From Burkholderia mayonis (GTDB taxonomy: Bacteria > Pseudomonadota > Gammaproteobacteria > Burkholderiales > Burkholderiaceae): 64,000 bases of DNA. How positions within the stretch are numbered: position 1 is the first letter of the stretch; every line of letters starts with the position of its first letter. The notes beneath the pieces were generated by a model, which did not search any database, was not told the DNA's origin, and was given only the letters and a program-made list of their open reading frames with translations. Made by a program: the position numbers and the translations under genes. This document shows positions 1-64,000 of the stretch, in pieces. Location of the stretch: the NCBI RefSeq assembly GCF_001523745.2, contig NZ_CP013386.1, forward strand, positions 2,232,001 through 2,296,000, given 5' to 3'.

Positions 1-399
1 CAGCGCGACGCGTTGCGCTGGATGTTCGCGGTGCTCGAGACCGGCAACGCGGTGATCGATTTGCGCCACGAGCTCGCGACGCTGCCGCGCGATCCGCGCT
101 ACGCGGCGACGATGCCGTGGCGGCGCGCGATCGAGTCGGCGCGCGACGCGCTCGCCGCGCTGTTCGGCAAGCCGACGCCCGCGCGCTTCGACGCGGCGCT
201 CGCGGCCGCCGTCGAAGCGATCGCCGCGACCCAGCAGGCGCTCGTCACGTTCGCGCCGCCGCGCGAAGAGCGTCATCAGATGCAGCGGATCCTATCGCAA
301 CTGCATTTCGTGCGCACCGCGCTGCTCGATCCCGAATCGCCGTTCGCCGCGCTCAACGGCGGGCGTGTGCCGCCCGCCCAACAAGGAGCTCCATCATGA
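1..399 (+). CDS. FUSC-family efflux permease, C-terminal part (AaeB-like)
   Basis: Only the last 132 codons lie in the window; the reading frame is open from base 1. The tail is a soluble alpha-helical segment (ETGNAVIDLRHEL, then repeated Ala-rich helices, HFVRTALLD), typical of the cytoplasmic C-terminus of fusaric-acid-resistance/p-hydroxybenzoate efflux permeases. The stop overlaps the start of the next gene (ATGA at 396-399), and the following DUF1656 and HlyD genes complete the arrangement known from aaeB-aaeX-aaeA-type tripartite efflux systems. The family call rests mainly on these neighbours, since the membrane domains lie outside the window. The substrate would be inferred as weak aromatic acids or a related toxic compound. 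Confidence 0.75.
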   Translation, partial: QRDALRWMFAVLETGNAVIDLRHELATLPRDPRYAATMPWRRAIESARDALAALFGKPTPARFDAALAAAVEAIAATQQALVTFAPPREERHQMQRILSQLHFVRTALLDPESPFAALNGGRVPPAQQGAPS

Positions 400-599
400 T
401 GCCGCGCGACCTCGCCATCCTCGACGCGTACGTGCCGACCGTCGTGCTGATGTTCGTCATCGGCGCGTTCGCGACCTGGCTGATCGACCGCCTGCTCGCT
501 TATACGGGCCTCTACCGCGTCGTCTGGCACCCGTCGCTGTTCCGGGCGAGTCTCCTCGTCTGCATTTGCGGCGGACTCAGTCTCGCCGTCTACCGTTGA
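396..599 (+). CDS. DUF1656 small membrane protein (AaeX-like)
   Basis: A 67-residue protein with two predicted transmembrane helices, the first at about residues 13-32 (VVLMFVIGAFATWLIDRLL) and the second at about 48-64 (ASLLVCICGGLSLAVY). Small two-helix DUF1656 proteins sit between the FUSC permease and the HlyD adaptor in AaeX-type operons and are thought to be accessory parts of the inner-membrane pump; their exact role is unknown. The start is fixed by translational overlap with the upstream stop (ATGA) and by a purine-rich AAGGAG about 8 bases before it. The next gene starts 1 base after the stop, so the three genes are one operon. Confidence 0.85.
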   Translation: MMPRDLAILDAYVPTVVLMFVIGAFATWLIDRLLAYTGLYRVVWHPSLFRASLLVCICGGLSLAVYR

Positions 600-600
600 T

Positions 601-1494
601 ATGAATCGAATCATGCTCTTGCGAAAACTCTTCGGCTTCGTCGCGACAGCCGCCATCCTGATCGTCGCGATCCTGATCGGGCGCACGCTGTGGATCCATT
701 ACATGGACGAGCCCTGGACCCGCGACGGCCGCGTGCGCGCGGAGATCGTCAACGTCGCGCCGGACGTGTCGGGCGCGGTCGTCGAGCTGCCGGTGCGCGA
801 CAACCAGCCCGTGAAGAAAGGCGACCTCGTGATGCAGATCGACCCGTCGCACTACCAGATCGCGGTCGAGCAGGCGCAGGCGGCCGTCGCCGCCCGCCGC
901 GCCGAGCTGCAGATGCGCCGCGCCGACGCCGCGCGCCGCGCGGACCTCGACGCGCTCGTCGTGTCGAAGGAAAACCGCGAGAACTCGGTGCAAACCGCGT
1001 CGAGCGCCGAGGCGCAGTATCAGCAGGCGATCGCCGCGCTCGACGCCGCGAAGCTCAATCTCGAGCGCACGCGCGTCGTCGCGCCGGTCGACGGCTACAT
1101 CACGAACCTGAGCGTGTTCAAGGGCGACTACGCGACGGCCGGCCAGGCGAAGCTCGCGATCGTCGACAGCCACTCGTTCTGGGTCTACGGCTACTTCGAG
1201 GAAACCAAGCTGCCGCGCGTGAAGATCGGCGCGAAGGCGCAGATGCGGCTCATGAGCGGCGGCGTGCTGAAAGGCCACGTCGAGAGCATCTCGCGCGGCA
1301 TCTACGACCGCGACAATCCGCAGAGCCGCGATCTCGTCGCCGACGTGAACCCGACGTTCAACTGGGTGCGGCTCGCGCAGCGCGTGCCGGTGCGCATCCA
1401 TATCGACGAAGTGCCGAAGGATCTCGTGCTGTCGGCCGGCACGACGTGCACGGTGATCGTCGAGCCGGACGACGGTGGCAAGCGCAAGTCGTAG
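601..1494 (+). CDS. HlyD/EmrA-family periplasmic adaptor of the FUSC efflux pump (AaeA-like)
   Basis: A 297-residue membrane-fusion protein. Residues about 9-33 form the N-terminal membrane anchor. The segment that follows (EPWTRDGRVRAEIVNVAPDVSG) is the conserved start of the biotinyl-lipoyl domain. A helical hairpin rich in Ala, Gln and Arg spans about 80-155, and the second lipoyl half (VVAPVDGYITNL) and beta-barrel (YGYFEETKLPRVKIG) follow. It closely resembles E. coli AaeA in layout and length. It would link the inner-membrane FUSC permease to an outer-membrane channel for export of aromatic carboxylic acids. ATG at 601 has no clear Shine-Dalgarno; ATG at 613 is an alternative start. No outer-membrane channel gene follows, so it may lie upstream of the window. 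Confidence 0.9.
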   Translation: MNRIMLLRKLFGFVATAAILIVAILIGRTLWIHYMDEPWTRDGRVRAEIVNVAPDVSGAVVELPVRDNQPVKKGDLVMQIDPSHYQIAVEQAQAAVAARRAELQMRRADAARRADLDALVVSKENRENSVQTASSAEAQYQQAIAALDAAKLNLERTRVVAPVDGYITNLSVFKGDYATAGQAKLAIVDSHSFWVYGYFEETKLPRVKIGAKAQMRLMSGGVLKGHVESISRGIYDRDNPQSRDLVADVNPTFNWVRLAQRVPVRIHIDEVPKDLVLSAGTTCTVIVEPDDGGKRKS

Positions 1495-1836
1495 GTCGTG
1501 GGTCGCGATTCGAATGCGGGCATGTCCGCGAAACGGCGCGCGGCATGAGAAAACGGCCAGGCGGGATTGCGCGCCGGCCGTCTTGCGTCAGGAGCGCTTG
1601 CTAGCAAGCCACGGCGGAAAGATTCGACGGCGAGCAGCAACATGCCTCGTCACTGGAGAGCACGACACGGCGCAATCGAGCGAGCGGAGGCGGCGACTTG
1701 CTCCGGCGCCGCCGCTTCGCAGCGCGCCGCGACGTCGAGCGCCGCGTTCGCGCCGGAGCCGTCAGGGCATCTCGGCCTGTCCGCCGCCGCGCGATGCGAT
1801 GCACGCGCGACAGCGAGCGAGCCGAGGCGCACCCGC
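1495..1836. other. Non-coding gap between convergent genes
   Basis: This 342-bp gap separates the 3' ends of the adaptor gene and the chemoreceptor gene. The only structure I see is a weak inverted repeat, ACGGCC (about 1553-1558) with GGCCGT (about 1576-1581), which could act as a bidirectional terminator but lacks a good T-tract. No convincing small gene. Confidence 0.5.
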
Positions 1837-3513
1837 TCAACCCGCCGCGTGCGCGGGCAAATGAAAGCGCCCGACCATCGCCTTCAGCATCTGCGCCTGC
1901 TCGTCGAGCGCGCGCGCGGCCGCGGCCGCCTCCTCGACGAGCGCCGCGTTCTGCTGCGTCCCCGCATCCATCTGCGTGACCGCGCGCTCGATCGCGTCGA
2001 TACCCGAGCTCTGCTCGTTCGACGCAGCCGAGATCTCGCCCATGATGTCGGTCACGCGCTTCACCGCGCGCACGACTTCGTCCATCGTGCGCCCCGCGTC
2101 CTGCGCGAGCACCGCGCCGTTCGCGACCCGCTCGACCGACGCGCCGATCAGCGCCTTGATCTCCTTCGCGGCCGTCGCCGAGCGCTGCGCGAGCGAGCGC
2201 ACCTCGCTCGCGACGACCGAGAAACCCCGCCCTTCCTCGCCCGCGCGCGCCGCCTCGACGGCCGCGTTCAGCGCGAGGATGTTGGTCTGGAACGCGATGC
2301 TCTCGATCACGCCGATGATGTCGCGGATGCTCTTCGCGCTCTCGTCGATCTCGTTCATCGTCGTGACCACGCGGCCGACGACCGCGCCGCCCGCCTCGGC
2401 GACCGACGACGCATTCGCCGCGAGCGCGCTCGCCTGGCGAGCGTTTTCCGCATTCTGGTGGACGGTCGAGGTCAGCTCCCCTACGCTCGTCGCGGTCCGT
2501 TCGAGTGCGACCGCCTGCTGCTCGGTGCGCTGCGACAGATCGAGATTGCCCATCGCGATCTGGCCCGCGGCGGACGCGATCGCCTCCGCGCTCGCCGAAA
2601 TCTCGCGCACGGTGCCGGCCAGGCCCTCCTGCATGTCGCGCAGCGCGTGCAGCATGCTGCCGTGGTCGCGGCGGTCGAGCCGGATCGCGTTCGACAGATC
2701 GCCGCGCGAGATGCTGACCGCGATCTCCTTCGCATACGCGGGCTCGCCGCCCAGCTGCGCGCCGAGCCGCCGCACGACCCACGCGGCGATCACGAACGCG
2801 AGCACGACGAGCGCGGCCGTCATTGCGGCGAGCATCGCGAACGATTCGCGGTAGATCGCGCCCGATGCGTCGAGCGTCGCCTTCGACGCGTCGCCGCGCG
2901 CGTCGACGAGCCCGTCGACGCGCTTCTCGAGCTTGCCCGTCTCGACGAGCAGCGACACGTCCTGCGAGCCGACCTGCCAGCTCATCTGAGACAGATCGAG
3001 CGGCTGTTCGCGCACGAGCTTCACGAAATCGCGCAGATGCCCGCTCCACGCGGCGACGGCCGCGCTGAACGCCTTGAGCCGCGCGGCGTCGTCGGCCGCG
3101 CCGTCCGCATGCCGCTGCAGCGTCGCGAGCTCGGCGCCGATCGCCGCGAGCCCTTTGTCGATGTCCGCGCCGAGGTCGTCGCGCTCCTTCGCGGTCGTCG
3201 CGGTGATCAACATCTTCTGCGCCCGGCTCGCGCGCAGCACCGACGCGCGCACTTCCTCGGCCGCGCGGCTCGCGACGTGCCCCTGATCGTAGACCGACTT
3301 GATCGAGCTGTTGAGCCGGCTGATCTGCACGAGCGAGAACAGGCCGACGGCGAGCGTGCCCACGAGCAGCACGGCGAACGCGGCGCGCAGCGTCGTCTTC
3401 ACCGACCATGCGCGGCGTCTTCGGCGCGACTTGCCGGGCTTGGGCGCGCGCCCCTGGCTCCCCGTCGAGTCGTCGGGCAGGAAGTGCTTGCCGTGCAGCG
3501 ATACTCCTTTCAT
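1837..3513 (-). CDS. Methyl-accepting chemotaxis protein
   Basis: A 558-residue transmembrane chemoreceptor. A basic N-terminal tail (about 1-38) is followed by TM1 (about 40-60), a periplasmic four-helix-bundle-type sensor domain (about 60-220), TM2 (about 228-247), a HAMP linker and a cytoplasmic signalling domain. The hairpin tip carries the family hallmark ([18 protein letters not shown]), the site that binds CheA and CheW. The C-terminus ends in HLPAHAAG, so there is no NWETF-type CheR-docking pentapeptide. The ligand cannot be predicted. It stands alone, divergent from the MFS gene at 3869. The start is the first ATG of the open frame, with a GGGGA stretch upstream. No obvious sigma-28 flagellar promoter was found in the upstream gap. 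Confidence 0.95.
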
Positions 3514-3868
3514 CGATAGATCCCCGTTCTTGTGCTGCGGCCAAAAAGGCGGTTTCGGCGTGACCGTCGGCGCTCGCGCGAGACGTCTCGCCTGACTCTA
3601 CGGCAGACGCTTTTTTTTCTTGAGTGGGGTGAAACCCGTTTTGCCGCACGCGGCGCCCGGCCGGCAACGGCGCAAACGCTAAACACGTCGGGCACGCGGG
3701 CCGGCACACAAAAGCGTGCAACAGTCGCGTGCAGAGTTGTCCGATTTGCGATAAAAATTGGCCGGACATTGCCGATGAGCCACACTACACTTCGTTGACG
3801 CATCAAAGAAAAACACGCGCCGTGCCCTTTCGAGCACGCAGCGCCCCTTCCGAGACACTCGCATTCCT
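3514..3868. other. Divergent intergenic region between chemoreceptor and MFS gene
   Basis: A 355-bp region that must hold promoters for both flanking genes. It contains a run of eight or nine T around 3609-3617 and an AT-rich patch (GCGATAAAAATTGG, about 3749-3762), in strong contrast to the surrounding GC-rich coding DNA. I could not assign a convincing paired -35/-10 promoter on either strand. Confidence 0.4.
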
Positions 3869-5122
3869 ATGGAAACCAGCCTCGACAACCGTCCGTCCGT
3901 TGCCCGCTCCGCCGCGCCGTCCGCGCCGGCTGCCGCCGTCTCGCGCACCGTCTATCCAGTGCTCGGCGCGATCAGCTTCTCGCATCTGCTCAACGACATG
4001 ATCCAGTCGTTGATTCTCGCGATCTATCCGATGCTGAAATCGGCGTTCGCGCTGTCGTTCGCGCAGATCGGCCTCATCACGCTGACCTACCAGATCACCG
4101 CGTCGCTGCTGCAGCCCGTGATCGGCCTCTACACGGACAAGCGTCCGCAGCCGTACTCGCTGCCCATCGGCATGGGCTTCACGCTCGCGGGCCTGCTGCT
4201 GATGTCGTTCGCGCCGACATTCCCGCTCCTGCTCGTCGCGGCGGCGCTCGTCGGCTGCGGCTCATCGGTGTTCCATCCGGAATCGTCGCGTGTCGCGCGG
4301 ATGGCGTCGGGCGGCCAGCACGGACTCGCACAGTCGCTGTTCCAGGTCGGCGGCAACGCCGGCTCGTCGCTCGGGCCGCTGCTCGCCGCGCTCATCGTGA
4401 TCCCGCACGGCCAGCGCAGCATCGCGTGGTTCTCGGTCGCGGCGCTCGTCGCGATCTTCGTGCTCGTGCAGATCGGCCGCTGGTACCAGCGCCATCCGGC
4501 CGCGAAGAAGAAGGCCGTGCATACGGCGCACCCGACGCTGTCGCGGCGCCAGGTCATGCTCGCCGTCGGCGTGCTCGTGATGCTCGTGTTCTCGAAGTAC
4601 TTTTATCTCGCCAGCATCAACAGCTATTTCACGTTCTATCTGATCGACAAATTCCATCTGTCGGTACAGGCCGCGCAGATCCACCTGTTCGTGTTCCTCG
4701 CGGCCGTCGCGGCGGGCACGATCATCGGCGGGCCGGTCGGCGACCGGATCGGGCGCAAGTACGTGATCTGGACGTCGATCCTGGGCGTCGCGCCGTTCAC
4801 GCTGATGCTGCCGTACGCCAACCTGTTCTGGACCACGGTGCTGACCGTCGTGATCGGCGTCGTGCTCGCGTCGGCGTTCGCGGCGATCATCGTCTATGGA
4901 CAGGAGCTGATTCCGGGCAAGGTCGGGACGGTCGCGGGCCTCTTTTTCGGCCTCTCGTTCGGCCTCGGCGGCGTCGGCGCGGCGGTGCTCGGCCAGCTCG
5001 CCGACGCGACGAGCATCGCGTTCGTCTACAAGGTCTGTTCGTTCCTGCCGCTGATCGGCGTGCTGACGGTGTTTCTGCCGAACGTCGAGAGCAAGAAGAC
5101 GCCCGGCAAGCGGGCTGCTTGA
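3869..5122 (+). CDS. fsr: MFS transporter, fosmidomycin-resistance (Fsr) type
   Basis: A 417-residue major facilitator protein with about 12 hydrophobic segments. The opening (ISFSHLLNDMIQSLILAIYPMLK) and the downstream stretch LTYQITASLLQPVIGLYTDKR match the Fsr branch of drug/H+ antiporters. The loop after TM2 carries the MFS-type acidic/basic motif (YTDKRPQPY), and the symmetrical loop in the second half reads GPVGDRIGRKY. A short Lys-rich central loop (about 208-215, AAKKKAVH) separates the two halves. E. coli Fsr exports fosmidomycin; the natural substrate here is unknown. Single-gene transcription unit, convergent with mtnN. Confidence 0.9.
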   Translation: METSLDNRPSVARSAAPSAPAAAVSRTVYPVLGAISFSHLLNDMIQSLILAIYPMLKSAFALSFAQIGLITLTYQITASLLQPVIGLYTDKRPQPYSLPIGMGFTLAGLLLMSFAPTFPLLLVAAALVGCGSSVFHPESSRVARMASGGQHGLAQSLFQVGGNAGSSLGPLLAALIVIPHGQRSIAWFSVAALVAIFVLVQIGRWYQRHPAAKKKAVHTAHPTLSRRQVMLAVGVLVMLVFSKYFYLASINSYFTFYLIDKFHLSVQAAQIHLFVFLAAVAAGTIIGGPVGDRIGRKYVIWTSILGVAPFTLMLPYANLFWTTVLTVVIGVVLASAFAAIIVYGQELIPGKVGTVAGLFFGLSFGLGGVGAAVLGQLADATSIAFVYKVCSFLPLIGVLTVFLPNVESKKTPGKRAA

Positions 5123-5484
5123 GGGAGCGGCGCAATCCGGGGGCCGCCTGAGACAGACGCGATCGGCGACGGATGGAAAGGCGGAGCCGGATTCGGGGCC
5201 GCTGCCTGCGCGTCGCCCGCGTCGACTGTCGATAAATCGATGTGGATCTGCGCGTAGCGCTGCGCGCTGCGTACGGTGCGAGCGCCGCAGGCCGCAATCG
5301 CCGCAAACACCGCGTCGCGGCGGTAGCAGATACCGCCTGATTCCGGTCAAAAGAAATGGCGCGCGGTGGCGGCGGCCTCGACGAGCGGCTCCGCTGCCGA
5401 ACCGATCGCCCAGCCCACGCCGCGCGTCGAACCGCCGTTACCCGGCGCGGTCCGCAGCAGCGCGCCGCTCAACCCGCCATCGAA
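5123..5484. other. Non-coding gap between convergent fsr and mtnN
   Basis: This 362-bp region separates two convergent stops. It is less GC-rich than coding DNA in its middle part (around 5220-5350). I see no convincing terminator hairpin with a T-tract, no repeat and no plausible gene. Confidence 0.4.
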
Positions 5485-6267
5485 TCAAGCCGCCTTCGCA
5501 TGCGCGGCGAGAAAGCGCTTCAGAATGCCCGACGAATACGTGCCGGCGATGTCGGTCAGGAAGGTCGTGAACGACGCGCTCGCGTGATCGTCGGCGGTAT
5601 CGGAAATCGTCCGGACGATCGCGCACGGCACGTCGTATTCGTGGCACACCTGCGCGAGCGCCGCGCCTTCCATCTCGACCGCGAGCGCATCCGGCAGCGC
5701 GTCGCGCAGCGCGGTCACTTCGCGCTCGCTCGACACGAAGCGATCGCCGCTGACGATGAGCCCTGCGCGCACGCGCGCGCCGCGCAGCCGGAAGCGCAGG
5801 TTCAGCGCATCGCCCTCGTCCTCGACGAAGCGCGCGCAGGCGGCCTTCAACTGCGCGGCGAGCGCGGCGTCGGCGGCGAAGCGCGTGACGCCGAGGAGCG
5901 GCACCTCGAAGCGCGGAAAGAGCGGCGACGCGTCGAGATCGTGCTGCAGCAGCGTGTCGGCGACGACGACGTCGCCGACGCTCACGTCGCTCGCGACGCC
6001 GCCCGCGACGCCCGTGAACACGACCGCGCGCACGTCGAAGCGATGGATGAGCGCGCTCGCCGTCGCGGCGGCCGCGACCTTGCCGATTCGCGCGAGCGTG
6101 ACGACGCACGGCACGCCGTACGCAACGCCGGCGTGGTAATCGCGCTGGCCGAGCGTGACTGTGTCGACCGGGCCGTCGTCGCGCATCGCGGCGACGAGGT
6201 CGCCCAACTCCTCCGGCAGCGCGGCGAGGATGCCGAGCGGCCGGTTCGAAAACGTCTGCTGAATCAT
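5485..6267 (-). CDS. mtnN: 5'-methylthioadenosine/S-adenosylhomocysteine nucleosidase
   Basis: A 260-residue cytosolic nucleosidase that cleaves adenine from methylthioadenosine and S-adenosylhomocysteine, feeding methionine salvage and releasing S-ribosylhomocysteine. The visible signatures are ILAALPEELGDL at the N-terminus (the Glu of EE is the catalytic base), FTGVAGG in the nucleoside phosphorylase fold, AVEMEGAALAQV (ribose-binding Met-Glu) and RTISDTADDHA with the catalytic Asp. The reading frame stays open far upstream inside uvrD, but the true start is the ATG at 6267, which overlaps the uvrD stop (ATGA). It is therefore translationally coupled to uvrD. It is slightly longer than the typical 230-residue enzyme because of an insertion around residues 135-165 (FVEDEGDALNLRFRLRGA). 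Confidence 0.93.
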   Translation of the reverse strand: MIQQTFSNRPLGILAALPEELGDLVAAMRDDGPVDTVTLGQRDYHAGVAYGVPCVVTLARIGKVAAAATASALIHRFDVRAVVFTGVAGGVASDVSVGDVVVADTLLQHDLDASPLFPRFEVPLLGVTRFAADAALAAQLKAACARFVEDEGDALNLRFRLRGARVRAGLIVSGDRFVSSEREVTALRDALPDALAVEMEGAALAQVCHEYDVPCAIVRTISDTADDHASASFTTFLTDIAGTYSSGILKRFLAAHAKAA

Positions 6268-8624
6268 TCGACCGCCTGCAGTTTCGCGACCGCGAGCGCG
6301 AGCCACTTCTCGCCGTGCCGCTTGAATTTGACTTGCGCCTTCGCGTCGGCGCCGCTGCCTTCGAGCGCGGTCACCGTGCCTTCGCCGAACTTCGTGTGGA
6401 ACACCTGCTGGCCGATCCGGAAGCCGTTTTCGGCCTCGCGCTGCTGGTTCGCAAACGCGGGCAGCGGCGCGGACACCGCCGCGTCGACGACGCTGTCGCG
6501 CGCGCCGCCCGGCCGCGCGAACCAGTCGCGGCCCCAGCCTGCGTTGTCCGATCGACCGCCCCAGCGGGCGCCCGCTTCGACCTTCGGCGTCAGCCACTTG
6601 AGCACGTGCTGCGGCAGCTCGTCGAAGAAGCGCGAGCGGATGTTGTAGCGGGTCTGGCCGTGCAGCATCCGGCTCTGCGCGAACGACAGGTAGAGCCGCT
6701 CCTTCGCCCGCGTGATCGCGACGTACATCAGCCGGCGCTCTTCCTCCAGGCCGTCGGATTCGACCGCGCTGTTCTCGTGCGGGAACAGGCCTTCCTCGAG
6801 CCCGGTGATGAACACCGCGGTGAACTCGAGCCCCTTCGCTGCGTGGACGGTCATCAGTTGCACCGCATCCTGGCCCGCCTGCGCCTGGTTGTCGCCCGCC
6901 TCGAGCGACGCATGCGACAAAAAGCCCGCGAGCGGCGTCATCGCATCGGGGTTCTGCGCGGGATCGGCGAGGTTCGCGGGCGCGAGCACCGCATCGGCCG
7001 GATCGGCGTCGCCCGCGGCGAGCTCGGGCGCCGCGCTCGCGCGCGCATGCAGCGGAATCGACCGCGCGGGCGTGTCGAGCCCGTAGCCTTCCTCGGAGAC
7101 GAACGCGGTGGCCGCGTTCACCAGTTCCTGCAAGTTCTCGAGGCGATCCTGCCCTTCGCGCTCGCCCTGATAGAAGTCCGCGAGGCCGCTCGCGCGCACG
7201 ACGTACTCGACCGTCTCGGGCAAGCTCATCTGCGCCGTTTCCGCGCGCATCTTCGCGATCAGGTTCGCGAACGCGCCGAGGCTCGTGCCCGCCTTGCCCG
7301 TCACGTACGGAATCGCGGCCGCCATCGAGCAGTCGTATAGGCGCGCGGCGTCGGCCAGCTGCTCGATCGAGCGCGCGCCGATCCCGCGCGTCGGGAAGTT
7401 GACGACGCGCGCGAACGCGGTGTCGTCGCTCGGATTGTCGATGAGGCGCAGGTACGCGAGCGCGTGCTTCACTTCCTGCCGCTCGAAGAAGCGCAGGCCG
7501 CCGTACACGCGATACGGGATGCCCGCCGTCATCAGCGTGTGCTCGATCGAGCGCGACTGTGCGTTGCTCCGGTACAGCACCGCGACCTCGCTGCGCGCGA
7601 GGCCCGTATTCACGAGCGAGCGGATCTCCTCGACGATCCACGCCGCTTCCTGCGCGTCGGTCGCCGCCTCGTAGACGCGCACCGGCTCGCCGTGGCCCGC
7701 GTCGGTGCGCAGGTTCTTGCCGAGCCGGTGCGCGTTGTTCGCGATCAGATGATTCGCCGCGTCGAGAATGTTGCCGTGCGACCGGTAGTTCTGCTCGAGC
7801 TTGATCAGGTTGCGCACGCGGAATTCGTTCTCGAAATCGCGCATGTTGCCGACGTTCGCGCCGCGAAACGCATAGATTGACTGGTCGTCGTCGCCGACCG
7901 CGAAGATCGCGTTGTGGCCGCCCGCGAGGAGCTTCAGCCACGCGTACTGCAGCTTGTTCGTATCCTGGAACTCATCGACGAGGATGTGCTTGAAGCGCGC
8001 CTGGTAGTGCGCGCGCAGCGGCGGGTTGTGCGCGAGCAGCTCGTGGCAGCGCAGCAGCAGCTCGGGGAAATCGACGACGCCCTCGCGCTGGCACTGCTGC
8101 TCGTACGCCTGGTACAGCTCGACGAACTTGCGGTTGAAGCTGTCGGTCGCGTCGACCCGGTCGGGACGCAGCCCCTGCTCCTTCGCGTTGTTGATGAAGT
8201 ACTGGACGTTCTTCGGCGGATATTTCTCGTCGTCGACGTTCGCCGCCTTCATCAGCCGCTTGATCGCGGAGAGCTGGTCGGCCGTGTCGAGGATCTGGAA
8301 CGTCTGCGGCAGCCCCGCGTCGCGGTAGTGCGCGCGCAGCATCCGGTTGCAGAGGCCGTGGAACGTGCCGATCCACATGCCGCGCGTGTCGATCGGCATC
8401 ATCGCGGACAGGCGCGCCATCATTTCGCGCGCGGCCTTGTTCGTGAACGTGACGGCAAGCACCGTCGCGGGCGACGCGTAGCCATGCCGGATCAGCCACG
8501 CGATCCGCGTGATGAGCACGCGGGTCTTGCCGCTGCCCGCCCCGGCGAGGATCAGCGCCGGCTCGTTCGGCAACGTGACGGCGGCGAGTTGTTCGGGGTT
8601 CAGGTTTGCGAGCAGATCGGGCAT
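6264..8624 (-). CDS. uvrD: ATP-dependent DNA helicase UvrD (superfamily I)
   Basis: A 786-residue 3'-5' helicase used in nucleotide-excision and mismatch repair. Helicase motifs appear in order: Q-motif (LNPEQLAAV), Walker A (AGAGSGKTRVL, about residue 30), Ia (AVTFTNKAAREM), II (HILVDEFQDTNKLQY), III (VGDDDQSIYAFRGA), IV (LEQNYRS), V (LMTVHAAKGLEF) and VI (RLMYVAITRAKERLYL). The C-terminus carries the Tudor-like fold (QQVFHTKFGEGTV...AQVKFKRHGEKWL) that contacts RNA polymerase in UvrD/PcrA proteins. A low-complexity stretch around 535-565 (ADPADAVLAPANLADPAQNPDA) is unusual for the family. It is divergent from valS, with a TATAAT-type -10 box 39 bases upstream, and overlaps mtnN by four bases. 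Confidence 0.95.
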   Translation of the reverse strand: MPDLLANLNPEQLAAVTLPNEPALILAGAGSGKTRVLITRIAWLIRHGYASPATVLAVTFTNKAAREMMARLSAMMPIDTRGMWIGTFHGLCNRMLRAHYRDAGLPQTFQILDTADQLSAIKRLMKAANVDDEKYPPKNVQYFINNAKEQGLRPDRVDATDSFNRKFVELYQAYEQQCQREGVVDFPELLLRCHELLAHNPPLRAHYQARFKHILVDEFQDTNKLQYAWLKLLAGGHNAIFAVGDDDQSIYAFRGANVGNMRDFENEFRVRNLIKLEQNYRSHGNILDAANHLIANNAHRLGKNLRTDAGHGEPVRVYEAATDAQEAAWIVEEIRSLVNTGLARSEVAVLYRSNAQSRSIEHTLMTAGIPYRVYGGLRFFERQEVKHALAYLRLIDNPSDDTAFARVVNFPTRGIGARSIEQLADAARLYDCSMAAAIPYVTGKAGTSLGAFANLIAKMRAETAQMSLPETVEYVVRASGLADFYQGEREGQDRLENLQELVNAATAFVSEEGYGLDTPARSIPLHARASAAPELAAGDADPADAVLAPANLADPAQNPDAMTPLAGFLSHASLEAGDNQAQAGQDAVQLMTVHAAKGLEFTAVFITGLEEGLFPHENSAVESDGLEEERRLMYVAITRAKERLYLSFAQSRMLHGQTRYNIRSRFFDELPQHVLKWLTPKVEAGARWGGRSDNAGWGRDWFARPGGARDSVVDAAVSAPLPAFANQQREAENGFRIGQQVFHTKFGEGTVTALEGSGADAKAQVKFKRHGEKWLALAVAKLQAVE

Positions 8625-8662
8625 GGAGAGAAGGCGGTCGAACGGATGGACGCAGACCGGAC

Positions 8663-8668
8663 ATTATA
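8663..8668 (-). promoter_or_regulatory. Candidate -10 box for uvrD-mtnN
   Basis: Reads TATAAT on the minus strand, 39 bases upstream of the uvrD start, in otherwise GC-rich DNA. No good -35 hexamer lies 16-18 bases further upstream, so only the -10 element is supported. Confidence 0.5.
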
Positions 8669-8710
8669 AATCGCGCGCGGCCTGCGCCGCCCGGCGGATG
8701 CGCATCCATT

Positions 8711-8716
8711 TATAAT
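8711..8716 (+). promoter_or_regulatory. Candidate -10 box for valS
   Basis: A perfect TATAAT 47 bases before the valS start codon on the plus strand. It pairs with an opposite-facing TATAAT at 8663-8668, giving back-to-back promoters in the 139-bp uvrD/valS gap. No strong -35 is visible, and no T-box or attenuator is seen upstream of this synthetase. Confidence 0.5.
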
Positions 8717-8763
8717 CGAGGGTTTCCGCAACAATCACCCCACCTTTCGGCGAATTTCCTACC

Positions 8764-11631
8764 ATGAGCGACACCACGCTTGCGAAGAGTTTCGAGCCCC
8801 AGACCATCGAATCCCAATGGGGGCCGGAATGGGAAAAGCGCGGCTATGCCACTCCCGCGCTCGACCCGAGCCGGCCGGACTTCTCGATCCAGTTGCCGCC
8901 CCCGAACGTGACGGGCACGCTGCACATGGGCCACGCGTTCAATCAGACGATCATGGACGGGCTCGTGCGCTACCACCGGATGCTCGGCCACAACACGCTG
9001 TGGCTGCCCGGCACCGACCACGCGGGCATCGCGACGCAGATCGTCGTCGAGCGCCAGCTCGATGCGCAAGGCGTGTCGCGGCACGACCTCGGCCGCGAGA
9101 AATTCGTCGAGCGCGTATGGGAATGGAAGGAAAAATCCGGCTCGACGATCACCGGCCAGATCCGCCGGCTCGGCGCATCGCCCGACTGGTCGCGCGAGTA
9201 CTTCACGATGAACGACAAGATGTCGGACGTCGTGCGCGAAGTGTTCGTGCGCCTCTATGAACAGGGCCTCATCTATCGCGGCAAGCGCCTCGTCAACTGG
9301 GACCCCGTGCTGCTTACCGCCGTGTCCGACCTCGAAGTCGCGAGCGAAGAGGAAAACGGCCATCTGTGGCACATCAGGTATCCGCTCGCCGACGGCTCGG
9401 GCCACCTGACCGTCGCGACGACGCGCCCCGAGACGATGCTCGGCGACGTCGCGGTGATGGTCCATCCGGAAGACGAGCGCTACAGGCAACTGATCGGCCG
9501 GCACGTGAAGCTGCCGCTTTGCGATCGCGAGATTCCGGTGATCGCCGACGACTACGTCGACCGCGAATTCGGCACGGGCGTCGTGAAGGTCACGCCCGCG
9601 CACGACTTCAACGACTACCAGGTCGGCCTGCGCCACAAGCTCGAGCCGATCGAGATCCTGACGCTCGACGCGAAGATCAACGACAACGCGCCCGGGCAAT
9701 ACCGGGGCCTCGACCGCTTCGACGCGCGCCGCGCGATCGTCGACGAACTCGACGCGCAAGGCTTCCTCGAATCCGTGAAGCCGCACAAGCTGATGGTGCC
9801 GCGCGGCGACCGCACGGGCGTCGTGATCGAGCCGATGCTCACCGATCAGTGGTTCGTCGCGATGACGAAGCCCGCGCCGGAAGGCACGTTCCATCCGGGC
9901 AAGTCGATCACGGAAGTGTCGCTCGACGTCGTGCGCGGCGGCCGGATCAAGTTCGTGCCGGAAAACTGGACGAGCACCTACTACCAGTGGCTCGAGAACA
10001 TTCAGGACTGGTGCATCTCGCGCCAGCTGTGGTGGGGCCATCAAATTCCCGCGTGGTACGGCGAGAACGGCGAGATCTTCGTCGCGCGCAGCGAGGACGA
10101 CGCGCGCGCGCAGGCCGCCGCGAAGGGCTACGCGGGCCCGCTCAAGCGCGACGACGACGTGCTCGACACGTGGTTCTCGTCGGCGCTCGTGCCGTTCTCG
10201 TCGCTCGGCTGGCCGAACGACACGCCGGAACTAAAGCACTTCCTGCCGTCGTCGGTGCTCGTGACGGGCTTCGACATCATCTTCTTCTGGGTCGCCCGGA
10301 TGGTGATGATGACGACGCACTTCACGAACAAGGTGCCGTTCGAGACGGTCTACGTGCACGGCCTCGTGCGCGACGCCGAAGGCCAGAAGATGTCGAAGAG
10401 CAAGGGCAACACGCTCGACCCGATCGACATCATCGACGGCATCGGTCTCGACGCGCTCGTCGCGAAGCGCACGACGGGCCTGATGAATCCGAAGCAGGCC
10501 GCGACGATCGAGAAGAAGACGCGCAAGGAGTTCCCCGACGGCATCCCGGCGTTCGGCACCGACGCGCTGCGCTTCACGATGGCGTCGATGGCGACGCTCG
10601 GCCGCAACGTGAACTTCGACCTCGCGCGCTGCGAAGGCTACCGCAACTTCTGCAACAAGCTGTGGAACGCAACCCGCTTCGTGCTGATGAACTGCGAAGG
10701 CCACGACTGCGGCTTCGACAAGCCGGAAGTGTGCGGCGCGGGCGACTGCGGCCCGGGCGGGTATCTCGACTTCTCGGCGGCGGACCGCTGGATCGTGTCG
10801 CTCCTGCAGCGCGTCGAGGCGGACATCGCGAAGGGCTTCACCGACTACCGCTTCGACAACATCGCGAACGCGATCTACAAGTTCGTCTGGGACGAGTACT
10901 GCGACTGGTACCTCGAGCTCGCGAAGGTGCAGATCCAGAACGGCGCGCCCGAGCAGCAGCGCGCGACGCGCCGCACGCTGCTGCGCGTGCTCGAGACGGT
11001 GTTGCGTCTCGCGCATCCGATCGTCCCGTTCATCACCGAGGCGCTGTGGCAGAAAGTCGCGCCGCTCGCCGGCCGCTATCCGGCGTGCACGGCGGAAGGC
11101 GAAGCGTCGCTGATGACGCAGGCGTATCCGATCGCCGATCCGAAGAAGCTCGACGAGGCCTCCGAACAGTGGGCGGCCGAACTGAAGACCGTAGTCGATG
11201 CATGTCGTAATCTTCGTGGCGAGATGAATCTGTCTCCCGCGACCAAGGTGCCGCTCCTCGCAGCCGGCGACGCCGCGAAGCTGCAGGCGTTCGCGCCGTA
11301 CGTCCAGGCGCTCGCGCGCCTGTCCGAAGTGCGCGTCCTCGCGAACGAAGCGGCGCTCGACGCAGAAGCGCACGGCGCGCCGATCGCGATCGTCGGCGAC
11401 AACAAGCTGGTGCTGAAGGTCGAGATCGACGTCGCGGCGGAGCGCGAGCGTCTGTCGAAGGAGATCGCGCGTCTCGAAGGCGAGGTCGTGAAGTGCAACG
11501 CGAAGCTCGGCAACGAGGCGTTCGTCGCAAAAGCGCCGCCCGCCGTGGTTGAACAAGAGCAAAAGCGGCTCGCGGAGTTTCGGAATACATTGACGAAACT
11601 GAGCGCGCAGCTTGCCCGCCTGCCGTCGTAA
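8764..11631 (+). CDS. valS: Valyl-tRNA synthetase
   Basis: A 955-residue class I aminoacyl-tRNA synthetase that charges tRNA-Val, with a normal bacterial length. The HIGH motif appears as [16 protein letters not shown] (about residues 45-60). The CP1 editing domain follows ([13 protein letters not shown]... [11 protein letters not shown]), and the KMSKS loop appears as [14 protein letters not shown] (about 541-554). An anticodon-binding helical domain and a C-terminal coiled-coil arm (about 885-950, [23 protein letters not shown]) complete the architecture. All catalytic motifs are intact. It is probably transcribed from the -10 box at 8711, and galU follows 86 bases downstream with its own promoter candidate. 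Confidence 0.97.
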
Positions 11632-11657
11632 CAGTCCGTAAGGAATCTTGCGTTCAC

Positions 11658-11663
11658 TATAAT
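11658..11663 (+). promoter_or_regulatory. Candidate -10 box for galU
   Basis: Perfect TATAAT within the valS-galU gap, 55 bases before the galU start codon. The -35 position is not well matched. It suggests galU can be transcribed independently of valS. Confidence 0.45.
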
Positions 11664-11717
11664 GCTGCAATCACCATTTGATTCGACCGAATCAATACGA
11701 GGAACAAGGGTTCAATC

Positions 11718-12599
11718 ATGCTGAAAGTCACCAAGGCGGTTTTCCCGGTCGCGGGCTTGGGCACGCGGTTCCTGCCCGCCACGAAGGCGAGCCCGAAGGA
11801 AATGCTGCCGGTCGTCGACAAACCGTTGATCCAGTATGCGGTGGAAGAAGCGATTGCAGCGGGCATCACCGAAATGATCTTCGTGACGGGCCGCAGCAAG
11901 CGCGCAATCGAGGACCACTTCGACAAGTCGTATGAAGTCGAGGCGGAGCTCGAAGCGCGCGGCAAGGAAAAGCTGCTCGAGCTCGTGCGCAGCATCAAGC
12001 CGAGCCATGTCGATTGCTTCTACGTGCGTCAGCCGGAAGCACTCGGCCTCGGTCACGCGGTGCTGTGCGCGGAGAAGCTCGTCGCCGACAACCCGTTCGC
12101 CGTGATCCTCGCGGACGACCTGCTCGACGGCGACCCGCCCGTGATGAAGCAGATGGTCGACGTGTTCGACCACTATCACAGCTCGGTGATCGGCGTCGAA
12201 GAGATTCCGCCTGAGGACACGAAGTCCTACGGGATCGTCGACGGCAAGGAGTGGGAAGACTCGATCATCAAGATGTCGGCGATCGTCGAGAAGCCCGCGC
12301 CCGAAGTCGCGCCGTCGAACCTCGGCGTCGTCGGCCGCTACGTGCTGAAGCCGCGGATCTTCGATCACCTGCGCGCGTTGAAACCCGGCGCGGGCGGCGA
12401 GCTGCAATTGACGGACGCGATCGAGGCGCTCCTCGCCGACGAGCAGGTGCTCGCGTACAAGTACCGCGGCACCCGCTTCGACTGCGGCAGCAAGCTCGGC
12501 TATCTGAAGGCGACGGTCGAGTTCGCGCTGCGCCATCCCGAAGTGAAGACCGAGTTCGAAGCGTATCTGCGCTCGCGCAGCGAAACGCAGCAACCGTAA
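11718..12599 (+). CDS. galU: UTP-glucose-1-phosphate uridylyltransferase
   Basis: A 293-residue enzyme that makes UDP-glucose from UTP and glucose-1-phosphate for LPS, capsule, trehalose and other glucans. The nucleotide-binding signature lies at residues about 8-30 ([21 protein letters not shown]), followed by [16 protein letters not shown]. Further conserved pieces are [19 protein letters not shown] and the uracil/sugar pocket region GIVDGKEW. The length and every block match bacterial GalU proteins. The start has a GAGGAACAAGG ribosome-binding region upstream. It is convergent with the lipoprotein gene at 12658. Confidence 0.96.
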
Positions 12600-12613
12600 C
12601 CCCGGTCAAGCGC

Positions 12614-12633
12614 GGCGGGCGGCCATGCCCGCC
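12614..12633. terminator. GC-rich hairpin between convergent galU and lipoprotein gene
   Basis: GGCGGGC (about 12614-12620) pairs with GCCCGCC (about 12627-12633) around a 6-base loop. It lies in the 58-bp gap between two convergent stops. There is no U-tract, so a terminator role is only likely by position. Confidence 0.4.
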
Positions 12634-12657
12634 TGCCGCGCCACCGCCCGCCCCCGC

Positions 12658-13272
12658 TTAGTTCGAGCGGGCGGGCTTCACCGATATGATGCCCGGCATC
12701 GCATCCGCGTCGCGCTTCTTCGTTTCGACCAGCCAGCCATTCCCGTCCGTATACGGCACGCGCGCAAGCGCGCTGCGCACGAGCGCGGGCGCCGCCCGCA
12801 GCGCGTCGGGACGCCGGTCCTGCACGGCCGCCGAGACACGATACGCCTCGGCGCCGCTGCTGCGCTCGACGAAACGCAACGTCAGCACGTGCCGGTAGAT
12901 CGTGCCCGCGAACGGCAGTCCGAACGGCGCTGGTCCGTCGACCGCGACGCACGCCGGTTGCTGCGCGCCGCCGCAACCCGGCATCGTCAGCACGACGGAT
13001 GCCGGCTGCGTCGCATAGGCGATCGTCACGCGATAGCGGGCCTGCGCGTCGGCCGCTTCGTCGAAGCCGCGCTGCGCAAGCTCGCGGCGCACGAGCGTTT
13101 CTACTTGCCGGTAGTCCGCGTTGTCGGCCTGCACGGCCGTCCGCGCGAAATCGTAGGTCCGCGTGCCCGCGAGCGCGCCCGGCGCCGCCGAAGCGCTGAC
13201 GCCTGTCGTCACCGACGCGCATCCTGACAACCATGCGACCGCCAGCGCCGCCCCCGCCCACAAGATCTTCAT
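12658..13272 (-). CDS. DUF4136-type outer-membrane lipoprotein
   Basis: A 204-residue protein with a lipoprotein signal peptide; the lipobox is LSGC, giving a lipidated Cys at about residue 18. The mature part starts with a small-residue linker (SVTTGVSASAAPGALAG), then TRTYDFARTAVQ and a beta-rich body containing YRVTIAYATQP and LRFVERSSGAEAYRVSA. This pattern suits the DUF4136 lipoproteins common in Burkholderia. The function is not known. The start chosen is the ATG preceded by GGGAGA at a 6-base spacing, rather than the longer open frame upstream. It lies 83 bases downstream of the CHASE2 kinase stop, which reads the opposite way relative to their promoters only by distance, not strand, so co-transcription from the kinase operon is not excluded. 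Confidence 0.75.
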   Translation of the reverse strand: MKILWAGAALAVAWLSGCASVTTGVSASAAPGALAGTRTYDFARTAVQADNADYRQVETLVRRELAQRGFDEAADAQARYRVTIAYATQPASVVLTMPGCGGAQQPACVAVDGPAPFGLPFAGTIYRHVLTLRFVERSSGAEAYRVSAAVQDRRPDALRAAPALVRSALARVPYTDGNGWLVETKKRDADAMPGIISVKPARSN

Positions 13273-13354
13273 AGCTTCTCCCATATCGCTTCGCCCCGTA
13301 CTCATTCGCCCATGCACGGGCCCCACCCGCGCCGAGCGTCGAATCCTGCCGACG

Positions 13355-15748
13355 TCACGCCGGCGGCTCGTCGAACGTCGGCAGCGACACGGTAATCGCC
13401 GTGCCGACGCCCGGCGTGCTGTCGACGCCGATGCCGCCGCCATGCCGCACGACCACGGTCTTGACGAACGCCATCCCGAGCCCGGACCCGGCGACTTCCG
13501 GCCGCTCGCTCGTGTGAAACCGCTTGAAGCGCTCGAACAGGTGCCGCTGATCCTCGAGCGAAATGCCGTAGCCCTGGTCACGGATCGTGCAGTGCAGGCG
13601 CCTCGTGTCCGGCTCGACCGATAGCGTACACGTGATCACCGTATCCGTCGGACTGTATTTGACCGCGTTGTTCAACAGGTTCACGAGCGCGCGGGTCATC
13701 AGCGAGCGGTCGGCGCCGACCCAGCACGGCTCGTCGCCGAGCGACGTGTCGATGCGAATCCGCTTCGCCTGCGCTTGCGGCCAGACCTCGTCGCTCGCGT
13801 CGATCAGCAGGTCGGTGAAGCTCACCGCTTCGAGCTGGTACGTCTGCGACTCGGCGCGCGCGAGCTGCACGAACTCGTCGGCGAGCATCAGCGCGCGCTG
13901 CGCATAGCGCTCGATCCGCGCGAGCAGCCCGCGCGCGTGATCGGATTCGGCCCGCTGCCGCTCGATCTCGACGAGCGCGAGGATCGATGACTGCGGCGAG
14001 CGCATGTCGTGCGACAACAGATGCAGCGCCTCCTCGCGCTGCCGCTCGGCCGCGTGCAGCGCGGTCACGTCGACGAGGCTCGCGATCCAGCCCGTCACGT
14101 TGCCCTGCGCGTTCGTGCACGGCGCGTAGCGTAGCAGATGATCGAGCCCGCTCAGGTCGCGAACTTCGATGCCGCGCTCCATCACGTCGTTCTCGTAGTC
14201 GCGTGTCGGGTCGAGCGCGGCGGGCCAGTGCGTGCGGATCTCGAGGTCATGCTCGGCGTTGCCGTCGACCGTCTTCGTAAACGACAGCTCGCCGAACGCG
14301 ACGCGCAGCGGCCGCCCTTCCGGCGCCGGCGCGTTGAGCCGCGCGCAATAGCGCTTCGCCGCGTGGTTCGCGATCAGCACGGTACCCGCGAGATCGGTGA
14401 CGACGACGGGTTCCGGCATGCTGTCGAGGCTGTCCCAAACGAAGCGCTTCATGTCCTGCACGCGCTGCGCGGCCTGCGCCATCAGCGCCATCTGCCGCTC
14501 GAGCACGTCGCCGCCGAATTCGCTGCGCTCGCGCGGCGCCTCGGGCAGCAGATGCGGCTCGTCGGCAAGACGCTGCAGCTCGTGGCGCAGGTACGACATC
14601 GTCATCTCGAGGCGCCGCCAGTTCCAGATCGGGTAGACCGCGATCAGCCCGAAGATCGCCGGCGCGGGCGACAGCCACAGCCTCGCCTCGTAGAGGAGCG
14701 CCGTGCTCGACGCGACCGCGAGCGCCGCGAGGCTCAGCGTGAGGAGCAGCGAGCGCCACGGCGACAGCATCAGGAAGCCGGCGAGCAGCACGACGAGCGG
14801 CAGCAGCGACGCGCTGAACACGAGCCAGCCGGACACGGGCGAGATCGCGCGCCCCGTCATCAGCGTATCGAGCACGCTCGCATGGATATAGACGCCCGGC
14901 AGCGGGCCGAACTCGCCCGAGATCGGCGTCGCGAAGCGATCGTAGAGTCCCGACGCGGTCGCGCCGACGATCACGATCTTCCCGCGGAGTTGCCCGGGAT
15001 CCACGCGGCCCGCGAGCACGTCGACGAACGAGATCGCCGGGTAGTTCTGCGACGCGCGGCTGAACGGAATGAAATAGCGGGATTCGCCGTTGTCGTCCCG
15101 CGCGATGTCGTGCGCGCGCCGCGCGACGGGCGCCGGCTGCGCGAGCTTCAGCTGGCCGTTCTCGAGCGCGTGGAACACGGGCACCATCAGTTGCGGCCAG
15201 CGGTGCCGGCCGTCGCTCTCGAAGAGCGCGACGCTGCGCACGATTCCGTCCGGGTCGACTTCCAGATTGATGTGGCCCGCGCCCGCGACGTGCTGCGCGA
15301 GCACCGGCACGGGCGGATTGACGGTGCGCGTGCCATCGCCCTCCTCGGGGCTCAGCAGCACGGGCAGGAACGTCGGCACGAGATCGAGCGACTTCGCCAA
15401 CGCCTTGTCGTCGGCGGACGGCTCGGTGAACAGCACGTCATAGACGACGGCGGCCGGCTGCGTCTTCGCGAGCGCGTCGAGGAATTCCGCATGGACGCTG
15501 CGCTGCCACGGCCAGCGGCCGAGCGTGTCGAGACTGCGGTTGTCGATCTCGACGATCACGATGTTCGGCTCGATCGGCAGCTTGCGCAGCGTCAGCAAGC
15601 GGTCGTAGATGATCCGATCGACGCTCGCCGTCATCCGGCCCGCGACGCCCCCGAGGATCACCGCGATCCCGAGACAGCCGATCGCGATCCATTCGACGAG
15701 AAAGCGGCGGCCGAGCAGCCGCCGCCGTTGCGTGCGGTCGAATCTCAT
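13355..15748 (-). CDS. CHASE2-domain sensor histidine kinase
   Basis: A 797-residue membrane kinase. An N-terminal TM (about 18-38) is followed by a periplasmic CHASE2 domain (about 45-290, with DRLLTLRK, VIVEIDNRSLDTLGRWPW, and FADVLAGRVDPGQL-like elements ending in GKIVIVGATASGL). Three or so TM helices (about 305-375) come next, then a PAS-type domain (about 440-560), a HisKA dimerisation domain with phospho-acceptor His580 (LLSHDMRSP) and a HATPase domain (NLLNNAVKYSP, DQGYGIS, GSGLGMAFVK). All kinase boxes are intact. It is the last gene of a three-gene operon with the LysM-FecR protein and the response regulator, 10 bases downstream of the former. The stimulus is unknown. Confidence 0.93.
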   Translation of the reverse strand: MRFDRTQRRRLLGRRFLVEWIAIGCLGIAVILGGVAGRMTASVDRIIYDRLLTLRKLPIEPNIVIVEIDNRSLDTLGRWPWQRSVHAEFLDALAKTQPAAVVYDVLFTEPSADDKALAKSLDLVPTFLPVLLSPEEGDGTRTVNPPVPVLAQHVAGAGHINLEVDPDGIVRSVALFESDGRHRWPQLMVPVFHALENGQLKLAQPAPVARRAHDIARDDNGESRYFIPFSRASQNYPAISFVDVLAGRVDPGQLRGKIVIVGATASGLYDRFATPISGEFGPLPGVYIHASVLDTLMTGRAISPVSGWLVFSASLLPLVVLLAGFLMLSPWRSLLLTLSLAALAVASSTALLYEARLWLSPAPAIFGLIAVYPIWNWRRLEMTMSYLRHELQRLADEPHLLPEAPRERSEFGGDVLERQMALMAQAAQRVQDMKRFVWDSLDSMPEPVVVTDLAGTVLIANHAAKRYCARLNAPAPEGRPLRVAFGELSFTKTVDGNAEHDLEIRTHWPAALDPTRDYENDVMERGIEVRDLSGLDHLLRYAPCTNAQGNVTGWIASLVDVTALHAAERQREEALHLLSHDMRSPQSSILALVEIERQRAESDHARGLLARIERYAQRALMLADEFVQLARAESQTYQLEAVSFTDLLIDASDEVWPQAQAKRIRIDTSLGDEPCWVGADRSLMTRALVNLLNNAVKYSPTDTVITCTLSVEPDTRRLHCTIRDQGYGISLEDQRHLFERFKRFHTSERPEVAGSGLGMAFVKTVVVRHGGGIGVDSTPGVGTAITVSLPTFDEPPA

Positions 15749-15758
15749 CCGCCGCCCA

Positions 15759-17123
15759 TCAACGCGCGATCGTGAACGCGTTGACCGCGCTGGCCTTCTC
15801 GTAGAAACGGCCGCCTTCGAAGCGCTCCGCGATCACGGACCAGTAGTAGTCGCCGGGCTTCAGGTTCGATACGGCGATGCGCCCGCCCTGCGCGTCGACC
15901 TGGTCTACGATCGGGTTGCTCAGATCCTTCGCCCCCGACAGCACGAAGCGAAAGCGCGTCGCGCCGCCCGCGGAGCCGCCGTCCGTCGTCGACCAGCGGA
16001 ACGTGTACCCGCCGTCGGCGGGCGCCGCGGACGCGTTGATTCCGAAGCGTCGGCGCTCGAACGCGTAGATGCGCGGCTGGCCTTCGAGGCCGTGCGAATC
16101 GACAGCAGAGAGACGGACGAAATAGGTGCCGTCTGGCACGTCCGTAAACGCGGCGTGCGGCGCATTCACGCGTACTTCCTGGAAGAGATCGTACAGGCCC
16201 GCGTCGCGCGCGATCTGCACGTGGTAGTTCTGCGCGCCGCCCAGCGGCACGAGATCGAACGCCACCTGCGGCTCGTCCTGCACCTTCGCCGGATCGGTGA
16301 GCTGCGGCGCGCCAAGGAGCGCGATCGGGTTGCCGACCACGCCGTTCGCGCTCGACACGTTGCCGAAGTTCGCATGAACGAGCGTGTCGGTCGTGCGCTT
16401 CGCGCTCGGCGCAACGCCGACCGTGCCGTCCAGCACTTCGACCGTCGTCGACGCGCGACCGTCCTTGTCGTAATTCACGCGAAAGCGCGTGCCGCGCACG
16501 CCGGCGACGACCGACGGCGAACGGATCTGGAAGCGATCGTCTTTCTTCTTCAGGTGGGTGACTTCGCTGTCGACGGAGCCGCGCCGCAGGTCGATCACGC
16601 GCTCGAGCGTGCCCGTCAGCACCGTACGGCGCAGCGTCGCGAGATCGATCTGGCTGTCGGGCGGCATGCTCAGGTGCGTGCCGTCCGTGAGCTCGAGCGT
16701 GACGAACGCGTTCGCGCCCGTGCGCAGGCGGTCGCCTTCCGTCAGCGTCGCATCGACGGCCACGGGCGTGAACCGCGCGGAGCCGCGCCCCGCGCTCTCG
16801 ACCGCGCCGTGCGCGGCGATCACGCGCGCCGACAGCCGCTCCTTGCGCAGCCGCGCCGCGGGCAGCTTCAGCACGGCGCCCGGCTGCAGGTGCTTCGGCA
16901 CCGGCACGTCGTTCAGCTGCGCAACGAGCGACCAGTCGTCCGATCCTTGCAGGTAGCGGGCCGCGACGTCGTACAGGGTGTCGCCGCTGCGCGTCGTGTA
17001 GTCGACGGTCTGCGCGGCCGGGCGCTTCGCCTGCTGCGCGGCGGCGTGCTGCGCCGCCAGAGCCACTGCCGCGGCGCAGCACGCCGTCAGCACGTACTTC
17101 GTCACGATGCCGCTTGCGCTCAC
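15759..17123 (-). CDS. Exported LysM-FecR domain protein
   Basis: A 454-residue exported protein that starts with GTG. This GTG overlaps the TGA of the response-regulator gene (GTGA, 17120-17123), which argues for translational coupling and decides the start against the GTG at 17105. A signal peptide (about 1-31, ending AQHAAA) is followed by a LysM peptidoglycan-binding repeat (about 39-90: TRSGDTLYDVAARYLQ... LQPGAVLKLP). A FecR-type domain (about 115-260: LTEGDRLRTGANAFVTLELTDG, VVAGVRGTRFRVN) and a C-terminal part with FnIII-like repeats (YHVQIARDAGLYDLFQEV, GDYYWSVIAERFEGGRFY) complete it. FecR domains classically relay envelope signals. Here the partners are a CHASE2 kinase and an OmpR-type regulator, so a cell-wall-sensing role is a reasonable inference. 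Confidence 0.9.
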   Translation of the reverse strand: MSASGIVTKYVLTACCAAAVALAAQHAAAQQAKRPAAQTVDYTTRSGDTLYDVAARYLQGSDDWSLVAQLNDVPVPKHLQPGAVLKLPAARLRKERLSARVIAAHGAVESAGRGSARFTPVAVDATLTEGDRLRTGANAFVTLELTDGTHLSMPPDSQIDLATLRRTVLTGTLERVIDLRRGSVDSEVTHLKKKDDRFQIRSPSVVAGVRGTRFRVNYDKDGRASTTVEVLDGTVGVAPSAKRTTDTLVHANFGNVSSANGVVGNPIALLGAPQLTDPAKVQDEPQVAFDLVPLGGAQNYHVQIARDAGLYDLFQEVRVNAPHAAFTDVPDGTYFVRLSAVDSHGLEGQPRIYAFERRRFGINASAAPADGGYTFRWSTTDGGSAGGATRFRFVLSGAKDLSNPIVDQVDAQGGRIAVSNLKPGDYYWSVIAERFEGGRFYEKASAVNAFTIAR

Positions 17124-17824
17124 TCGGCGTCTCCCTGCGTCACGCGCTCGAGCCGGTAGCCGTAGCCGTAGATCGGCGCGAGACGGTAACCGTTCTCCGG
17201 ACGCAGGCCGAGCTTCGTGCGCAGCATCGAGATGTGCGTGTCCATCGTCCGCGACGGAATGTCGGTGGCCTGCTTCCAGACGAGATCGAGGATGTGCGCG
17301 CGCGACAGCGGCCGGTCGAGGTGCTGGAACAGCAGCAGCGCGAGCTCGAACTCCTTCTGCGTGAGGCTCACCGGCTTGTCGCCGACGTACGCCTGCTTCA
17401 GGTTCGCGTCGAACTTGTAGTTGTCGAACTCGCGGATCGACGACTCCGCGTTGACGGGATACGCGCGGCGCAGCAGCGAGCCGATCCTCGCGCGCAGGAT
17501 CGGACCGGACACGGGCTTCACGACGTAGTCGTCGGCGCCCGCGTTCAGGATCTGCGTGATGCCCGCTTCGTCGTCGCGGCTCGTCATGAAGATGATCGGC
17601 AAACGATGTTCGACCTGGTTCGCCCGCACCCACTTCAGGACTTCCTCGCCGGACATGTCCGGCACGTTCCAGTCGAGCACCAGCAGATCGAACGTCTCGC
17701 GCTGCAGGCGCTTCTTCAGCGCCTTGCCTTCCTTGAACGCATAGCACGTATGGCCTGCGGCCGTCAGCGTCTGACTGACAAAATCCGTTTGGGCCTGATC
17801 GTCATCCAGTACAGCAATTCTCAT
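17120..17824 (-). CDS. OmpR/PhoB-family response regulator
   Basis: A 234-residue DNA-binding regulator. The receiver domain (1-115) has the acidic pocket LDDDQ, phospho-acceptor Asp51 (VLDWNVPDMSGEE), conserved Thr/Ser (FMTSRDD) and Lys (DDYVVKPV). The winged-helix domain (about 125-230) contains LTQKEFELALLLFQHLDRPLSR and SRTMDTHISMLRTKLGL, ending in GYGYRLE. I chose the ATG at 17824, preceded by GGGG at short distance, because the next upstream ATG adds eight residues ahead of the conserved start (MRIAVLDDD). It is the first gene of the operon with the LysM-FecR and CHASE2 kinase genes, its most likely cognate partner. Confidence 0.95.
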   Translation of the reverse strand: MRIAVLDDDQAQTDFVSQTLTAAGHTCYAFKEGKALKKRLQRETFDLLVLDWNVPDMSGEEVLKWVRANQVEHRLPIIFMTSRDDEAGITQILNAGADDYVVKPVSGPILRARIGSLLRRAYPVNAESSIREFDNYKFDANLKQAYVGDKPVSLTQKEFELALLLFQHLDRPLSRAHILDLVWKQATDIPSRTMDTHISMLRTKLGLRPENGYRLAPIYGYGYRLERVTQGDAE

Positions 17825-18145
17825 AGCACCCCGCAAAACGAAATCCATTCGGGCCGCGTTCGCCGAGCGGCCATGGGCAAGCCCGCACGAGCCCCGATTC
17901 GTAATAACCCGCCATTATCGGCTGAATGGTGATGATTGTCCGGCGCGCTACGCGCGAACCGGTATTCTAAGTGATCGATGCCCCCATATCTCAAAAACGG
18001 GGCACGCCTGAGCGTGCGTTTTCATGATGGTAGTATGAAAACGTCCTGAGAAATGTGCGTATCGCCGCGTAATTATGTCAACGGTGATCGAGTCGCTCGC
18101 CGCGCTGCCGGCTGATTGCCCGACGAGCGCACCGGGAGCGCTCCG
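17825..18145. other. Promoter-side gap of the regulator/FecR/CHASE2 operon
   Basis: A 321-bp gap upstream of the response regulator. It contains AT-richer DNA around 17960-18080 and a perfect inverted repeat at 18017-18043, listed separately. No gene is apparent. Confidence 0.4.
18017..18043. repeat. Perfect 9-bp inverted repeat (possible operator)
   Basis: CGTTTTCAT and ATGAAAACG form perfect 9-bp arms separated by 9 bases, about 195 bases upstream of the response-regulator start. There is no T-tract after either arm, so an operator is more likely than a terminator. Confidence 0.5.
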
Positions 18146-18532
18146 CTAGGCCGGATCGGTTTCGAATACGTCGCGTGCGATCGGGCGCGACGCGTGTTGC
18201 AATGCGTCATGCAGACGGCCGCGCACGTGTTCCCAAGCGGCGCGCGCATAGTCCGGCTGATCGGCCGCCCATGCGTGCGCGAGATCGAACACGCGCTCGA
18301 CGGTCGCCGCGCAGCGCGTCAAGTCCGGCTGCGGACTGCCGAGCGCTTCGCGCATCCATTCGGCGAGCCAAGGCATCTCGACTGCGCTCGCATCCGCATA
18401 TGCCTCCAACGCGGCACGCGCATGGCGATCATGCTCGGGATCGAGCTCGACGCGCTGCATCGGCCGCATCCGCTCGCGCGCCTTGCCGTTCGGCTCGAAC
18501 GGTATCCGAATCGTTCCCGATTTGAACAGCAT
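18146..18532 (-). CDS. Hypothetical protein, small cytosolic
   Basis: A 128-residue protein with no signal peptide or membrane segment. It opens with MLFKSGTIRIPFEPNG and continues as mostly helical sequence (EHDRHARAALEAYADAS, MPWLAEWMREALGS, TVERVFDLAHAWAADQPDY) that is rich in Ala, Arg and Trp. I do not recognise a domain. The start is the ATG preceded by GGGGAG at good spacing; the longer open frame upstream looks non-coding. Codon use follows the genome, so it is probably real. It lies alone between the regulator operon and the TusA-like gene, both on the same strand. Confidence 0.6.
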   Translation of the reverse strand: MLFKSGTIRIPFEPNGKARERMRPMQRVELDPEHDRHARAALEAYADASAVEMPWLAEWMREALGSPQPDLTRCAATVERVFDLAHAWAADQPDYARAAWEHVRGRLHDALQHASRPIARDVFETDPA

Positions 18533-18775
18533 GACACTCCCCTGTTTGCCGCAACGACACGCACGGGGCATGTCCTTCGCGATACGTCCCGTCCGCAGCC
18601 GCGGCACCGCGCGGTGTGTTTCTGCAGACGAGATCCGACAGCGCAGTATAGGCAGTGCGCGGCGACAGGTGGTTTAAGGATTGTCAGATGCGACGAGCCG
18701 CCTTCGGCCCGGCGACGGCGGCTTGCGGCGTTCGCTCGCGGCATTCGCTGCGGCGTTCGCGCGGGGAGCGCGCAA

Positions 18776-18810
18776 TGAAAAATGCCGCGTCGGGCGCGCC
18801 CGCGCGGCAT
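18776..18810 (-). terminator. Rho-independent terminator after the TusA-like gene
   Basis: On the minus strand ATGCCGCG pairs with CGCGGCAT across a GC-rich 13-base loop, followed directly by a TTTTTC tract. It sits about 31 bases downstream of the TusA-like stop. Confidence 0.75.
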
Positions 18811-18840
18811 CGGAACGATGCGGCGCCGCCGCCTTGCGCG

Positions 18841-19071
18841 TCAGCGGCGGCGCATCAGGAAAACGAACGTCTTGTCCTGCGTCGTCGACGACTCGACGAT
18901 CTCGTTGCCCGTCTGCTTCGCGAACGCGGCGAAATCGCGCTGCGAGCCGGGATCGGTGGCGAGCACCTTGAGAATCTGGCCGCTTACCATGTCGGCCAGC
19001 GCTTTCTTCGCGCGCAGGATCGGCAGCGGGCAATTGAGCCCGCGCGCGTCCACTTCCTTGTGAATGAGCAT
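18841..19071 (-). CDS. TusA-family sulfurtransferase/SirA-like protein
   Basis: A 76-residue cytosolic protein with the family signature DARGLNCPLPILRAKKAL at its N-terminus; Cys14 of the CPxP motif is the persulfide-carrying residue. The two-layer beta-alpha sandwich is evident from ILKVLATDPGSQRDFAAFAKQTG and the closing TFVFLMRRR. TusA proteins relay sulfur for tRNA thiolation and other uses; other members act in selenium or general sulfur trafficking, and the exact target cannot be told. The start at 19071 fits the usual family length; the frame stays open upstream without homology. A terminator follows the gene. Confidence 0.88.
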   Translation of the reverse strand: MLIHKEVDARGLNCPLPILRAKKALADMVSGQILKVLATDPGSQRDFAAFAKQTGNEIVESSTTQDKTFVFLMRRR

Positions 19072-19209
19072 CGGCTTTCGACCTTCGAATGGCGCGCCGT
19101 CGCGGCGCTTGTCGGAACGCACGATTCTACCGCATGCGCCCCCAACCGCACCCGCGCGCGAGCAAGCGCCGACGCGCGCGCAGCCGGCTGCCCGGCGCGC
19201 GTCAGAGGG

Positions 19210-20247
19210 CTACAGTTCCACCGCGCGCCCGGTCCGCAGCGACTCGCGCAGCGCATGGCCGATCCGCGTCGCCTCGAGCGCGTCCGCGAGCGTCGCGCCG
19301 CCCAAGCCGCTCTCGCCCCGCACCGCCGCGACGAACGCCTGCGCCTCGATCAGGAACGCCTCCTCGAAGCGATCGAAGAACGTCGGCGTGCAGGCGTTGC
19401 GGATGCCTGTCGCGTCGTGGATCTCGACGCGGTTCGCGCGCGGGTTGCGGCCGATCGTGAGCGCCCCGGCGGCGCCGATCACCTCCGAGTGCGTGTCGTT
19501 GCCGTGCGCCATCGTGCGCGACGCGTAGAACATCGCGAGCCGGCCGCCCTCGAACTCGCAGATCGCGACGCCATTGTCGACGTCGCCGCACGCGCGCAGG
19601 CCCTCGTGCAGCGCGATCGCGCCCGCCGCGTACACGCGCTTCGCGCGCGGCGCGCCGAGCAGCCACCGCGCGACGTCGATGTCGTGCACCGTGCAGTCGA
19701 GGAAGATGCCGCCCGAGCTCGGCGCGAAGCGCACGAAGAAGCCCTCCGGATCGTTCCGGTCGCAGGTCTGCGAGCGCACGAGGAACGGCCGGCCGATCGC
19801 GCCCGCCGCGACGCGCTCGTATGCGTCGCGGTAGCTCGGATCGAAGCGGCGCATGAAGCCGATCGTCGCGACGAGATGCGGCCGCGCGCGCGCCTCGGCC
19901 AGCACCCGCTCGCACTCGGCGAGATCGAGCGACAGCGGCTTCTCGCAGAACACGTGCTTGCCGGCGGCGAGCGCCGCGACGATCTGGTCCGCGTGCAGCG
20001 CCGACGGCGTGACGAGCCACAACGCATCGAGCTCGGGATCGGCGACGAGCGCGTCGAAATCCTCGTAGACACGCGGCACCTTCAGCGCGTCGCGCGCCCA
20101 CGCGCATTCGTCCGCGACCGGGCTGCACGCGGCGGCAAGCGCCGCGCCCGCGACGCGGCGCGCGAGGTTTTCCGCATGTCGCCGGCCGAGCCGGCCGAGC
20201 CCCGCGATGCCGATCCGCACGGGGGCTGCGCTATGGCTGACTGTCAT
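19210..20247 (-). CDS. Gfo/Idh/MocA oxidoreductase, inositol dehydrogenase-like (paralogue 1)
   Basis: A 345-residue NAD(P)-dependent dehydrogenase. The Rossmann motif is GIAGLGRLGRRHAENL (about 13-28), the catalytic-lysine motif is HVFCEKPLSL, and the substrate/catalytic region is FLDCTVHDIDVARWLLG. It lies 12 bases downstream of the neighbouring iolG on the same strand, inside the inositol locus. It probably oxidises another inositol isomer (scyllo- or chiro-inositol) or a related cyclitol; the isomer cannot be inferred from sequence alone. Compared with its neighbour it carries a Cys-rich pocket segment (RSQTCDRNDPEGFF) instead of TSRDPGAPPVDY, which supports a different substrate. Confidence 0.85.
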   Translation of the reverse strand: MTVSHSAAPVRIGIAGLGRLGRRHAENLARRVAGAALAAACSPVADECAWARDALKVPRVYEDFDALVADPELDALWLVTPSALHADQIVAALAAGKHVFCEKPLSLDLAECERVLAEARARPHLVATIGFMRRFDPSYRDAYERVAAGAIGRPFLVRSQTCDRNDPEGFFVRFAPSSGGIFLDCTVHDIDVARWLLGAPRAKRVYAAGAIALHEGLRACGDVDNGVAICEFEGGRLAMFYASRTMAHGNDTHSEVIGAAGALTIGRNPRANRVEIHDATGIRNACTPTFFDRFEEAFLIEAQAFVAAVRGESGLGGATLADALEATRIGHALRESLRTGRAVEL

Positions 20248-20259
20248 CGCATCGCTCCT

Positions 20260-21279
20260 TCAGGCCGGCGCTTCGCCGAGCTTCACCGCGCGCCCTTCGC
20301 GCCACGACCGCGTCGCGGCCTCGGCGAGCTCGAGCGCCTTCACGCCGTCCGCGACCGTCGTGCGCACCGGCTCGCCGTGCGTCACCGCGGCAAAGAAATG
20401 CTCGATCTCGCGCGCGTACGCGGCGCGGTAGCGCTCGAGGAAGAACGCTTCGGGCAGGTCGGTCGACACCGCGTGCGCCGAATAGCCCGTCACCTCGGTC
20501 GGCCGCACGTTGCCCGCCTGCAGCATCCCGGCGCTGCCGAGCACTTCGAAGCGCTGGTCGTAGCCATACGCGGCGCGGCGCGTCGTGTTGATCTGGCAGA
20601 GCCGGCCGCGCTTCGTGCGGATCGTGACCGCGGTCGAATCGACGTCGCCCGCGTCCGCGATCGCCGGATCGGTGAGGCAACTGCCCGTCGCGTGCAGCGT
20701 GTCGGCATCGTCGTCCAGGATCCAGCGGAAGATGTCGAAGTCGTGGATCAGCATGTCCTTGAAGATCCCGCCCGAGTGCCTGATGTAGTCGACGGGCGGC
20801 GCGCCCGGATCGCGGCTCGTCACGACGAGCATCTCCGGCGCGCCGATCTCGCCCGCGTCGATGCGGCGCTTCACCGCCTCGAAGGTCGGATCGAAACGGC
20901 GCTGGAAGCCGATCATGCAGACGACGCCCGCTTGCGCGACGGCCGCCTCGCACGCGCGCGCCCGCGCGACCGTCAGGTCGACGGGCTTCTCGCAGAACAC
21001 GTGCTTGCCCGTGCGCGCGGCGCCGGCGATCAGGTCGGCGTGCGTGTCGGTGCTCGAGCAGATCACCGATGCGCCGATCGACGCGTCGCCGAGCGCACCG
21101 TCGACGTCGGCGACCTGCGCGCCGTGCTGCGCGGCGAGCGCGGCCGCCGCATCGCGGTTCACGTCGACCACGTACTTGAGCCGCACGCCGGGCCGGCGCG
21201 CGAGATTGCCCGCATGGATGCGGCCGATCCGCCCGGCGCCGAACACGGCGACGTTGATCGTCGGTACTGCGTCAGTCAT
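20260..21279 (-). CDS. iolG: Inositol 2-dehydrogenase
   Basis: A 339-residue NAD-dependent enzyme that oxidises myo-inositol to 2-keto-myo-inositol, the first catabolic step. Signatures: Rossmann motif VFGAGRIGRIHAGNL (about 11-25), catalytic Lys in KHVFCEKPVDL, and GGIFKDMLIHDFDIFRWIL containing the Asp and His of the active site. The open frame begins 8 bases inside the 3' end of the rpiR-type regulator gene, so both are probably co-transcribed with the second dehydrogenase downstream. The enzymes following 2-keto-myo-inositol (iolE, iolD, iolB, iolC) are encoded divergently from 25.5 to 31.3 kb. Confidence 0.9.
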   Translation of the reverse strand: MTDAVPTINVAVFGAGRIGRIHAGNLARRPGVRLKYVVDVNRDAAAALAAQHGAQVADVDGALGDASIGASVICSSTDTHADLIAGAARTGKHVFCEKPVDLTVARARACEAAVAQAGVVCMIGFQRRFDPTFEAVKRRIDAGEIGAPEMLVVTSRDPGAPPVDYIRHSGGIFKDMLIHDFDIFRWILDDDADTLHATGSCLTDPAIADAGDVDSTAVTIRTKRGRLCQINTTRRAAYGYDQRFEVLGSAGMLQAGNVRPTEVTGYSAHAVSTDLPEAFFLERYRAAYAREIEHFFAAVTHGEPVRTTVADGVKALELAEAATRSWREGRAVKLGEAPA

Positions 21280-22153
21280 CGTATCCTCCAGTGTCCTTGA
21301 CTTCTTCGACGTTCAATTCCAGCCGGTACGCGAGCGCGATGAAGAGCGCCTGGCACAGGCAGATCGTGCTCGTCAGCGAACGGAACGCGAACGCGCTCCC
21401 CTCCTTCACGAGCAAATGGGCGCTCGCGTCGCGCGCGAGCGGCGACAGGCGGCCGTCGGTGATGACGAGCGTCTGCGCATGGTTGTGGCGCGCGGCGCGC
21501 AGGCAGTACTGCGTCTCCTTGCCGTACGGCGCGAAGCTGATCGCGATCACGACGTCGCCCTTCTTCACGCTGCGGATCTGCTCGCGGTACATGCCGCCGA
21601 GCCCCGACACGAGGTGCACGCGCTTCGCCGTATGCTGCAGCGCGTACACGATGTAGCTCGCGACCGGAAACGAGCGGCGCACGCCGACCACATAAATGTT
21701 CTCGGCCTTCTCGAGCATCGTGACGGCCGCGTCGAACTGGTCGTCGTCGAGGCCCGCCGCGAGCTCGTCGAGGCCCGCGCGCGACGCGTCGATGAACTGC
21801 CGCGCCACCGCGCCGCCCGTCATCGGGCCCGATTTGCCGTCGATCAGGTTGCGAATCCGCTGCTGGTAGCTCTGCACGGTCGGGTTCTGGCCCGTGTACG
21901 CGTCCTTGAACACCGCCTGCAGATCGGAAAACCCGGAAAAGCCGAAACGCTGCGCAAAACGCACGACGGCGGACGGATGCACGCCGCAGCGCTCGGCGAT
22001 GTCGCTCGTGCGGTCCATCATCACGCTCGAGCGGTGCGCGTCGATGTACGACGCGATGTGCTTCAGTTGGCGCGGCAGCGCGTCGTAGGCGTCGGCGATC
22101 CGTTGCAGCAGGTCGTCGACGGCGGGCGTCTCCGGTGGTGTCGTGTCGTCCAT
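21272..22153 (-). CDS. iolR: RpiR-family transcriptional regulator of inositol catabolism (IolR-like)
   Basis: A 293-residue regulator with an N-terminal helix-turn-helix domain (about 12-85: LKHIASYIDAHRSSVMMDRTSDIAERCGVHPSAVVRFAQRFGF) and a C-terminal SIS sugar-isomerase domain (about 130-270: IYVVGVRRSFPVASYIVYALQ, DVVIAISFAPYGKETQY, TLVITDG). RpiR/IolR proteins repress inositol genes in alpha- and beta-proteobacteria, with a phosphorylated or keto-inositol intermediate as inducer. It is transcribed divergently from the inositol importer, with a GGAA-N6-TTCC palindrome in the shared gap, which suits autoregulation and control of both arms. The symbol is assigned by context. Confidence 0.85.
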   Translation of the reverse strand: MDDTTPPETPAVDDLLQRIADAYDALPRQLKHIASYIDAHRSSVMMDRTSDIAERCGVHPSAVVRFAQRFGFSGFSDLQAVFKDAYTGQNPTVQSYQQRIRNLIDGKSGPMTGGAVARQFIDASRAGLDELAAGLDDDQFDAAVTMLEKAENIYVVGVRRSFPVASYIVYALQHTAKRVHLVSGLGGMYREQIRSVKKGDVVIAISFAPYGKETQYCLRAARHNHAQTLVITDGRLSPLARDASAHLLVKEGSAFAFRSLTSTICLCQALFIALAYRLELNVEEVKDTGGYDD

Positions 22154-22256
22154 GTCCGTTGCGGCCGGCGGGCGCCGCGTCGCGCATCGCGCGCGCCGCG
22201 GACAGCATCCGGCTCGTTGTCTTGTCGTGCACCGAGTATAGGCATTCCGGATTCAA

Positions 22257-22276
22257 AATGGAATAAATTTTCCATT
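22257..22276. promoter_or_regulatory. Palindromic operator for the RpiR/IolR regulator
   Basis: AATGGAA and TTCCATT are perfect 7-bp arms separated by TAAATT. The core is GGAA-N6-TTCC, the motif I recall for IolR of Sinorhizobium meliloti. It lies in an AT-rich island, 104 bases before rpiR and 114 bases before the binding-protein gene. A looser second pair (ATTGCA... TGCAAT) spans 22274-22305. Confidence 0.75.
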
Positions 22277-22389
22277 GCATGATTAAATAAAATTTTCTTT
22301 GCAATCCAAGGCGGATTGACCTAACCTTGCTCGTGAACGCGGCCCGGCCTGCGTTCGCCCGAAAACGACAGACAGAGAAAGGTGGAGAC

Positions 22390-23439
22390 ATGAGACTTTG
22401 CACTGGCAAGGCCGTCCTGCGCGCGTGCGTCGCCGCGATCGCCGTCGCGGCGGGCGTGGGCGCCGCGGTCCCGGCGGCCCAGGCGGCGGACGCCCGGTTC
22501 GCGCTGATCAGCCACGCGCCCGATTCCGATTCGTGGTGGAACACGATCAAGAACGCGATCAAGCAGGCGGACGAGGATTTCAACGTCACGACCGACTATC
22601 GCAACCCGCCGAACGGCGACATTGCCGACATGGCGCGCTTGATCGAGCAATCGGCCGCCCGCGACTACGACGGCGTGATCACGACGATCGCCGACTACGA
22701 CGTACTGAAGAACGCGCTCAAGAAAGTCACCGCAAAGAAGATCCCGCTCGTGACGATCAACTCCGGCACCGAGGAACAGAGCGCGCAGCTCGGCGCGATC
22801 ATGCACGTCGGCCAGCCTGAGTACGTCGCGGGCCACGCGGCGGGTGAGAAGGCGAAGGCGGCGGGCGTGAAGACCTTCGTCTGCGTGAACCACATCGCGA
22901 CCAACAGCGTGTCGTTCGACCGCTGCCGCGGCTTCGCCGACGCGATCGGCGCCGACTACAAGCGCTCGACGATCGACTCCGGCCAGGACCCGACCGAGAT
23001 CCAGTCGAAGGTCAGCGCGTACCTGCGCAACCATCCGGACACGCAGGCGATCCTGACGCTCGGCCCGGTGCCCGCCGCGGCGACGCTGAAGGCGGTCCAG
23101 CAGATGGGCCTCGCGAACAAGCTGTTCTTCGCGACGTTCGATTTCTCGGACGACATCGCGAAGGCGATCCAGAGCGGCGCGATCAAGTTCGCGATCGACC
23201 AGCAGCCGTACCTGCAGGGCTACATCCCGGTCGCCGTGCTCGCGATCGCGAAGCAGAACAAGACCGCCGATCCCGCAAAGATCCGCCAGATCCTCGAGGC
23301 GAATCCGAAGTTCCAGGCGCGGCTTTCGACTTACGGGCTGCAACCGTCGTACGGGCCGAAGAATATCCGGTCCGGCCCTGGCTTCATCACGAAAGAGAAC
23401 ATCGACAAAGTGCTCAAGTACGCGGGCCAGTACCGCTAA
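22390..23439 (+). CDS. Sugar/inositol ABC transporter periplasmic binding protein
   Basis: A 349-residue periplasmic protein of the ribose-binding (type I) fold. The signal peptide spans about residues 1-33 (ending AAQAADA), and the mature part begins ARFALISHAPDSDSWWNTIKNAI. Conserved binding-protein segments include VTTDYRNPPNGDIADMARLIEQ, GVITTIADYD, LVTINSGTEEQSAQL and ATFDFSDDIAKAIQSG. The start ATG follows GGTGGAG at good spacing. It heads the permease-ATPase-iol operon, so it very likely captures myo-inositol or a related cyclitol. A strong hairpin follows the stop, which may stabilise this part of the transcript. Confidence 0.9.
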   Translation: MRLCTGKAVLRACVAAIAVAAGVGAAVPAAQAADARFALISHAPDSDSWWNTIKNAIKQADEDFNVTTDYRNPPNGDIADMARLIEQSAARDYDGVITTIADYDVLKNALKKVTAKKIPLVTINSGTEEQSAQLGAIMHVGQPEYVAGHAAGEKAKAAGVKTFVCVNHIATNSVSFDRCRGFADAIGADYKRSTIDSGQDPTEIQSKVSAYLRNHPDTQAILTLGPVPAAATLKAVQQMGLANKLFFATFDFSDDIAKAIQSGAIKFAIDQQPYLQGYIPVAVLAIAKQNKTADPAKIRQILEANPKFQARLSTYGLQPSYGPKNIRSGPGFITKENIDKVLKYAGQYR

Positions 23440-23463
23440 CGTCCATCGCATCGATTCGCACGA

Positions 23464-23484
23464 CGCGCGGGCGCTCGCCCGCGC
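23464..23484 (+). terminator. Intra-operon hairpin after the binding-protein gene
   Basis: GCGCGGGC and GCCCGCGC form an almost perfect hairpin with a 4-base loop, followed by a CTTTA run. Its position between the binding-protein and permease genes fits partial attenuation or mRNA protection, giving excess binding protein. Confidence 0.5.
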
Positions 23485-23540
23485 GCTTTACCGGCGACGC
23501 GGAGCCGAACGCGCCGAGCGCCGGGCATCAAGGAGACATC

Positions 23541-24686
23541 ATGGGTGTAGTCGGCAAGCACATGTCAGCGCATGCGCACGAGAAGCCGCAGCCGGGCGCC
23601 GCGTCCGACGAACGGCTGCGCGGCGAAGCGTGGTTCCAGCGCTTTCTCAATCGTCCCGAGTTCGCCGCGATTTCCGGCGCCGTGCTCGTGTTCGCGGTGT
23701 TCGCGTTCGGCGCGGGCGGCTCCGGCATGTTCAATCTCGACGGGATCATGAACTGGTCGCAGGTCGCGGCCTATCTCGGCATCCTCGCGGTCGGCGCGTG
23801 CCTCTTGATGGTCGCGGGCGAGTTCGACCTGTCGATCGGCTCGATGATCGGCTTCGCCGGGATGATGGTCGCGATCCCGACCGTCTACTTCCACTGGCCG
23901 ATCTGGCTCGCTATCCTGTTCGCGTTCGCCGGCTCGATGGCGCTCGGCGCGCTGAACGGCTATCTCGTGATGCGCACGAAGCTGCCGTCGTTCATCGTCA
24001 CGCTCGCCTTCCTGTTCATCCTGCGCGGGCTCACGCTCGCGCTGTCGATCATGTTCGCCGACCGCACGATCGTGTCGGGCCTCGGCGACTACGCGCACGC
24101 CGATCCGATCACGCATGTCCTGTTCCAGGGCGTCGCGTTCCACGACCTGTTCCGCTGGCTCGCGCACGTCGGCGTCGGCCAGGTGCTCGACAACGGCGAG
24201 CCGCTCGTGCCCGGCGTGCCGAAGGTGCTGCTGTGGTGGTTCGCCGTCACCGCGATCGGCGCGTTCGTGCTCGCGAAGACGCGCTACGGCAACTGGATCC
24301 TCGCGTCGGGCGGCGACGCGCACGCGGCGAAGAACGTCGGCGTCCCGGTGCGCCGCGTGAAGATCTCGCTCTTCGTGCTGACCGCGTTCTGCGCATGCCT
24401 GTTCGCGGTGCTGCAAGTGGCCGACATCGGCTCGGCCGCGGCCGACCGCGGGCTGCAGAAAGAATTCGAGGCGATCATCGCCGCGGTGATCGGCGGCACG
24501 CTGCTCACGGGCGGCTACGGATCTGTGATCGGCGCGGCGTTCGGCGCGCTCATCTTCGGCGTCGTGCAGATCGGCATCACCTACACGAACATCAGCTCGG
24601 ATTGGTTCCGCGTGTTCCTCGGCGTGATGCTGCTCGTCGCCGTGCTGTTCAACCACTATGTCCGCCGCCGCGTGTCGCAATCGTAA
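23541..24686 (+). CDS. Sugar/inositol ABC transporter permease
   Basis: A 381-residue inner-membrane permease of the RbsC/XylH family, with about 10 hydrophobic helices. A hydrophilic N-terminal tail (about 1-35) is followed by helices beginning ISGAVLVFAVFAFG. Family blocks seen are LLMVAGEFDLSIGSMIGF, VMRTKLPSFIVTLAFLFILRGLTL and AIIAAVIGGTLLTGGYGSVIG, the conserved contact region for the ATPase. The start is fixed by an AAGGAG site. An inserted segment around 200-230 (HDLFRWLAHVGVGQVLDNGEPLVPGVP) is characteristic of the inositol-type permeases rather than ribose permeases, as an impression only. The ATPase gene follows 12 bases downstream. Confidence 0.9.
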   Translation: MGVVGKHMSAHAHEKPQPGAASDERLRGEAWFQRFLNRPEFAAISGAVLVFAVFAFGAGGSGMFNLDGIMNWSQVAAYLGILAVGACLLMVAGEFDLSIGSMIGFAGMMVAIPTVYFHWPIWLAILFAFAGSMALGALNGYLVMRTKLPSFIVTLAFLFILRGLTLALSIMFADRTIVSGLGDYAHADPITHVLFQGVAFHDLFRWLAHVGVGQVLDNGEPLVPGVPKVLLWWFAVTAIGAFVLAKTRYGNWILASGGDAHAAKNVGVPVRRVKISLFVLTAFCACLFAVLQVADIGSAAADRGLQKEFEAIIAAVIGGTLLTGGYGSVIGAAFGALIFGVVQIGITYTNISSDWFRVFLGVMLLVAVLFNHYVRRRVSQS

Positions 24687-24698
24687 CGGAGTTCAAGC

Positions 24699-25499
24699 AT
24701 GTCCACGCCAGCATCCAACGAGACGATTCTCTCGCTCGAGAACGTCAGCAAGTATTTCGGCAAGGTGATCGCGCTGTCGGGCGTCACGCTGCGCCTGAAG
24801 CGCGGCGAAGTGCACTGCCTCCTCGGCGACAACGGCGCCGGCAAGTCGACGCTCATCAAGACGCTCGCGGGCGTTCACCCGCCGTCCGACGGGCAGTACC
24901 TGGTCGACGGCAAGCCCGTGCTGTTCGAATCGCCGAAGGACGCGCTCGACCTCGGCATCGCGACCGTCTACCAGGATCTCGCGCTCGTGCCGCTCCTCTC
25001 CGTCGCGCGCAACTTCTTCATGGGCCGCGAGCCGCAGAAGAAGCTGTTCGGCCTCTTCAACGTGATGGATCTCGATGCGAGCGCGCAGATCGCCCGCGCG
25101 AAGCTCGCCGAGATGGGCATCAACGTGCGCGACGCGCACCAGCCGATCGGCACGATGTCGGGCGGCGAGCGGCAGTGCCTCGCGATCGCGCGCGCGATCC
25201 ACTTCGGCGCGCGCGTGCTGATCCTCGACGAACCGACCGCCGCGCTCGGCGTCAAGCAGAGCTTCAACGTGCTGAAGCTGATCCACGCCGCGCGCGCAAA
25301 GGGGATCTCGGTGATCTTCATCACGCACAACGTGCATCACGCGTACCCGATCGGCGATTCGTTCACGCTGCTCAACCGCGGCCGCTCGCTCGGCACCTTC
25401 ACGAAGGAGACGATCGGCAAGAACGAAGTGCTCGACATGATGGCGGGCGGCGCCGAAATGCAGAAGATGATCGCCGAACTCGACGGCGCGACCATTTGA
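24699..25499 (+). CDS. Sugar/inositol ABC transporter ATP-binding protein
   Basis: A 266-residue ATPase with one ABC domain, unlike the duplicated RbsA/XylG type. Walker A is [10 protein letters not shown] (about 45-54), the Q-loop is [11 protein letters not shown], the signature is [15 protein letters not shown], Walker B is [12 protein letters not shown] and the switch histidine is FITHNVHH. A short 13-base gap follows the permease gene, and a GGAG site precedes the start. It energises import by the permease just upstream. The single-domain form is known for FrcA-like members of this family. iolC follows 13 bases after the stop. Confidence 0.93.
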
Positions 25500-25512
25500 T
25501 CCAGGACTCGCG

Positions 25513-27510
25513 ATGACTTCCCCTACTCTCTCCTTTGCGCAGCATCGCCCGCTCGACGTGATCTGCATCGGCCGCGTCGCGGTCGATCTCTACGCGCAGC
25601 AGATCGGCGCGCGGCTCGAGGACGCGTCGAGCTTCGCGAAGTATCTCGGCGGCTCGTCGGGCAACATCGCGTTCGGCTGCGCGCGGCTCGGCCTCAAATC
25701 GGCGATGCTCTCGCGCGTCGGCCACGACCACATGGGCCGCTTCGTGTCCGAGACGCTCGCGCGCGAAGGCTGCGACACGAGCCGCCTGCGCACCGATCCC
25801 GAGCGCCTGACCGCGCTCGTGCTGCTCGGCCTGAAAGACCGCGACACGTTCCCGCTCGTCTTCCATCGCGAGAACTGCGCGGACATGGCGCTCGACGAGA
25901 ACGACTTCGATGAGGCGTTCATCGCGTCGTCGAAGGCGCTCCTCATCACCGGCACGCACTTCTCGACCGAGCAGGTGATGCGCGCGAGCCGGCGCGCGCT
26001 CGACTACGCGCGCCGCAACCAGGTGCGCACGGTGCTCGACATCGACTATCGCCCGGTGCTGTGGGGCCTGACCGGCAAGGCCGACGGCGAGACGCGCTTC
26101 ATCGCGAACGAAGGCGTGACCGCGCACCTGCAGCGGATCCTGCCGCGCTTCGACGTCGTGATCGGCACCGAGGAGGAATTCCGCATCGCGGGCGGCAAGG
26201 ACGCGCTCCTCGACGCGCTCGCGATGGTGCGCGCGGTGACGAGCGCTGCGCTCGTCGTCAAGCGCGGGCCGCTCGGCTGCTCGATCGTCGACGGCGACGT
26301 GCCCGCGACGCTCGACGCGCTGCCGCTCATCGGCGGCGTCGAAGTCGACGTGATGAATGTGCTCGGCGCGGGCGACGCGTTCGCGTCGGGCTTCCTGTCG
26401 CAATGGCTGCGCGGCCGCCCGTTCGACGAAGCGGCGCGCGCGGCGAACGCGTGCGGCGCGCTCGTCGTGTCGCGGCACGGCTGCTCGCCCGCGATGCCGA
26501 CGCCCGCCGAGCTCGCGTATTTCCTCGGCGAGGCGAAACGCGACCCCGCGCGGATGCGCCGCCCCGATCTCGATCCGACGCTCGCGCGGCTGCACCGCGT
26601 GACGCCCGCGCGCGCGCCGCGCGACGAAGTGCTCGGCTTCGCGTTCGATCATCGCAACCCGTTCTTCGAGCTCGCGCGGCTGACGGGCGCGAGCGTTGCG
26701 CGCGTCGAGCAGCTCAAGCGCCTGTTCGTCGAGGCGGTCGCGCAGACGGAAGCGCAGCTCGGGCTCGCCGGCCGGATCGGCGTGCTGATCGACGACCGTT
26801 ACGGGCAGGACGCGCTCAACGACGCGACCGGTCGCGGCTGGTGGATCGGCCGGCCGGTCGAGCTGCCCGGCTCGCTGCCGCTCGAATTCGATCACGGCCG
26901 CTCGATCGGCACGACGCTCGTGTCGTGGCCGCAAGAGCACATCGCGAAGTGCCTCGTCCAATACCATCCGGACGAGCCCGCCGAGCAGCGGATCGAACAG
27001 GAGACGCAGTTGCGCGCGCTGTACGACGCCGTGCAGGCGAGCGGCCACGCGCTGTTGCTCGAAGTGATCCCGCCGCGCCGCGCGGACCTGCCGCAGGCCG
27101 CCGACACTGTGTACCGCGCGCTCAAGCGCCTGTACAACATCGGCATCCATCCGGAATGGTGGAAGCTCGCGCCGCTCGACGCCGCGCAATGGAAGGCGAT
27201 TGACGCACTGATCGCCGAGCGCGATCCGTACTGCCGCGGCGTCGTGCTGCTCGGCCTCTCGGCGCCCGTCGACGAGCTCGTCGACGGCTTCAAGGCGGCG
27301 GCCGCGTCCGCGACGTGCCGCGGCTTCACGGTCGGCCGCACGATCTTCCACGAGCCGAGCCGCGCGTGGCTCGCGGGCGAGATCGGCGACGCCGAGGTGA
27401 TCGCCCGCGTGCGGCAAACGTTCGAGACGCTGATCGGCGCATGGCGCGCGGCCCGCGCAAGCGATGGCGCGCACGGCCGGCACGCGGCCGCGCGGCGCGT
27501 GGCCGCCTAG
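25513..27510 (+). CDS. iolC: 5-dehydro-2-deoxygluconokinase fused to a DUF2090 aldolase-like domain
   Basis: A 665-residue two-domain protein. Residues about 15-335 are a PfkB-family kinase: LDVICIGRVAVDLYAQQIG at the N-terminus, LGGSSGNIAFGCARLG and the catalytic signature NVLGAGDAFASGF. It phosphorylates 2-deoxy-5-keto-gluconate. Residues about 345-640 are a DUF2090 domain, starting EVLGFAFDHRNPFFELA and including VLIDDRYGQDALND, LLEVIPPRR and GFTVGRTIFHEPS. DUF2090 has a TIM-barrel, class-I-aldolase-like fold and is often fused to IolC in proteobacteria. It may supply the IolJ-type aldolase step, since no separate iolJ is in the window. It lies between the transporter and iolD in one operon. 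Confidence 0.93.
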   Translation: MTSPTLSFAQHRPLDVICIGRVAVDLYAQQIGARLEDASSFAKYLGGSSGNIAFGCARLGLKSAMLSRVGHDHMGRFVSETLAREGCDTSRLRTDPERLTALVLLGLKDRDTFPLVFHRENCADMALDENDFDEAFIASSKALLITGTHFSTEQVMRASRRALDYARRNQVRTVLDIDYRPVLWGLTGKADGETRFIANEGVTAHLQRILPRFDVVIGTEEEFRIAGGKDALLDALAMVRAVTSAALVVKRGPLGCSIVDGDVPATLDALPLIGGVEVDVMNVLGAGDAFASGFLSQWLRGRPFDEAARAANACGALVVSRHGCSPAMPTPAELAYFLGEAKRDPARMRRPDLDPTLARLHRVTPARAPRDEVLGFAFDHRNPFFELARLTGASVARVEQLKRLFVEAVAQTEAQLGLAGRIGVLIDDRYGQDALNDATGRGWWIGRPVELPGSLPLEFDHGRSIGTTLVSWPQEHIAKCLVQYHPDEPAEQRIEQETQLRALYDAVQASGHALLLEVIPPRRADLPQAADTVYRALKRLYNIGIHPEWWKLAPLDAAQWKAIDALIAERDPYCRGVVLLGLSAPVDELVDGFKAAAASATCRGFTVGRTIFHEPSRAWLAGEIGDAEVIARVRQTFETLIGAWRAARASDGAHGRHAAARRVAA

Positions 27511-27520
27511 GAGCCCATGC

Positions 27521-29539
27521 ATGAATCGCAGCGCAATGGACAATGAAACCCTACGAGACCCGAGCGTGAACGACATCATCGACGATCCGGCCGCGAACGC
27601 CTCCGGCACGATCCGGCTGACCGCCGCGCAGGCGCTCGTGCGCTATCTGGCCGCGCAGCGCGTCGCGGCCGGCGACGGTGGCAATGGCGGCAACGGCCAT
27701 GCCGGCGGCGCCGAGCTCCTCTTCGGCGGCGTGTTCGCGATCTTCGGACACGGCAACGTCGCGGGCCTCGGCGAAGCGCTCTATCAGCACCGCGACACGC
27801 TGCCGACCTATCGCGCGCACAACGAGCAGGCGATGGCGCACGCCGCGATCGCGTACGCGAAGGCGCACTTCCGCCGCCGGATGATGGCCGTGACGACGTC
27901 GATCGGCCCCGGCGCGACGAACCTCGTCACCGCAGCCGCGCTCGCGCACGTAAACCGGCTGCCGGTGCTGCTCCTGCCGGGCGACGTCTTCGTGTCGCGC
28001 GCGCCGGACCCGGTGCTGCAGCAGATCGAGGATTTCCACGACGGCGGGATTTCGGCGAACGACGCGTTCAAGGCCGTGTCGCGCTACTTCGACCGGATCG
28101 TGCATCCGGCGCAGCTCCTCACCGCGCTGCCGCGCGCGCTGCGCGTGCTGACCGACGCGGCCCTCTGCGGCCCCGTCACGCTCGCGCTGCCGCAGGACGT
28201 GCAGGCGATGGCGTACGACTACCCGGCCGAATTCTTCGCGCCGCGCGTCGTCACGTTCCATGCGCCCGCCCCCGTCGAGGCCGAACTCGAAGCGGCGCTC
28301 GCGCAACTGCGCGCGGCGAAGCGGCCGTTCATCGTCGCGGGCGGCGGCGCGCTCTACAGCGAAGGCGGCGCGGCCGCGCTCGCCGCGTTCGCCGAGCGAC
28401 ACGGGATTCCGGTCGGCGAGACGCAAGCGGGCAAGAGCGCGCTGCCGTGGGATCATCCGCTCAACGCGGGCGCCGTCGGCGTCACGGGCTCGCCCGCCGC
28501 GAACGCGCTCGCGAACGACGCCGACTGCGTGATCGCGGTCGGCACGCGGCTGCAGGACTTCACGACGGGCTCGAACACGCTGTTCGCGCAGGCGCGCGTC
28601 GTCGGCATCAACGCGAACGCATTCGATGCGCTGAAGCACCGCGCGTCGATCGTCGAGGCCGATGCGCGGCTCGCGCTCGACGCGCTCGGCGCGCGCCTCG
28701 AAGGCTGGCGCGCTCACACCGCGTGGACCGCGCGCGCGCACGCGCTCGCGGGCGATTGGCGCGACGCCGTGACGGCCGTCACGCACGCGCCGCAGCGCGC
28801 GGGCGTGCTGCCGTACGACGCCGACGTGATCGGCGCCGTCCAGCGCTCGGCGCCCGGCTCGGCCGCGCGCGACATCGCGGTCTGCGCGGCGGGCACGCTG
28901 CCCGCCGAGCTGCACAAGCTGTGGCGCTCGGCGGCGCCGGGCGGCTATCACGTCGAATACGGCTATTCGTGCATGGGCTACGAGATCGCGGGCGGCCTGG
29001 GCGCGAAGCTCGCGAAGCCCGATCGCGAAGTGATCGTGATGGTCGGCGACGGCAGCTATCTGATGATGAACAGCGAGATCGCGACGTCGGTGATGCTCGG
29101 CGCGAAGCTCATCGTCGTCGTGCTCGACAACCGCGGCTACGGCTGCATCAACCGGCTGCAGCAGGCATGCGGCGGCGCGCCGTTCAACAACCTGTTCGAC
29201 GACTGCGTGCAAGGCCCGCCCGGCGCGCCGCCGATCGACTTCGCCGCGCACGCGCGCGCGCTCGGCGCGCACGCGGAGCACGTCGCCGACGTCGCGGCGC
29301 TCGAAGCGGCGATGGCGCGCGCCCGCGCATCCGATCGCACGTACGTGATCTGCATCGACACCGATCCCGCCCGCACGACGGCCGACGGCGGCTGGTGGTG
29401 GGAAGTCGCGGTGCCCGAAGTGTCGCCGCGCGACGCGGTGCGCGACGCACGCGCGAACTACGAGCGGCAGGTCGCCGCCCGCACGAGCGCCGGCTCCGCC
29501 TCATCTTCCGCAACCTCTACCCCGGAATCATCGACATGA
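27521..29539 (+). CDS. iolD: 3D-(3,5/4)-trihydroxycyclohexane-1,2-dione acylhydrolase
   Basis: A 672-residue thiamine-diphosphate enzyme that opens the ring of the inositol-derived dione to 5-deoxyglucuronate. The N-terminal pyrimidine-binding domain shows GVFAIFGHGNVAGLGEAL and YRAHNEQAMAHAA with the catalytic Glu. The central domain contains PFIVAGGGALYSEGG. The C-terminal pyrophosphate-binding domain has the GDGS...NN motif (VMVGDGSYLMMNSEI). A Gly/Asn-rich insert (GDGGNGGNGHAGG, about residues 50-62) is unusual and looks like a small repeat expansion. The start ATG at 27521 follows a GGAG overlapping the iolC stop; MDNETL at 27536 is an alternative. The stop overlaps the iolE start (ATGA). 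Confidence 0.95.
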   Translation: MNRSAMDNETLRDPSVNDIIDDPAANASGTIRLTAAQALVRYLAAQRVAAGDGGNGGNGHAGGAELLFGGVFAIFGHGNVAGLGEALYQHRDTLPTYRAHNEQAMAHAAIAYAKAHFRRRMMAVTTSIGPGATNLVTAAALAHVNRLPVLLLPGDVFVSRAPDPVLQQIEDFHDGGISANDAFKAVSRYFDRIVHPAQLLTALPRALRVLTDAALCGPVTLALPQDVQAMAYDYPAEFFAPRVVTFHAPAPVEAELEAALAQLRAAKRPFIVAGGGALYSEGGAAALAAFAERHGIPVGETQAGKSALPWDHPLNAGAVGVTGSPAANALANDADCVIAVGTRLQDFTTGSNTLFAQARVVGINANAFDALKHRASIVEADARLALDALGARLEGWRAHTAWTARAHALAGDWRDAVTAVTHAPQRAGVLPYDADVIGAVQRSAPGSAARDIAVCAAGTLPAELHKLWRSAAPGGYHVEYGYSCMGYEIAGGLGAKLAKPDREVIVMVGDGSYLMMNSEIATSVMLGAKLIVVVLDNRGYGCINRLQQACGGAPFNNLFDDCVQGPPGAPPIDFAAHARALGAHAEHVADVAALEAAMARARASDRTYVICIDTDPARTTADGGWWWEVAVPEVSPRDAVRDARANYERQVAARTSAGSASSSATSTPESST

Positions 29540-30456
29540 GCGCATCCGACATCCGTATCGGCGTCAATCCGCTGTCGTGGATGAACGACGACCTGCCGTC
29601 GCTCGGCGGCGAGACGCCGCTGTCCGTCGCGCTGGCCGAAGGCCGCGAGATCGGCTATGAAGGCTTCGAGCTCGGCAACAAGTTTCCGCGCGAACCGCAG
29701 GCGCTGAAGGCCCTCCTCGCGCAGTACAACCTGTCGCTCGTGTCCGGCTGGTACTCGGGGCGGCTCGCCGAGCGCGGCGTGCAGGAAGAGATCGACGCGG
29801 TCGGCCCGCATCTCGAGCTGCTCGCGAAGAACGGCGCGACCGTGATGGTGTACGGCGAAGTGGCCGGCACGATCCAGGGCTCGCCCGCGCCGCTCTACCA
29901 GCGCCCGCGCTTCGTCGACGACGCGCAATGGGACGCGTACGCCGAGCGCATCGACGCATTCGCGCGCTACACGCTCTCGCAGGGCGTGCGGCTCGGCTAT
30001 CACCATCACATGGGCGCGTACGTCGAATCCCCCGCCGACGTCGACCGCCTGATGGCGAGCACCAGCGACGCGGTGGGCCTGCTGTTCGACGCCGGGCACA
30101 TGACGTTCGGCGGCGGCGATCCGGCGGCCGAGCTCGCGAAGCACATCGGCCGCGTGTGCCACGTCCATTGCAAGGACGTGCGCCCGGCCGTGATCCGGCT
30201 CGCGCGCAACCGCAACTGGAGCTTTCTCGACGCCGTGATCGCCGGCGCGTTCACGGTGCCGGGCGACGGCTCGATCGATTTCCCGACGATCATCGACATG
30301 CTCAAGCGCCACGGCTATCACGGCTGGCTCGTCGTCGAGGCCGAGCAGGATCCGGCCGTCGCGCCGAGCTACGCGTATGCGCAACAGGGCTACCGGACGC
30401 TGCGCGCGCTCGTCGACGCGCCGCTCTCGCCCGCCGATCACCAGGAGGCGGCTTAA
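29536..30456 (+). CDS. iolE: Myo-inosose-2 dehydratase
   Basis: A 306-residue TIM-barrel protein of the xylose-isomerase-like/AP-endonuclease-2 fold, which removes water from 2-keto-myo-inositol. It begins IRIGVNPLSWMNDDLPSLGG, the IolE-typical start. Metal-binding and barrel segments include GYEGFELGNKFPR, LGYHHHMGAYVES, LLFDAGHMTFGGGDPA and VCHVHCKDVRP, and the last strand is GWLVVEAEQDP. All conserved Glu, Asp and His ligands expected of the family appear present. It overlaps iolD by four bases and is followed with no gap by iolB. Confidence 0.95.
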   Translation: MSASDIRIGVNPLSWMNDDLPSLGGETPLSVALAEGREIGYEGFELGNKFPREPQALKALLAQYNLSLVSGWYSGRLAERGVQEEIDAVGPHLELLAKNGATVMVYGEVAGTIQGSPAPLYQRPRFVDDAQWDAYAERIDAFARYTLSQGVRLGYHHHMGAYVESPADVDRLMASTSDAVGLLFDAGHMTFGGGDPAAELAKHIGRVCHVHCKDVRPAVIRLARNRNWSFLDAVIAGAFTVPGDGSIDFPTIIDMLKRHGYHGWLVVEAEQDPAVAPSYAYAQQGYRTLRALVDAPLSPADHQEAA

Positions 30457-31260
30457 ATGAGTTTGCTCGTCAAGGGCGCGGGCGACGGCGCGTCGATCGC
30501 GCGCGTCACGCCGGAATCGGCGCATTGGAAGCACGTCGGCTTCGCCGCGTATCGGCTGAAGGCGGGCGAGGCGCTCGAGCTCGTCGAGGCCGCGCGAGAG
30601 ATGTGCATCGTCGTGCTGACGGGCACCGTCGACGTCGAAGCGGGCGACGGCGCGCGCTGGACCGAGCTCGGCTCGCGCGACAGCGTGTTCGACGGCGTCG
30701 CGCCGTATGCGCTCTATCTGCCGCCGCAGCGGCGCGTGACCGTGCGCGCGTCGCGCGACGCGGAGCTCGGCGTCGCGAGCGCGCCTGCGGCCGGGCGCTA
30801 TCCGGCGCGGCTCATCCAGCCGTCGCAGATGCAGCGCTCGGTGCGCGGCAGCGGCGCGAACACGCGCTACGTCTGCGACATCCTGCCGCAAACCGAGCCG
30901 GCCGAATCGCTGCTCGTCGTCGAGGTGCGCACGCCGTCCGGGCACTCGTCGAGCTATCCGCCGCACAAGCACGATACCGACAACGCGCCCGTCGAAAGCG
31001 CGCTCGAGGAGACGTACTACCACCGCGTGCATCCGCCGCAGGGCTTCGTGTTCCAGCGCGTGTACACCGATTCGCGCGACATCGACGAATCGATGGCCGT
31101 GTGCGACCACGACGTCGTGCTCGTGCCGCGCGGCTATCACCCGGTCGTCGTGCCCTACGGGTACGAGTCGTACTACCTGAACGTGATGGCCGGGCCGACT
31201 CGTGCGTGGCACTTCAAGAACGATCCCGCGCACGAGTGGATGCTGAGCGGCGGACGGTGA
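30457..31260 (+). CDS. iolB: 5-deoxy-glucuronate isomerase
   Basis: A 267-residue bicupin isomerase that converts 5-deoxyglucuronate to 2-deoxy-5-keto-gluconate, the IolC substrate. The C-terminal cupin carries metal ligands in YPPHKHDTDN, EETYYHRVHPPQGF and CDHDVVLVPRGYHPV, and the conserved GYESYYLNVMAGP ends the domain. The start directly follows the iolE stop (TAAATG) with AGGAGG upstream inside iolE. This is the last gene of the operon, as a strong terminator lies 42 bases downstream. No methylmalonate-semialdehyde dehydrogenase (iolA) follows, so that step must be encoded elsewhere. Confidence 0.95.
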   Translation: MSLLVKGAGDGASIARVTPESAHWKHVGFAAYRLKAGEALELVEAAREMCIVVLTGTVDVEAGDGARWTELGSRDSVFDGVAPYALYLPPQRRVTVRASRDAELGVASAPAAGRYPARLIQPSQMQRSVRGSGANTRYVCDILPQTEPAESLLVVEVRTPSGHSSSYPPHKHDTDNAPVESALEETYYHRVHPPQGFVFQRVYTDSRDIDESMAVCDHDVVLVPRGYHPVVVPYGYESYYLNVMAGPTRAWHFKNDPAHEWMLSGGR

Positions 31261-31301
31261 CGACGGGGCGGTGCGGGCCGGCGTATGCGAAGCCGGGCCG
31301 C

Positions 31302-31340
31302 GCGCGGGCGATCGACGTTCGGGTCGATCGCCCGCGCTTC
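31302..31340 (+). terminator. Terminator of the inositol operon
   Basis: A 15-bp perfect inverted repeat (GCGCGGGCGATCGAC and its complement) around a 6-base loop, followed by TTCCC. The T-run is short, but the stem is very strong and lies just after iolB. Confidence 0.75.
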
Positions 31341-31718
31341 CCTCGTGTCGGGGTGCGGGCGTCGAACGCCCGGCGCCCGGCTGCCGGTTCGTCGGAAACA
31401 CCGCTTGCTCAGCGCTGGCCCGGCCGCGAGCGGATCGTCGCACGGTAAGTGTTCGGCGAGCTTTTTCGCCCACCACGCAGGTCGCGCTTTTCGATTGCGG
31501 CGCTCGACGCTGCGTGCGGTCCGCGTTGCCCTCATGGCCTCGGCCTACATCGGCTATCGCCCTCGCAGCCGATGCGCCGGCCCGTTCCCGGCATCGGCCG
31601 CCCGACGCTCGCACGAAGCACCGCCGAGTCGCCCGGCCGACGACCAGCCGCCGCTCCGGTCAGAAAATCGACGGACCATCCAAGCGACGGCGGCGGAACC
31701 CGCTCGCCCGGCCGACGC
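31341..31718. other. Non-coding gap between iol and liv operons
   Basis: This 378-bp stretch lies between the iol terminator and the end of the convergent livF gene. It has somewhat lower coding character, and I see no repeats, terminator on the minus strand or convincing gene in it. Confidence 0.4.
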
Positions 31719-32423
31719 TCAACCGACGCTGAGCCAACGCGCGACCGTTTCCGCATCGAGCGCATCGGGCGCGCCGTCATGGACGATTCTTCCCCGCCCC
31801 ATCACCGCGACGCGCGACGCGAGCGCCGGCGCAAGCTGCATCCGCTGCTCGATCACGAGCAGCGCGACGCCTTGCGCCTTTGCGTCGGCAAGACACGCGC
31901 GAACCTGCTCGACCGCGAGCGGCGCGAGCCCTTCGGCCGGCTCGTCGACGATCAGCACGCGCGGCGCGCCGATCAACGCGCGCGCGAGCGCGAGCATCTG
32001 CTGCTCGCCGCCCGACAGCACACCCGCCTTCGTCCGCCAGCGCTCGGCGAGCATCGGATAGCGCTCGCGCGCGTCGGCGAGCGCCGCGCGCGCGGCCGAG
32101 CGACACGCGCCGCGCAGTCCGAGCCGCAAATTGTCCTCGACGCTCAGCAGCGCAAACACGTCGCGGATCTCGGCGACGTAGCCGACGCGATGCCGCGCGA
32201 TCGCGAACGGCGGCTCGCCCGCGACGTCGACGCCGTCGATGCGCACCGCACCGGCGACCCGCACCATGCCCATGATCGCCTTCGCGAGCGTCGAGCGGCC
32301 CGAGCCGTTACGGCCGATCAGCGCGACTGCTTCGCCCGCCGCGATCCGCAGGTCGACGCCGTCGAGCACCGGCAGCGCGCCGTATCCGGCGCGCACGCCG
32401 CGCAGTTCGAGCAGCGCGCTCAT
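31719..32423 (-). CDS. livF: Branched-chain-type ABC transporter ATPase LivF, altered Walker A
   Basis: A 234-residue ABC ATPase, by order and motifs the LivF of the adjacent LivHMG importer. The signature is VLSGGEQQMLALARAL, Walker B is VLIVDEPAEGLAPL and the switch region is VALLVIEQRMQ. The Walker A loop reads GRNGSGRSTLA: the invariant lysine is arginine (codon CGC). This lysine contacts the ATP phosphates, and substitution normally abolishes or strongly weakens hydrolysis. The protein may therefore work as the degenerate partner of LivG, or be damaged; the rest of the reading frame is intact. Its start overlaps the stop of the LivM-LivG gene (ATGA). The substrate of the transporter is unknown. 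Confidence 0.9.
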   Translation of the reverse strand: MSALLELRGVRAGYGALPVLDGVDLRIAAGEAVALIGRNGSGRSTLAKAIMGMVRVAGAVRIDGVDVAGEPPFAIARHRVGYVAEIRDVFALLSVEDNLRLGLRGACRSAARAALADARERYPMLAERWRTKAGVLSGGEQQMLALARALIGAPRVLIVDEPAEGLAPLAVEQVRACLADAKAQGVALLVIEQRMQLAPALASRVAVMGRGRIVHDGAPDALDAETVARWLSVG

Positions 32424-34570
32424 CGCTCGAACGCCTCGCCGAGATACGCGGCGCGCACCGCCGCGTTCGCGCGGATCGCCGCGGGCGTGCCGGTCGCGAC
32501 GAGTTCGCCGCGCACGAGGACCGACACGCGATCGGCGAAACCGAACACCGCGTCCATGTCGTGCTCGATCATCAGCACCGTCTTGCCCGCCGTCGCGCGC
32601 CGAATCAGTTCGATCGTCCGCCGCGCCTGGTCGCGGCTCATGCCCGCCGTCGGCTCGTCGAACAGAAACACCGACGCGCCGCTCGCGAGCGCGAGGCCGA
32701 CGTCGAGCGCGCGCTGCTCCGCATAGCTGAGGCTGCCCGCAAGCACGTCGCGGCGCGCGGCGAGGCCGATCGACGCGAGCGCGGCGTCGGCCGCGCGATC
32801 GATCGCGGCGGCGCCGGCGAGCCAGTTGCGCCAGCGGCGACGCTGCCCAGGCGCGTGAAGCGCCGCGCAACGCAGGTTGTCATGGACGGTCATCCGCGCG
32901 AACACGCTCGTCTGCTGGAAGCTGCGCGCGAGCCCGAGACGCGCGACCGCATGCGGGCCGCGCCGCCCGAGCTCGACGCCGTTCAGCGCGATGCGTCCGC
33001 GCGTCGGCGCGCGCGCGCCCGCGATCAGGTCGAAGAGCGTCGATTTGCCCGCGCCGTTCGGGCCGATCAGCGCGTGGCGCTCGCCGTGCCGGATCGTCAG
33101 ATCGACGCCGGCGAGCACCGGCGTCGCGCCGAACGATTTGCCGACGTTCGTCACGCGCAGCGCGGGCGGCGAGGTCGCGGCCCGCACGCTCGCGCGGTCG
33201 AGGCTTCCCGCGGTGGCGCCAGGCTCCATCTGCATAGCGAACGACGTGGCGTCGTCGGACACGCTCGCGCGATCACGCGCGCTCGCCGGGCCAACCACGT
33301 CGCTCGCGTCACGCACATCGGATGCGTCGGCGACATCGACATCCGCCTCATTCGATCGATGCACGCCGCCCCGCCGCCGCGCCGCCTGCGCGAGTCCCGC
33401 GCCGATTGCCGCGGCGGCCGCCGCGATGCCCCAACCGAACGGCGCGCCGGCATCGAACCGCCAAAGTCCGATGACCGCGCGCCGCCCTTCGTCCTGCGCG
33501 AACCGCAGCGCATACGCGAGCTCGACGACGAACACGATCGCGACGCCCAGCGCGATCGCCGCGCCCGCGCCGAGCAGTTCGCGCCGCCAGTCGACGCGCG
33601 CGCCGCCCTGCCGCCGCGCATCGCGCCGCGCGCGCCACCCGCCGCTCACGCCGCCCGGCGCCGCCAGCACGACGGCGACGAACAACACGCCCAGATACAG
33701 CAGCCACGCCCGCGATACGCTCGCGACGAACACGCTGAAGAACGTCAGCAGCGCCGCGCCGACGACGGGCCCGAAGAACCCCGTCGCGCCGCCGATCACG
33801 GTCGCGAACAGCACGGCGCCCGAGCGCAGCATCCCGACGCTCTCCGACGTTGCGACCTCGACATCGATCAGCGTGAGCGCACCCGATACGCCTGCAAAAA
33901 ACGCCGCCGCGACCGCCATCGCGTAGCGCACGCGACGCGGATCGGTGCCGAGCGTGGCGACGCGCGCCGGGTTGTCGCGGACCGCGTTCGCGAGCCGCGC
34001 GAACGGCGTGCGCGCGAGCGCGCGCATCGTGGCCGCCGCGCCGATGCACCAGAGCGCGATCAGCGCATACGCGTGCATCGGCCGCGCGAAATGCCACGCG
34101 CCGAGCGCGGGGCCGCTCGCCCGGTCGATCGACACGCCTCCCGCGCCGCCGAACCAGTCGGGCACGCTCCACGCGGCCGCGGCGACGAGTTCGCCAAGCC
34201 CGAGCGTGATCATCGCGAACGCGGTGCCCGCGCGCCGCGTCGCGATGAAGCCGAACAGCGCGCCGAAGCCCGCGCCCGCGACGCCGCCCGCGAGCGGCAC
34301 GAGCGGCAGCGGCAAGCCATAGCGGTTGAACACGTGCGCGGCGGCGAACGCGCCGAGCCCCGCGAACGCTGCGTGCCCGAACGACAGCAGCCCGGTCGTG
34401 CCGAGCAGCAGGTTGTACGACAGCGCGAGCACGATCAGCGCGGCCGTCTGCGCTAGATAGCCGAGCATCCAGCCGCGCGGCCACGCGAGCGCGGGCACGG
34501 CGAGGAGCACGATCAGCGCGAACCACGGCCACGCATGCGACAGGCGGCTTCGCACGGTCGCGCTAGACAT
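32420..34570 (-). CDS. livMG: Fused LivM permease - LivG ATPase
   Basis: A 716-residue fusion. Residues about 1-300 are a LivM-type permease (LAQTAALIVLALSYNLLLGTTG, LLSFGHAAFAGLGAF, ITLGLGELVAAAAW). Two extra hydrophobic segments (about 335-355, LLGAGAAIALGVAIVFVVEL, and about 375-395) follow. A Ser/Asp/Ala-rich linker (about 400-455, VADASDVRDASDVV) then joins a LivG-type ATPase (about 460-716) with Walker [13 protein letters not shown] (Lys at about 509), signature LSYAEQRALDV and Walker B FLFDEPTAGMS. LivM and LivG are usually separate proteins, though such fusions occur. It overlaps livH by 8 bases and livF by 4. Confidence 0.92.
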   Translation of the reverse strand: MSSATVRSRLSHAWPWFALIVLLAVPALAWPRGWMLGYLAQTAALIVLALSYNLLLGTTGLLSFGHAAFAGLGAFAAAHVFNRYGLPLPLVPLAGGVAGAGFGALFGFIATRRAGTAFAMITLGLGELVAAAAWSVPDWFGGAGGVSIDRASGPALGAWHFARPMHAYALIALWCIGAAATMRALARTPFARLANAVRDNPARVATLGTDPRRVRYAMAVAAAFFAGVSGALTLIDVEVATSESVGMLRSGAVLFATVIGGATGFFGPVVGAALLTFFSVFVASVSRAWLLYLGVLFVAVVLAAPGGVSGGWRARRDARRQGGARVDWRRELLGAGAAIALGVAIVFVVELAYALRFAQDEGRRAVIGLWRFDAGAPFGWGIAAAAAAIGAGLAQAARRRGGVHRSNEADVDVADASDVRDASDVVGPASARDRASVSDDATSFAMQMEPGATAGSLDRASVRAATSPPALRVTNVGKSFGATPVLAGVDLTIRHGERHALIGPNGAGKSTLFDLIAGARAPTRGRIALNGVELGRRGPHAVARLGLARSFQQTSVFARMTVHDNLRCAALHAPGQRRRWRNWLAGAAAIDRAADAALASIGLAARRDVLAGSLSYAEQRALDVGLALASGASVFLFDEPTAGMSRDQARRTIELIRRATAGKTVLMIEHDMDAVFGFADRVSVLVRGELVATGTPAAIRANAAVRAAYLGEAFER

Positions 34571-35498
34571 CGGCGCGCTCGCCGAACAGGCCGCGCGCGC
34601 GGCAAGCGAGCACCGCGACGAGCAGCAGATACGGAATCAGCGGCGCGAGCTGCGCGACCGTCAGCGCGCGCCACGCGTCGGGCAGCGCGATGCCGGCCCA
34701 CTCGGCGGCCGCGCCGAGCGACGCGCTGCTCGCCGTCGCGAACGTCTGCGCGCAGCCGACGACGAGCGATGCGGCGAGCGCGCCCGCGAGCGAGCCGAGC
34801 CCGCCGATCACGATCACCGCGAACACGACCGAGCCGAGCGTCTCCGCCATCGCAGGCTCGATCACCGTGAGCGGCGCGCCGATCACGCCAGCCAGCGCGG
34901 CGAGCGCAGTGCCCGCGGCGAACACGAGCGTCATCACGCGCGGCACGTCGTGGCCGAGCGCCTCGACGGCCGCGCGATGCGTGAGCGCCGCGCGCACGAC
35001 GAGCCCCGTTTGCGACACGCGCAGCCCCGCCCACGACACGCCGAGCATCGCGACCGACACGGCCATCATGAACACGCGATACCGCGAAAACGCGGCGCCG
35101 TAGACGGTGAACGCGGCGCCGTCGAGCGCGGCCGGCACGGGCGCGGCGAGCGGCGCGAGCCCCCACGCGAGCTTCACGCCTTCGGCGATCAGATACGCGA
35201 GCCCGAACGTCAGCAGCAATTCGTCGAGATGGCCGCTCGCCCTCACGCGCCGCAGCAGCGTGCGCTCGCACAGCGCGCCGAACGCGCCGACGACGAGCGG
35301 CGCGACGGCGAGCGCGAACCAGAAATTCGTGTGCGCGGCGATCGCCAAGCCGACGTAGGCGCCCAGCATGTAAAAGCTCGCATGCGCGAAATTCAGCACG
35401 CCCAGCATGCTGAAGATCAGCGTGAGCCCCGCGCACAGCATGAACAGCAACAGCCCGTAGCTCAGGCCGTTCAGCAGATTGATGACGATCGACTGCAC
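34563..35498 (-). CDS. livH: Branched-chain-type ABC transporter permease LivH
   Basis: A 311-residue inner-membrane permease. The opening IVINLLNGLSYGLLLFMLCAGLTLIFSMLGVLNFAHASFYMLGAYVG is the typical LivH N-terminus, and the conserved EAA-like loop region near the end of the domain is present (MAETLGSVVFAVIVIGGLGSLAGALAASLVVG). About eight TM helices are apparent. It starts 4 bases after the thioesterase stop and overlaps LivMG, so the five genes from 37.2 to 31.7 kb read as one operon. No gene for a periplasmic binding protein (LivJ/LivK) is in the window, so specificity cannot be assigned. Confidence 0.93.
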   Translation of the reverse strand: MQSIVINLLNGLSYGLLLFMLCAGLTLIFSMLGVLNFAHASFYMLGAYVGLAIAAHTNFWFALAVAPLVVGAFGALCERTLLRRVRASGHLDELLLTFGLAYLIAEGVKLAWGLAPLAAPVPAALDGAAFTVYGAAFSRYRVFMMAVSVAMLGVSWAGLRVSQTGLVVRAALTHRAAVEALGHDVPRVMTLVFAAGTALAALAGVIGAPLTVIEPAMAETLGSVVFAVIVIGGLGSLAGALAASLVVGCAQTFATASSASLGAAAEWAGIALPDAWRALTVAQLAPLIPYLLLVAVLACRARGLFGERADV

Positions 35499-35502
35499 CG
35501 CG

Positions 35503-35952
35503 TCAGGCCGCCTCCACGGCGAGCGACTCGAGCGCGGCGCGCAGCGGTTCGGGCAGCGGCACCGGACGGCGCGTCGCGCGATCGACGTACACGTGCACGA
35601 AATGGCCTTGCGCGGCGGCCGACGTCCCGCCGTCCGCGAAGAGGCCGATCCCGTAGCGCACGCTCGACGCGCCGAGCCGCGCGACCCGCAGCCCCGCTTC
35701 GACGCGCTGCGGAAACACGAGCGGCGCGAAGTAGTTGCACTGCGTCTCGACGACGAGGCCGATCGTCTCGCCGTGCTCGACGTCGAGCACGCCGCGGCGG
35801 ATCAGGTATTCGTTGACGACCGTGTCGAAGTAGCTGTAGTAGACGACGTTGTTGACGTGCCCATAGACATCGTTGTCCATCCAGCGCGTCGTGATCGGCA
35901 GGAAGTGGCGATAGGCGCTGCGCGGCAGCGGAACGGGTTTGGCGGCGGACAT
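35503..35952 (-). CDS. Hotdog-fold acyl-CoA thioesterase (4HBT/YbgC-like)
   Basis: A 149-residue thioesterase. The 4-hydroxybenzoyl-CoA-thioesterase signature is [24 protein letters not shown], where the Asp before xYGHVNN is the catalytic residue, followed by NEYLIRRG and [24 protein letters not shown]. It acts on a cytosolic acyl-CoA of unknown chain. The start ATG has no strong ribosome-binding site. It lies in one operon between an iron alcohol dehydrogenase and the LivHMG-F importer, which suggests uptake and breakdown of an organic acid, amino acid or aromatic compound through a CoA thioester and an alcohol or aldehyde step. Confidence 0.88.
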
Positions 35953-36062
35953 GTCGGCGCGAGGCGAAAAGGCGGTTGCTGGATGCTTGTTGGATGCTTT
36001 CTGGATGTGGGCTGCATGGTCGAATGCCGGCGATGCGTTGCGCGACGAACCGCGCCGCGCCG

Positions 36063-37211
36063 TCAGAGCGATTCGACGAGCATGCGCCGGTAATCGTCGG
36101 CCGACGCGACGCGCGGATTCGTCTTGTGGCAGTGATCGACGAGCGCGCCCTCGATCACGTGATCGAACGCGCTTTCGTCGACGCCCATCTGCCTCAGCCC
36201 CGTCGGCAGGCCGAGGCGCTCGGTCATGTCGTGCAGCGCCTGCGGCAGGTCCGCGCCGTCGGGCAGGTTCATCACGCGGCGCATCCGCGCATAGCGGCGC
36301 TCGGCGACGACGGTCGGCGCGCGCTCGTTGAAGCGCAGCACGGCGGGCAGCACGACCGCGTTCAGCGTACCGTGATGCAGCGACGTCCTGCCGTTCACCT
36401 TCACGCCGCCCAGCGGATGCGACAGCGAATGCACGCAGCCGAGCCCCTTCTGGAACGCCAGCGCGCCTTGCATCGACGCGCTCATCATCGCGAGACGCGC
36501 GGCGCGGTCGCCGCCGTCGTGCGTCGCGCGCGCGATGTGCGCCCATGCGCGTTCGAGGCCGTCGAGCGCGATGCCGTCGGCGGGCGGATTGAACGCCGGC
36601 GCGAGGAACGTCTCGATGCAGTGCGCAATCGCGTCCATGCCGGTCGCGGCCGTGAGCCCGGGCGGCAGGCCGAGTGTCAGCGACGGATCGCAGATCGCCG
36701 CCTTCGGCAACAGATGCCACGAGTGAAAGCCGAGCTTGCGGCCGTCGTTCAGGATCAGGATCGCGCCGCGCGCGACCTCGCTGCCCGTGCCCGACGTCGT
36801 CGGCACCGCGACGAGCGGCGCGACGGCCGCGGTGATCCTGTCGCTGCCGCCTTCGATCGTCGCGTATTGCGTGAGCGGCAGCGGATGCGTCGCCGCGATC
36901 GCGACGCCCTTCGCGAGATCGATCGCCGAACCGCCGCCGACCGCGACGAGCCCGTCGCAACCGTCGTCGCGATAGCGCTGCGCGGCGGCGAGCACGGCCG
37001 CCTCGGTCGGATTCGACGGCGTGTCGTCGAATACCGGCAGCGCGCCGAACCCGAGCGCGTCGAGCGTGCGATCGACGAGCCCCGCCGCCGCGACGCCCTT
37101 GTCGGTCACGACGAGCGGGCGCGTGATGCCGCTCCGTGCGCATTCGGCCGAGAGCATCGCGAGCGCGTCGTCGCCGAGATGGATGTGCGTCAGGTAATAG
37201 ATGTAGGCCAC
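36063..37211 (-). CDS. Iron-containing alcohol dehydrogenase
   Basis: A 382-residue NAD-dependent group III dehydrogenase. It starts with GTG ([13 protein letters not shown]), decided by a strong GGAGGAG 7 bases upstream. Signatures are [14 protein letters not shown] for the nucleotide-binding domain, [12 protein letters not shown] for the phosphate loop, and metal ligands in [22 protein letters not shown] and [12 protein letters not shown]. It belongs to the broad family of lactaldehyde, butanol, 4-hydroxybutyrate and 1,3-propanediol dehydrogenases, and the exact substrate is not clear. It heads the probable operon with the thioesterase and the Liv-type importer. Confidence 0.9.
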
Positions 37212-37424
37212 GGGAAGTCTCCTCCGATCGTGCTCGTTCGAATCGTCAGGCGGCGCGCGAACGCGGGGCCGACACGCCGCCCGACGCTGGACAAGCGGCC
37301 GCCGTCCGGGCGAACATGCGACGCCGGGCGCGGCGCAGCGGGCGTGCCGCACAGAAAAGCACAGATTGCGGCAAATTCCAAGCGGCGCGGCGCACGGGTA
37401 TTTTCACATTGACGAGGAAACATC

Positions 37425-37760
37425 ATGGCAGATCCGCAGCTCATCACGACCGCGTTCGACATTCCGGGCTACCGGATCGAACGCTCGCTCGGCGTCGCGC
37501 GCGGCGTCGTCGTGCGTTCGCGGTCGATCGTCGGCACGTTCGGCGCATCGATTCAAACGCTGTTCGGCGGCAACATCTCGCTCTACACGTCGCTGTGCGA
37601 GCGGGCGCGGCAGGATGCTTACGAGCGGATGGTCGAACAGGCGAGGCAGATGGGCGGCAATGCGATCATCGGCATGCGCTACGACGCGACCGAGATCGCA
37701 TCGGGCGTGACCGAAGTGCTGTGCTACGGCACCGCGGTGCAGGCGGCGCGCGCCGGCTAA
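37425..37760 (+). CDS. YbjQ/DUF74 family protein
   Basis: A 111-residue protein. It contains the family hallmarks [58 protein letters not shown] and a beta-strand end, [15 protein letters not shown]. YbjQ proteins form a pentameric ring-like fold resembling dodecins; function is not settled. It is a single-gene unit divergent from the alcohol dehydrogenase gene, with a GAGGAAACATC ribosome-binding region and a strong terminator hairpin immediately downstream. Confidence 0.92.
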
Positions 37761-37772
37761 CGCCGCCGCCGG

Positions 37773-37796
37773 CGGGCCGCGCCCGCGCGGCCCGCT
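37773..37796. terminator. Bidirectional hairpin between ybjQ and nudix gene
   Basis: GCGGGCCGCG and CGCGGCCCGC form 10-bp perfect arms around a 4-base loop. It sits in the 46-bp gap between convergent stops, so it most likely terminates both transcripts; no long T-tract. Confidence 0.65.
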
Positions 37797-37806
37797 GCTT
37801 CGTTCC

Positions 37807-38343
37807 CTACTGACCGGGGAAGTCGACGAATTCGAAGTCGAGGCTGCGCGCGCGCATCCAGTCGGCGAGCGCCTGGCCCGTGCCGGCGCGCCACGGGCGC
37901 AGCTTCGGCGGTTCGACGAGCCGGTATTCGAGCAGTTCCGGCGAGAGGCGAATGGTCCCGTTCGCGCGGACGTGATACGCGATGATCAATTCGTTCTTGC
38001 GGATGAATTCGTAGACGCCGACGAGCTTCACCGATTCGGCGTCGAGCGCCGTCTCCTCGCGCACTTCGCGGGCGATCCCCGCCTCGGGCGTTTCGCCATG
38101 CTCGAGAAAGCCGGTGATGAGCGCGAACACGCCTTCGGGCCACGCGGCGTTGCGCGCGAGGAGGATCTTGCCTTCGTACTCGACGATCGCGGCGACGACG
38201 GGGATCGGGTTGTTCCAATGGACATAGCCGCAGGTTGCGTCGGGACACGCGCGGCGCACGCGGCCGCCCTCCTCGACGGAATCGGCGCGCTCGGCGAGCG
38301 CGCGCGCGCAGCGTGGACAGAATTGGTAGTCTGCGATGGTCAT
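37807..38343 (-). CDS. Nudix hydrolase with N-terminal zinc ribbon (NudC-like)
   Basis: A 178-residue Nudix enzyme. Cys residues at about 9, 12, 33 and 38 (FCPRC ... CPDATC) form a zinc-ribbon-like knuckle. The Nudix box follows as GFLEHGETPEAGIAREVREETA (about 77-98), with the REVREE core of Mg2+ ligands. The layout recalls the C-terminal half of NADH pyrophosphatase (NudC) without the N-terminal domain, and is common in beta-proteobacteria. The substrate is probably a nucleoside diphosphate derivative; NADH or NAD-capped RNA are possible by analogy only. It starts 347 bases from the sigma-factor gene, which points away from it. Confidence 0.9.
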   Translation of the reverse strand: MTIADYQFCPRCARALAERADSVEEGGRVRRACPDATCGYVHWNNPIPVVAAIVEYEGKILLARNAAWPEGVFALITGFLEHGETPEAGIAREVREETALDAESVKLVGVYEFIRKNELIIAYHVRANGTIRLSPELLEYRLVEPPKLRPWRAGTGQALADWMRARSLDFEFVDFPGQ

Positions 38344-38689
38344 CGTCGGGGAGAGATGCGGGAACTGGCTCGATTCTTGGAGCGACCGAGCCTGGCAAGC
38401 CGCTCGGGTCTGGAAGGTTTCATTCTAGCGAATTTGGCCGAGAGGGACGTGGCCGGCGGGGTTCTCACCGTTCGCGTCGGCGCTACCATTCAAAATACTT
38501 TCGCCTGATTACCAAAGGCCGTCGGGCGCTATTTCGACGGGGCAGCGTGCATTTCGGCATCTTCCCAAGCAACCACGCGAAGCGCCCGATTCGGTTTCGA
38601 AAAAAACGCCGGCGCCGCGAATCCAAATGGCCGGCCGGGTGCTCTTCTCTTTTGAGAATCGATAATCTTGTCGCTCCGATGATCCCCAG
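38344..38689. other. Divergent intergenic region upstream of the ECF sigma factor
   Basis: A 346-bp AT-richer gap holding promoters for the Nudix and sigma-factor genes. A GATAAT sequence at about 38661-38666 lies 24 bases upstream of the sigma-factor ATG. A poly-A run sits near 38600. I could not define an autoregulatory ECF-type promoter pair with confidence. Confidence 0.35.
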
Positions 38690-39214
38690 ATGAAAACGCC
38701 GATATCCGATCGCCCTACCCTCATGGAAGCCGCCAGATCCGGCGACGCCAGCGCATTGGCGCAGCTGCTGGCCGTCTGCCGAACGGACGTCAAACGCTAC
38801 GCCAGGGCCCATTGCCGCTTCAGTGACCTGGAGGACGCGGTCCAGGCGGCGCTGCTCGCATTCGTCCAGCACCTTCGCCTGATCAGATCCCCGGATGCCC
38901 TGCCCGCGTGGCTGTCGACGACGGTCAAGCGGGAATGCCATCGACTGCATCATGCGCAGTCCCGGTTCGTCGGCGAATCGGACGGCGGCCTCGAGGAACG
39001 CGGCACCGACGTCGACAGCGCCGCCATGCGAGTGGATCTGCTCGGGGCATTCGAATCGCTCCCGCCGCATTACCTCGAAATCATTCTCCTGCGCGATTTC
39101 GAGGAGAAGAGCATCAAGGAAATAGCCGACGATCTAGGAGAACGCCCTTCTTCGATCAAGAGTCGTTTGCATCGGGCGCGAGCCTTGATGCGCGAATATC
39201 TTTCCACCCACTAG
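38690..39214 (+). CDS. ECF-type RNA polymerase sigma factor
   Basis: A 174-residue sigma-70-family protein of extracytoplasmic-function size. Region 2 (about 12-80) contains HCRFSDLEDAVQAALLAFVQHLRLI and PAWLSTTVKRECHRL. A linker of about 25 residues follows, then region 4 (about 122-170) with LPPHYLEIILLRDFEEKSIKEIADDLGERPSSIKSRLHRAR, the HTH that binds the -35 element. There is no anti-sigma gene next to it; the following gene encodes a small soluble protein of unknown fold. Codon use is less GC-biased than in neighbouring housekeeping genes, which may reflect acquisition. It directs RNA polymerase to a small, unknown regulon. Confidence 0.9.
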   Translation: MKTPISDRPTLMEAARSGDASALAQLLAVCRTDVKRYARAHCRFSDLEDAVQAALLAFVQHLRLIRSPDALPAWLSTTVKRECHRLHHAQSRFVGESDGGLEERGTDVDSAAMRVDLLGAFESLPPHYLEIILLRDFEEKSIKEIADDLGERPSSIKSRLHRARALMREYLSTH

Positions 39215-39223
39215 GAGCGATTC

Positions 39224-39637
39224 ATGCGAAAACTCGTTTTTGTCTACAACGGCGACAGCGGCTTCATCAACAGCGTCATGCATCTGATGCATAAAACGTT
39301 TTCGCCCGGCACCTATGAATGCCGCTTGTGCGCGCTGATCTACGACGGGATGAAACTGAACGAAGACTGGAAGGATTTCGCGGAACGACTCGGCATGGCA
39401 GTCGAATACCATCATCGCGATACGTTCTTCAAGACCTATGCGCAAGCTTTCTCGGCCTACCCGCTCGCGCTTCTGTTGGAGAACGGCCGATTCGAGGTGC
39501 TGCTGGCGGCCGCCGACTTCGCCGACATCGGGGATTTGCACGATTTGATGAGCCGCATCGTGGCAGCCGTCTCCCGGGCCGACGGTCAGGACGCGCCAAT
39601 GCGCGAAGCGCCCGCGACGCAAGCTCATCCGGCGTAA
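39224..39637 (+). CDS. Hypothetical protein co-transcribed with the ECF sigma factor
   Basis: A 137-residue protein starting 9 bases after the sigma-factor stop, with AGGAG before the ATG, so it is very likely co-transcribed. It opens with KLVFVYNGDSGFINSVMHLMHKTFSP and has a CxxC pair (YECRLCALIYDG, Cys45 and Cys48 by my count), then helices and short strands (LALLLENGRFEVLLAAADF). The single CxxC next to YDG resembles one knuckle of a metal site, but there is no second Cys pair and no HxxxCxxC zinc anti-sigma motif. No signal peptide or TM. I do not recognise the family. A role as a soluble partner or redox sensor of the sigma factor is speculation from position. Confidence 0.75.
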   Translation: MRKLVFVYNGDSGFINSVMHLMHKTFSPGTYECRLCALIYDGMKLNEDWKDFAERLGMAVEYHHRDTFFKTYAQAFSAYPLALLLENGRFEVLLAAADFADIGDLHDLMSRIVAAVSRADGQDAPMREAPATQAHPA

Positions 39638-39743
39638 CGACGAAAATCGCGAGCCATGGGGCCGTTGCACGGCACCGGGGCCTGGAAACGCTTCGCCGCG
39701 CCTCCGCGGGTCCCCGCACCTCGAGCCGTCCGCGCACGGCGGC

Positions 39744-41300
39744 TCATCTCAGCTTGACCGACACGAACTTGCGCTCTCCGCCCCGCTGAATCAGCACCGC
39801 CACCACCTTCCCGGCCTTCGCCTCCAACGCCGGCACCATGTCCGGCGTCTCGATCAGCGTGTCGTTGAACTCCAGCACGACATCGCCCGGCTGGATGCCT
39901 GCGTTCGCCGCCGGCCCGCGCACCGCGTCGACCACCATGCCGACCGGCAGCCCGGTCGAACGACGCTCGTCGTCCGTCAGCGGATGCATCGTCAGACCCA
40001 GGCGGTCCGCGCCGCCGACTCCGCTCCGACCGACGCTCGCACTCCCCGACGACATCCCGGCCGACGTTCCTGCGGCTGCGGCCGCGCCCGGCCCGAGCAT
40101 CAGCGTCATCGGCGCCCGGTTGCGAAGCAGCGTGAGCGCCGTGTTCGTCCCGGGCGGCAGCGCAGCTACATCGCTGGCGAGCTCGGCCGAGCGGCCGATC
40201 GGCTTGTCGCCGATCCGCACGATCACGTCGCCCGGCTTCAGGCCGATCGCGGCGGCGGGCGATCCCGGCTCGACCGCGTTGACGAGCGCGCCCGCCGACC
40301 GCGGCAAACCGAACGCGGCCGCAAGCCCCGGTCCGACGTCCTGCACGTCGACGCCCAGCCCGCCCGGCGGCGCCGTGCGCTGCACCTGCTGCGCCTGTTG
40401 CTGCGCTTGCTGCCGCGTTTGCTGTTGCGCCTCCAGCACCTGCGTGCGCACCTTCGCCGCCAGATTGATCGGGATTGCAAAAGTCACGCTCGGATAACGG
40501 TCGCCGCCCGCATAGATCTGCACGTCGATGCCGATCACCTCGCCCGCGCGGTTGAATACCGGGCCGCCCGAGTTGTCGAGATTGCCGGTCACGTCGGTCT
40601 GGAAGAACGGGAAGCTGCCGCCGTCCGGCAGCGTGCGCGACATCGCGCTGACGATGCCCGTCGTCACCGTGTTCGCCGAGCCGTCGGGCGTGCCGATCGT
40701 CAGCACCGGCTCGCCGACGCGCACCCGCGACGAGTCGCCGAGCCTCACCGTCGGCAGCCTCGTCGCATCGACCTGAAGGACGGCGACGTCGCTCTGATCG
40801 TCGACCGCCAACACCCGCGCCTTGAACTCGCGTCGATCGATCAGCCGGACCGTCACCTCGGAAGCCTGGCCGACCACGTAGGCGGTCGTCAGGATGAGAC
40901 CGTCGGCGCTGACGATGAAACCGGATCCGGCGCCCGCCATCGCGCGCGGCGGGTTGTCCTGCGACGTCGGCGGCTGCGGCACGCCCAGCTTGAAGTACGC
41001 GGAGAACGGATCGTCGGGATCAAGGGCCTCGAGACCGGATGCCGACATTTGCGGCTCCGGCGCGGCCACGCTGACGTTCACGACGGCGGGCCCGTATCGC
41101 TCGACGAGCGTGGGGAAATCGACCGGCCCTACCGGACCGGTCTGTGCGATTCGCTTCGCCTTCACAGGCTGCGGCAGGGTGCCTGCTGCGGTCGCCGTCG
41201 GCTGCAGGCAAGCATAGCCAGCAAGCACCACCCCGATCGCTGCAGCGTGAACCAAGGTGCGGCCAAGCGTTTGACGATACACAGTGCACCTCCAAGGCAA
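39744..41300 (-). CDS. HtrA/DegP-like PDZ protein lacking catalytic His (probable pseudoprotease)
   Basis: A 518-residue exported protein. The N-terminus has a signal or lipoprotein-like segment (HAAAIGVVLAGYACL, with Cys31). A trypsin-like domain spans about 55-285 and two PDZ domains lie at about 315-400 and 430-515, separated from the protease domain by a Gln-rich stretch (about 290-307). Relative to DegP/MucD, the usual TNAHVV reads TTAYVV, so catalytic His is Tyr141 (codon TAC). Asp171 (DQSDVAVL) and Ser244 are kept, but the active-site loop reads GNLDNSGGP, with Asp at the Gly before the Asn-Ser. It is therefore unlikely to be an active serine protease and may act as a chaperone or scaffold. 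The reading frame is intact. Confidence 0.88.
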   Translation of the reverse strand: MPWRCTVYRQTLGRTLVHAAAIGVVLAGYACLQPTATAAGTLPQPVKAKRIAQTGPVGPVDFPTLVERYGPAVVNVSVAAPEPQMSASGLEALDPDDPFSAYFKLGVPQPPTSQDNPPRAMAGAGSGFIVSADGLILTTAYVVGQASEVTVRLIDRREFKARVLAVDDQSDVAVLQVDATRLPTVRLGDSSRVRVGEPVLTIGTPDGSANTVTTGIVSAMSRTLPDGGSFPFFQTDVTGNLDNSGGPVFNRAGEVIGIDVQIYAGGDRYPSVTFAIPINLAAKVRTQVLEAQQQTRQQAQQQAQQVQRTAPPGGLGVDVQDVGPGLAAAFGLPRSAGALVNAVEPGSPAAAIGLKPGDVIVRIGDKPIGRSAELASDVAALPPGTNTALTLLRNRAPMTLMLGPGAAAAAGTSAGMSSGSASVGRSGVGGADRLGLTMHPLTDDERRSTGLPVGMVVDAVRGPAANAGIQPGDVVLEFNDTLIETPDMVPALEAKAGKVVAVLIQRGGERKFVSVKLR

Positions 41301-41812
41301 TCGTTACGCCAGGGGCCCGTTGCGCGGCGCGCAAAGGACTAGCAAGCACTGATAGATCGATTATTGCATAGCGGCCGACGGCCGTGAGTCCGTGCTTCCA
41401 TAAAATCTGCAACGGGCCGCTACTCGCGGCGAACGCTCGTCAGACGCTCGCCGAGCATGCGTGGATGCTCGGCGAGCGCCGTGCGAACATTCGAAAGGAG
41501 CCGCGAGTCTGTGCACGCCGGATGACGTGAATCGCGGCGGCGATTCGGCTCGGTCGGCGCTCGCCCGATCGATGCGGAACGCGCGCCGAACGGCAACGTG
41601 GATTCGCCGTGAATTGGATCCGAACAAGAAAGGGGGAAAGCGGCGGCAAGAGTCGGCGACCTCGCACCCGATGCGAAAAAGAAAATCGACAGCAGCGCGA
41701 ACGAAGCATCGTCGCGCCGGGCGCGGAGCACGACGCGTGCCGGCGGCATCGGTTCGACATACACGCTCGAAACGCACGCAACCGCTTCGCCCGGCGGCTA
41801 CCGGTCGAGCGC
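41301..41812. other. Non-coding gap upstream of the HtrA-like gene
   Basis: A 512-bp stretch between the start of the HtrA-like gene and the stop of the MFS gene, both on the minus strand. It has lower GC than its neighbours and holds a large hairpin (41445-41478, listed separately). Short open frames exist but none has a recognisable protein or ribosome-binding site. Confidence 0.4.
41445..41478. repeat. Perfect 14-bp hairpin
   Basis: CGCTCGCCGAGCAT and its exact complement flank a 6-base loop (GCGTGG). It lies 145 bases upstream of the HtrA-like start and 335 bases downstream of the MFS stop. With no T-tract on either strand it may be an intercistronic hairpin, RNA element or regulatory site. 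Confidence 0.55.
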
Positions 41813-43372
41813 TCAAGCAACGCCGCTGCCGTGTTTCGCCGCACGTGTGGCGTGCAACGCGACGGCCGCAAACCCCGCCGCCCCGACGGCCAACACGGCC
41901 GACGCGAGCCACAGCGCCGGCGAAAACGAGCCGGCATGCGCGGCGAGCGGCGCGGCCGCCAGCGGCCCGACGATCTGGCCGACGCCGTACGACGCGGTCG
42001 CATAGCCCATCAGGCCCGCCGCGCGTTCGCCGCGCAGGCGGCGCGCTTCGCGCATCGCGAACAGCGTGATCGCGGTGAACGGCAAGCCGACGAGCGCGCT
42101 GCCGAGCGCAAATCCGGGCGCCGTCGGCCAGACGATGCCGAGCGCGACACCGATCGCCTGCACCGCGCAGCAGACCGCGAGCAACAGCCGGTTGTCCCAG
42201 CGGCTCGGCAGCCTCGCGCCGAGCAGCGCGCCGACGATCAGCGCCGCGCCGAACATCGGCCAGAACAGATCGGGCCACGGCGAGCGCGCGGGCAGCGCGG
42301 CGCGGGCGATCACGGGCAGGAACGTCGCCGTGACGATGTAGCCGAAGCCGGGCAGCCCGTAAAGGAGCACGAGCCAGAACGCGTCGCGTCGGGCGTCGGC
42401 CGGCGATGCGTTCGGCGCGCTCCCGGTCGATGCCGCAACCGCCTCACGCGGGCGGGCGACGTTCGCGGACGTGAAATTTTTCGCGGATATGGCTGTCGCT
42501 GCGTTGGTCGCGTTGGTCGCGTTGGTCGCGTTGGTCGCGTTGGTCGCGTTGGTCGCGTTGGTCGCGTTGGTCGCGTTGGTCGCGTTGGTCGCGTTGGTCG
42601 CGTTGGTCGCGTTGGTCGCGTTGGTCGCGTTGGTCGCTCCGGCCAACCCGATCGCACGCCTCGCCTCGGCGCGGCCGCTCGCATCTGCCGCGCCGGCTGC
42701 GTCGCCGCCATTCTCCGCGCCGTTGCGAGAACGCTCGCCGCCCGCGTCGCGCACCGGCTCGCGCGCCGTCGTCCCGAACGCGCGCCACACCACCGCCGAC
42801 AGCACCGCCGACGCCGCCGCGAACCCGATCCATCCGAGCGCCGCGCGCTGCCCCGCCAACACGGAGCCGATCAGCCCGGTCACGACGATCCCGACCCCCG
42901 GCCCGGTGAAGATCACGCCGCCCCACGCAAGCGCGCCTCGCTCGGCGACACGCCGCAGCCCCCACTGCGACGCGAACACGAACGTCCATGCGCTGACCGC
43001 GCCGCCGACGAAGCGCACGAGCGCCCATACCCAGAACGGGCTCGCGATGCCCATCGCGAGCGTCAGCGCGACCGTCGCCACGAGCCCGTAGCGCACCATC
43101 CGCACAGGATCGACAGCGATGCGCGCGCAGGTCATTGCACCGACGAAGTAGCCGGCGTAGTTCGCGGACGCGAGCCAGCCGCCATGCCGGATGTCGAGCT
43201 CGCCGCCCGCGAGCATCAGCGGCAGCAGCGGCGTGAATGCGAAGCGCCCGACACCGAGCGCGACAGCGAGCGCCGCCGCGCACGCGAGCGCCGCATCGCG
43301 CGCCGCGCGCTCGCCGGACGACACATAAGGCGGCGCGCCGGCTTCGCCACGGGAAGAAGAAAGTGAGCTCAT
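41813..43372 (-). CDS. YbfB/YjiJ-family MFS transporter with repeat insertion
   Basis: A 519-residue MFS protein of the YbfB/YjiJ type. The N-terminal half (about 20-215) contains ALGVGRFAFTPLLPLMLAGG, the conserved ASANYAGYFVGA and RFVGGAVSAWTFVFASQWGLRRV. The central cytoplasmic loop is greatly enlarged (about 220-325) and contains 15 tandem Ala-Thr-Asn triplets at about 246-290. The second half resumes at WLVLLYGLPGFGYIVTATFLPV and ends in typical TM helices. The family's substrates are mostly unknown. The loop length is likely to vary between strains because it is encoded by a pure 9-bp array. Divergent from the LysR gene, which is the likely regulator. Confidence 0.88.
   Translation of the reverse strand: MSSLSSSRGEAGAPPYVSSGERAARDAALACAAALAVALGVGRFAFTPLLPLMLAGGELDIRHGGWLASANYAGYFVGAMTCARIAVDPVRMVRYGLVATVALTLAMGIASPFWVWALVRFVGGAVSAWTFVFASQWGLRRVAERGALAWGGVIFTGPGVGIVVTGLIGSVLAGQRAALGWIGFAAASAVLSAVVWRAFGTTAREPVRDAGGERSRNGAENGGDAAGAADASGRAEARRAIGLAGATNATNATNATNATNATNATNATNATNATNATNATNATNATNATNAATAISAKNFTSANVARPREAVAASTGSAPNASPADARRDAFWLVLLYGLPGFGYIVTATFLPVIARAALPARSPWPDLFWPMFGAALIVGALLGARLPSRWDNRLLLAVCCAVQAIGVALGIVWPTAPGFALGSALVGLPFTAITLFAMREARRLRGERAAGLMGYATASYGVGQIVGPLAAAPLAAHAGSFSPALWLASAVLAVGAAGFAAVALHATRAAKHGSGVA
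42501..42635 (+). repeat. In-frame 9-bp tandem repeat, 15 copies
   Basis: GCGTTGGTC repeated 15 times without interruption (135 bp). It lies inside the MFS transporter gene, where it encodes a 45-residue Ala-Thr-Asn run. Because the unit is a multiple of three, slippage changes loop length without a frameshift. Confidence 0.95.
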
Positions 43373-43523
43373 CGGATTCAGGGGCGATCGAATTCAGGGG
43401 CGAAGCGGCCCACTCGAAGGGTCGGAAGCGTCGCGGCAAGGCCAAAGTCGACTCGATGCTAGCTTGACCAATCGTTCTCGAAAAATGAATAATTCAGATT
43501 CAATCCATCCCATGGAGAGAATC

Positions 43524-44489
43524 ATGGATCTGGCGGCGCTGGCGATCTTTCGCGCGGTCGTGCGCGAGAACGGTGTGACGCGTGCGGCCGCGAAGCTCAA
43601 TCGCGTGCAATCGAACGTCACGACCCGCATCAAGCAACTGGAGGAACAGCTCGGCGCGCCGCTTTTCGTGCGCGACGGCCGCCGGCTCGTGCTGACGCCC
43701 GCCGGCGAGACGCTGTTGCCGTACGCGGAGCGCCTGTTCGCGCTCGCCGACGAGGCGCGCCATGCGGTCCGCGAGAACCGGCCGCGCGGCCGATTGCGGC
43801 TCGGCGCGATGGAGAGCACTGCGGCGAGCCGGCTGCCCGCGCTTCTCGCCCGCTATCACCAGGCGTGGCCCGAAGTCACGCTCGAGCTCGTCATCGGCAC
43901 GACCGGCAAACTGATCCACCAGGTGCGCGAATTCGAGCTCGATGCCGCGCTGGTCGCGACGCCGGCCGGCTCCGAGGCGCTCGGCGAGCCGTTCGAGACC
44001 GCGCCCGCATTCACCGAAGAACTCGTGCTGCTGACGCCGCGCGGCCATCCGCGTGTGCGCACGCCGCGCGATGTGCTACTGCCGACGCTCGTCGCGTTCG
44101 AGCGCGGCTGCGCGTATCGCGGCTGCGTCGAGCGCTGGTACGCCGCATACGGACTGAAGCCCGGGCGCGTGCTCGAACTCGGCTCGTATCACGCGATCGT
44201 CGCGTGCGTCGCGGCGGGCGCGGGCGTCGCGGTCGCGCCGCGCTCGGTGCTCACGGTCCAGCGCGAGCCGGACAGCCTCGGCGTGCACGCGCTCGCGGAC
44301 TTCACGCCGATCGACACGATGCTGGTCTGGCGCCAGGGACATTTGTCGGCGGCGCTCGCTGCACTGCGCGATGCGTTGCGAGACGCCGCCGCCGCGGCGA
44401 GCCCGACCGACGTCGCGACAGACGAAGCCGCGAAAGCCTCGCGCCGGCGCACGCGCCGCGGCACGGCGGACGAGACGCTGCCGGCCTGA
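43524..44489 (+). CDS. LysR-family transcriptional regulator
   Basis: A 321-residue regulator. The N-terminal winged HTH (about 1-62) reads LAALAIFRAVVRENGVTRAAAKLNRVQSNVTTRIKQLEEQLG, and the C-terminal part is a type-2 periplasmic-binding-like effector domain (LRLGAMESTAASRLPALLARYHQ, AALVATPAGSEAL). The C-terminal tail is basic (SRRRTRRGT). I chose the ATG at 43524 because GGAGAG sits 5 bases before it; upstream in-frame ATGs exist (43464, 43512). It is divergent from the MFS transporter across a 151-bp, AT-rich gap containing TGAATAATTCAGATTCA, a plausible site for LysR T-N11-A binding. The expected role is control of that transporter and of itself. Confidence 0.92.
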   Translation: MDLAALAIFRAVVRENGVTRAAAKLNRVQSNVTTRIKQLEEQLGAPLFVRDGRRLVLTPAGETLLPYAERLFALADEARHAVRENRPRGRLRLGAMESTAASRLPALLARYHQAWPEVTLELVIGTTGKLIHQVREFELDAALVATPAGSEALGEPFETAPAFTEELVLLTPRGHPRVRTPRDVLLPTLVAFERGCAYRGCVERWYAAYGLKPGRVLELGSYHAIVACVAAGAGVAVAPRSVLTVQREPDSLGVHALADFTPIDTMLVWRQGHLSAALAALRDALRDAAAAASPTDVATDEAAKASRRRTRRGTADETLPA

Positions 44490-44838
44490 CGAGGTCGACG
44501 CGCGGACGCGGCGTGGACGTGGCGTGACGGGCGTGCCATGGCAAGACATGACGATGCAAAACACTGCCGCGAACATCGTCGCCCCAAAAGAAAACGGTCC
44601 AACCGGCGCAAGCCGATTGGACCGTCTCGGTCATTCGATCATCTGGTCTTTGCCGTGGTGATCACGGACGGTACAGGCGACCGCCCCGGCGACCACCGCA
44701 AGCGAGCCGAACATACCGGCCTTCGGCCGCCCGGCCGCCGCCGCCCACGACACCGTGCGCCGGCCGCGTCACGCGCCTCCGCTGCGAAGGCGGCGCGCCG
44801 AGCCTCGACGCGCCACCCGGCCGCGCGTTACGGCCGCG
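44490..44838. other. Gap between convergent LysR gene and alaS
   Basis: This 349-bp region contains a good terminator hairpin at 44584-44625. The rest is GC-rich, and I see no further structure or gene. Confidence 0.45.
44584..44625 (-). terminator. Rho-independent terminator downstream of alaS
   Basis: ACGGTCCAA (44594-44602) pairs with TTGGACCGT (44617-44625) around a 14-base loop. On the minus strand it is followed by TTTCTTTTGG, a suitable U-rich tail for the alaS transcript. It may also stop the LysR transcript from the other side. Confidence 0.75.
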
Positions 44839-47478
44839 TTACAGCCGCGCTTCGACCCAGCCCTTCACGCCCGCCAGAGCCGCCGGCAGATTCGCCGGCT
44901 CGGTGCCTCCCGCCTGCGCCATGTCCGGCCGGCCGCCGCCCTTGCCGCCCACCTGCTGCGCGACGAAGTTGACGAGCTCGCCCGCCTTCACCTTCTTGCT
45001 CGCGTCGGCGGTCACGCCGGCGATCAGGCTCACCTTGCCGCCGTCGACCGCCGCGAGCACGATCGCCGCACTCTTCAGCTTGTCCTTCAGCTTGTCGACG
45101 GTCTCGCGCAGCGTCTTCGCGTCCGCGCCGTCGAGCGTCGCGGCAAGCACGTGCACGCCGCCCACTTCGACCGCCTGCAGCGCGAGCTCGTCGCCCTGGC
45201 TCGACGCGAGCTTCGATTTCAACGCGGCGAGCTCCTTCTCGAGCGACTTCACCTGGTCCTGCACCTGGCCGATCCGCTGGATCAACTCGGACGGCTGCGC
45301 CTTCAGCGCGGCCGCCGCGGCGTTCACGCACGCATCGAGCGCCTGCACGTAGCGCACCGCGTTGTCGCCCGTGATCGCCTCGACGCGGCGGATGCCCGCC
45401 GCGACGCCGCCTTCCGCGACGATCTTGAAGAAGCCGATGTCGCCCGTGCGATGCACGTGCGTGCCGCCGCACAGCTCGCGCGAAAAGCCGAGATCGAGCA
45501 CGCGCACTTCGTCGCCATACTTCTCGCCGAAGAGCGCCATCGCACCGCCCTTCACCGCGTCGTCGTACGGCATCACGCGCACGACGCCGGGCGCGTTCGC
45601 GAGCACCTGCTCGTTGACGATGGCTTCGACGCGGCGGATTTCGTCGTCCGTCAGCGGCGCGTTGTGCGCGAAGTCGAAGCGGGTCTTGTCCGCGTCGACG
45701 AGCGAACCCTTTTGCTGCACGTGCGAGCCGAGCACGTCGCGCAGCGCCTTGTGCATCAGGTGCGTCGCCGAGTGGTTGCGAGCGGTGCGCGCGCGGCGCT
45801 CGGCATCGATTTCCGCGCGGACTACGTCGCCGACCTTGAGCGCGCCCTGCTCGAGTTCGCCGTGGTGGCCGATCACGTCGGCCTGGACCTTCAGCGTGTC
45901 GGCGACCGCAAAGCGCGTGACCGCGTTCGCGAGCACGCCCTGGTCGCCGACCTGGCCGCCCGATTCCGCATAGAACGGCGTGTGGTCGAGCACGACGACC
46001 GCGCTCTGGCCCGCCTTCGCTTCGTTGACCGACGAACCGTCGACGTACAGCGCGACGACCTTCGCGTCGTCGAATGCGATTGCCTCGTAGCCGTGGAACG
46101 TCGTCTTCGCGCCCGTGTAATCGAGGCCCTGCGTCGCCCTGAACTTGCCGGCCGCGCGCGCCTGCTCGCGCTGGCGCGCCATCGCGTCGTCGAACGCCGG
46201 CTCGTCGACCGTCACGCCGCGCTCGCGGCACACGTCGGCCGTCAGGTCGAGCGGGAAGCCGTAGGTATCGTGCAGCTTGAACGCGAGCTCGCCGTCGAGC
46301 GTCTTGCCGCCGGTTTTGTCACCTGCCGCGGCGTCGAGGTCGCCGAGCGCGGCCTCGAGGATCGACATCCCGTGCTCGATCGTCTCGAAGAAGCGCTCTT
46401 CTTCCTGGCGCAGCACGTCGGTCACGCGCTGCTCGGCCTCCTTCAGCTCCGGATACGCTTCGCCCATTTCCGCGACGAGATCGGCCACCAGCTTGTGGAA
46501 AAACGATTCCTTGCGGCCGAGCTTGTAGCCGTGGCGGATCGCGCGGCGCACGATCCGGCGCAGCACGTAGCCGCGGCCTTCGTTGCCGGGGATCACGCCG
46601 TCGACGATCAGGAACGAGCACGCGCGGATGTGATCGGCGATCACCTTCAGCGAGTTGTTCGTCAGGTCGCTGATGCCGGTCTCGCGCGCGGCGGCCTTGA
46701 TGAGATTCTGGAACAGATCGATCTCGTAGTTGCTGTGCACGTGCTGCAGCACGGCCGCGATCCGCTCGAGGCCCATGCCGGTGTCGACGCAAGGCTTCGG
46801 CAGACGCGTCATGTTGCCTTGCGCATCGCGGTTGAACTGCATGAACACGAGGTTCCAGATCTCGATGTAGCGGTCGCCGTCTTCTTCGGGCGATCCCGGC
46901 GGGCCGCCCCAGACGTCCGGGCCGTGGTCGTAGAAGATTTCCGAGCACGGGCCGCACGGCCCCGTGTCGCCCATCTGCCAGAAGTTGTCCGACGCGTAGC
47001 GCGCGCCCTTGTTGTCGCCGATCCGGATGATCCGCTCGGCCGGCACGCCGACTTCCTTCGCCCAGATGTCGTACGCCTCGTCGTCGTCGTGATAGACGGT
47101 CACCCAGAGCTTGTCGGCGGGCAGCCGGTAGACGGCCGTCAGCAGCTCCCATGCATAGTGGATCGCGTCGTGCTTGAAGTAGTCGCCGAACGAGAAGTTG
47201 CCGAGCATCTCGAAGAACGTGTGGTGGCGCGCGGTGTAGCCGACGTTCTCGAGGTCGTTGTGCTTGCCGCCCGCGCGCACGCTGCGCTGCGACGTGGTCG
47301 CGCGGGAGTACGGGCGCGTCTCGGCGCCGAGGAACACGTCCTTGAACTGCACCATCCCCGAATTGGTGAAGAGCAGCGTGGGGTCGTTTCCGGGCACGAG
47401 GCTCGACGAGCGGACGATCGTGTGGCCCTTCGATTCGAAGAACTTGAGGAATTTCTCGCGGATTTCGGCGGCTTTCAT
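44839..47478 (-). CDS. alaS: Alanyl-tRNA synthetase
   Basis: A 879-residue class II synthetase that charges tRNA-Ala, with the usual length. The start ([27 protein letters not shown]) is typical. Class II motifs are in place: motif 1 region [16 protein letters not shown], motif 2 [18 protein letters not shown] and motif 3 in [15 protein letters not shown]. The editing domain has metal ligands in NHSATHLMH and [13 protein letters not shown]. The C-terminal C-Ala/oligomerisation domain ends in [18 protein letters not shown]-type -10 box lies 87 bases upstream; a terminator lies 214 bases downstream. A long open frame on the opposite strand is a codon-bias shadow. Confidence 0.97.
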
Positions 47479-47564
47479 AGCGTGCGGGGACGGTCAGGCC
47501 AAAACTGGGGGTTGAGCGCCGGCCGTTCCGGCGGGCGGGCGGCGGCGCGTTTCTAAAACGATCA

Positions 47565-47570
47565 ATTATA
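47565..47570 (-). promoter_or_regulatory. Candidate -10 box for alaS
   Basis: TATAAT on the minus strand, 87 bases upstream of the alaS start, in an AT-rich island (GATCAATTATACGGGATAG). A matching -35 is not evident. Confidence 0.4.
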
Positions 47571-47843
47571 CGGGATAGATCCCGGCTCGCGGCCGGCGAG
47601 CGCTCCGGGCGGACGCGGCGCGGTTTTGGGGGAGCGTTCGGGAGTGCATTCGGGGGATCGTTCGGTGGAAGCGTCCGATGAATACGCGGGGAACGTCGGG
47701 GCGACAGGCTTGACCATGACGCGGCGAACACGTGAGGATTGCGGCGAACGGCCGCTCGCGATGCGCCCATGCGCCAGCCGATTCACGCAGGAACGCGCCA
47801 AAGACACGCGGAGACTACGCCCGAGCCGTTCCGGAACTACGCC

Positions 47844-47964
47844 GGAGCTTCGTTGGAGCTTCGTTGGAGCTTCGCTGGAGCTTCGTTGGAGCTTCGTTGG
47901 AGCTTCGCTGGAGCTTCGCTGGAGCTTCGTTGGAGCTTCGTTGATGCTTCGTTGATGCTTCGCC
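47844..47964 (+). repeat. 11-bp tandem array, 11 copies
   Basis: Units of GGAGCTTCGTT (with variants GGAGCTTCGCT and GATGCTTCG) follow each other 11 times, then a partial GGAG. The unit length is not a multiple of three, so any open frame across it is not a protein. Such arrays are typically variable between Burkholderia strains. Confidence 0.93.
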
Positions 47965-48231
47965 GGAGTCTCGTAAGTGGCACGATGAAGCCTCGCCGGA
48001 ACCGCACTCGCCCCGCCGCCGAATCGACCGCAATCGCCGCATTCAGGCGCGACCGGGCCGCCCGCGCTGCCCCGCTATCGCGACAGCCGCGCACGAATCG
48101 CTTTAAGATGCGGCGGGAGACGACCGACCGGCCGCGCACCCGCGCGGCCGCGCCACGACCGGCGCGACCGGCGCGACGCCGCCCGGCGCACGCCGGCCAA
48201 CCGAGCAGCCAACAGAGGAGACTGATCGAAG

Positions 48232-49452
48232 ATGGGAGCCCTCAGCCATATCCGCGTCCTGGACCTGAGCCGCGTGCTCGCGGGCCCGTGGTGCGCTCAG
48301 ACACTCGCCGATCTCGGCGCCGACGTGATCAAGGTCGAGCGCCCGGACGTCGGCGACGACACCCGGCACTGGGGCCCGCCGTACCTGAAGACGCCGGACG
48401 GCGCCGACACCCGCGAAGCCGCGTACTACCTCGCCGCGAACCGCAACAAGCGCTCGGTGACGATCGACATCGCGACGCCCGAAGGCCAGCGGATCGTCCG
48501 CGAGCTCACCGCGCGGTGCGACGTCGTGCTCGAGAACTACAAGGTCGGCCAGCTCGCGAAGTACGGGCTCGACTTTGCGTCGCTGAAAGCCGTGAAGCCC
48601 GACCTCGTCTACTGCTCGGTGACGGGCTTCGGCCAGACGGGCCCGTACGCGCACCGCGCGGGCTACGATTTCATCATCCAGGGGATGGGCGGCTTCATGA
48701 GCATCACGGGCGAGCGCGACGGCCTGCCGGGCGGCGGGCCGCAGAAGGCCGGCGTCGCGATCGCCGATCTCGCGACGGGCCTCTACTCGACGATCGCGAT
48801 CCTCGCCGCGCTCGCGCACCGCGACCGCACGGGCGAAGGCCAGCACATCGACATGGCGCTCCTCGACGTACAGGTCGCGCTCCTCGCGAACATGAACACG
48901 AATTTCCTCGCGAGCGGCAAGCCGCCCATGCGCTGGGGCAACGCGCATCCGAACATCGTGCCGTACCAGACGTTCGAGACGAGCGACGGGTGGATCATCG
49001 TCGCGGTCGGCAACGACGGGCAGTTCAGCAAGTTCGTCGAGGCGGGCGGACGCGCGGAGCTCGCCGACGACGAGCGCTTCGCGACGAACCCGGCGCGCGT
49101 GCGCCACCGCGATACGCTCGTGCCGATCATCGCGGAGATGACGAAAACGCGCACGAAACGCGAATGGCTCGACGCGCTCGAGGCGGTCGGCGTGCCGTGC
49201 GGGCCGATCAACGATCTCGCCGAAGTGTTCGACGACGAGCAGGTGCGCGCGCGCGGCATGCAGGTCGAGCTGCCGCATCCGAGCGGCGCGAACGTGAAGC
49301 TCGTGCGCAACCCGATCCGGATGAGCGAGACGCCGCCCGACGCGCGCACTGCGCCGCCTCTCCTCGGCGAGCACACGGACGCGGTGCTGCGCGACATGCT
49401 CGGCTATGGCGACACGGCGATCGCGGCGCTCCGGGACAAGCGCGTCGTGTGA
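48232..49452 (+). CDS. CaiB/BaiF-family CoA transferase (class III)
   Basis: A 406-residue class III CoA transferase. The N-terminus reads ALSHIRVLDLSRVLAGPWCAQTLADLGADVIKVERP, and further family blocks are RNKRSVTIDIATPEGQ, CDVVLENYKVGQLAKYGLD, YCSVTGFGQTGPYAHRAGYD and the Asp-containing DMALLDVQVALLAN, where the catalytic Asp forms the acyl anhydride. The end, LGEHTDAVLRDMLGY, is typical. The substrate could be formyl-CoA/oxalate, carnitine or another carboxylate, and sequence alone does not decide it. GAGGAG sits about 12 bases before the start. The gene stands alone, followed by a strong terminator, and is flanked on both sides by tandem repeat arrays. Confidence 0.93.
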   Translation: MGALSHIRVLDLSRVLAGPWCAQTLADLGADVIKVERPDVGDDTRHWGPPYLKTPDGADTREAAYYLAANRNKRSVTIDIATPEGQRIVRELTARCDVVLENYKVGQLAKYGLDFASLKAVKPDLVYCSVTGFGQTGPYAHRAGYDFIIQGMGGFMSITGERDGLPGGGPQKAGVAIADLATGLYSTIAILAALAHRDRTGEGQHIDMALLDVQVALLANMNTNFLASGKPPMRWGNAHPNIVPYQTFETSDGWIIVAVGNDGQFSKFVEAGGRAELADDERFATNPARVRHRDTLVPIIAEMTKTRTKREWLDALEAVGVPCGPINDLAEVFDDEQVRARGMQVELPHPSGANVKLVRNPIRMSETPPDARTAPPLLGEHTDAVLRDMLGYGDTAIAALRDKRVV

Positions 49453-49506
49453 GCGCGGCCGGCGGGCGCGCGGCGTCGGATCGCGTGTCCGCGTTCTTTC
49501 TCGCGG

Positions 49507-49536
49507 GCGGCCCGTGCGGGCCGCTTCGCTTTTTTG
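49507..49536 (+). terminator. Rho-independent terminator of the CoA transferase gene
   Basis: GCGGCCC and GGGCCGC pair around a 4-base loop (GTGC), followed by TTCGCTTTTTT. It lies 55 bases after the stop. Confidence 0.85.
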
Positions 49537-49594
49537 GCTCCTCACGAATTCGAGCTTCCGAACCGGTGAACTTTCGAGGCTTTGAGACTCCGCG

Positions 49595-49690
49595 CTTCGG
49601 AACTTCGGAACTTCGGAACTTCGGAACTTCGGAACTTCGGAACTTCGGAACTTCGGAACTTCGGAACTTCGGAACTTCGGAACTTCGGAA
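49595..49690 (+). repeat. 8-bp tandem array, 12 copies
   Basis: CTTCGGAA repeated 12 times without change (96 bp), with degenerate copies on the 5' side (CTTCCGAA, CTTTCGAG). It is intergenic. The 8-bp unit would shift frame with every copy, so it is not coding. Confidence 0.95.
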
Positions 49691-49811
49691 CTTCGTGGCT
49701 TCGCAACATCAATCATTCGCCCCTCGCGCGCAGCACGCCGCGCGAACACGCGGCGACATCGCCCCGTCGTAACCGAACGGTACAAAGCGGGCTATCCCGC
49801 TTTCTCCGCCA

Positions 49812-50333
49812 ATGTTCCGCATGTCATTGCGCCGCAAGTTCCTGCCCACCACGTCCGCCGCCGCCACGCTGCCGCTCGTCAGCGCGGTCCTAAGCGCGTG
49901 CAACGACAGCATCGCCGAACCCGCGACGCGCGCTTTCTCGCGTCGATGTACCAGATGACCGACATCCATTCGCTCGAGCCCGTCATCGCCGCGGACGGCT
50001 CGATCACGTACTTGAGCACCGACGGCGTCGCTCGCACCGGAAGGCGGCGGCGCAGCGATGGGCAACGTCGTGGTCGTCGGCCATCGCGATCATGCGAAGC
50101 GCTGCATCCAGACGTCACGGGCGCGCGGGATGAAGGCAGCCGCGGTCGCGGAGGTCGCGCTGCCGACGCTGTACGACCCGCAGTCCGGCCAGGCATGGAC
50201 GCGCCGCCGCGACCTGTACTTCGTTCACGACATGTACGCGCAGCTCGCGACGCTGCGCGCGAACCTGAGCGCGGCTGCCTATCCGCGGCTGCCTATCCGC
50301 GGCTGCCTATCCGCGGCTGCCTATCCGAACGGC
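49812..50333 (+). pseudogene. Degraded exported-protein gene (unrecognised family)
   Basis: An ATG at 49812 opens a lipoprotein-like leader (LRRKFLPTTSAAATL ... LSACNDS) that stops after 48 codons. A second frame then continues as FLASMYQMTDIHSLEPVI and DGSITYLSTDGVARTG, and a third open stretch (50058-50336) reads VVVVGHRDHAKRC, LPTLYDPQSGQAWTRR and DLYFVHDMYAQLATL. Coding-like segments in shifting frames suggest a gene broken by at least two frameshifts or deletions, ending in a 14-bp tandem array. I do not recognise the parent family. It could also be spurious. Confidence 0.35.
50271..50326 (+). repeat. 14-bp tandem repeat, 4 copies
   Basis: GCGGCTGCCTATCC repeated four times exactly, at the end of the degraded gene. 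Not a multiple of three. Confidence 0.9.
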
Positions 50334-50768
50334 TGATTCGGCAGCGATCGCTCGTGGGCTCGAAAGCGGGAAAGCACGAAAGCGGCACGAATGGCCGATG
50401 CACGGCATCGATCGTAAACCGCGGGCACGAAGCGGCAACACCACGCCCGCGGACGCCCCGAACGAAGGGCCCCAAAGAGCGATCGACGAAGACGCCCACC
50501 GCGAGCCCTCCCGAGCCGGAAGGCTCGACAAAAGCCGTTCCCAAAACGAAACGGGCGCGTCGGTGGCGCGCCCTTCGGCTAGACCGTTGCGGCGAGCCTG
50601 CGTCAATATTCCTGCGATCGAAACGACGGGAACGACGGGAACGACGGCAACCACGAAAACGCCGAAACCGACTCGCCGAACCGGCATCCCGCGCCGCTCC
50701 CGGCGGCCGCCTGCGACACCAGCCCCACCGGCACGGCCGAAACGCCGGGCGTTCGGCCGCCCCGCCGC
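50327..50768. other. Non-coding gap downstream of the glycine-zipper gene
   Basis: About 440 bp without a convincing gene. It is rich in short direct repeats of the type ACGGGAACGACGG around 50628-50660 and contains a terminator hairpin at 50540-50573. Confidence 0.4.
50540..50573 (-). terminator. Terminator for the glycine-zipper lipoprotein gene
   Basis: GGGCGCG and CGCGCCC pair around a 7-base loop. On the minus strand the stem is followed by GTTTCGTTTTGGG. It lies 196 bases downstream of the stop at 50769. Confidence 0.6.
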
Positions 50769-50978
50769 TTAGCGCACGCCGGCGCCGACGAGGCCGCCCG
50801 CCGCCGCGCCCGCGACCGTACCGATCGGGCCGCCCGTGATCAGGTAGCCGAGCGCGCCGCCCGCCGCCGCGCCGATGCCGGCATTGCGCTGCGTGTGAGT
50901 CATCGCGCACGCGCTGAGGCTGGCGAGCACCACGGCGATGACGGTGATGCGAACGAGAAAGCGGGTCTTCTTCATCAT
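50769..50978 (-). CDS. Small glycine-zipper lipoprotein (OsmB/Rick_17kDa-like)
   Basis: A 69-residue exported protein. The signal peptide (about 1-22) ends in LSAC, a good lipobox, so it is probably lipidated. The mature part is a glycine zipper (GIGAAAGGALGYLITGGPIGTVAGAAAGGLVGAG) that spans a membrane as a compact hairpin. Similar small lipoproteins are stress-inducible outer-membrane proteins, some annotated as 17-kDa-antigen or OsmB-like. The first of two adjacent ATG codons is taken as the start. Divergent from glnS. Confidence 0.8.
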   Translation of the reverse strand: MMKKTRFLVRITVIAVVLASLSACAMTHTQRNAGIGAAAGGALGYLITGGPIGTVAGAAAGGLVGAGVR

Positions 50979-51241
50979 GATGCTGTCTTCGAAAGCGTTG
51001 CCGCGCATGGCACGGCGCGGCGGCATGAAACCTGGGTGAGCGCATCTTATGAAAGCCGAATCCGGCCGGCAAAGCGATTTACCTCCTGTTACAGCGGCAA
51101 CACACGCCGCACAAATGCCGGAAAACGCGCCGCCCGCCCGCCGCAAGGGGCCGCGCTCCTCACGACGGTCGTCCGTCAGGTAGAATTGACAAGTTCGAGC
51201 GACGCAGCAGGCGTCCTCTCCCCTTTTCTTCCCTGTCCCGC

Positions 51242-52951
51242 ATGAGCACCGAACGCAACGACGCCGCCGCGCCATCCAATTTCATCCGCAACATCATCGA
51301 CGACGACAACCGCACGAGCAAATGGAGCGGCCGCGTCGAGACGCGCTTTCCGCCCGAGCCGAACGGCTATCTGCACATCGGCCACGCGAAGAGCATCTGC
51401 CTGAACTTCAGCGTCGCCCGCGACTACGGCGGCGTGTGCCACCTGCGCTTCGACGACACGAATCCGGAAAAGGAAAGCGTCGAGTACGTGAACTCGATCG
51501 TCGACGCGGTGCGCTGGCTCGGCTTCGACTGGCAGAAGGACGGCGTCGACCACCAGTATTTCGCGAGCGACTACTACGACAAGCTCTATGAATTCGCCGA
51601 GCTGCTGATCCAGCGCGGCAAGGCGTACGTCGACAGCCAGACCGCCGACGAGATGCGCACGAACCGCGGCTCGCTGACCGAGCCGGGCACGCCGTCGCCG
51701 TTCCGCGATCGCTCGCCCGAGGAGAACCTCGACCTGTTCCGCCGGATGAAGGCGGGCGAGTTCAAGGAAGGCGAGCACGTGCTGCGCGCGAAGATCGACA
51801 TGAGCTCGCCGAACATGAACATGCGCGACCCGGTGATCTACCGGATCCGCTACGCGCATCACTACCGCACGGGCGATGCGTGGTGCGTGTACCCGATGTA
51901 CGACTACACGCACTGCATCTCGGACGCGATCGAGAACATCACGCACTCGCTCTGCACGCTCGAGTTCGAGGATCACCGCCCCCTCTACGACTGGGTGCTG
52001 AACGAGCTCGCGGACGCCGGCGTGTTCACGCGGCCGCTGCCGCAGCAAATCGAATTCTCGCGGCTGAACCTCACGTACGCGATCACGAGCAAGCGCAAGC
52101 TGCTGCAGCTCGTGACGGAAGGCCACGTCGACGGCTGGGACGACCCGCGGATGCCGACGATCGTCGGCGTGCGCCGCCGCGGCTTCACGCCCGAGGGCAT
52201 CCGCCTGTTCTGCGAGCGGATCGGCGTGACGAAGATCGATTCGTGGATCGACATGAGCGTGTTCGAAGGCGCGCTGCGCGACGATCTCGACGACAAGGCG
52301 CCGCGCACGGTCGCCGTGCTCGATCCGCTCAAGCTCGTCATCGACAACTACCCGGAAGGCCAGACCGAGGAATGCACGGCGCCCGTGCACCCGCACCATC
52401 CGGAGCGCGGCCAGCGCACGTTCCCGATCTCGCGCGAGCTGTGGATCGAGCGCGAGGATTTCAACGAGAATCCGCCGAAGGGCTATTTCCGGCTGTTCCC
52501 GGGCAACAAGGTGCGGCTGCGATACGGCTACGTGATCGAATGCACGGGCGCGGACAAGGACGAAAACGGCAACGTGACCGCCGTCCACTGCAACTACTAT
52601 CCGGACAGCAAGTCGGGCACCGAAGGCGCGAACAACTACAAGGTGAAGGGCAACATCCACTGGGTGAGCGCCCCGCACGCGTGCCCGGCCGAAGTACGGA
52701 TCTACGATCGCCTGTTCAAGGAGCCGCATCCGGACGCGGGCGGACGCAACTTCCTCGAGGCGCTGAATCCGGATTCGAAGAAGGTCGTCCACGCCTATCT
52801 CGAGCCCGGCGCGCGCGACGCGACGCCGGAAGCGCGCTATCAGTTCGAGCGCCACGGCTACTTCGTCGCCGACCGCGTCGATTCGAAGCCCGACCAGCCG
52901 GTGTTCAACCGGATCGTCGGCCTGCGCGACAGTTGGGGCAAGCCCGCCTGA
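51242..52951 (+). CDS. glnS: Glutaminyl-tRNA synthetase
   Basis: A 569-residue class I synthetase that charges tRNA-Gln, close to the usual length. Signatures: [23 protein letters not shown] with the HIGH motif (about 34-56), [10 protein letters not shown], the MSK-like loop [12 protein letters not shown] (about 279-290) and the C-terminal anticodon-binding beta-barrels ([44 protein letters not shown]). It also shows the typical insert [15 protein letters not shown]. The presence of GlnS fits direct Gln-tRNA charging. A perfect terminator follows the stop by 42 bases. Confidence 0.97.
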
Positions 52952-52992
52952 CGGCGGCTGCGGCACGCTCGCCGCTTTGCGTCATGCGAAAG

Positions 52993-53026
52993 GAAAATGC
53001 CCGGCCTGCGCCGGGCATTTTCGTTT
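52993..53026 (+). terminator. Rho-independent terminator of glnS
   Basis: A perfect hairpin GAAAATGCCCGGC / GCCGGGCATTTTC with a 4-base loop, followed by GTTT. Symmetric A/T ends let it act on both strands, though the nearest minus-strand gene ends at 53176. Confidence 0.9.
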
Positions 53027-53175
53027 GAGCCTCGCGCCGACGTGGCGGCCGCTTCGGCAATCGGCTCCGGCCGCCGCGATTCATGCCGGTTTCCAGTCTC
53101 GCATCCGGACTCGCCACCGGCCCGGCATCCGCGAACGGCGCGGGACCGCAGCCGCGCTTGTCGCGCTTGTCGCGC

Positions 53176-53652
53176 TCAGACGGGCAGCGACCGATGCAGA
53201 TCCGCGAGCGACAACGTCGTCCGGAAAAGCCGCGCAAGGCTGCGGCTCGCGTATGCGTCCACGTCGCCCGGCTCGGTCCAGCGAAACGCGTCCATCTCCG
53301 GGATCATCGTCCCATCGCGGCGGCTCGGAAACATCGACGTGCATTCGCAGCGCGACAGATCCGTCTCGTGCTCGGCCGCGCGCGCGGCGAACAGGTGCAG
53401 ATCCTTGTCGCGCCGGTACGCGAACAGGCCGAGATCGACGAGCCGCACGGGATCTAGCACGATGCCCGTCTCCTCGACCAGCTCGCGCAGCGCCGCCTGC
53501 TGCGCGGTTTCCCCCGGTTCGCCCTGGCCTTTCGGGATGTCCCAGTGCGTCGTGTCGGTCGCGTGCGCGAGCAACACGCGGCCAGCGGGATCGAGGAACA
53601 CCACCCCGCACGACACCGTGCGCGGCCGGCCGCGCGGCTTCATCGCGCTCAT
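53176..53652 (-). CDS. Nudix hydrolase
   Basis: A 158-residue Nudix enzyme with a full Nudix box, GQGEPGETAQQAALRELVEETGI (about 42-64). The N-terminus (TVSCGVVFLDPAGRVLLAHAT, then HWDIPKGQGE) resembles diadenosine-polyphosphate or dGTP-type hydrolases. It has no zinc ribbon, unlike the Nudix protein at 37807. The C-terminal part contains MFPSRRDGTMIPEMDAFRW, which supplies the substrate end; specificity is unknown. It starts 18 bases after the stop of the upstream surface-antigen-like gene on the same strand, so the two are probably co-transcribed. Confidence 0.88.
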   Translation of the reverse strand: MSAMKPRGRPRTVSCGVVFLDPAGRVLLAHATDTTHWDIPKGQGEPGETAQQAALRELVEETGIVLDPVRLVDLGLFAYRRDKDLHLFAARAAEHETDLSRCECTSMFPSRRDGTMIPEMDAFRWTEPGDVDAYASRSLARLFRTTLSLADLHRSLPV

Positions 53653-53670
53653 TCGCGCGTCACGCCCGCA

Positions 53671-54057
53671 TCAGCGCTTCTGCAACTGCCACATGCCGGC
53701 CGCGGTCTTGCAATAGAGCGGCCGCAACGTCATCGACTGCCCCTTCGCCTCGATCTCGGTCTTGATCTCGCGGCACGTGCGGCCTGCCTGCTCGGTCGTG
53801 CTCGGCGTCAGCTTCGCCGAGAGCTTCGTGCCGCGACCCTGGTTCAGCCAGTCGACGGTCTCGCCGTCCTTCCCTTCGTCGCGGACCTTCTGCACGGCCT
53901 TCGTCAGCGATGCGGTGTCGGCCTTGCTGAAATAGCTGATCGGCGTGTCGTTCAGGAAGCCCAGGTTGTTCTGCGCGTGCGCGGCAAACGCGGCCGCCGC
54001 GCACACGGCGCCCGCCAGCACGCGCGACAGGATCGAGACACGGGCTCGCATCGTCAT
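53671..54057 (-). CDS. Exported RT0821/Lpp0805-like surface protein
   Basis: A 128-residue protein with a signal peptide (about 1-27, ending AAHA|QNN). The mature part has an alpha-helical start (SKADTASLTKAVQKVRDEG) and the C-terminal beta-domain pattern WLNQGRGTKLSAKLTPS, GRTCREIKTEIEA and YCKTAAGMWQL, which I recognise as the two-Cys 'surface antigen' domain seen in RT0821/Lpp0805 and 17-kDa-antigen proteins. The two Cys residues probably form a disulfide in the periplasm. The start has AAGGAG at good spacing. The assignment is by motif pattern only and is moderately secure. Confidence 0.75.
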   Translation of the reverse strand: MTMRARVSILSRVLAGAVCAAAAFAAHAQNNLGFLNDTPISYFSKADTASLTKAVQKVRDEGKDGETVDWLNQGRGTKLSAKLTPSTTEQAGRTCREIKTEIEAKGQSMTLRPLYCKTAAGMWQLQKR

Positions 54058-54289
54058 GTTGTTCTCCTTTGGAAACGATCGAATGTCCGGCGCGCGGCTT
54101 CGCTCGCGCGCCGGAAGAGCGCTCAAGGATAACTGCAACGAACCGTATTTGAAACCGATCCGGCAGCGCCGCGCCGCTTCGTCAGAGCTTTGCCGCCCGG
54201 ATTCGGCGGCGAATTCGCGGCAGGCGGCGGGCAATGCGCGGCAATCGGCCGCGCCGCTGCCCGCCTCCGTCGCGACGCCTTCTCGGCGT

Positions 54290-56344
54290 TCAGTACTGCA
54301 GCCCGAAGCCGCGCGGATAACGCAGCGGCCCCGTCGAGCCATCCGCGTTCAGCGCATGGATCGCGACCGGCAGCCTGCCGACCGGCCGCTCGACGCCCAG
54401 CATCGCGTCGACGACGGCGGGCAGCGACGGGCCGCGCAGCCCGCCTTCGTAGCCGTAGTACGCGTACGTCGCGAGCGTCGCGTCCGCGACGTCGTCGTAG
54501 CTGATCACGTCGTATGGCGCGCGCATCGTCACGTGGATCACCGTCTTGCGCCGCGCCTTCGCGTAATCCATCGCGTCGCGCATCTGCTGCGCCTCGCTTC
54601 GCACGGCGACGGCCAGCACGCTCCTGCGCGCGCCCGCGTCCAGGTTCGCGCCCGCAGCCGCGTCCGCGTTCTCGACGTGATCGAAGATCACCGAGCCTTC
54701 TTCCTGCCCGTTCGCGGGCGCCGTCTGCCGCATCAGCGCGGCCGCGGGCGGCGCGACGCGCGCGTTCGGATCGCCGTTGTGCTCGACGGGCGTGACGCCC
54801 GTCGACAGCGTGCCGACGATCACGATGTCCGCCGCATCGATCGCCTGCTGCTGCTCGGCCCACGTGATCGCGCTCAGCTTCGCGCCCGTCACGAGCGGAT
54901 GGCCGAGCTCGGCGAAGCGGCGCCGCATCGCCTCCGCCTGCTCGCCCCACGGCGTCAGGATGAAGATTCGCCGGCCCTGCGCCTGCAGCGGCAGCGTGCC
55001 GTTCTCGTTGCGCAGCAGCGTGATCGATTTCTGCGCGATGTCGCGCTCGACCGCGCGATGCGCGGGCCCGCCGATCGACGCGAGCTCGTCGACCGGCCTG
55101 CCGCGGTCCGCCGCGGTGATGCCGTTGCGCAGCTTCATCAGCACGATCCGGCGCACCGAGCGATCGAACTCGGCGCGATCGATCCGGCCGGACTCGACCG
55201 CCGCCGCGACGCGATCGACGAGCGCCGTCAGGCGGCCCGCGTTCGCCGCCGTGCGAAACTCGACGGGCATCAGCGCGATGTCGACATCCGCCTGGAACAC
55301 CTTGACGACCGCATCGTCTTCTTCGAAGAAATCGGCGATGCCCTTCATGTCGAGCGCATCGGTGATCGTCACGCCCCGGTAGCCGAACTCGCCGCGCAGG
55401 ATGTCGTGCTGGATGCGCCGCGACATCGTCGCGGGCGCGATCATCGGCTCGCCCGTGCGGGTCGTCACGCGCGTGTCGTCGAGCGACGGATACTGGATGT
55501 GCGCGGTCATGATCATGTCGGGCGCCTCGCCCGCGTCGATCGCCTGCCGGTACGGCGCGAGATCGATCGCGTATGCGTCGGCGCGCGACTTGATCACGAC
55601 GGGCAGTCCGTAGTGCGAATCGGTATCGGTATCGCCGTGCCCGGGAAAATGCTTGAACGTGCCGATCACGCGCTCGCTCTTCATCCCCTGCGCCATGCGC
55701 CGGCCGAGCTGGCTGATCGTCGCCGGGTCGTCGCCGAACGAGCGCACGTTGATGACGGGATTGAGCGGATTGCTGTTGACGTCGACGTCCGGCGCGAAGT
55801 TCACGTTGAAGCCGACCGCCGCGATTTCCGCCGCGAGCACGCGGCCCATGTCGTAGGCGAGCCGATCGTTCTTCGTTGCCTCGTAGGCCGCGCCGAGCGC
55901 CATGTTGCCGGCGAACGCCGTCGCCTCGACGCGCGGCAGGCGGAACACGTTGCCGCCCTCCTCGTCGATGCCGATCAGCAGGCCAACCGGGCTGTCGGCC
56001 GCGGGCGCCGCCTTGATCCCGTCGATCAGCCGGCGCGTCTGCTCGATGCCCGTCAGATTGTTCGAGAACAGGATCACGCCGCCGATGCCGTTCTCGCGCA
56101 GCGCGTCGCGCGCGGCGTCGGGGAATGCGGTCATGCCGGTCGTGCAGGTCGGCTGCCCGTCTGGGCACCAGTACCGGAACGCCATCATGATCTTCTGGCC
56201 GACCTTCTGCCGGATCGACATCCGCTCGACGATCGCGTCCGCGCGCGACTCGATCGTCGCATCGTCGTCGCCCGACGAACAGGCGCCGAGCGCTGCCGTC
56301 ACCGCCAGCGCGACGGGGAAATGAACCAAGCTTTTCTTGCGCAT
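54290..56344 (-). CDS. GH3 beta-N-acetylhexosaminidase-like lipoprotein
   Basis: A 684-residue lipoprotein. The signal peptide ends in LGAC (Cys about 22), giving a lipid anchor. The N-terminal GH3 TIM barrel (about 35-380) carries the NagZ-type motif KHFPGHGDTDTDSHYGLP with the His-Asp dyad, and the nucleophile region ITDALDMKG. A C-terminal GH3 domain (about 400-640, ITLLRNENGTLPLQ and IVGTLSTGVTP) is present, unlike the compact cytosolic NagZ. It probably cleaves N-acetylhexosamine from muropeptides or chitin fragments outside the cytoplasm. The start is the ATG at 56344; the frame stays open further upstream. It is divergent from the M15 peptidase gene. Confidence 0.88.
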   Translation of the reverse strand: MRKKSLVHFPVALAVTAALGACSSGDDDATIESRADAIVERMSIRQKVGQKIMMAFRYWCPDGQPTCTTGMTAFPDAARDALRENGIGGVILFSNNLTGIEQTRRLIDGIKAAPAADSPVGLLIGIDEEGGNVFRLPRVEATAFAGNMALGAAYEATKNDRLAYDMGRVLAAEIAAVGFNVNFAPDVDVNSNPLNPVINVRSFGDDPATISQLGRRMAQGMKSERVIGTFKHFPGHGDTDTDSHYGLPVVIKSRADAYAIDLAPYRQAIDAGEAPDMIMTAHIQYPSLDDTRVTTRTGEPMIAPATMSRRIQHDILRGEFGYRGVTITDALDMKGIADFFEEDDAVVKVFQADVDIALMPVEFRTAANAGRLTALVDRVAAAVESGRIDRAEFDRSVRRIVLMKLRNGITAADRGRPVDELASIGGPAHRAVERDIAQKSITLLRNENGTLPLQAQGRRIFILTPWGEQAEAMRRRFAELGHPLVTGAKLSAITWAEQQQAIDAADIVIVGTLSTGVTPVEHNGDPNARVAPPAAALMRQTAPANGQEEGSVIFDHVENADAAAGANLDAGARRSVLAVAVRSEAQQMRDAMDYAKARRKTVIHVTMRAPYDVISYDDVADATLATYAYYGYEGGLRGPSLPAVVDAMLGVERPVGRLPVAIHALNADGSTGPLRYPRGFGLQY

Positions 56345-56487
56345 TTTCACCGAATCCTTGCCGCGTGAATGCCCGCGGCATTTACGCCATTCCATTCGTC
56401 ATCCGGCATCCCTATCGGCTTTCGGTTCATCGGTACTCCGGAACTTCATGCATATTCATTCACTCTGAATGCGAATTCATCAAGCCA

Positions 56488-57348
56488 ATGATCGATATGC
56501 GACTTCTGCCGCGAACATTCTCGCCGATTCGGCAGTGCGCGCAGCATAGCACGGTGCTTTTCGTGCTGCTTTCGGTTTTCGGCGCAACGAGTGCATTTGC
56601 CGATATCAGCCGAATCACGGCCGCGCAATGCGCGAATATGCATGTCGAACGCGTAATAAACGAGCATTCGCCGGTTCAATGCGAGCGATTGAAAAACGTG
56701 TCGTTCGATTACGTTAATTTCGACGGCCAAACGCAAAAAGGCGAAGTCGTCGTGCTCGATGCGCTCGCCGAACGCGTGCAGACGATCTTCGACACGTTAT
56801 ACCGAATGCGCTTCCCGTTGAACCGGGCGGTGCCGATCGAGCGCTACCGCGGTGACGACGAAGCGTCGATGAACGACAACAACACGTCGGCGTTCAACTC
56901 GCGGCAGAAAACAGGCCGCGACGAATGGTCGGTGCACGCGTACGGCGTCGCGATCGACGTCAATCCGCATCAGAACCCGTACGTGTCGTTCGGCGGCGAC
57001 GGCAGCGCGCGCGTGCTGCCGTCGTCGGCCGCGAAGACGTCGATGAACCGGCTCGACGAGCGGCCGGACAAGCCTGTGCGGCCGGGCATGGCCGAGCGCG
57101 TCGTCGGTGTGTTCGCGAGCAACGGCTTCCTGCGCTGGGGCGGCTATTGGGACGATCCGATCGATTATCAGCACTTCGAAGTGGGCTCGCGCGCGCTCGT
57201 CGCGCGGATGGTCGATGCGTCGCCCGACGATGCGCGCCGGATGTTCGAGCAGTATGTCGCGTCGTACGCGGACTGCATCGCGCGCGCATCGCACGCGAGC
57301 CACGCGGCGGCGCGCGCCGCATGCGTGGCCGACGCGCTGCGCGAATGA
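56488..57348 (+). CDS. M15-family D,D-peptidase-like exported protein
   Basis: A 286-residue exported protein. A signal peptide (about 10-40, LFVLLSVFGATSAFA) is followed by the M15 zinc peptidase domain, with zinc ligands in WSVHAYGVAIDVNPHQNPY and DPIDYQHFEVG. The SMNDNNTSAFNSR segment recalls the M15C branch (LAS-type D-Ala-D-Ala or L-Ala-D-Glu carboxypeptidases/endolysins). It should trim peptidoglycan peptides. The 3' part is Ala-rich. ATG at 56488 is chosen, as the upstream frame (from 56365) lacks a leader; ATG 56497 is an alternative. The 5' end of the gene is AT-richer than the 3' end. The divergent GH3 lipoprotein suggests a joint role in cell-wall remodelling. Confidence 0.85.
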   Translation: MIDMRLLPRTFSPIRQCAQHSTVLFVLLSVFGATSAFADISRITAAQCANMHVERVINEHSPVQCERLKNVSFDYVNFDGQTQKGEVVVLDALAERVQTIFDTLYRMRFPLNRAVPIERYRGDDEASMNDNNTSAFNSRQKTGRDEWSVHAYGVAIDVNPHQNPYVSFGGDGSARVLPSSAAKTSMNRLDERPDKPVRPGMAERVVGVFASNGFLRWGGYWDDPIDYQHFEVGSRALVARMVDASPDDARRMFEQYVASYADCIARASHASHAAARAACVADALRE

Positions 57349-57755
57349 CGCGATGCGGCCGCGCCTGGCGCGCCCACAGCGTGGCGACGCGCTGACGGCC
57401 GAACGCCCACGTCGCCGTGAAGCTTGGCGAAGGGCATCGCGCGCGTTCGTTCGCCACCGAAGCGGTGCATGGCGTCGAGCGCCCAGTCGGCGCGGCTTTT
57501 AGCCGCATGGAATCGTTCGCCGATCGCGCGAAAAACAACGACGCGACACATTCGAGAACCTTTTCAAGTTGCGCTCGCCCCCGAGCCCGACTCGTCCATG
57601 CGCGCCGATACGGCTTGCGCGATTTCCGCCAACCATCGGCTTCGCCCGCCAACCCGAGATGCACAATTTCCGCCATCCGCTCCATAAATTCGGAGGGCCG
57701 TTTCAACACATATCAACTAATTTAAATCCATATTGTTATCGGATCACCATCGGCC
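57349..57755. other. Upstream region of the six-gene low-GC operon
   Basis: A 407-bp gap. The last 100 bases (from about 57650) are strikingly AT-rich (CAACTAATTTAAATCCATATTGTTATC), which suits the promoter of the downstream operon, but I cannot place a convincing -35/-10 pair. The earlier part is GC-rich with no recognisable gene. Confidence 0.45.
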
Positions 57756-59072
57756 ATGAAAAGAGAAGTCGACGAAACGCGAGTCGGCAACGTATTAGCC
57801 GGCTGGAATCATCTGGCGGGGATCGGCCCCCTTCAAATTTCAAATGCCCTAGGATCCCGAATACAAACGTGCTCGGGCGAATGGCGCGACGATTACATCA
57901 TGGGCTGGGGCTCGTGCTTTCTGGGCCATGACAGCCCCGTCATCCGGGAATCCGTCACTCGCGCCATGTCGCGCGGCTTCCTGCAGCAATATGAGACCGA
58001 GCGTCATCAACTTCTGAGCGAACGCTTTTGCGCCGCGGTTCCGTGCGCGGAAAAGTTGCGCCTCGTCAATTCCGGCCTGGAAGCCACCATGTATGCGACG
58101 CGGATCGCGCGCGCCGTCACCGGCAAGCGATTGATCTTGAAGTTTGAGGGGCACTTCCACGGTCTAAACGACACGCTCGCCTGGAACATCGACTCGTCCC
58201 CGCGAAGCGCAGCGATGCTGGAGAACGGCGAACTCGAACGCGTCGCGGGCACCGTCGGCATTCCCGGCGAACTCGGTCAATTGACCGTTCCGTTGCCGTG
58301 GAACGATCTGAATGCGGCTCGAAACGCGTTCGAACGTTACTCGGGCGACGTCGCGGGCGTCATCCTGGAGCCAATCGCGCTGAACATCGGCTGCATCAGG
58401 CCCGACGACGGTTTCCTCGAAGGCCTGCGCGCGCTTGCGACGAAGCACGAAGCGTTGCTGATCTTCGATGAGGTCCTGACGGGCTTTCGATCCAATCTCG
58501 GCGGCGCTCAGCAAGCGCTCGGCGTCACTCCCGACATCGCGACATACGGCAAGGCATTCGGCTGCGGCATGCCGATTGCGGGAATCGCGGGCAAGGCTGA
58601 ATATATGGACGTCATCGCACCGAGAGGCCCCGTGCAGATCAGCGGCACGAATACCGGACGCTATCTGGCGGTTTCCGCCGCACTGTCGGTTCTCGAACAT
58701 CTCGCGGACGGGACCATCTATCGATATGTCGCGGCTTTGGAAAACCGGCTCGAAAGCGGCCTGAGAGAAGTGTTCGACCGGCACGGCATCCCATGCCACA
58801 TCGACGGATATGGCGGCCGGATCGGCGTTCACATCGGCGCGTCGGAACGTCCGCGCACGATGAGAGACATCGAGCGCACCTACCCTGTAGCGTTTGCGCA
58901 CGAACTGTTCCGCCGATTGTCGACCGAGTACAGGCTATACGGATTTTTAATGCCTCTGAGCTATTGCCCGGAGCCGGTGACGCTTTCCGCCGCGCACACG
59001 CCGCAGATGATCGACGACGCGTGCGAACGACTGGATCGCGCACTCGACGAACTGGAATATCATGCCAACTGA
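57756..59072 (+). CDS. Class-III PLP aminotransferase (glutamate-1-semialdehyde aminomutase-like)
   Basis: A 438-residue class III (subgroup II) aminotransferase. Conserved pieces are YIMGWGSCFLGHDSP, LRLVNSGLEATMYATRIARAVTGK, LKFEGHFHGLND, the PLP-phosphate segment and LLIFDEVLTGFRSN. The PLP lysine is Lys266 in TYGKAFGCGMPIAG. Hits to GSA-aminomutase-like enzymes would be expected, but the context argues against haem biosynthesis. It is the first gene of a six-gene overlapping operon and probably transfers an amino group to a keto sugar, keto alcohol or related carbon skeleton. The start lacks a strong ribosome-binding site. Codon use is less GC-biased than elsewhere in the window. Confidence 0.88.
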   Translation: MKREVDETRVGNVLAGWNHLAGIGPLQISNALGSRIQTCSGEWRDDYIMGWGSCFLGHDSPVIRESVTRAMSRGFLQQYETERHQLLSERFCAAVPCAEKLRLVNSGLEATMYATRIARAVTGKRLILKFEGHFHGLNDTLAWNIDSSPRSAAMLENGELERVAGTVGIPGELGQLTVPLPWNDLNAARNAFERYSGDVAGVILEPIALNIGCIRPDDGFLEGLRALATKHEALLIFDEVLTGFRSNLGGAQQALGVTPDIATYGKAFGCGMPIAGIAGKAEYMDVIAPRGPVQISGTNTGRYLAVSAALSVLEHLADGTIYRYVAALENRLESGLREVFDRHGIPCHIDGYGGRIGVHIGASERPRTMRDIERTYPVAFAHELFRRLSTEYRLYGFLMPLSYCPEPVTLSAAHTPQMIDDACERLDRALDELEYHAN

Positions 59073-59571
59073 AAAAGAGAGCACCATTCTCGTTCGGCGC
59101 CTCGAAGCCGCCGACATCCAGGCGGTTCTCCGATTGGTTTCACAAATCGACTCGCCGGACGACCTGACTCGCTCCGCGAACCTCCAATTCATCCGCGAAT
59201 TGGAATGCCCCGGCGACGAAGAAGCGCGGTTCGTCGCCACTCATGAAGGCCGCATCGTGGGAACGATGGGCTGCGGCCCTGGGCCGATCCCTTCGAAGCA
59301 CGTACTGTGGGCGGATTGGTTGATCGTCGATCGCGACTATCGCCGGCGCGACATCGCGTCGCTGCTCTATGCGGAAATCGAGGCTTTCGCACGAAGTCTC
59401 GAAAAAAACCATATGTGCCTCGACATCGGCAACATCGATCGCGAACGCGCCGCCTACGTCTTTCATCTGCGCAACGGATTCCAAATAGTCGGACAGATTC
59501 CCGATTATTGGGGAAAATTCGAGCATCTCAACATCATGGCGAAATGTCTCATTTCTCAGAATCGACACTGA
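59062..59571 (+). CDS. GNAT-family N-acetyltransferase
   Basis: A 169-residue acetyltransferase that overlaps the aminotransferase end by 11 bases. It shows VRRLEAADIQAVLRLVSQI at the start, VATHEGRIVGTMG in strand 2-3, the acetyl-CoA segment LIVDRDYRRRDIASLLYAEIEAFA (a variant of Q/RxxGxG/A, with RRRDIA) and the closing NIDRERAAYVFHLRNGFQIVGQI. It would acetylate the amine made by the aminotransferase next to it, which is an inference from the pairing; small-molecule acyl donors other than acetyl-CoA are possible. It starts with ATG and has no separate promoter. Confidence 0.85.
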   Translation: MPTEKESTILVRRLEAADIQAVLRLVSQIDSPDDLTRSANLQFIRELECPGDEEARFVATHEGRIVGTMGCGPGPIPSKHVLWADWLIVDRDYRRRDIASLLYAEIEAFARSLEKNHMCLDIGNIDRERAAYVFHLRNGFQIVGQIPDYWGKFEHLNIMAKCLISQNRH

Positions 59572-59572
59572 T

Positions 59573-60055
59573 ATGACCGTTCTACAGAGAATCACCGAAT
59601 TGCAGGGCCTCGCCCGCAGCTATCGGGCGGATGGTCTCATCGTAGGGCTGTGTCACGGCTGTTTCGATATCGTTCATCTCGGGCACATCCACCATCTGCA
59701 GCAAGCCAGCGCGCTCGTGGATCGCTTGTTCGTATCGGTCACCGCCGACGAGCACGTCAATAAGGGACCCAATCGGCCGATATTTCCGGCCCGTGTTCGC
59801 GCGGAATTCATCGCGTCGATCCGATATTGCGATCACGCCATCGTCAATCATTCGCCGACCGCCGAATCCGTCATTTCGAAGCTCCGGCCCGACGTGTTCT
59901 TCAAGGGCGCCGACTACCGGTCGAGCTCCGATCCGAGAATAAACGTGGAGCGCGCGCTCGTCGAAAACAACGGCGGTCGCATGGTCCTGACCGACGACGC
60001 GATCATGGATTCGACGTCGCGAATTGCGCATATCATCCTGTCCGAAAGCGCGTGA
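59573..60055 (+). CDS. RfaE2/TagD-like nucleotidyltransferase
   Basis: A 160-residue cytidylyl/adenylyltransferase of the HIGH superfamily, 1 base after the GNAT stop. The nucleotide-binding motif is GLCHGCFDIVHLGHIHHLQ (HxGH at 35-38), and the second motif DSTSRIAH (about 144-151) matches the ISSTxxR region. The remaining pattern (RAEFIASIRYCDHAIV, LRPDVFFKGADY, VENNGGRMVL) follows the adenylyltransferase half of HldE/RfaE (ADP-heptose) closely. It should activate a phosphorylated alcohol or sugar as an NDP derivative. It is a free-standing domain, without the kinase half. Confidence 0.88.
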   Translation: MTVLQRITELQGLARSYRADGLIVGLCHGCFDIVHLGHIHHLQQASALVDRLFVSVTADEHVNKGPNRPIFPARVRAEFIASIRYCDHAIVNHSPTAESVISKLRPDVFFKGADYRSSSDPRINVERALVENNGGRMVLTDDAIMDSTSRIAHIILSESA

Positions 60056-60071
60056 CTCATCGGAGCGTGGA

Positions 60072-60737
60072 ATGCCGACTCTTCTATTGCTCGATCTCGA
60101 CGGAACGCTCGTCGATACCCCGCACTACGAAGCCTGGCGCAACGCCGCGCGCCGCATCGGGGCCGAAGAGCTCACCTACCCGGAATATGTCACGCACATA
60201 GCGGGACACCCGCGCGTGGACGGCGCCGCTCGCCTTCTCCTCCTCAAGAAAGGTCGCGCGCGCGCCAATCCGCGCGCTGCGGCCGACAGCGGCGCGCTCG
60301 CAAAAATCAAGCAGCGCGAATTTCTTCGGCTCGCCGCTCATACCCGGCTTTTCGACGACGCGCTGAGATTGCTCGAAAGAATCGAAGCGGCGAAGCAACG
60401 CGTTCTCTTCTACACGGCGTCGCGCAACGCGCCCGGCCTGTTCGACGCCGCGCTGCGCAGGGCGGGTAAACTGTTCGATCCGCACGCGATCGTGCAGCAG
60501 CGGCGGGATCAGACAAAAGAAGCGCTGTTCCTGCGCCTCATCGGCAAGCATGCGCCGGACTCGGTCACGCTCGTCGACGACGCGCCGCATGCCGTCGATG
60601 CGGCATGCGGCCTCGGCATCCGGGCCTGCCAGATCCGCCGTCACGCCTTCGAGCCGGCGGCGGCCGATCCGCGCGTCACCATTCTTCCGACGCTCGACGC
60701 CCTCGCCGTACCCATCAACGGCTTCGCAAGGACGTGA
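60072..60737 (+). CDS. Beta-phosphoglucomutase-like HAD hydrolase
   Basis: A 221-residue HAD-superfamily enzyme. Motif I is LLDLDGTLVDT (nucleophile Asp8, acid/base Asp10) and motif III/IV is VTLVDDAPHAVDAACGLGI. The cap-domain segment IAGHPRVDGAARLLLLKKG matches the (D)GxPRxDG segment of the beta-PGM-like HAD enzymes that act with GH65 phosphorylases. That fits beta-glucose-1-phosphate to glucose-6-phosphate, the usual GH65 partner step. A phosphatase for the nucleotidyltransferase pathway (like GmhB) is the alternative. GGAG lies 7 bases before the ATG; 16 bases separate it from the preceding gene. Confidence 0.85.
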   Translation: MPTLLLLDLDGTLVDTPHYEAWRNAARRIGAEELTYPEYVTHIAGHPRVDGAARLLLLKKGRARANPRAAADSGALAKIKQREFLRLAAHTRLFDDALRLLERIEAAKQRVLFYTASRNAPGLFDAALRRAGKLFDPHAIVQQRRDQTKEALFLRLIGKHAPDSVTLVDDAPHAVDAACGLGIRACQIRRHAFEPAAADPRVTILPTLDALAVPINGFART

Positions 60738-60738
60738 C

Positions 60739-61785
60739 ATGACCGAACCCACATTTGTGCTCGTGACGGGCGGCGCGGGATATATCGGATCGCGGCTGGT
60801 GCCGAGGTTGCTCGCCGCCGGCCACCGTGTCAGAGTGCTCGATGCGCAGTTTTTCTCGAACGGGCTCGAGCAGCTTGGCCGTCATCCCCGTCTCGACGCG
60901 ATCAAAGGGGACATCCGCGACAAGCGGACCGTCGAACGATCGCTGCGAGGCGTCACGACGGTGATCCATCTCGCCGCCGTGGCGAACGATCCGAGCTTCA
61001 ACTCCGATCCGGCGCTGAGCCGCTCCATCAACATCGACTGCCTGCCACATCTCATGGAGAGCGCGAAGCGCCAGGGCTGCCGACGCTTCATCTACGCGTC
61101 TTCGGCGAGCGTCTACGGGATCAGCGACGAGCCGGTCGTCGACGAACGCCAGCCGTGCGTGCCGATTACCGACTACAACCGGTACAAGGCCGAGGGCGAG
61201 AACATCCTCTTCGGCCTGAGCTCGCCGTCTTTCGAAACGGTCGCGGTCAGGGCGGCGACCGTATGCGGCTGGTCGCCCCGGCAACGCCTGGACCTCACGG
61301 TGAACATCCTGACGGCGAGCGCGCTCGCGCGCGGCGAAATCACGGTCTTCGGCGGACGCCAGTACCGGCCCAACGTCCACGTCGGCGATCTCAGCCGGCT
61401 CTATACGACACTCGTCCGACGCGATTCTCTCGGCGCAGCCTGCGGGCGCGCCGTCAATGTCGGATACGAAAACCACACGGTGGCCGACATCGCGGCGCAA
61501 GTCAAAGACGTCGTCGACCGCTACTTCTCGGCGAACGTTCCGATCACGACGACCGCATCCGACGACGTGCGCTCGTACCGGCTCGACTCAAGCCTAGCGC
61601 GGCGGGAACTTGGCTTCGAGTTCGCGTACACCATCCGGGACGCCGTACTGGAAATATGCGATCAATGGCAATCGGGCTGGTTCCAGGACAGCGCCGACGT
61701 CCTGAGCGATCCGCGTTACCACAATCTCATCAACATGCGCGTTTCCGACTGGTCATTCGCGTCGCCTGCGGGCGGCCCATGCTGA
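60739..61785 (+). CDS. NAD-dependent epimerase/dehydratase
   Basis: A 348-residue extended short-chain dehydrogenase acting on nucleotide sugars. The NAD motif is VTGGAGYIGSRLVPRLL (GxxGxxG at about 9-15). The catalytic Ser/Tyr-Lys set is IYASSASVYG and YNRYKAEGE. The C-terminal domain contains RAATVCGWSPRQRLD and YRPNVHVGDLSRL, the pattern of UDP-glucose 4-epimerase- or dTDP-glucose dehydratase-like members. Substrate is unknown; linked to the nucleotidyltransferase it may act on an NDP-sugar. The start is 1 base after the HAD stop, with AAGGA upstream; the stop overlaps the next start. Confidence 0.9.
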   Translation: MTEPTFVLVTGGAGYIGSRLVPRLLAAGHRVRVLDAQFFSNGLEQLGRHPRLDAIKGDIRDKRTVERSLRGVTTVIHLAAVANDPSFNSDPALSRSINIDCLPHLMESAKRQGCRRFIYASSASVYGISDEPVVDERQPCVPITDYNRYKAEGENILFGLSSPSFETVAVRAATVCGWSPRQRLDLTVNILTASALARGEITVFGGRQYRPNVHVGDLSRLYTTLVRRDSLGAACGRAVNVGYENHTVADIAAQVKDVVDRYFSANVPITTTASDDVRSYRLDSSLARRELGFEFAYTIRDAVLEICDQWQSGWFQDSADVLSDPRYHNLINMRVSDWSFASPAGGPC

Positions 61786-64000
61786 TCGTTTCCGACGGAA
61801 AACGACGCGAGATCGTGAGCGACCTCGATTCGGCGTCCTCCGCGTTCGTGTCGTGCGTGGCGACACTCGCCAATGCGTTCATCGGCGTGCGTCCGCACGT
61901 GCCCGGCGCCTCGGAGCGGAGCAAGCGGATCCAGTTGCTGGCGAGCGACGTCTACGCACCCGGCGTCGGCGTGTCGCGCGAGATTGCGTCGCTGCCGGCG
62001 CCGAGGATTCTTCACGTCTACGACGTCGACACCGGCGAGCCCGCGCGCCGTCCGGGCAGCGCGGCGGCGACCGTCGTGCTGTCGCTCGACCGCGCATCCG
62101 TGACGAGCGCCGAGCGCCTGCATGTCGGGGGAGCGACGTTCGAATTGACCGTGCGGCAGTTCGTCGACGCGCCGGACCGCGCGTCGGTCGCAACCGTCAT
62201 CGAACTGCGCCGGACGGACGGCGGCGGCGACGCCCCGCGGCGATTGCGCCTCGATTACGGCATTGACGCGCTCGCGGTCAACGAGTACCTCGGCACGTCC
62301 TCTTGGCTGACGGCTCGTCACTACAATCTCGAACGATGCCATTGCGAAAGCGATGGCTTCAGCATCATCGCCGCCGTCGCCGGTCAAAGGCTCCGTTACG
62401 ACGTGATCATCCGGCGCTCGCCGCCTTCCGCCAGCGCGTCCGCCACATGGGAGCATCCGGGGCCCGGCTGCACGATATCGACGACTTTCGATTTTTCCAA
62501 TGCCGATCGCCATCGAATAGACGCGCATTGGAAACTATGTTCCGGCTCCGCGTCCTGGTCAATGCCGCAAACCGCGCCGCCGTTCGATCCGGCGGTCGCC
62601 GAAGACGTGCACCGGACCCGCTGGGCCGGATTCTGGGAAGATCATGGCGTGACGATCGAAGCGCGCGGCGAACCGGTCGAACTCGGCATACGATATGCCG
62701 TTTTCCAGCTCTTGCAGCACGGAATCGCATCGCATCGCCATCCGCGCGGATTCGTGTCACCGGCGCGCGGCTTGACGAGCACTTACCACTCCGGCGCCAC
62801 ATTCTTCGACACCGAACTGCACAAGTGCGTGTTCTGGATCTGGAACGATCCGCGCGTCGCTCGCGCGCTCATCGACTATCGATACCATCGCCTGGAGCAA
62901 GCGATCGAGTTCGCCAAATCGACCAGATTCTCCGGCGCTCGCTTCCCGGAGGCTTCGAACGACCGTGGAACCGAAAACGGGCCGCATTACGTGCTGTCGT
63001 ATCCGGACGCGAAGACGACGCGGGAATGGAGCGTCGACGAAGTGCTGCACATCTCGGCTGACGTCTGCTACGCACTGCATTGCTACCGGGAAGTCACCGG
63101 CGACGACGCCTACATGACGACGCGCGGCTATCGCATCATCGCCGAATGCGCGAGATTTGCCGCATCCGCGTTCGAGTGGTCGGACTCGAAGCAGGCCTAT
63201 GTCGTCAATTCGGTGATGGGCCCGGACGAATATCATTACCACGTCGACAATAGCTTTTTCACGAATTATCTGCTTAGATGGTGCATCAGGCTCGCCATCT
63301 CGTCGGCGGGACACGAAGCCTTCCCCGACGTGCCGAAAGCCGAGTTGGACGATTGGCTCGCGATCAGCGATCGCGTCTATCTGCCGTGGATGAGCGTCGG
63401 AGGCGTTTCCATTCCGGAAGAATTCGAAGGGTACGCGAAACTTCCCGATACGGAGCTCAGAATCACGAAGAAACGCGGCCCGCAATTCGTCGACGAATCG
63501 GAGCGAGAATCGGCGGAGGCGTTGCGGAATTTCACGTCCAAGATCGTGAAGCAGGCCGATGTCATCCTCCTCATGTCCTTGTTCCCGGACGACTTCCCGG
63601 CCGACGTCAAGCGGGCGGCATTCGCGTTCTACGAACCTCGCACGGTTCACGAATCGTCGCTCAGCTACGGCCCGCACGCGATGGTCGCCGCGGACATCGG
63701 CAAGACGAGCGACTGCGCCGACTTCATCGCCCGAGCAAGCCGCTACAACCTGGACTTCACGCCGACCGCGGACTACGGCAACGGGCTGCACCTGTCCGCC
63801 TATGCCGGCGCGTGGCAGGGTCTCGTCCAAGGCCTGGCCGGCTTGCGCATCGAACGCGGCAGGCTTTGTTTTCGACCGCGGCTGTCGCCGCATTGGGATG
63901 CGTATCGGTTCGCCGTCCATTTTCGAGGGCGACGGCTGAAAGTCACGGTTCCCGCGAACGGAACGGTCCGCGTCGAGTGCGACGGGAACGCGCTTCCGAC
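61779..64000 (+). CDS. GH65 family glycoside phosphorylase (partial)
   Basis: At least 740 residues; the gene runs off the window end, so the C-terminus is missing. It belongs to GH65 (maltose, trehalose, kojibiose phosphorylases). Visible blocks are ATLANAFIGVRP at the N-terminus, ARGLTSTYHSGATFFDTE, MGPDEYHYHVDNSFFTNYLL carrying the acid Glu, and VHESSLSYGPHAMVAADIG, the phosphate-site region. Retention of HxSSLS favours phosphorylase over hydrolase. The product would be beta-glucose-1-phosphate, for the neighbouring beta-PGM-like enzyme. The N-terminal domain (about 1-270) is divergent. It overlaps the epimerase gene by 7 bases and continues the operon. Confidence 0.87.
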   Translation, partial: MLIVSDGKRREIVSDLDSASSAFVSCVATLANAFIGVRPHVPGASERSKRIQLLASDVYAPGVGVSREIASLPAPRILHVYDVDTGEPARRPGSAAATVVLSLDRASVTSAERLHVGGATFELTVRQFVDAPDRASVATVIELRRTDGGGDAPRRLRLDYGIDALAVNEYLGTSSWLTARHYNLERCHCESDGFSIIAAVAGQRLRYDVIIRRSPPSASASATWEHPGPGCTISTTFDFSNADRHRIDAHWKLCSGSASWSMPQTAPPFDPAVAEDVHRTRWAGFWEDHGVTIEARGEPVELGIRYAVFQLLQHGIASHRHPRGFVSPARGLTSTYHSGATFFDTELHKCVFWIWNDPRVARALIDYRYHRLEQAIEFAKSTRFSGARFPEASNDRGTENGPHYVLSYPDAKTTREWSVDEVLHISADVCYALHCYREVTGDDAYMTTRGYRIIAECARFAASAFEWSDSKQAYVVNSVMGPDEYHYHVDNSFFTNYLLRWCIRLAISSAGHEAFPDVPKAELDDWLAISDRVYLPWMSVGGVSIPEEFEGYAKLPDTELRITKKRGPQFVDESERESAEALRNFTSKIVKQADVILLMSLFPDDFPADVKRAAFAFYEPRTVHESSLSYGPHAMVAADIGKTSDCADFIARASRYNLDFTPTADYGNGLHLSAYAGAWQGLVQGLAGLRIERGRLCFRPRLSPHWDAYRFAVHFRGRRLKVTVPANGTVRVECDGNALP

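Follow-up and report, generated by a model that had tools for sequence, protein, structure and literature searches.

A sporadically distributed eight-gene operon, here from Burkholderia mayonis, with a proposed role in the synthesis and export of an N-acylated amino-sugar glycoside

The stretch of Burkholderia mayonis DNA that we analysed (64,000 nucleotides, hereafter the window) ends in a row of closely spaced plus-strand genes, which raises the question of what unit these genes form and what they could make together. An earlier note on this DNA described a six-gene operon with overlaps or gaps of 1-16 bp and allowed for more genes past 64 kb. All six open reading frames were present, Pfam confirmed the families of the cluster genes, and genes for an MFS transporter and a DegT aminotransferase were found beyond the edge. 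The arrangement was thus real but incomplete: the operon has eight genes, not six, extends about 2.4 kb beyond the window and measures about 8.6 kb in all. The features are as follows.

54099-66754 (window part 54099..64000), no strand: accessory 12.6-kb block comprising the cluster, a GH3 gene and an M15 peptidase gene
57756..59072, plus strand: class-III (HemL-like) PLP aminotransferase, 438 aa (Pfam PF00202)
59062..59571, plus strand: GNAT N-acyltransferase, 169 aa (PF00583/PF13508)
59573..60055, plus strand: RfaE2/HldC-like nucleotidyltransferase, 160 aa (PF01467)
60072..60737, plus strand: beta-PGM-like HAD enzyme, 221 aa (PF00702)
60739..61785, plus strand: extended SDR (GalE-like), 348 aa (PF01370)
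61779..64049 (window part ends at 64000), plus strand: GH65 phosphorylase-like enzyme, 756 aa (Pfam)
64046-65275 (L003:10046-11275, outside the window), plus strand: MFS transporter, 409 aa, proposed exporter
65272-66360 (L003:11272-12360, outside the window), plus strand: DegT sugar aminotransferase, 362 aa

The inter-gene distances in the set are -11, +1, +16, +1, -7, -4 and -4. The GC content of the cluster (0.634) falls outside the range of 91 equal-length windows over positions 1-54000 (0.663-0.726), and the lower GC noticed earlier is therefore real. The upstream DNA, also described as AT-rich, is so by eye solely in the final stretch before the start codon, whereas positions 57349-57755 have an overall GC of 0.622. 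Scanning for promoters gave two promoter-like sites against 1.8 in shuffled sequences, and for terminators four sites against 7.5, none of the four being on the plus strand.

The synteny check that the earlier note had named as a possible refutation came out in favour of a unit. In 13 of the 14 distinct loci examined (14/15 records) we could detect all eight genes, always in one order, the fourteenth, from Photorhabdus, being cut off by a contig end; with such recurrence this is no chance neighbourhood. Hosts include Burkholderia, Paraburkholderia, Trinickia, Pseudomonas, Xenorhabdus and Klebsiella, and one locus lies on a Pseudomonas aeruginosa plasmid typed as conjugative. The occurrence is sporadic: the cluster was found in 1/65 Burkholderia genomes (solely the window's own), in 4/398 Pseudomonas genomes and in 2/246 genomes of the X. 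szentirmaii family, the centre genome being counted in each time. In three other Burkholderia (L111, L112 and L113) the site is empty and the 12.6-kb block is absent, homology ending near 54098 (53752 in L113) and restarting at 66755; no direct repeats of at least 11 bases were found between the block ends. The surroundings differ among the cluster loci. In 8/14 loci DegT is followed on the same strand by an intact or remnant gene for an FAD oxidoreductase, which in some hosts may represent a ninth pathway step, outside the scheme proposed below. In 3/14 loci the coding sequence of the class-III enzyme is broken across reading frames and may be decaying, unless these are assembly errors.

For comparison we used 72 distant GH65 loci among the matches listed, which do not amount to a census and were found by two peptide patterns, one of which (MGPDEYH) lies inside the catalytic motif, so that counts at residues 480-486 in this set are biased. 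In the surrounding DNA examined, none of the other seven genes was near any of the 72, although some of these contigs are just 3-8 kb, which weakens them as a synteny control. A search for an actinobacterial version was uninformative (0/343 Streptomyces genomes at E <= 1e-120, with at most three candidates scored per listed genome and no positive control detected).

Equal contig size, a proxy for co-location, was compared between 64/93 nucleotidyltransferase rows and 69/70 GH65 rows (P0002-P0071, among the 120 rows listed; the remaining row has no length), and ties 21/64 of the former (20/37 on contigs of at least 9 kb) to GH65 rows. Homologues of GH65 and of the nucleotidyltransferase have an equal contig size in the pairs P0068/P0184 (Actinoplanes, 121563) and P0058/P0178 (11879).

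The catalytic motifs that had been called intact are kept in the aligned cluster copies. The class-III enzyme carries the PLP-lysine motif GKAF in 10/10 single-frame copies, and its relatives include 7lld, the solved structure of a C-6' aminotransferase of class III. Its identification as HemL was rejected: the HemL models of NCBIfam gave 308-313 bits against cut-offs of 527/398 (for TIGR00713, 308.2 against 527.3), the SPVR arginine of HemL is missing in five aligned rows, and the host encodes a separate HemL, to a region of which the enzyme is 36% identical. The GNAT protein gave weak, sub-threshold AAC(6') matches.

The nucleotidyltransferase has the HxGH motif and the fold of RfaE2/HldC (the predicted model has a pLDDT of 91.0, and Foldseek matches it best to HldC, 5xf2); members of that family act on beta-sugar-1-phosphates. 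RfaE2/HldE-C itself was rejected, the score against TIGR02199 being 100.7 bits for a cut-off of 181.5. In the HAD enzyme the DLDGT motif is present in 13/13 copies, and its cap and core motifs presumably do no more than resemble those of beta-PGM; beta-phosphoglucomutase was rejected as its identity with both NCBIfam scores under the cut-off (TIGR01990, 24.3 against 189.4; TIGR02009, 42 against 153.35 bits). The best NCBIfam match of the SDR is galE (105.6 bits, cut-off 262.3). The active site of NDP-hexose 4,6-dehydratases has an Asp-Glu pair before VYG; this function was rejected for the SDR, in which SSASVYG is found in 13/13 copies and TIGR01181 scores 75.7 bits (cut-off 365.1). The MFS transporter is nearest to efflux families.

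The roles of the general acid Glu, the phosphate-binding Ser/Ser/His/Lys and the subsites in GH65 enzymes were taken from PMC8626586. The inverting-phosphorylase residues (general acid Glu, two Ser and His) are present: E484, S626, S627 and H671 occur in 14/14 cluster loci, and K591 and Q592 likewise in 14/14. The position taken as equivalent to the phosphate-binding Lys is R330 in 14/14 loci, and holds R in 51 and K in 21 of the 72 far loci listed. From these residues the enzyme is predicted to be a phosphorylase. The subsite -1 set Trp-Asp-Lys-Gln, which PMC8626586 found to be common to CsKP, LbMP and the GH65 hydrolases of its comparison, is altered at one place: Asp, Lys and Gln are kept, but at the position of the Trp presumed to bind glucose, 14/14 cluster loci have Phe (invariant in a 16-row alignment) and 72/72 far loci listed have Trp. 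Further replacements are His for a Tyr found in 72/72 of these far loci, Glu for the +1 (acceptor) Trp found in 62/72 and Glu for a Gln found in 68/72. Since Phe replaces the -1 Trp and Glu the +1 Trp, the enzyme probably acts on modified sugars. The idea of a plain disaccharide-phosphorolysis module of GH65 and beta-PGM, raised by the earlier note, is not supported, given these altered residues and a transporter nearest to efflux families.

We propose, as a reading on which we are evenly balanced, that one horizontally mobile eight-gene operon directs both the synthesis and the export of a small glycoside of an N-acylated amino sugar, and that it needs no classical glycosyltransferase to do so. 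The broad product class (small, N-acylated, exported amino-sugar glycoside) we regard as probable, and the accessory pathway to an acylamino sugar or alcohol glycoside suggested earlier is supported. We infer every step from family membership and residues. The beta-PGM-like HAD (mutase or phosphatase) would supply a beta-hexose-1-phosphate, from which the HldC/RfaE2-like enzyme would form an NDP-beta-sugar; the GalE-like SDR would oxidise this at C4 (oxidation/epimerisation), DegT would aminate the resulting ketone, and the GNAT would acylate one amino group. The class-III enzyme would aminate an amino-hexose at its terminal aldehyde to give a 1-amino-alditol (or form an amine from some other aldehyde), GH65 would join donor and acceptor into an alpha-glycoside by reverse phosphorolysis from a beta-phosphate donor, and the MFS protein would export the product. 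The scheme does not account for the conversion of an NDP-amino-sugar to the GH65 donor (a 1-phosphate), which counts against it, as does the lack of a dedicated resistance gene in the operon. No description of the cluster was found in the parts of the open-licence literature searched (including passages of PMC3028999 and PMC9736348), and its novelty is claimed within that literature.

One tentative candidate for the product is the old antibiotic sorbistin, which we take to be 1,4-diamino-1,4-dideoxy-glucitol bearing an alpha-linked 4-acylamino-4-deoxyglucose, or a close analogue; P-2563 and LL-AM31 are further names among the amino-alditol aminoglycosides. We put it forward because it can be covered, with no gene spare, by the two aminotransferases, the acyltransferase, the enzyme forming the alpha bond and the exporter. 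Sorbistin A2, C16H33N3O9, comes from Pseudomonas sorbicinii according to a passage of PMC12175458, and by our own arithmetic this formula equals a diaminodideoxyhexitol, an aminodeoxyhexosyl and a butyryl group. GH65, re-tooled by Phe in place of Trp at the donor site and Glu in place of Trp at the acceptor site, would then link a modified amino sugar to an amino-alditol. In open-licence passages naming sorbistin we found no description of its biosynthetic genes. That the cluster is this missing sorbistin-family gene set, working wholly with beta-configured sugar phosphates, glycosyltransferase-free and spread by mobile elements, is a doubtful proposition when taken in full.

Alternatively, though this is unlikely, the product could be a 3-amino-3-deoxy sugar glycoside (e.g. 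a trehalosamine- or kanosamine-type disaccharide), with DegT acting at C3 and the HemL-like enzyme elsewhere. The best PDB match of DegT is 7b0d, with a chain named glutamine--scyllo-inositol transaminase (292 bits), followed by 2oga (presumably DesV, 259), QdtB (233) and WbpE (207), which are C3-type sugar aminotransferases, and lower down by the C4-type ArnB (159-169) and perosamine synthase (158 bits). After the top match DegT is thus closer in the PDB to C3 than to C4 enzymes, and a 4-amino sugar is not favoured by this ranking. In NCBIfam a C4 model (PseC) ranks first, with no recognised C3 model among the matches. Trehalose phosphorylases are among the GH65 members named in PMC8626586. 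Against a 3-amino product stand the GalE-like SDR, which means C4 chemistry, and the absence by Pfam of a Gfo/Idh-type C3 dehydrogenase and a 3,4-ketoisomerase among the eight genes.

It is quite improbable that the operon instead decorates the cell surface, attaching an NDP-activated acylamino block to LPS, capsule or another glycan. DegT, GNAT and SDR genes are frequent in surface-sugar loci, and the nucleotidyltransferase resembles HldC, an LPS-core enzyme. By Pfam (for glycosyltransferases also NCBIfam), however, no glycosyltransferase, flippase (Wzx), polymerase (Wzy), ABC exporter or ligase is among the eight genes, the ORFs around the loci (first 60 residues of each) showed no recognisable surface-glycan neighbourhood common to them, and the transporter is nearest to efflux MFS families. 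The decorated polysaccharide offered earlier as a product is not supported, since a glycosyltransferase, flippase and polymerase are absent from the eight genes. Uptake and phosphorolysis of an unusual amino-disaccharide is the least credible reading: GH65 and a beta-PGM-like HAD make a classic degradative pair and inverting phosphorylases are reversible (PMC8626586), but the pair of aminotransferases, the acyltransferase and the nucleotidyltransferase have a biosynthetic look, the MFS is nearest to efflux families, and an importer of known type, a regulator and a kinase are absent among the eight genes by Pfam.

Should the proposed operon for an N-acylated amino-sugar glycoside be borne out, an orphan aminoglycoside-type natural product would gain a gene cluster, a glycoside phosphorylase would be found assembling a natural product instead of degrading sugar, and Xenorhabdus, Photorhabdus and a conjugative plasmid of P. 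aeruginosa would be seen to carry a small mobile natural-product operon. With sorbistin as the product, there would be a glycosyltransferase-free aminoglycoside pathway among proteobacteria, including pathogens and insect symbionts. As the operon is only about 8.6 kb and easily transferred to a laboratory host, the question is directly testable.

Several known systems share parts with the cluster. HemL (glutamate-1-semialdehyde aminomutase) has the PLP-lysine motif in common with the class-III enzyme, which differs in lacking the SPVR arginine (five rows) and in scoring below the HemL cut-offs. The ADP-heptose pathway (HldC/HldE-C and HldD) likewise pairs an HldC-fold nucleotidyltransferase with an SDR, but here the former is below the RfaE2 equivalog cut-off, the latter is nearer GalE than HldD, and the heptose isomerase and kinase are absent from the eight genes. 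With GH65 phosphorylases of maltose, kojibiose, nigerose, trehalose and glucosylglycerol the cluster enzyme shares fold, general acid and phosphate-binding residues, and it has altered residues at the positions presumed to form subsites -1 and +1. The four specificity positions mapped (392/394/402/416) hold A-N-P-W, a combination that matches none of five motifs given in PMC8537180 (TRIGPP, FAITQA, EEAPWS, DQGQDE and KV[MF]NES), which cover part of the 22 subgroups of that paper. To the sorbistin family, finally, the likeness would extend to three amino groups, one N-acyl group, an alpha-glycoside and a Pseudomonas producer, each of which could be assigned to the cluster gene by gene.

The six ORFs of the earlier note were all present, and its suspicion that further genes lie past 64 kb was borne out, as two more genes, encoding an MFS transporter and an aminotransferase of the DegT family, continued the operon outside the window (positions 2232001-2296000 of contig 1 in a 6.59-Mb, two-contig host genome). 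The GH65 protein shares 99% identity with a protein labelled Burkholderia mayonis. Intergenic distances across the eight genes were, in order, -11, 1, 16, 1, -7, -4 and -4 bases. The lower GC than the neighbours was likewise confirmed: the cluster value of 0.634 was beneath all 91 equal-sized windows spanning positions 1-54000 (0.663-0.726). The window's profile peaked at 32001-36000, with GC up to 0.747 and AT skew up to 0.285.

The cluster is real and mobile, and its conserved core is eight genes. When plasmid records were searched at the DNA level for distant matches, most of the six window genes turned up in three Pseudomonas aeruginosa records; two of the three were inspected and carried all eight genes in an order identical to that of the window. 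One copy was located on an 847-kb plasmid, typed as conjugative, and was surrounded by integrative-element genes; the other was on a 22-kb circular record typed as non-mobilizable. In these P. aeruginosa records (loci L005 and L006), 177 bases (L005:17238-17414, L006:30222-30398) were called OXA-573 by a resistance predictor; in the annotation the stretch is a short hypothetical protein, and it looks too short to encode a beta-lactamase.

The comparison of synteny across genomes proposed in the earlier note was based on 15 records, collected from a genome scan and searches of further genomes, among the matches listed. One element seems to account for both L005 and L006, which were counted once, giving 14 distinct loci. 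In 13 of these the eight genes were detectable, collinear and on a single strand, the exception being Photorhabdus bodei (L007), where the first part is missing and the cluster opens within the SDR gene because the contig begins at that point. The class-III gene was broken across frames at differing sites in three of the 14 loci (L008, 5976-7290; L012, 26-1149; L014, 5961-7279), by decay or assembly error. The L012 contig additionally begins within this gene, and its nucleotidyltransferase gene is also broken across frames.

Protein identity of the window to P. aeruginosa, and intact copies (single frame, at least 85% length) in 14 loci
Class-III aminotransferase: 74%; 10
GNAT: 63%; 13
Nucleotidyltransferase: 64%; 12
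HAD: 50%; 13
SDR: 73%; 13
GH65: 58%; 14
MFS: 68%; 14
DegT: 69%; 14

As a contrast set, 72 distant GH65 loci were drawn from the matches listed in the same genome scan, and none of the other seven genes was found in the DNA covered around them (tblastn E <= 1e-10). In Actinoplanes sp. NPDC049265, GH65 and nucleotidyltransferase homologues (P0068 and P0184; 33% and 49% to those of the window) lie on equal-sized contigs, a hint of a possible actinobacterial version.

Occurrence of the cluster is sporadic: among 65 Burkholderia genomes only that of the window has it, with counts of 4 of 398 in Pseudomonas and 2 of 246 in the X. szentirmaii family, the centre genome being counted in the latter two. 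In three other Burkholderia genomes, homology broke off at ~54098 of the window (at 53752 in one genome) and restarted at 66755, so that a 12.6-kb block is extra in the window genome:
Window 54099-64000, continuing to 66754 beyond it; no strand; accessory block, from empty-site comparison

Besides the cluster, genes for a GH3 protein and an M15 peptidase lie in it; on one side it is bordered by a conserved gene whose end is near 54098, on the other by the gene for a cytochrome c peroxidase. Cluster GC was lower than or about equal to that of the flanks in high-GC hosts, and higher in X. szentirmaii and Klebsiella. The surrounding genes differed among loci, though not entirely.

An FAD oxidoreductase gene of L-2-hydroxyglutarate oxidase type, whole or broken, was found downstream on the cluster strand in eight of the 14 loci. 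L009 and L014 have it in split pieces or as a remnant; it lies directly downstream in the following:
L095:12994-14106, same strand as cluster, FAD oxidoreductase
L096:12763-13875, same strand as cluster, FAD oxidoreductase
L097:3579-4679, same strand as cluster, FAD oxidoreductase
L010:14814-16040, same strand as cluster, FAD oxidoreductase
L094:13042-14280, same strand as cluster, FAD oxidoreductase
L007:5079-6317, same strand as cluster, FAD oxidoreductase

The proteins fall into two kinds, ~28% alike. That of X. szentirmaii and L094 scores above cut-off as an L-2-hydroxyglutarate oxidase (586 and 573 bits, cut-off 299), and the L007 protein is 97% like that of L094; the L095 protein is a shorter relative below this cut-off (196 bits). 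The start of the gene is ~12 bases past DegT in L095 and L096, so the cluster may have nine genes at these two loci. No homologue of either kind was found in the DNA covered at L003 (the window's own locus), L004, L005, L006, L008, L011, L012 and L013.

Assignment of the class-III enzyme as glutamate-1-semialdehyde aminomutase (HemL) was rejected, as it scored under the HemL cut-offs; in the 5 rows compared, of 10, it lacks the SPVR arginine of the host HemL, which we take to bind carboxylate. The nucleotidyltransferase fold resembles that of the heptose-phosphate enzyme HldC (Foldseek E 1.1e-11, TM 0.74, 30% identity), whose family handles heptose beta-1-P. HAD retained DLDGT in 13/13 copies. 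All 13 SDR copies had the motif SSASVYG, presumably GalE-like, and thus no Asp-Glu pair, which we assume to mark dehydratases at this position. The families closest to the MFS protein are efflux ones, with a score under cut-off.

The cluster is likely an operon that makes and exports an amino-sugar glycoside; we infer all of its reactions. HAD, nucleotidyltransferase and GH65 are members or lookalikes of families handling beta-anomeric sugar phosphates, e.g. beta-Glc-1-P. This points to a beta-configured route, with GH65 as the enzyme that would form the alpha-glycosidic bond via reverse phosphorolysis. A small acylated amino-sugar glycoside would be completed by the two aminotransferases, the acyltransferase and the exporter. 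The weakest step is that from the NDP-sugar back to the GH65 donor, and the chief evidence against the model, with sorbistin as its candidate product, is DegT regiochemistry: the top PDB match is named glutamine--scyllo-inositol transaminase, and sugar aminotransferases rank after it, presumably C3 enzymes ahead of C4 ones. In NCBIfam, by contrast, a C4 model ranks first.

No description of the cluster was found in the open-licence papers searched. As a candidate product we propose sorbistin, an amino-alditol aminoglycoside and the known compound that could be fitted to all eight genes. An excerpt of PMC12175458 gives sorbistin A2 as C16H33N3O9, a formula consistent with a butyryl diaminohexitol-aminohexose.
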